From Bordetella parapertussis (lineage in GTDB: Bacteria; Pseudomonadota; Gammaproteobacteria; Burkholderiales; Burkholderiaceae_A), in the NCBI GenBank assembly GCA_945901825.1, contig CAMDMC010000035.1, positions 1 through 14,778 on the forward strand: DNA of 14,778 nt. Reading direction: 5' to 3'. The notes below the pieces were generated by a model. It ran no database searches, was not told the DNA's origin, and saw only the letters and a list, made by a program, of their open reading frames with translations. The position numbers were made by a program, and so were the translations under genes. Numbering within the stretch: the stretch's first letter is position 1; every line of letters starts with the position of its first letter. This document shows, piece after piece, positions 1-14,778 of this stretch.

Positions 1-292
1 CCTGAACGGCAAGCTCACGCATACGCTGCAACATGCTCGTTACCTGACCGTAAGCACCGTCGGCTGTTTGAGCCATCGATACGCCATCGTTAGCATTGCG
101 AATCGCCATAGAAAAACCACGCGACTGGGCTGTCATTCGGTTGGTAATAGCAAGACCAGCCGCATCGTCTTTCGCAGAGTTAATGCGAAGGCCGGTTGCC
201 AACCGTTCCATGGTGGTCGAGAGCTTCAGATTGCTCGTCCGCATGGACTCTTGAGCCATCATTGCCTTCACGTTGGTATTAATAACTGACAT
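1..292 (-). CDS. fliC: Flagellin, N-terminal part (cut by the left edge)
   Basis: This is the filament subunit, exported through the flagellar type III apparatus and polymerised outside the cell. Only the first 97 residues are in the window. They read [14 protein letters not shown] at the start, then [20 protein letters not shown], and later the [15 protein letters not shown] and LQRMREL blocks. These are the conserved D0/D1 helices of bacterial flagellin. The start is fixed by a strong Shine-Dalgarno (AAGGAG at 299-304) six bases upstream of the ATG at 290-292. A sigma-28 promoter lies at 358-384, and a stem-loop occupies most of the leader. The variable centre and C-terminus lie outside, so whether other flagellin copies follow is unknown. 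Family assignment is certain; the symbol fliC is by convention. Confidence 0.96.
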
Positions 293-318
293 GTAATTCT
301 CCTTAGGAAGAAGTCATT

Positions 319-357
319 AAAAGTTCAGAACGACTCATGTCAGTTCTGATAACTTTT
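319..357 (-). other. Stem-loop in the flagellin leader
   Basis: On the plus strand AAAAGTT (319-325) pairs with AACTTTT (351-357), CAGAAC (326-331) with GTTCTG (343-348), and GAC (332-334) with GTC (339-341) around a TCAT loop. This gives 16 base pairs with two small bulges (349-350 and 342). It begins directly downstream of the sigma-28 -10 box, so the predicted transcript would start in or at the base of the stem. It could be a 5' stabilising hairpin, a translation control element, or a terminator for read-through from flaG, because U-rich sequence follows the stem. The structure is plain in the sequence; the role is inferred. Confidence 0.6.
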
Positions 358-384
358 GAATCGGTTGTCGAATAAGAAACTTGA
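358..384 (-). promoter_or_regulatory. Sigma-28 (FliA) promoter of the flagellin gene
   Basis: Read on the minus strand, the -35 box is TCAAGTTT (377-384) and the -10 box is ACCGATTC (358-365), with exactly 11 bases between. The FliA consensus is TAAAGTTT-N11-GCCGATAA, so the -35 matches at 7 of 8 positions and the CCGAT core of the -10 is intact. It sits between the flaG stop and the flagellin start. A transcription start near 351 would give a leader of about 59 bases. The same layout recurs before flaG and fliD. Confidence 0.82.
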
Positions 385-391
385 GAAATTC

Positions 392-769
392 TTAAAACTC
401 GGCGTCGAAAAGAACACCCTTGAGGTCTTCAATGGAATTCGCAACACGAATAACAACCTCATTGGGAATCTGACGCACGACCTCTCCGGTCTCTTTATTC
501 ACAACTCGAACAATTTGCTTGTTTAGACGATCATCCACGGAGAAGCCGAGTTTGCGGCCGTTGGCCTCCATCTGCTCGTTAAGGCGGGCTACGGCCTCTT
601 CAAGCTTTTTATCCATCTCGGCTGGATCGATTCTAGCCACCGGGGGCGGGGCTTGGACTTCTTGGGGTGTCGTTACAGCAGAACTGGGCCCGTTGGCCAC
701 AGGTGTAACAGCCTTAGCCCCAGACGAGGGGGCCGACGTGGTCGAAAGCTGTGTTGACACGGGCGACAT
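392..769 (-). CDS. flaG: FlaG family protein
   Basis: FlaG is a small protein found next to flagellin and fliD in many polarly flagellated bacteria. In some species its loss lengthens the filament, but its biochemical role is not settled. With the start used here it has 125 residues. The first half is a low-complexity Ser/Thr/Pro/Ala segment. The second half is the conserved FlaG domain: a helix (LEEAVARLNEQMEANGRKL), then LGFSVDDRLNKQIVRV, TGEVVRQIPNE and a final helix. I chose the ATG at 767-769 because AAGGAA lies seven bases upstream. A GTG at 791-793 would add eight residues but falls in the stem of the leader hairpin and lacks a ribosome site. It has its own sigma-28 promoter at 836-862. 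Confidence 0.9.
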   Translation of the reverse strand: MSPVSTQLSTTSAPSSGAKAVTPVANGPSSAVTTPQEVQAPPPVARIDPAEMDKKLEEAVARLNEQMEANGRKLGFSVDDRLNKQIVRVVNKETGEVVRQIPNEVVIRVANSIEDLKGVLFDAEF

Positions 770-776
770 AGAAACG

Positions 777-782
777 TTCCTT
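777..782 (-). promoter_or_regulatory. Ribosome binding site that fixes the flaG start
   Basis: AAGGAA on the minus strand lies seven bases before the ATG at 767-769. It supports that codon over the upstream in-frame GTG at 791-793, which has no purine-rich site at a suitable distance. Confidence 0.7.
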
Positions 783-787
783 ATAAA

Positions 788-829
788 CGACACCCGGGAT
801 AATTGTAACGAAACCTTTTTCCGGGTTCG
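788..829 (-). other. Stem-loop at the predicted 5' end of flaG mRNA
   Basis: In the minus-strand transcript, CGAACCCGG (829-821) pairs with CCGGGT (797-792) and, across one bulged G at 791, with TCG (790-788). That is nine base pairs closing a 23-base loop. The stem begins at the start site predicted from the sigma-28 promoter (about 829). The ribosome site and ATG remain free downstream. The arrangement parallels the flagellin leader. The structure is visible; its function is inferred. Confidence 0.5.
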
Positions 830-835
830 AATTAG

Positions 836-862
836 AGATCGGTTGCCCGGCCAGGATCTTTA
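836..862 (-). promoter_or_regulatory. Sigma-28 (FliA) promoter of flaG
   Basis: On the minus strand the -35 box TAAAGATC (855-862) and the -10 box ACCGATCT (836-843) are separated by exactly 11 bases. TAAAG and CCGAT match the FliA consensus core. The -10 shares the ACCGAT form of the flagellin promoter. It sits downstream of the fliD stop and upstream of flaG, with a predicted start near 829. Confidence 0.8.
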
Positions 863-874
863 GAAGGAAACCTT

Positions 875-897
875 AAAAAAACTAAAGAATTCTTAAG
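875..897 (-). terminator. Possible intrinsic terminator after fliD
   Basis: After the fliD stop, the minus strand reads CTTAAG-AATT-CTTTAG (897-882), a short A/T-rich stem with one mismatch, followed directly by seven Ts (881-875). The position between fliD and the flaG promoter is right for a terminator. The stem is weak, so termination may be partial. Confidence 0.45.
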
Positions 898-917
898 TTG
901 CTGTTTTTATTTGTTTT

Positions 918-2342
918 TTAATTTTTGCCTGTGTTCAGCATGGCCTCAAACTGGCTCTTAAGGTTCTCTCGCATCGAAGTCAGCTGGCCCACAATGCTTT
1001 CCATGGCGGCAAACTGCTTGGTGTAGCGCTCCAAGATGCCTTCCATACGCGTCTCAAGCTTTTCCAGTTGCTCTTCGTAGCGACCCACCTGACTCTCAGC
1101 GCTCGTACTCTGGCTTAGGATAATGCCAGTTGGGCCCATCAAGGCCCGCAGACGCGCAGCCATTTCAGCCCCAAGCCCTTGTTGAATCACGGTTTCACCA
1201 TCCACCTCGGTGGTGGTTCGTCCGGCCAAGGCTGACACGACCTCTTCAAAATGGGTGGTCAAAGCCTCGTCAAGTGCGGCTTCATCAAGAGTAACTACAC
1301 CGTCTTTATCAACCGAGACACCCATGTCACGAAGGCTGGTAATTGACTCGCCTGCCGTTTCGGACTCACCAAAAAACACCTGGCGCATTTGTGACAAGAC
1401 GGACCGCACAGTGGAGTCCCCCCGCAGCGATCCACTGTAAATATCCTCTTCATCCTCCGAGGCAGGGCCCGTAAGAATTCCGAAATCGGACACCATACTG
1501 TTGTAGGCAGTCACGAAAGACTGAACCCGCTCTTTTACACCAGAGGAGTCGCGATTAAGCTGGACTGCAACCGCCCCGGTGGTTGGGCCTAAGAGGTCGA
1601 AGGTCATGCCCGGAATAACGTCGTCAATGGTGTTGGTGGAGCGGCTAATAGCAACCCCATTGACCGTTACTGCAGCATCGGCGGCATCTTGGCCGGTAGG
1701 CGTTGTAAAATTAAGCCCCGACGTGTCAGCAGCATCGGTGCTAACCGAAAAGGCATTGCTTGCGCCGGTCTGGCCCGTGAGCACAATTTTGTAGCGGTCG
1801 GCAGCACCCTCAACACCGGTATCAAGAAGCTGGGCAGAAACGCCAGCCCCGGCCTGATTAATGGCATTCACAACCGCCGAGGCATTGGTATCAGCTGCCG
1901 ATATTTCTATGTCGGTTGCCTCGCCAGCCACCGTCAAACTAAGAGTGAAGGCATTGCCGCCATTCACCTGGGCAGTAACATTGTCAAAGCCATCGCCCAC
2001 GCTGCGCTGCGCCTGAGCCAACGATGTGATTGAAATGGTATGCGCCCCGGGCGAGGCCAGAGAATTGGTGGAAACCTGAACGGCCAGGGGGTTGGAATTG
2101 CGTATATCGACCGCGGCGAAATCGGTGACGCTATCAAGGCCGTCAACCTGTTGCTTAAAAATGTCAAGCGCCGCCATCATGGCCGAATAGCCCGAAATTT
2201 TGGCCTCGGACTTGTCAATTTTTGACTGAATGGCCTGCTGCTTAGGCGCGCGCTCTGCCTCAACCAAGCTTTTGGCCAGTGCCTTGACATCCACACCCGA
2301 GCCGGCGCCCAAGGCAGTGATTAAGTTGGTATCAACGGCCAT
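918..2342 (-). CDS. fliD: Flagellar filament cap protein FliD (HAP2)
   Basis: FliD forms the cap at the filament tip and helps incoming flagellin fold and insert. The 474-residue product is in the normal size range. Residues 8-105 are the FliD N-terminal domain (ITALGAGSGVDVKALAKSLV, then SITSLAQAQ). A flagellin-IN-type motif follows at about 223-252 (AVTVNGVAISRSTNTIDDVI), and the FliD C-terminal domain covers about 257-470. That domain ends in a coiled-coil helix (LEKLETRMEGILERYTKQF, then SMRENLKSQFEAML). AAGGA lies six bases before the ATG. The gene has its own sigma-28 promoter at 2364-2390, which leaves a leader of only about 15 bases. No fliS or fliT follows; flaG and flagellin come next, the reverse of the common fliC-flaG-fliD order. 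Confidence 0.97.
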   Translation of the reverse strand: MAVDTNLITALGAGSGVDVKALAKSLVEAERAPKQQAIQSKIDKSEAKISGYSAMMAALDIFKQQVDGLDSVTDFAAVDIRNSNPLAVQVSTNSLASPGAHTISITSLAQAQRSVGDGFDNVTAQVNGGNAFTLSLTVAGEATDIEISAADTNASAVVNAINQAGAGVSAQLLDTGVEGAADRYKIVLTGQTGASNAFSVSTDAADTSGLNFTTPTGQDAADAAVTVNGVAISRSTNTIDDVIPGMTFDLLGPTTGAVAVQLNRDSSGVKERVQSFVTAYNSMVSDFGILTGPASEDEEDIYSGSLRGDSTVRSVLSQMRQVFFGESETAGESITSLRDMGVSVDKDGVVTLDEAALDEALTTHFEEVVSALAGRTTTEVDGETVIQQGLGAEMAARLRALMGPTGIILSQSTSAESQVGRYEEQLEKLETRMEGILERYTKQFAAMESIVGQLTSMRENLKSQFEAMLNTGKN

Positions 2343-2363
2343 CTAACATCCTTTTGGTTATAC

Positions 2364-2390
2364 GTATCGTCTGTTTCTCTTAAAACTTAA
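2364..2390 (-). promoter_or_regulatory. Sigma-28 (FliA) promoter of fliD
   Basis: On the minus strand the -35 box TTAAGTTT (2383-2390) and the -10 box GACGATAC (2364-2371) are separated by exactly 11 bases. The -35 matches TAAAGTTT at 7 of 8 positions and the -10 matches GCCGATAA at 6 of 8. The start site would be near 2357, just upstream of the fliD ribosome site. Confidence 0.8.
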
Positions 2391-2405
2391 GCCCCCGAGG
2401 CGCTT
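2389..2405 (-). terminator. Possible hairpin terminator after flgL
   Basis: The minus strand reads AAGCGCC-TCG-GGGGCTT (2405-2389), an imperfect G/C-rich stem. It is preceded by A-rich sequence and followed by AAGTTTT. It could end the flgK-flgL transcript, but its downstream arm overlaps the -35 box of the fliD promoter and the T run is short. It is therefore a weak call. Confidence 0.35.
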
Positions 2406-2465
2406 TATTTCAAAATTCAAAGCTTTTTTTAGCAGACCTTTAAAAACCATTGGCAGGCCTAAAAC

Positions 2466-3389
2466 CTATCGAATGTACTCAAACAGGTTAAGCCTTGAAA
2501 TCTGGGCAAAGCTGGCCTGACTGGCCTCAAGCGCCATCATGCGTTTCTGCATCTCCGTAACAGCCTCGGTGTAGTCAAGGTCTTCAATTTCACTTAAGAC
2601 CGTTTTAAGCTGAAGCCGGGTTTCGTCAAGCACGGCGGTCTGGTTGCTCACCACGTTCATGGCTGAGCCCACCTTGGCAATGCTTACAGCAACGCCCTGT
2701 GAAAGCCCATCAAGCTCGGCAAGCCCTTGGTTCATGGCCTGGCGGTCAGAGTTTCGAACACCATCAATAAGGTCTTGAACAGACTCGAAGAAACTTCGCC
2801 CTTGACGGCTTCCGTCGGGCATTTCTCGGCTAACGCCCGAGAACACCTCGGTGCCTGTGCGGTTTAAGCGCACTTGGCGCTGGTCGCCCACATCCACTAG
2901 GTTCACGGTCTCATCACCCTGGTAGGTAATTTCACCCTGACTATTCATAGCAAAGGGCGGCGTGAAGACGCGCGAACCGCTAAACAAATACGCTCCATTA
3001 ACATCCTGAGTATTGGCGTAGCTTAAAAGGTCTTCCTGCAGGCCCTGCATCTCAAGGGCAATGATTTCTCGGTCCTTCGGGCCGTAAGTGTCGTTAAGCC
3101 CCTGAATGGAGAGTTCTTTTAAGCGGGTGAGAATGGTTGAGGTGGCCTCAAGGGCAGTCTCCTCGGCGTTAAGGCGATTCTGTGCGGTTCGAATGGCGTT
3201 CTCGTAGCTGTCTTGACGAGCAATAACAGACTTCAGGCGTTGAATAGCGGTTGCCTGATCGGGCGCGTCGCTAACCTGAATGATCTTCTTGCCCGTTGAA
3301 AGCTGCGCCTGCGACTGGGCCAGACTATTCTGAGTCGTCGTCATCTGACTTAAGGCTCGATCGAAAAAGTAGCCTGTAGAAACCTTCAT
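2466..3389 (-). CDS. flgL: Hook-filament junction protein FlgL (HAP3)
   Basis: FlgL is the second of the two junction proteins between hook and filament and is flagellin-like. The product has 307 residues, a normal length. The N-terminal flagellin-type D0/D1 helices are clear: MKVSTGYFFDRALSQM, then LAQSQAQLSTGKKI, and SDAPDQATAIQRL. The central part holds GAYLFSGSRVFTPPF and ITYQGDE, typical of FlgL. The C-terminal helix ends YTEAVTEMQKRMMALEASQA and LNLFEYIR. AGGAG lies seven bases upstream of the ATG. It follows flgK by 58 bases with no promoter that I can see, so the two are probably one transcript. Confidence 0.97.
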   Translation of the reverse strand: MKVSTGYFFDRALSQMTTTQNSLAQSQAQLSTGKKIIQVSDAPDQATAIQRLKSVIARQDSYENAIRTAQNRLNAEETALEATSTILTRLKELSIQGLNDTYGPKDREIIALEMQGLQEDLLSYANTQDVNGAYLFSGSRVFTPPFAMNSQGEITYQGDETVNLVDVGDQRQVRLNRTGTEVFSGVSREMPDGSRQGRSFFESVQDLIDGVRNSDRQAMNQGLAELDGLSQGVAVSIAKVGSAMNVVSNQTAVLDETRLQLKTVLSEIEDLDYTEAVTEMQKRMMALEASQASFAQISRLNLFEYIR

Positions 3390-3447
3390 TCCATTACTCC
3401 TGTGCTCGAAGCTCGGCCATGGGTTGCCGCACGAGTACTACAAGCAA

Positions 3448-6400
3448 TTAACGAACCTGAATAATGGCGTCGAACAAAAGACTTGCGGTCTGAAGAACTT
3501 TGGCGCTGGCCTGATAGGCCTGCTGGTAGCGAATAAGGTCGGCCGCCTCTTCATCAAGGCTCACCCCAGACACCTGGTCACGCGCCTGCACCGCCTGATC
3601 TCTCACAACCTCAAGGGCGCGCTCGGCAATGCTGGCCTGAAACGAGGCATTGCCCACCTTGGTAACAGTCTGACCATAAACGTCAGCGAGCGTCTGGCCA
3701 ACGGTACCGCCCAAAAAGGGTCGGTTCTGAACCGCAGCAATGCGCAGGGCATTGCTGTTGTTACCAATGCCGTCCTGGTTGCCGTCCACCGCAAAACGGT
3801 CGCCTGCAACAGGCGCACTGCTAAGCGTTAGGGTGAGACCTCGGTACTGAATCCCCATGGCGGCATCGTATTGCCGCTCGGCAACAATTGTTCCTGTGTT
3901 GCGATCAAGAATTTGAAACTGGCTTGGGCTGGTGAAGACCACATCGAAGGGCTCGGCCCGCAAGGTATCAATGGCATTACGACTACCCTCTTTCCAGGTG
4001 GCACCCAGCTTAAAGCCAAGGCCATCGTCTTGCCCGGTGGCAAAGACCAGAAGGTCTTCCTTGATTTCACCGCTCAAATACACACCCGTGCGAAAGCCTA
4101 GGTTAGCAAGGTCTGTTGAGAGCCCGCGCTGGCCAAGGCCCAGGCGAATTTCAGACTGGAAGTTCTCGCCAGACGGCAGGTAGGCTGTGGTCTCGGATCG
4201 AAGGCTGACGCCCGTTCCGCCCGCATCGCTGATTTCTAGATTGCGCACATCCCCCGCAAGCAACGCCGACTTCACCGACAGACTGCCATCGCCGTTCAAT
4301 ACGTATTCCGCACGATCCGACGCCAGCGCCGAGCTTCCAAAGTTTTCAATAAGAGCCTGACGAACCTTAGCCGCCACCTGCTCGCCAGAGTCGCCCGCCT
4401 CAATGGCTACTTTAATACCTGCAATTTCTATTTCACCCGATGCGTCGGCTGTACCAAAGTAGAGCCGCTGCTCTTCACCCAGGCCTAAGGGGGTCTGAGT
4501 CAGGTCAAACCGCTCTCCAATGGCCTGTCCGGTGGCATCGAACACCGTGGCAAGCGCCACCTGAAGCCCACGAAAGTTAGTGATGTCCACATCCACGGCA
4601 ACCCCTGAGCCATCGCCAGGCTCGGAGGGGCCAGGCGGCAGAACTTCGGTAATTCCCAGGGTATCGACGTCGCCCTCTTGAGCAGGAAATCGAACCGTTA
4701 ACGAGCCATCGTCATTCAGGCTTACACGACGACCTGGGAACTCGTCGATGTAGCGCGGTGTGACTGTGGTTGAGAGAATCTCGACGTTTGCATCACCACC
4801 CACGGTAAACGTAGGCTCAAAGGCCTTACGCTCCACAGAGACAACCTGCCAGGAGAGGCGGCCTTGATCGTCAACTTCAAGCGTAATCCATGGCCTAGTC
4901 GCCTCTTCTGCATCAACACCATCGGCGGTAACCACCGAAATGGTGTCCGATCCACCCAAATGCGTCTCAAGCTCTTCCTTAACATGCCTTGCGACTTCTG
5001 CCGCAGTCATTGAACCGGCAAGGGTGATAACAAGATCCGCAATGATGTCGGTATCACCAACGAAGCTTGGTACAAAAATACTTCCATTGAGGTTCAAGGT
5101 CGTGCTTGTACCCGCCTCGGACTCGCTAAAAACAAAATTACCCGATGTAGTGTGTAAGGCATCAAATACCTTGCCGGTTACCGTGGCCGCCGAATCACCT
5201 GAGGCAACATCCACAAGACGCCCTGCAATATAGAACGACCCGTCCTCGGAGGCGCCACTAAAACGCAGTTGCTGTTCTTCACCCTGCCCTAGTCGGCCAA
5301 CACTTCCAGGTGCCTTCACAACATTGGTCTCGATGCCTGTTGTTCCAAGATCGAACTGAACGCGGTCAAGGTCGTCATCGGCCAAGGCCATTTGTATAAC
5401 CAACGAGCCATCGTCCTGCACCTCCACCGAGCGACCCGCGAAATCTGCAATAAACGGGTGTGCGGTGATGGAGTCTGCAACCGCCTGAGCGGTTCGCAGC
5501 TCAGACCAACCCGCTTCGACCTCGGTCTCAACACTCATTAACGCCCGCGTCTCACGAACCTGGGCGCTAAGCCCTGTGGTGTCCGTATTAACCTCGACAA
5601 TGGGGTCATCTTCCGTAAGACCAAAGCCCAGAATCAAGGATCCTTCGTCGGTGGATTGAATACGACGGCCCTCGGCTTCTTCAAGATACCCTGCCTCACG
5701 AAAGGCCTGCTCAACACGTCGCGCAATGTCGGCGGCCTTCATCCCGGCCGTAACCTCTATGCTTGCCGACAGTGTGCTCACAGGGGGAAGGTCGATCGTT
5801 AGTGTTCCCGCTGCGCTTGCATCCGAAAACGAGATGCGCCGCTCGGCCGTTGAAAGCACGGTGGTCAAGGTGCCGTCGGCCTGAGGAGCTGAAAACCGAA
5901 TGGTCTGGGTCTCGCCCGAGCCCCATCCCGGCTGAGCCCGCAGCCATGCCATCAGATGCGAAGGCTCAAGGGCATAGGCATCGGTTGTGCCTTCAACAAG
6001 GCTCAAGGACTCACCAATCACGGTCTCACGCAGCACCAGGTTGTCGTCAAGTCCGGACATCACCATTCGGGCCTCGCCGTCAACGTCTTCAACACGAAGC
6101 CCGTAAAGTTCCACACCATTTAAAACAAGGTCGGCATGGCTAAAAAGGGTCTGACCAAGCGCCACCGAGCTGGTTGGAATGGCACCCGAGGAAATGCTTG
6201 CGGCAAGCCTGTCCACACTTCCCACCACATGGTCTTTGTTAAGCTGCTCAATTTCTTCAACAGCAGCCTTAACCCCGTAAAAGACCTCCATGCCGCGATA
6301 GGCTTGAGGATCTTGTGCGTTGAGGTACTGGGTGGAATAGCTTGCCCCATCGTAAAAGTTTGCGCCGGCAAGACGTGAGGAACTTAAGAAATTAATGCCG

Positions 6401-8445
6401 GCCTGATTTTCTAACGAGGCTCGCTCATCGTCATTTAGAGCACGGCCCAGCGCGGCCTCTTCGGTGGAAACAAGATCGTCAGCGAGGGGGCGGCCCGCAA
6501 TATGTCTGCCGTCCCGGGTAAAGACCTGAAGGTCAATGGCCTGGTCGCTAAGTTCACCCAGGTATAAATTAACGTTCTGATAGCCCTCGGGAATAACAGC
6601 CAGAGGGGAAAGCGACGTTCCCGACAGTCGAATGGCTTCGTCGGCAAAAAAATTGTTGTCCAGAGTCTCCGTGCCACTGGCGCTCTTAAGCTGCCCAATG
6701 GCTGGCGTTGTCTCACTCGCAAAGTGGTCGCCCGTTTCATCAATTTGGGCATTGGCCCCACTGGGGTTGAACTGGTTTTCAATAACGCGGAACCGACTGG
6801 CAGCGGCCACCTGTTCAGCATCGTTTAACACCAAGGACATACCGGCCGCAGGCCGATTGGTGGCGGTAAGTAACAAAACCTCGCCATCGGTGGGATTGCC
6901 TGAAAAATCAATTTGCAGGCCGTTAATCTGCAGAGACTTTACGCCCGAGACCATCTCACCTGAATCAAGGTCTTTGGCAGTCCACAGCCCCTGATTGACC
7001 TGATTCTCGATACGTCCATCCGTGCTGGTGCTGCTAATTTCAAATGAGAAGGCACCAAAGACGGTGCTCGAGACCAGAAGGTCGTTACCGGCACCGGAGG
7101 CCACCTGCACCTGGCGGCCGAAAGGGCCATCTAAAGACGATCCATTTCCACCCTGTAGGAATGACTTCACACTGGCTACGACACTTTCAAGCTCCATGGA
7201 GGTGCCCAGAATGGGGCGTCCTTCGGCATCCAGCTGGCCATCAAACAAAGTGAACGACCGGCTATTGCCGTTTAGTGTCACGGCAATCTGATCACCGGTT
7301 TTAAAGTTTCCGGTAAGGGTAAGGTCGTTGATTTGTCCGGCGTTTGCATCAAAGGCAAGCTCAATAGGGCTTGCCTTGTAAGCATCAAGGTCGACAAGCC
7401 GTGGGCCAAGCCTTGCGTTCGTAGCCCCCTGCGAGGACTGAAGCTGAAAGACGGGGTCAATACGGAAGAGGTCCAGCCCATCATTGCCGGCAAGGTCAAT
7501 GCCCTCACGATGAATCTCATTCAGTTCTTTGGCCGTTGCCTTGGCAAGAAAGTCAAGGTCAGTCATGGTGGTTGAAAGCACCCGCTGACGAAAATTAATT
7601 AGACCGGCCATACTTCCACCTGCAATGCCATTCACGGTCTCTGGGGTTTTGGAATAGGCATCCAACACCATGTCCACCTTTCCAGGCTCGGTTTCACTAA
7701 AAACAGCCGACAAGGTCCGCGTGCCTTCGGCGTTCACAATTTGCCCGCGCGCCAAGGTGCTGCTGATGCTTACAGTGACCTCACCGTTCATGGCTTCGGC
7801 TGTTCGAATTTTTGCAAGCTCAGCCATTTTCTTAAGAACAGTGTCCCGCTCGTCAAGAAGTGCAGGCGGTTGCCGGTCGAGGTAACGCGTTTTACGCAGC
7901 TGTAGATTAACCGTATTCAACTGCTCAGCAAGCTGATTAAGCTCGTTAATATCGCTTTTAAGACGCTCTTGGGTCTCTTCGTTCACCAACTCAAGCTGGC
8001 CATTAAGCTCACCAAATCGTGCAGCCAAGCCCTCGGCCTTGCTTAAAAACTGCGTGCGAAGAACCAGCGACGAGGCGTCTGAAGAGAGCTGACGGGTGGC
8101 ATCAAAAAACTCTTCAAAAGCTGACAGTAGGCTAACGTTCTCGTTACCTAAAATATTCACCACCCGGTTGGCGTACTCCACCATGGGCCCTTGGGTTTCC
8201 AGTTCGGCGGTTGCATTGCGTAGGCTGTCTTCTATAAACGCGTCATACAGCCTGCGAACTCCTGTTACGTTGACACCGGTTCCAATAAACGACGTTCCAT
8301 AGTCGCGCGGGCTGTTTTCAATCAATCCCACTTCTTGTTTGGAATAGCCCTCGGTGCCGACGTTGGCAATGTTGTTTGAGACTGTACCCAAGGCCCTCTG
8401 ATAGGCCGAGACCGCGGTACTGGCAATAGTGACGAGATCACTCAT
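3448..8445 (-). CDS. flgK: Giant hook-filament junction protein FlgK (HAP1)
   Basis: FlgK joins the hook to the filament. The N-terminal D0/D1 part (about 1-330) is canonical, with SNNIANVGTEGYSKQ at residues 23-37, ALLDERD, and GGSMAGLINFR. The C-terminal part (about 1560-1665) is also canonical, with NALRIAAVQ, SIAERALEVV, GVSLDEEAADLIRYQQAYQA and a final LLFDAIIQVR. At 1665 residues it is about three times the usual 450-650, because about 1,100 residues are inserted into the outer domain. The insert holds repeated modules: GxGExQ boxes at about 842, 1053 and 1321, and DGSL boxes at about 933, 1011, 1245 and 1385. The frame is open throughout, so it is not a fusion of decayed genes. No clear ribosome site precedes the ATG, and a small hairpin (8446-8457) abuts it. 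It follows flgJ by 54 bases. Confidence 0.95.
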   Translation of the reverse strand: MSDLVTIASTAVSAYQRALGTVSNNIANVGTEGYSKQEVGLIENSPRDYGTSFIGTGVNVTGVRRLYDAFIEDSLRNATAELETQGPMVEYANRVVNILGNENVSLLSAFEEFFDATRQLSSDASSLVLRTQFLSKAEGLAARFGELNGQLELVNEETQERLKSDINELNQLAEQLNTVNLQLRKTRYLDRQPPALLDERDTVLKKMAELAKIRTAEAMNGEVTVSISSTLARGQIVNAEGTRTLSAVFSETEPGKVDMVLDAYSKTPETVNGIAGGSMAGLINFRQRVLSTTMTDLDFLAKATAKELNEIHREGIDLAGNDGLDLFRIDPVFQLQSSQGATNARLGPRLVDLDAYKASPIELAFDANAGQINDLTLTGNFKTGDQIAVTLNGNSRSFTLFDGQLDAEGRPILGTSMELESVVASVKSFLQGGNGSSLDGPFGRQVQVASGAGNDLLVSSTVFGAFSFEISSTSTDGRIENQVNQGLWTAKDLDSGEMVSGVKSLQINGLQIDFSGNPTDGEVLLLTATNRPAAGMSLVLNDAEQVAAASRFRVIENQFNPSGANAQIDETGDHFASETTPAIGQLKSASGTETLDNNFFADEAIRLSGTSLSPLAVIPEGYQNVNLYLGELSDQAIDLQVFTRDGRHIAGRPLADDLVSTEEAALGRALNDDERASLENQAGINFLSSSRLAGANFYDGASYSTQYLNAQDPQAYRGMEVFYGVKAAVEEIEQLNKDHVVGSVDRLAASISSGAIPTSSVALGQTLFSHADLVLNGVELYGLRVEDVDGEARMVMSGLDDNLVLRETVIGESLSLVEGTTDAYALEPSHLMAWLRAQPGWGSGETQTIRFSAPQADGTLTTVLSTAERRISFSDASAAGTLTIDLPPVSTLSASIEVTAGMKAADIARRVEQAFREAGYLEEAEGRRIQSTDEGSLILGFGLTEDDPIVEVNTDTTGLSAQVRETRALMSVETEVEAGWSELRTAQAVADSITAHPFIADFAGRSVEVQDDGSLVIQMALADDDLDRVQFDLGTTGIETNVVKAPGSVGRLGQGEEQQLRFSGASEDGSFYIAGRLVDVASGDSAATVTGKVFDALHTTSGNFVFSESEAGTSTTLNLNGSIFVPSFVGDTDIIADLVITLAGSMTAAEVARHVKEELETHLGGSDTISVVTADGVDAEEATRPWITLEVDDQGRLSWQVVSVERKAFEPTFTVGGDANVEILSTTVTPRYIDEFPGRRVSLNDDGSLTVRFPAQEGDVDTLGITEVLPPGPSEPGDGSGVAVDVDITNFRGLQVALATVFDATGQAIGERFDLTQTPLGLGEEQRLYFGTADASGEIEIAGIKVAIEAGDSGEQVAAKVRQALIENFGSSALASDRAEYVLNGDGSLSVKSALLAGDVRNLEISDAGGTGVSLRSETTAYLPSGENFQSEIRLGLGQRGLSTDLANLGFRTGVYLSGEIKEDLLVFATGQDDGLGFKLGATWKEGSRNAIDTLRAEPFDVVFTSPSQFQILDRNTGTIVAERQYDAAMGIQYRGLTLTLSSAPVAGDRFAVDGNQDGIGNNSNALRIAAVQNRPFLGGTVGQTLADVYGQTVTKVGNASFQASIAERALEVVRDQAVQARDQVSGVSLDEEAADLIRYQQAYQASAKVLQTASLLFDAIIQVR
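4171..5928 (-). repeat. Degenerate protein-repeat array inside FlgK
   Basis: This covers FlgK residues about 840-1425. Several diverged modules share a G-x-G-E-x-Q-x-(I/L)-x-F entry box (near 842, 1053, 1321). They also share a helix of the type GDSAATVTGKVFDAL, TAAEVARHVKEEL or GDSGEQVAAKVRQAL, and a D-x-G-S-L box followed by alternating hydrophobics (near 933, 1011, 1245, 1385). Three copies end in TG plus a short strand. The alternating strand-helix-strand pattern resembles the beta-rich outer domains of flagellar axial proteins. The repeats are visible at protein level but not as near-identical DNA, so the expansion is old or fast-diverging. Confidence 0.65.
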
Positions 8446-8457
8446 GGCTTAATAGCC
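8446..8457 (-). other. Mini-hairpin directly before the flgK start codon
   Basis: The minus strand reads GGCT-ATTA-AGCC immediately before the ATG. It occupies the place where a Shine-Dalgarno would lie, and no AGGAG-like sequence is present in the preceding 25 bases. This suggests weak or coupled translation initiation of flgK. It could be chance, as the stem is only four base pairs. Confidence 0.35.
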
Positions 8458-8499
8458 AGTTTTTGCGCATGGGTTGGTGAGGTGCAAGTCCTTCGCGCC

Positions 8500-9054
8500 T
8501 TAGCGCAAGGGACGGGCCACCGTTCCTTCCCTTTCCAGCGGTTTAAGGGGCTTGGCCAAAGGCAGGTTCGGCGCAACGGCGTCTTGGGCCGGCAGACCAA
8601 AAGAAGGCGCCTTCTCAAGCGGAATCATAGGGCTGCGATTTGTGTCTGCCCGCGCAAACCCCTGTTCCTTCTGCTCGCGTTCTCGACGAGCAAGCATGTC
8701 TGCGGCAGCCTGCTGCTGCTTTTCCATGTGACCAACTAACATATCGGAAATACCTACAGCACCGCGCTTAGCCATTTGCAATGCCACCTCGCGGTCAAAC
8801 ATTTCTTCATAGGTTTGAATGGCGGCCGAATCAACCAGCTCGTCTTTGCCCACCGAGGCACGCATGCTCTTAAGCATTTCTTGCAGGAACAAAGCCTCAA
8901 ACTGCTCGGCTGCCGCACGCAGGGCCTTTTTCTGACCATCAGACTGTGAGGGGTCTGTGCCTTGTGTGCCGTCGGCAGACGGCCCTGACTTTTGTCGGGC
9001 CATGGCCTTAAGGCTTTCAAACTTCGAAAAATCTAAAGTCGACTGAATTTCCAT
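8500..9054 (-). CDS. flgJ: Rod-binding FlgJ without a peptidoglycan hydrolase domain
   Basis: FlgJ helps assemble the rod in the periplasm. In enterobacteria it is a two-domain protein with a C-terminal glucosaminidase. Here the product is only 184 residues. Residues about 44-110 form the rod-binding domain (KALRAAAEQFEALFLQEMLK, TYEEMFDREVALQMAKRG, GISDMLVGHM). After that comes a charged helix rich in Gln and Arg, then a Pro-rich tail, and no hydrolase domain. This single-domain form is known in several bacterial groups that use a separate hydrolase. AAGG lies nine bases before the ATG. The gene follows flgI by 39 bases and precedes flgK by 54, as in the standard flgIJKL order. Confidence 0.93.
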   Translation of the reverse strand: MEIQSTLDFSKFESLKAMARQKSGPSADGTQGTDPSQSDGQKKALRAAAEQFEALFLQEMLKSMRASVGKDELVDSAAIQTYEEMFDREVALQMAKRGAVGISDMLVGHMEKQQQAAADMLARREREQKEQGFARADTNRSPMIPLEKAPSFGLPAQDAVAPNLPLAKPLKPLEREGTVARPLR

Positions 9055-9093
9055 AGTGTCTTACCTTTAACGTCGCTTGTATTTGCTGAATCC

Positions 9094-10314
9094 TTAGATG
9101 ACCACAAGCTCAGCACGCAGGCTGCCCGAGCTTTTAAGGGCCTCAAGAATGGCAATAAGGGCAGAAGGGGTCGCACCCACCTGGTTCACCGCGTCTACAA
9201 TCTGACGCAGATCAACCCCAGGCTGAAAAAGGAACATAGGGTTCTTATCTTCTTGCACTGCAACGTCCGCGTTCTGCACCTCGGCTGTCTCACCCCCAGC
9301 AAGGGCGGCAGGCTGGCTCACCTCGTTTGTGGCGGCGATCATCACAGAGATGGTTCCGTGTGAAACTGCGGCAGCGGTCACTTTTACGTTTCGGCTAATC
9401 ACTACCGTTCCGGTGCGCGAGTTCACAATGACTCGCGCCGGCGGCTCACCTGGCGTGACATCAAGATTTTCAATTTCGCTCATAAAGGCAACCCGCTGGC
9501 TTGTATTTGCAGGACTTCGAATAGCAATGGATGTCGCATCAATAGCCTGGGCGGTGCCATCGCCGAAAGTCTTATTAATGGCATTTACAATTCCGTTCGT
9601 GGTTGAAAAATCCGATGCATGCACGTTCATAACCAAGAACTCGGCACTCTCAAAGGGTGTGGGAACCGTGCGCTCAACAATGGCGCCGTTAGGAATACGG
9701 GCGGCTGTTGGTACACCAAGCGTTACGCGCGAGGCAGCAGCCTCTTCACGCACACCTGTCGCTGTTAAAGGACCTTGCGCAAGGGCATAGACCTGCCCAT
9801 CCACACCCCGAAGGCTTGTAAGAATAAGGTTGCCACCACGCAGGCTCTTGGCCTTACCAATGGCTGACACGTTGACATCAATACGCTGGCCGGGCTTTGC
9901 AAACGCAGGAAGCTCAGCCGTAACAAAAACAGCGGCAACGTTATCCACGTCCACGATAGCCGCTATGGCCTTTTGCTTTGCAAAGGAGTCGACGCTCTCG
10001 TCTCGAGAGTTTGTTATTGCGCCAAGGCGCTTCAGAAGTTCGGTCACGGTGGAAGACGTAACGTTTGCCGAACCCTTGTCTCCCGTTCCCTCAAGGCCAA
10101 CAACCAAGCCGTAGCCTATTAGTTGATTCGACCTGCTGCTTGCCAAGGAGGCTAAGTCTTTAACTCGATCTGCATAAGCAGGCGGGGAGATAAGAATAAT
10201 GAGAATAGCAAGAACCCAAGCGATGCCGACAACCCACCGAGCCTTAAGACTGAAATCTGTTGTCATAAGCACATCACTTAGATGTTGCTTAAATGCCTGG
10301 AGTTCTTGTCGCAT
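9094..10314 (-). CDS. flgI: Flagellar P-ring protein FlgI precursor
   Basis: FlgI forms the periplasmic P-ring around the distal rod. The mature part begins DRVKDLASLASSRSNQLIG and runs YGLVVGLEGTGDKGS, KAIAAIVDVDNVAAVFVTAE and LPAFAKPGQRIDVNVSAIG. Its C-terminus reads QIVDAVNQVGATPSALIAIL, then LRAELVVI. All of these are canonical. A Sec signal with a hydrophobic core at about 27-42 ends at AYA (46-48). The presequence is long, 48 residues against about 20 in enterobacteria. Starting instead at Met17 (10266) would give a 32-residue signal, but AAGGGT seven bases before the first ATG favours the longer form. It follows flgH by 65 bases; no promoter is evident there. Confidence 0.96.
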   Translation of the reverse strand: MRQELQAFKQHLSDVLMTTDFSLKARWVVGIAWVLAILIILISPPAYADRVKDLASLASSRSNQLIGYGLVVGLEGTGDKGSANVTSSTVTELLKRLGAITNSRDESVDSFAKQKAIAAIVDVDNVAAVFVTAELPAFAKPGQRIDVNVSAIGKAKSLRGGNLILTSLRGVDGQVYALAQGPLTATGVREEAAASRVTLGVPTAARIPNGAIVERTVPTPFESAEFLVMNVHASDFSTTNGIVNAINKTFGDGTAQAIDATSIAIRSPANTSQRVAFMSEIENLDVTPGEPPARVIVNSRTGTVVISRNVKVTAAAVSHGTISVMIAATNEVSQPAALAGGETAEVQNADVAVQEDKNPMFLFQPGVDLRQIVDAVNQVGATPSALIAILEALKSSGSLRAELVVI

Positions 10315-10379
10315 GGTGTACCCTTGGTGAGGAATGCTTGGTAGAAGCTCTTACAAAGTTATTTTGAGACGTGGGCGCC

Positions 10380-11054
10380 TTAGAAAGGCCAAATTTTCAT
10401 TAAGAAGCCTGAGCCCCAAGGAACTTTGCTAGCGTTTTCCATATCGCCTGAGCCTGTGTAGGAAATCTGAGCATTTGCTAGGCGTTCAGAGCGAATGGTT
10501 GACTCAGACGTAATGTCATCGGGCCGCGCAATTCCAGCTACTCGAATTTTTTCTGCGCCCTGTGAAAATTCAATTTGCTTTTCGCCGCGCAGAATCAAGT
10601 TGCCATTCGAAAGCACTTGAGTAACAGTCGCCGCAACTGCAGCTTTCAGTTCCGCACCGTGTGAGGTGTTCGCTTCAGAATCGGTACTGTGTGTTGTCCC
10701 ATTCAATGGGAGTCCATCAAAAACACCCGGCAGTAGCGGTTGAACTGACGGCATCACGTTGTTACTTGTGGTTCTTTCCATATTATTCGATCGTTTGTTT
10801 GACCCGCTTGGAGCCTCGATAACAATGACTGTCACGATGTCCCCAATTTTGAAGTCTCGCCTACGGTCAAACCAATTTCCTAATCGACCGGTTTGATAAA
10901 TAGACCCTGTAGCCGCAACCGGCGGAGGTTCGGGAATTTGAACGATCGGCGCAAATTCCGCGTCAGCCAGTTTGGGTTTGTTCGAGGCACAGGCCACTAA
11001 AGTTGTCGCAGCAAGCACCGATAAACCAATTCGGGAAGCTCTGTAAACCATCAT
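10380..11054 (-). CDS. flgH: Flagellar L-ring lipoprotein FlgH precursor
   Basis: FlgH forms the outer-membrane L-ring. The product has 224 residues. A lipoprotein signal peptide ends in the lipobox LVAC with Cys22 as the acylated residue. The mature part holds GSIYQTGRLGNWFDRRRDFK and IGDIVTVIVIEAPSGSNK, then the region from NGNLILRGEKQIEF to the end: IRVAGIARPDDI, ISYTGSGDMENASKVPWGSG and FLMKIWPF. This is a complete FlgH. AAAGG lies seven bases before the first of two adjacent ATG codons, so the first is chosen. Only 19 bases separate it from the flgG stop, which implies co-transcription with flgG. Confidence 0.96.
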   Translation of the reverse strand: MMVYRASRIGLSVLAATTLVACASNKPKLADAEFAPIVQIPEPPPVAATGSIYQTGRLGNWFDRRRDFKIGDIVTVIVIEAPSGSNKRSNNMERTTSNNVMPSVQPLLPGVFDGLPLNGTTHSTDSEANTSHGAELKAAVAATVTQVLSNGNLILRGEKQIEFSQGAEKIRVAGIARPDDITSESTIRSERLANAQISYTGSGDMENASKVPWGSGFLMKIWPF

Positions 11055-11073
11055 TTTTAAGCCTTTAAAAAAA

Positions 11074-11859
11074 TTACAGGTTGTTGTTAAGGAAGCGCAG
11101 CATGCCGTCGGTGGCCGAAATGGTCTTGGAGTTCACCTCGTAGGCCCGCTGGGTTTCAATCATGTTCACCATCTCTTCCACCACGTTCACGTTGGAGGCT
11201 TCCAACATGCCTTGGCGTAAAAAGCCAATGCCTTCAACGCCGGGAACGAGAACAACCGGGGCGCCGCTGGCTGCGGTTTCTTTGTATAGGTTTTGACCCA
11301 TCGGCTGAAGGCCTGCTGGGTTAATAAAGCGTGCCAGGTTAATCTGGCCAAGGGCCACCTGGCCACCACCAGCAACAAGTTCGGCCGTTACCGTGCCATC
11401 GCGGCCAATGCTAATAGAAGCAGCGTTGTCGGGAATGACAAGGGCAGGGTCAAGCAGGTCGCCATGTCCTGTTACAACCTGCCCTGCGGCATTGATTTTG
11501 AAGGCGCCGTCACGTGTGTAGGCAATGGTTCCATCGGCCTGGGTGATCTGCATGAAGCCCGGGCCGTCAATGGCAATGTCCAAGGCATTTTCGGTGTTAA
11601 TCATGTTGCCCTGGGCATGAATCTTCTCAGTGGTCAGAATGCGTGTACCCGTACCCACCATAAGACCCGTAGGTGTCAAGGTATCGGCACCCGTGGCACC
11701 CCCTGGCTGACGAATATTTTGGTAAAGAAGGTCTTCGAAGTTAGCCCGGTCGCGCTTAAAACCGGTGGTGTTCACGTTAGCTAGGTTGTTTGAGATAACG
11801 CTCATGCGCTTTTGCTGAGCGTCGAGTCCTGTCTTAGCAATCCATAAAGAGGCGTCCAT
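11074..11859 (-). CDS. flgG: Distal rod protein FlgG
   Basis: FlgG builds the distal rod, the longest part of the axial shaft. At 261 residues it is standard length. The N-terminal rod-protein motif reads SNNLANVNTTGFKRDRANFE, followed by DLLYQNIRQPGG. The body has IDGPGFMQI and AYTRDGAFKINAAGQVVTG. The C-terminus reads EASNVNVVEEMVNMIETQRA, YEVNSKTISATDGMLRFLN. TAAGGA lies seven bases before the ATG. Unlike its neighbours it follows a 169-base gap. That gap holds a sigma-54-like promoter (11912-11927) and a palindrome (11945-11964), so flgG probably has its own transcription start. Confidence 0.97.
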   Translation of the reverse strand: MDASLWIAKTGLDAQQKRMSVISNNLANVNTTGFKRDRANFEDLLYQNIRQPGGATGADTLTPTGLMVGTGTRILTTEKIHAQGNMINTENALDIAIDGPGFMQITQADGTIAYTRDGAFKINAAGQVVTGHGDLLDPALVIPDNAASISIGRDGTVTAELVAGGGQVALGQINLARFINPAGLQPMGQNLYKETAASGAPVVLVPGVEGIGFLRQGMLEASNVNVVEEMVNMIETQRAYEVNSKTISATDGMLRFLNNNL

Positions 11860-11911
11860 GCAGCATTCCTTAGAAATGGGGAAGTCTTACAACTTCGTTC
11901 AAGGAATACTA

Positions 11912-11927
11912 AGCAAGATATCTGCCA
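11912..11927 (-). promoter_or_regulatory. Sigma-54 (RpoN) type promoter before flgG
   Basis: The minus strand reads TGGCAGATATCTTGCT. The -24 element TGGCA and the -12 element TTGCT have the exact consensus spacing (TGGCAC-G-N4-TTGCW); two positions between the core boxes differ. The start site would fall near 11900, leaving a leader of about 41 bases to the flgG ATG. RpoN control of rod and ring genes is well known in polarly flagellated proteobacteria. The call rests on one match, but in the longest non-coding gap of the window. Confidence 0.65.
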
Positions 11928-11944
11928 ACTAGCCTGGGGTTCAA

Positions 11945-11964
11945 AGCGGCAAGGGCTTGCCGCT
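11945..11964 (-). other. Perfect palindrome between flgF and flgG, with a repeated half-site
   Basis: On the plus strand AGCGGCAAG (11945-11953) and CTTGCCGCT (11956-11964) are exact inverted repeats, nine base pairs around a two-base centre. The arm TTGCCGCT occurs again at 11973-11980, so either copy can pair with the single opposite arm. It lies 18 bases upstream of the sigma-54-like promoter. It could be an activator (enhancer-binding protein) site, a terminator of the flgE-flgF transcript (only three Ts follow), or a processing hairpin. Confidence 0.6.
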
Positions 11965-12028
11965 ACTTACAATTGCCGCTCTCTACAAATGTTTGTCACA
12001 AGCAGGCTTAAATACGACCCCTAGAACG

Positions 12029-12796
12029 CTAGGCCCGCATCATGGATGCGCCGGACTCGTCAATTTCCTTAGCGGTCTTAATGAATTTAATGCTTTGCTC
12101 AAACGAACGACTCTCGTCGATGAGCTTAACAAGGGCCATAACAGGGTTCACATTGCTTCCCTCAAGCGCTCCCGAAGTCACACGAACGGGTCGGGGGCCC
12201 GACTGAAAGTCACCAGGCACACGCTGTTCATTAACAAATGCTTCAAACAAACCGTCTTCTCGGCGAACCAAGTAGGTATCACTGGCATCACGCAGCATAA
12301 GCTGACCTATCTGCACCTCGGGCGCTACACCTACAATATTGGGGTCCTTGGCAAAAACGGCGCCTGTCTTGGTGATGTTGATATCAAAACCAGGAGGCAC
12401 AGCAATGGGTCCGCCGTTTTCATTCAGAACAACATGGCCTTGCCCGTTTTCAAGCACACCCTCAAGGCTTACGCGAAGGTCGCCTCGACGTGTAAAAGCG
12501 GTCTCGCCATCGGGTGCGCGCACACCAAATACACCCTGTTCATCCAGAGCTATATCGGTGCTTCGACCCGTCACCATAAGGGCACCCGGGGTGAGCAAAA
12601 TACGCTCATGCTTTTCAAGCTGCGGCGAGATACGAGTGTCATAACCCATGCCCTCGGTTTTATTGGCCTGCATGGCCGCCTCCCAGCTCTTCTTAAAGCC
12701 CACCACATTGACGTTGGCCAATTCGTTTGTAAACACATGACGAATGGGGCGGCGCTCGTTAATGGAGTTTAAAGAGGTATAAGCAAAGCGGTCCAT
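12029..12796 (-). CDS. flgF: Proximal rod protein FlgF
   Basis: FlgF forms part of the proximal rod. The product has 255 residues, close to the usual 250. The N-terminus holds a rod motif slightly off the norm (NELANVNVVGFKKSWEAAMQ; most relatives have NNLANxxTxGFK). The middle contains DIALDEQGVFGV and AFTRRGDLRVSLEGVLENG. The C-terminus reads GALEGSNVNPVMALVKLIDE, SRSFEQSIKFIKTAKEIDES, as expected for FlgF rather than FlgG. AGGA lies eight bases upstream of the ATG. It follows flgE by 59 bases and ends 169 bases before flgG. Confidence 0.95.
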   Translation of the reverse strand: MDRFAYTSLNSINERRPIRHVFTNELANVNVVGFKKSWEAAMQANKTEGMGYDTRISPQLEKHERILLTPGALMVTGRSTDIALDEQGVFGVRAPDGETAFTRRGDLRVSLEGVLENGQGHVVLNENGGPIAVPPGFDINITKTGAVFAKDPNIVGVAPEVQIGQLMLRDASDTYLVRREDGLFEAFVNEQRVPGDFQSGPRPVRVTSGALEGSNVNPVMALVKLIDESRSFEQSIKFIKTAKEIDESGASMMRA

Positions 12797-12838
12797 GATC
12801 TACGTCCTATCTCGCCTACCGGTCTTTTTCTCAACAGA

Positions 12839-12859
12839 CTAAAAGCTCTCAGCTATTAG
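12839..12859 (-). other. Short hairpin over the flgE stop codon
   Basis: The minus strand reads CTAA-T-AGCT-GAG-AGCT-T-TTAG, eight pairs with one mismatch around a three-base loop, including the flgE stop. It is A/U rich and has no following T run beyond those in the stem. It could trim or slow the transcript between hook and rod genes, or be chance. Confidence 0.3.
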
Positions 12860-14778
12860 CTTCTGATGTTAATAATGGCCTGGGTTAGGGTGTTATTGGT
12901 TTCAATTGCCTTGGCATTGGCCTGGAAGTTTCGCTGATTGGTAATCAGTTCGATCAGTTCCGCGGTCAAGTCCACATTGGCCCGTTCCCTAGCACCAGCA
13001 CGAACCGTACCAAAGCCTGCTGTTCCCGCCTCACCTAAGGTTACTGAACCCGACTGAGAGGTCTCGTAGTAACTGGCATCACCAATTTGCCGCAACCCCG
13101 TTGGATTCGAAAAGTTGGCAAGAACAATTTTGGCTAAGTTCTTCACGGTGCCGTTGGAGTAGTTCGCTGACACAAGGCCATCATCACCAATATCTAGACC
13201 AATCAGGTCACCTTCGGGTCGCCCGTTCTGGTCTTGGGCAAGAACCGAGAAGGGGTTAGAGAACTGGGTTGATCCGTCGTAATCAATGGCAATTCCTAAA
13301 GTGGCGCCGGATGTACCAATGGTTTCACTCGCAAACTTAATGGCGGACCCTGGCGAGACAAGCTGACCTGCAGTATCAAAGGTTAGCTCGCCCTTATCGA
13401 AGAAGACCGGTGCCCAAAGGTCTCGCGTCTCTTCTTCTGAAAAATCCCCGGCGTCAGTGGTCTCGTTACCATCACGGTCGACATACAAGGGGAAGCCCTC
13501 CGGGTCGGTCGCTTGAGGGGGTTCCACCCATTCAGTGGTCCCGCCCCGAACGCTCTCTAGATCGTTAAGACCCCAGACGCTTGGTCCAGAGATTTTCAAG
13601 AAAGAGTCGTCACCCGTGGTGCCTGTGGTGAACTGGAAGGCCCTGGTATTAGTTACCGGGTTTGTTACAACCTCTACTTTGACCCCGTTGACCGTTCGCC
13701 CAAAGGAGTCGGCTAACGAATTAATGCGGCGCTCTAGAAGATCGCGGAACTCTTCAATGTTGTAATCCTCTTTTCGAGGCATTTGGATAAGGCCGGTCAC
13801 GTTATCCACTGTTACAACGAAAGTGTCGTTACGCGCGTCGACTACAAATTTGTTGTCTAAGTTAATACCAATGGCGCCACCTGTAAGCACGGCAGGTTTT
13901 GACTCAATGCCGCGAACGGGAACGTCCGAGGGTAGAACAACAGGAGAGGCGCCTGTGGCAGCAGGAACCACTTCGTCAGCGGCTGTTTGAGTAAACCCAA
14001 AGAGAATGTTCGCAAGATCAGAGGCGTCACTAATTTTTACACTTGAGGTGTCGCCTGTAGTACCCGAAGAAATTTCAAAAATACGGTCGGTGTCGTTGAA
14101 AGTCACCTCTACACCATAGCGCTGGTCAGCCTGTGCCAGCATTTCGCGGCCATTAGGAAGTACAACAGAACCGTACGTTCCCGTATTGGGGTCTACCGCT
14201 GTGGGCACGATTTCCAACCCAAATAACTCGTTACGACCACTTGTTGCGGAGCCCAAGCGAATGATGTCGTCTTCCTCGCCCTTAAACGTGAAGCTACCTG
14301 CAACTGCGTCGTAGCCTACTTGTATAGCTCGAAAAGAGTCGGCCCGCGATATTTTTGTATTCGCCGTTGAATTGGCAAGCTCAGCCTGACTGGCCACGTA
14401 ATCTTGAATGGTAGACAGCGTTTCTTGATCAACATACTGCCCGCCAACCTCCGTTAGCAGCGCAACAGCTTCTGAGCTTGCCGTGGCCTGCGCTTCTTGA
14501 ATTGCCTCAAGCACTGAACTGGCCGTTGCAGTTCGGCTTGAGTACGCTTCAACCGCAGCCCTCTGCGGGCCATTGGAAGAGGCTAAAACCGCCTCGTAAA
14601 CTGAAAGCGCCGTTGAAGAGGCCCTGGCTGCCTCGGCCTCAGCCGCAGCCAGCGCACCCTCAACAGAGCCTCGCGCAGGAGTCGTTGCATCACCATAGCC
14701 ATAGAAGTAGGCATTACCCACATCTTGCGAAGCCGCTGCCTGGCGAATGGCAGTCAGAATCTCGGCCTTCGTAAGCTT
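12856..14778 (-). CDS. flgE: Flagellar hook protein FlgE, enlarged; 5' end cut by the right edge
   Basis: FlgE is the hook subunit. The frame is open through the right edge, giving 640 visible residues. A GTG at 14719-14721 is only an internal Val, and the true N-terminal SNNxAN-type motif lies outside. The C-terminus is diagnostic: KIVLANFSNPTGLRQIGD, AGARERANVDLTAELIELIT, NQRNFQANAKAIETNNTLTQ, ending IINIRS. The visible part alone exceeds many whole FlgE proteins (about 400 in Salmonella). Visible residues about 38-157 are Ala-rich and predicted helical. A module is duplicated, with SSGTTGDTSSVKIS and TTGTTGDDSFLKIS 144 residues apart. Such extra domains would sit on the outer surface of the hook. 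Calling it FlgE rests on the C-terminus and on the position before flgF. Confidence 0.92.
   Translation of the reverse strand, partial: KLTKAEILTAIRQAAASQDVGNAYFYGYGDATTPARGSVEGALAAAEAEAARASSTALSVYEAVLASSNGPQRAAVEAYSSRTATASSVLEAIQEAQATASSEAVALLTEVGGQYVDQETLSTIQDYVASQAELANSTANTKISRADSFRAIQVGYDAVAGSFTFKGEEDDIIRLGSATSGRNELFGLEIVPTAVDPNTGTYGSVVLPNGREMLAQADQRYGVEVTFNDTDRIFEISSGTTGDTSSVKISDASDLANILFGFTQTAADEVVPAATGASPVVLPSDVPVRGIESKPAVLTGGAIGINLDNKFVVDARNDTFVVTVDNVTGLIQMPRKEDYNIEEFRDLLERRINSLADSFGRTVNGVKVEVVTNPVTNTRAFQFTTGTTGDDSFLKISGPSVWGLNDLESVRGGTTEWVEPPQATDPEGFPLYVDRDGNETTDAGDFSEEETRDLWAPVFFDKGELTFDTAGQLVSPGSAIKFASETIGTSGATLGIAIDYDGSTQFSNPFSVLAQDQNGRPEGDLIGLDIGDDGLVSANYSNGTVKNLAKIVLANFSNPTGLRQIGDASYYETSQSGSVTLGEAGTAGFGTVRAGARERANVDLTAELIELITNQRNFQANAKAIETNNTLTQAIINIRS
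13555..14103 (-). repeat. Duplicated module inside FlgE
   Basis: Two protein segments (13993-14103 and 13555-13671) share the pattern V-T-F/T-N, a four- to five-residue turn, then (F/I)-x-(I/F)-(S/T)-(S/T)-G-T-T-G-D-x-S-x-(V/L)-K-I-S. Each is followed by a Leu/Asn-rich helix start (DLANILFGF, WGLNDLESV). Copies are 144 residues apart. The strand-rich pattern resembles flagellin-IN-type modules. The similarity is clear at protein level and weak at DNA level. Confidence 0.55.

Follow-up and report, generated by a model that had tools for sequence, protein, structure and literature searches.

The stretch of DNA analysed here (the window; 14,778 nucleotides from a Bordetella parapertussis assembly) presents flagellar genes in the order flgE-F-G-H-I-J-K-L-fliD-flaG-fliC, every one of them named by Pfam or NCBIfam. 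The genes most relevant to this work are the following.

12856..14778, minus strand: flgE, truncated at the window edge to its C-terminal 640 residues (FlgE is thus at least 640 aa); the part present is without the module described below
3448..8445, minus strand: flgK, 1,665 aa, ATG to stop, a single open frame
2466..3389, minus strand: flgL, 307 aa, without the module
918..2342, minus strand: fliD, 474 aa, without the module
2..292, minus strand: start of a flagellin gene, 97 residues (PF00669, 2.9e-29), cut by the window edge

The 1,665-residue frame is FlgK, as both of its ends and its place in the operon make clear. It lies between flgJ and flgL, as expected for FlgK (HAP1), and its product (P0001; 176.8 kDa, pI 4.36, zero cysteine) scores 286.3 bits against TIGR02492 (flgK_ends, NCBIfam; cut-off 170.75) in two stretches. 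Pfam places Flg_bb_rod at residues 7-34, FlgK_D1 at 93-327 and Flg_bbr_C at 1624-1663, with E-values of 4.4e-49 for PF22638 and 3.3e-10 for PF06429. Of two flagellins of genome G001, the one of 730 aa shares 83.5% identity with the flagellin start in the window and the one of 1,331 aa shares 56.7%; as the shorter protein is the closer one, a giant filament is not indicated here. FlgJ (8500-9054, minus strand, 184 aa) shows in Pfam the rod-binding domain only and no peptidoglycan hydrolase domain, and the N-terminus of FlgF (12029-12796, minus strand) is without a Pfam Flg_bb_rod row, a similar N-terminus being present in L104. A five-gene tree of 59 rows gives L002, a Burkholderiaceae MAG, and L001, a Betaproteobacteria MAG, as the closest relatives of the window among those rows.

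An assembly or annotation artefact, whether by false fusion or by collapsed repeats, has in our judgement a negligible chance of explaining this frame. P0010, which comes from another contig, is 88% identical to the window FlgK and has the same 1,665 residues, and this makes an artefact unlikely. The cluster of the window FlgK counts 29 member sequences and 3 contigs, and GC3 is steady at 0.50-0.63 across flgK. Tandem Repeats Finder gave 0 DNA tandem arrays in the window. The first-pass annotation had proposed a genuine giant junction protein with about 1,100 extra residues among neighbours of ordinary size. Family scores, intact frame and the equal-length relative P0010 bear out the first part of this claim; the number of extra residues agrees with a comparison to the 553-aa chain of Salmonella FlgK, and FlgL, FliD and FlgG are indeed ordinary, at 307, 474 and 261 aa. 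On FlgE, with its 640 or more residues, that annotation is silent.

Frames of this size are rare. FlgK_D1 was found in 134 of the 200 genomes of an order-level sample (the order of G001), where FlgK frames above 1,000 aa occur in G001 (1,485), G166 (1,507) and G081 (1,203); the last was rejected as a giant FlgK because the frame overruns flgI and flgJ. In the phylum sample the domain was found in 162 of 200 genomes, G001 having the sole frame above 1,000 aa among the matches listed. The G166 frame (L107:7340-11860; P0109) contains about eight Ala-rich repeats of ~80 aa that are unrelated to the module. The FlgK frames of G059 (506 aa) and G226 (503 aa) were dropped as size controls, since they belong to a different flagellum (FlgG 56-57% identical to that of the window). 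A homologue search, with candidate lengths bounded at 0.55-1.75 times the query, provided 100 FlgK proteins including P0001, of 915-1,796 aa, from 7,990 scored candidates.

Alignment of 28 of these 100 FlgKs reveals that residues 1-780 and 1430-1665 are common to all, and that the region 790-1430 expands and contracts like an accordion. Relative to Salmonella FlgK, the extra mass consists of about 470 residues of enlarged core and about 640 residues (790-1430) of module accretion. The enlarged D2 core is also present in relatives of 915-1,263 aa, and large FlgKs free of the module are seen in betaproteobacteria and Porticoccaceae. We describe the outer domain as two layers of growth, an enlarged D2 core and then a repeated module of ~93 aa, with the following parts.

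7456..8445, minus strand: N-terminal D0-D1, residues 1-330, canonical FlgK (Pfam Flg_bb_rod, FlgK_D1; NCBIfam flgK_ends)
5863..5922, minus strand: module A head, residues 842-861, profile 1-20 (10-11 bits alone, a weak match)
5569..5847, minus strand: module B, residues 867-959, profile 4-92, nested in A
5332..5541, minus strand: module A tail, residues 969-1038, profile 21-92
5155..5289, minus strand: module C head, residues 1053 to about 1097, profile 1 to about 48 (the profile match spans 1053-1133)
4783..5148, minus strand: module D, residues about 1100-1221, nested in C, the copy of lowest certainty
4645..4755, minus strand: module C tail, residues 1231-1267, profile 49-86 (32 bits)
4204..4485, minus strand: module E, residues 1321-1414, profile 1-93, unsplit, the profile seed
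3676..4158, minus strand: second part of the D2 core, residues 1430-1590, from alignment
3451..3675, minus strand: C-terminal D1-D0, residues 1591-1665 (Flg_bbr_C; 96% identity to P0010)

Residues 842-1414 hold five copies of one beta-alpha-beta module of ~93 aa. The profile, seeded with residues 1321-1424 and iterated over the 100 FlgKs, matches P0001 at 842-861 (profile 1-20), 867-959 (4-92), 969-1038 (21-92), 1053-1133 (1-78), 1135-1221 (21-92), 1231-1267 (49-86) and 1321-1414 (1-93). The split coordinates join up, with B within A at 20/21 and D within C at ~48/49. Splits at similar positions are found at ~48/49 in P0014, P0015, P0016 and P0056, and at 21/22 in P0019; module A is unsplit in P0014-P0016 and module C in P0017-P0020. 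No sequence in a control set of 200, reversed or shuffled, matched at E 0.001 (two reversed sequences reached 0.003-0.005 with the seed profile), and the best control with the final profile had an E of 0.19. At E 0.01 modules are present in 30 of the 100 FlgKs (31 with a widened profile), and their number follows FlgK length with an r of 0.889, each module corresponding to about 122 aa on top of a 1,072-aa base. The profile coordinates, together with a fold match, show the apparent nesting, and the module number and its variation are likewise observed; that the nesting arose by insertion, rather than by loss elsewhere, is probable. Both P0035 (1,137 aa) and P0056 (1,245 aa) are FlgK-like and are listed with a longest contig of 12,959, possibly one contig with two genes; P0056 shows no N-terminal FlgK domain.

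Copy number changes between near relatives. An additional B-like copy is present in P0011 and in P0012, where it shares 50% and 60% identity with the module B of the same protein. P0013 is without it, although its overall identity to the two is 88.5% and 87.2%; this difference is a recent insertion or loss. P0010 retains all five modules at 77-89% identity to those of the window FlgK, whose modules diverge more than its ends in the comparison with P0010 and P0013.

AlphaFold2 predicts the insert to be mostly folded, rather than disordered (residues 331-1522, mean pLDDT 76.4; 144 of the 1,192 residues below 50), and repeats are present in it. The predicted fold of module E matches best the outer part of P. 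aeruginosa FliC (4nx9), and a phage tail-sheath domain (8foy) is also matched; the predicted agreement with these two folds covers most of the module, with slight sequence similarity. Weaker matches of the predicted fold are to T4 gp11 and, tentatively, to the D2 fold of FliD. The first seven Foldseek rows (697-1,026 columns, 1,033 with row 6; rmsd 27-39 Å) were discarded. Profile searches gave weak baseplate and sheath matches only (Pfam and PHROGs, on the modules). PF07196 (Flagellin_IN) returned no row for six modules (one from the window, five from relatives) at E up to 10, nor for the whole P0001 at E up to 1, where the search filters remove most matches above ~0.1. For GP11 (PF08677) the best module scored 19.7 bits, below the curated cut-off of 27, and the whole P0001 scored 16.6 bits. 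A sequence search of the PDB with the module profile A4 gave 13 matches to E 10, the best of which (Filamin-B, 20 residues, E 0.002) we attribute to chance; the same search with module E alone gave no match, a search of viral contigs with A2 found no relative, and a single-sequence scan of genome contigs gave no match. The N-terminal parts of known FlgK structures do align, namely Salmonella 9go6, 4ut1 (which we take to be the Burkholderia pseudomallei FlgK of PMC5691160) and Campylobacter 9gsx, of 553, 673 and 608 aa, with best stretches 1-373, 30-366 and 10-221; none of these stretches reaches 842-1414 at E 1.

The module is not confined to FlgK. A profile made from FlgK only also scores in FliD and FlgE ORFs of the 80 loci compared, and with the widened profile at E 0.01 it is carried in these loci by 5 of 88 FlgK-, 11 of 64 FliD- and 6 of 50 FlgE-labelled ORFs, the FliD of L024, L030, L038 and L058 forming a weak tail at 13-17 bits. 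None of the 79 FlgL-labelled and 63 FliC-labelled ORFs of the same loci has it; flagellins with the module sit elsewhere in the genomes, away from these loci. A partial FlgF match in L029 was gone at E 0.01 with the widened profile. The modules of L009 FliD and P0044 FlgK are 54% identical over 85 aa, and those of L048 FlgE and L048 FliD 46% over 95 aa. Alignment A4, which includes FliD and FlgE rows so that its genome searches are not independent of the widened-profile locus scan, matched 14 of 15 genomes chosen for modules or large proteins. The host frames include FliD of 582-724 aa, a FlgE of 1,724 aa, an adhesin-like ORF of 8,865 aa and flagellins of 945-1,896 aa, whose frames are those that PF00669 also matches; the naming of two flagellins, two FlgEs and two FliDs is borne out by Pfam. 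At a threshold of E 1e-6 a single genome of the 200 sampled across the phylum (Pseudomonadota) had the module, as did a single one of the 200 sampled across the order, and in each sample this was the centre genome G001. Of 26 genomes in the family of G001 the module was found in 9, and of 11 in the G002 genus in 3. Homology of the module across FlgK, FlgE, FliD and FliC is thus clear. The reading of a giant FlgK with a mostly folded, repeat-bearing outer domain stands; the first-pass annotation had missed the five module copies, two of them nested, and the module in the hook, cap and filament proteins of relatives.

The betaproteobacterial loci L104 and L101 (G004), L103 (G001) and L105 (Limnohabitans JirII-31) encode module-bearing giants, namely a hook protein of 1,724 aa and flagellins of 1,331-1,896 aa. 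FlgL frames measure 307-341 aa in the 34 genomes of the length-comparison set that have one. In a survey of 72 complete FlgL-labelled ORFs over all loci (that of L014 is split), long ones of 383-553 aa, stop to stop, were seen in L008, L037, L047 (two) and L067, none with the module.

A tree was made of 84 modules (114 before removal of near-copies), of which 56 are from FlgK, 11 from FliD, 10 from FliC, 5 from FlgE and 2 from the adhesin-like ORF. Of the window modules it holds B and E only, the split A, C and D being too incomplete; modules from the unlabelled L070 ORF were excluded and the weakly scored FliD modules of L030 and L058 included. Host gene changes 13 times in this tree, against a minimum of 4 and a shuffled mean of 26.7. 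A single origin per gene is therefore insufficient, and modules mostly stay within their own gene. One clade (99/100, 9 rows) unites the E-position modules of FlgK, and another (100/97, 8 rows) the A-position modules of relatives. The FlgE and FlgK modules of MOLA814 are sisters (100/91), with MOLA814 FliD next (81/51); a flagellin of this strain has the module as well. The FlgK module of P0091 is sister to that of L030 FliD (99/94), a pairing that depends on a weak module call. Many forks are unresolved over the 92 usable columns, and the route of module copying is presumptive. The presence of the module in hook, cap and filament of relatives argues that these flagella use it as a surface tile. 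It may even be an interchangeable tile for the whole exterior of the flagellum in a small group of betaproteobacteria. A single surface domain would then have been copied into itself and from one gene to another among those for hook, junction, cap and filament, to give branched, nested proteins of 1,300-1,900 aa, with FlgL free of the module. We put this at somewhat less than an even chance, since the tree mainly clusters by gene and just one supported sister pair joins two flagellar genes within a single genome.

The ORF of 8,865 aa (L106, G001:C8), with two module copies and adhesin-like by our own reading, bears on the possibility that the modules form an adhesive collar at the filament base, attaching to surfaces or to partner cells. 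One of its modules is sister to the G001 flagellin module (100/90). The ORF is the one weak pointer to adhesion. Against this role, no adhesin family was matched by P0001 (Pfam, NCBIfam, PHROGs) or by the modules tried (Pfam, PHROGs), and the best fold matches are to flagellin and phage tail proteins. We hold such a role to be very unlikely.

FlgK length was also compared with that of other axial proteins, using stop-to-stop lengths. Seven of 42 genomes were excluded: G002 and G034 for split frames, G007 and G036 for a short flagellin taken as cut off, and G009, G027 and G033 for having FlgL-like matches only. The G012 flagellin frame (945 aa) appears frameshifted and was used at that length. 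FlgK and flagellin lengths give a raw rho of 0.62 over 35 genomes, and phylogenetic contrasts over 34 tips, L036 being left off the tree for too few genes, an r of 0.32 (p 0.04, rank 0.17); for FlgE the raw rho is 0.44 (n=25) and the contrasts, with three FlgE lengths added, give an r of 0.28 (p 0.21, rank 0.46). The link between FlgK and flagellin after phylogeny is weak, and we do not claim co-scaling. Such low covariation with other parts is a point in favour of a neutral process, in which the outer loops of axial proteins tolerate inserts, copies accrue by recombination of similar stretches and size has little function. So are the variable module number in the near relatives P0011 and P0013, and the giant FlgK of G166 (1,507 aa), built with unrelated Ala-rich repeats. 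The supported E- and A-position clades across genomes argue, however, that these modules are kept, and a 5 kb frame has stayed open, at identical length, at 88% identity. We consider a neutral origin unlikely.

The same grade applies to a fast-changing shield, a variable coat of modules that would hide the conserved joint from phages or grazers that bind flagella and would be selected for change and not for stiffness. Between the window and L002, FlgG is 98% identical but FlgE only 52%. In P0026, whose last 600 residues are 95% identical to the second FlgK piece of L002, identity to the window FlgK is 47% over the first part of the D2 core and 43-44% over modules A-D, and the stronger divergence of modules than of FlgK ends in P0010 and P0013 points the same way. 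Yet FlgH (56%) and FlgJ (50%), which have no exposed outer domains, diverge equally, and P0010 has all five modules at 77-89%.

Comparison with known systems helps to place this protein. Caulobacter FlgK is reported to have 702 aa and B. pseudomallei FlgK a D3 domain (PMC5691160). The giant flagellins of Bermanella and Oleibacter (PMC6248924) likewise exceed 1,000 aa as axial proteins by copying of outer domains, with intermediates. They differ in having two tandem copies of a DE region and a new insert, with no matches outside flagellins reported there; the window FlgK has five copies, two of them nested, with kin in FlgE, FliD and FliC. A DE region is reported by the same paper in Pseudomonas flagellins, and the best structural match of module E is also Pseudomonas FliC. 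Nested outer domains are likewise described for Campylobacter jejuni FlgE (PMC5069557), in which D3 and D4 are inserted in D2, D3 is discontinuous with D4 inside it, and the core still forms 11 protofilaments. Those domains are distinct and present in one copy each, whereas in the window FlgK copies of the same module are nested and their number varies in relatives. We found no description of a giant modular FlgK in the literature searched, subscription papers being mostly outside reach. As far as that literature goes, three features are new: a module nested in copies of itself, a copy number that varies among FlgKs, and the occurrence of this module in four different flagellar proteins.

The collar may stiffen, shield or adhere, or may be neutral accretion. 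The model that we prefer, and hold to be rather probable, is that the FlgK outer domain grew in two layers and that its nested ~93-aa modules form a collar that stiffens or armours the hook-filament joint. The first layer would be the enlarged D2 core, which some Porticoccaceae and a group of betaproteobacteria have in common, and the second would be one ~93-aa module with a fold like that of flagellin outer domains, copied repeatedly. New copies would sit within older ones at either of two sites, profile 20/21, close to where the second strand ends, and ~48/49, where the helix ends. Copies placed within copies at two sites would give domains inside domains, so that the chain still runs out and back. 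As both ends of FlgK are canonical, the usual FlgK route of export and ring assembly presumably applies. In Salmonella the FlgK ring has 11 subunits (PMC12221982), and the same paper gives ~20 Å for the channel used in export. If the 11-subunit ring holds here too, by analogy, eleven outer parts of 132.8 kDa each would add up to about 1.5 MDa, a bulky collar at the junction. The flagellin-like fold of the module suggests lateral packing, so that the collar may pack on itself and on its neighbours and thereby stiffen or armour the joint. Among the roles offered by the first-pass annotation, stiffening would fit the predicted fold best, since module E resembles an outer portion of the flagellin of Pseudomonas, whose filaments are stabilised by contacts between outer domains; outer-domain networks are reported to be needed for motility and stability of P. 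aeruginosa PAO1 in viscous medium (PMC10256154).

How a protein whose chain runs out and back accommodates a duplicated domain was left open for the giant flagellins (PMC6248924). The copies described here appear nested at two recurrent positions. Because relatives with and without a given copy exist, sequence comparison can reveal the successive steps, and structure can test them. If one domain is common to the genes of hook, junction, cap and filament, the flagellar coat could be remodelled from one part, and this would bear on export through the channel, stiffness, phage attachment and grazing.
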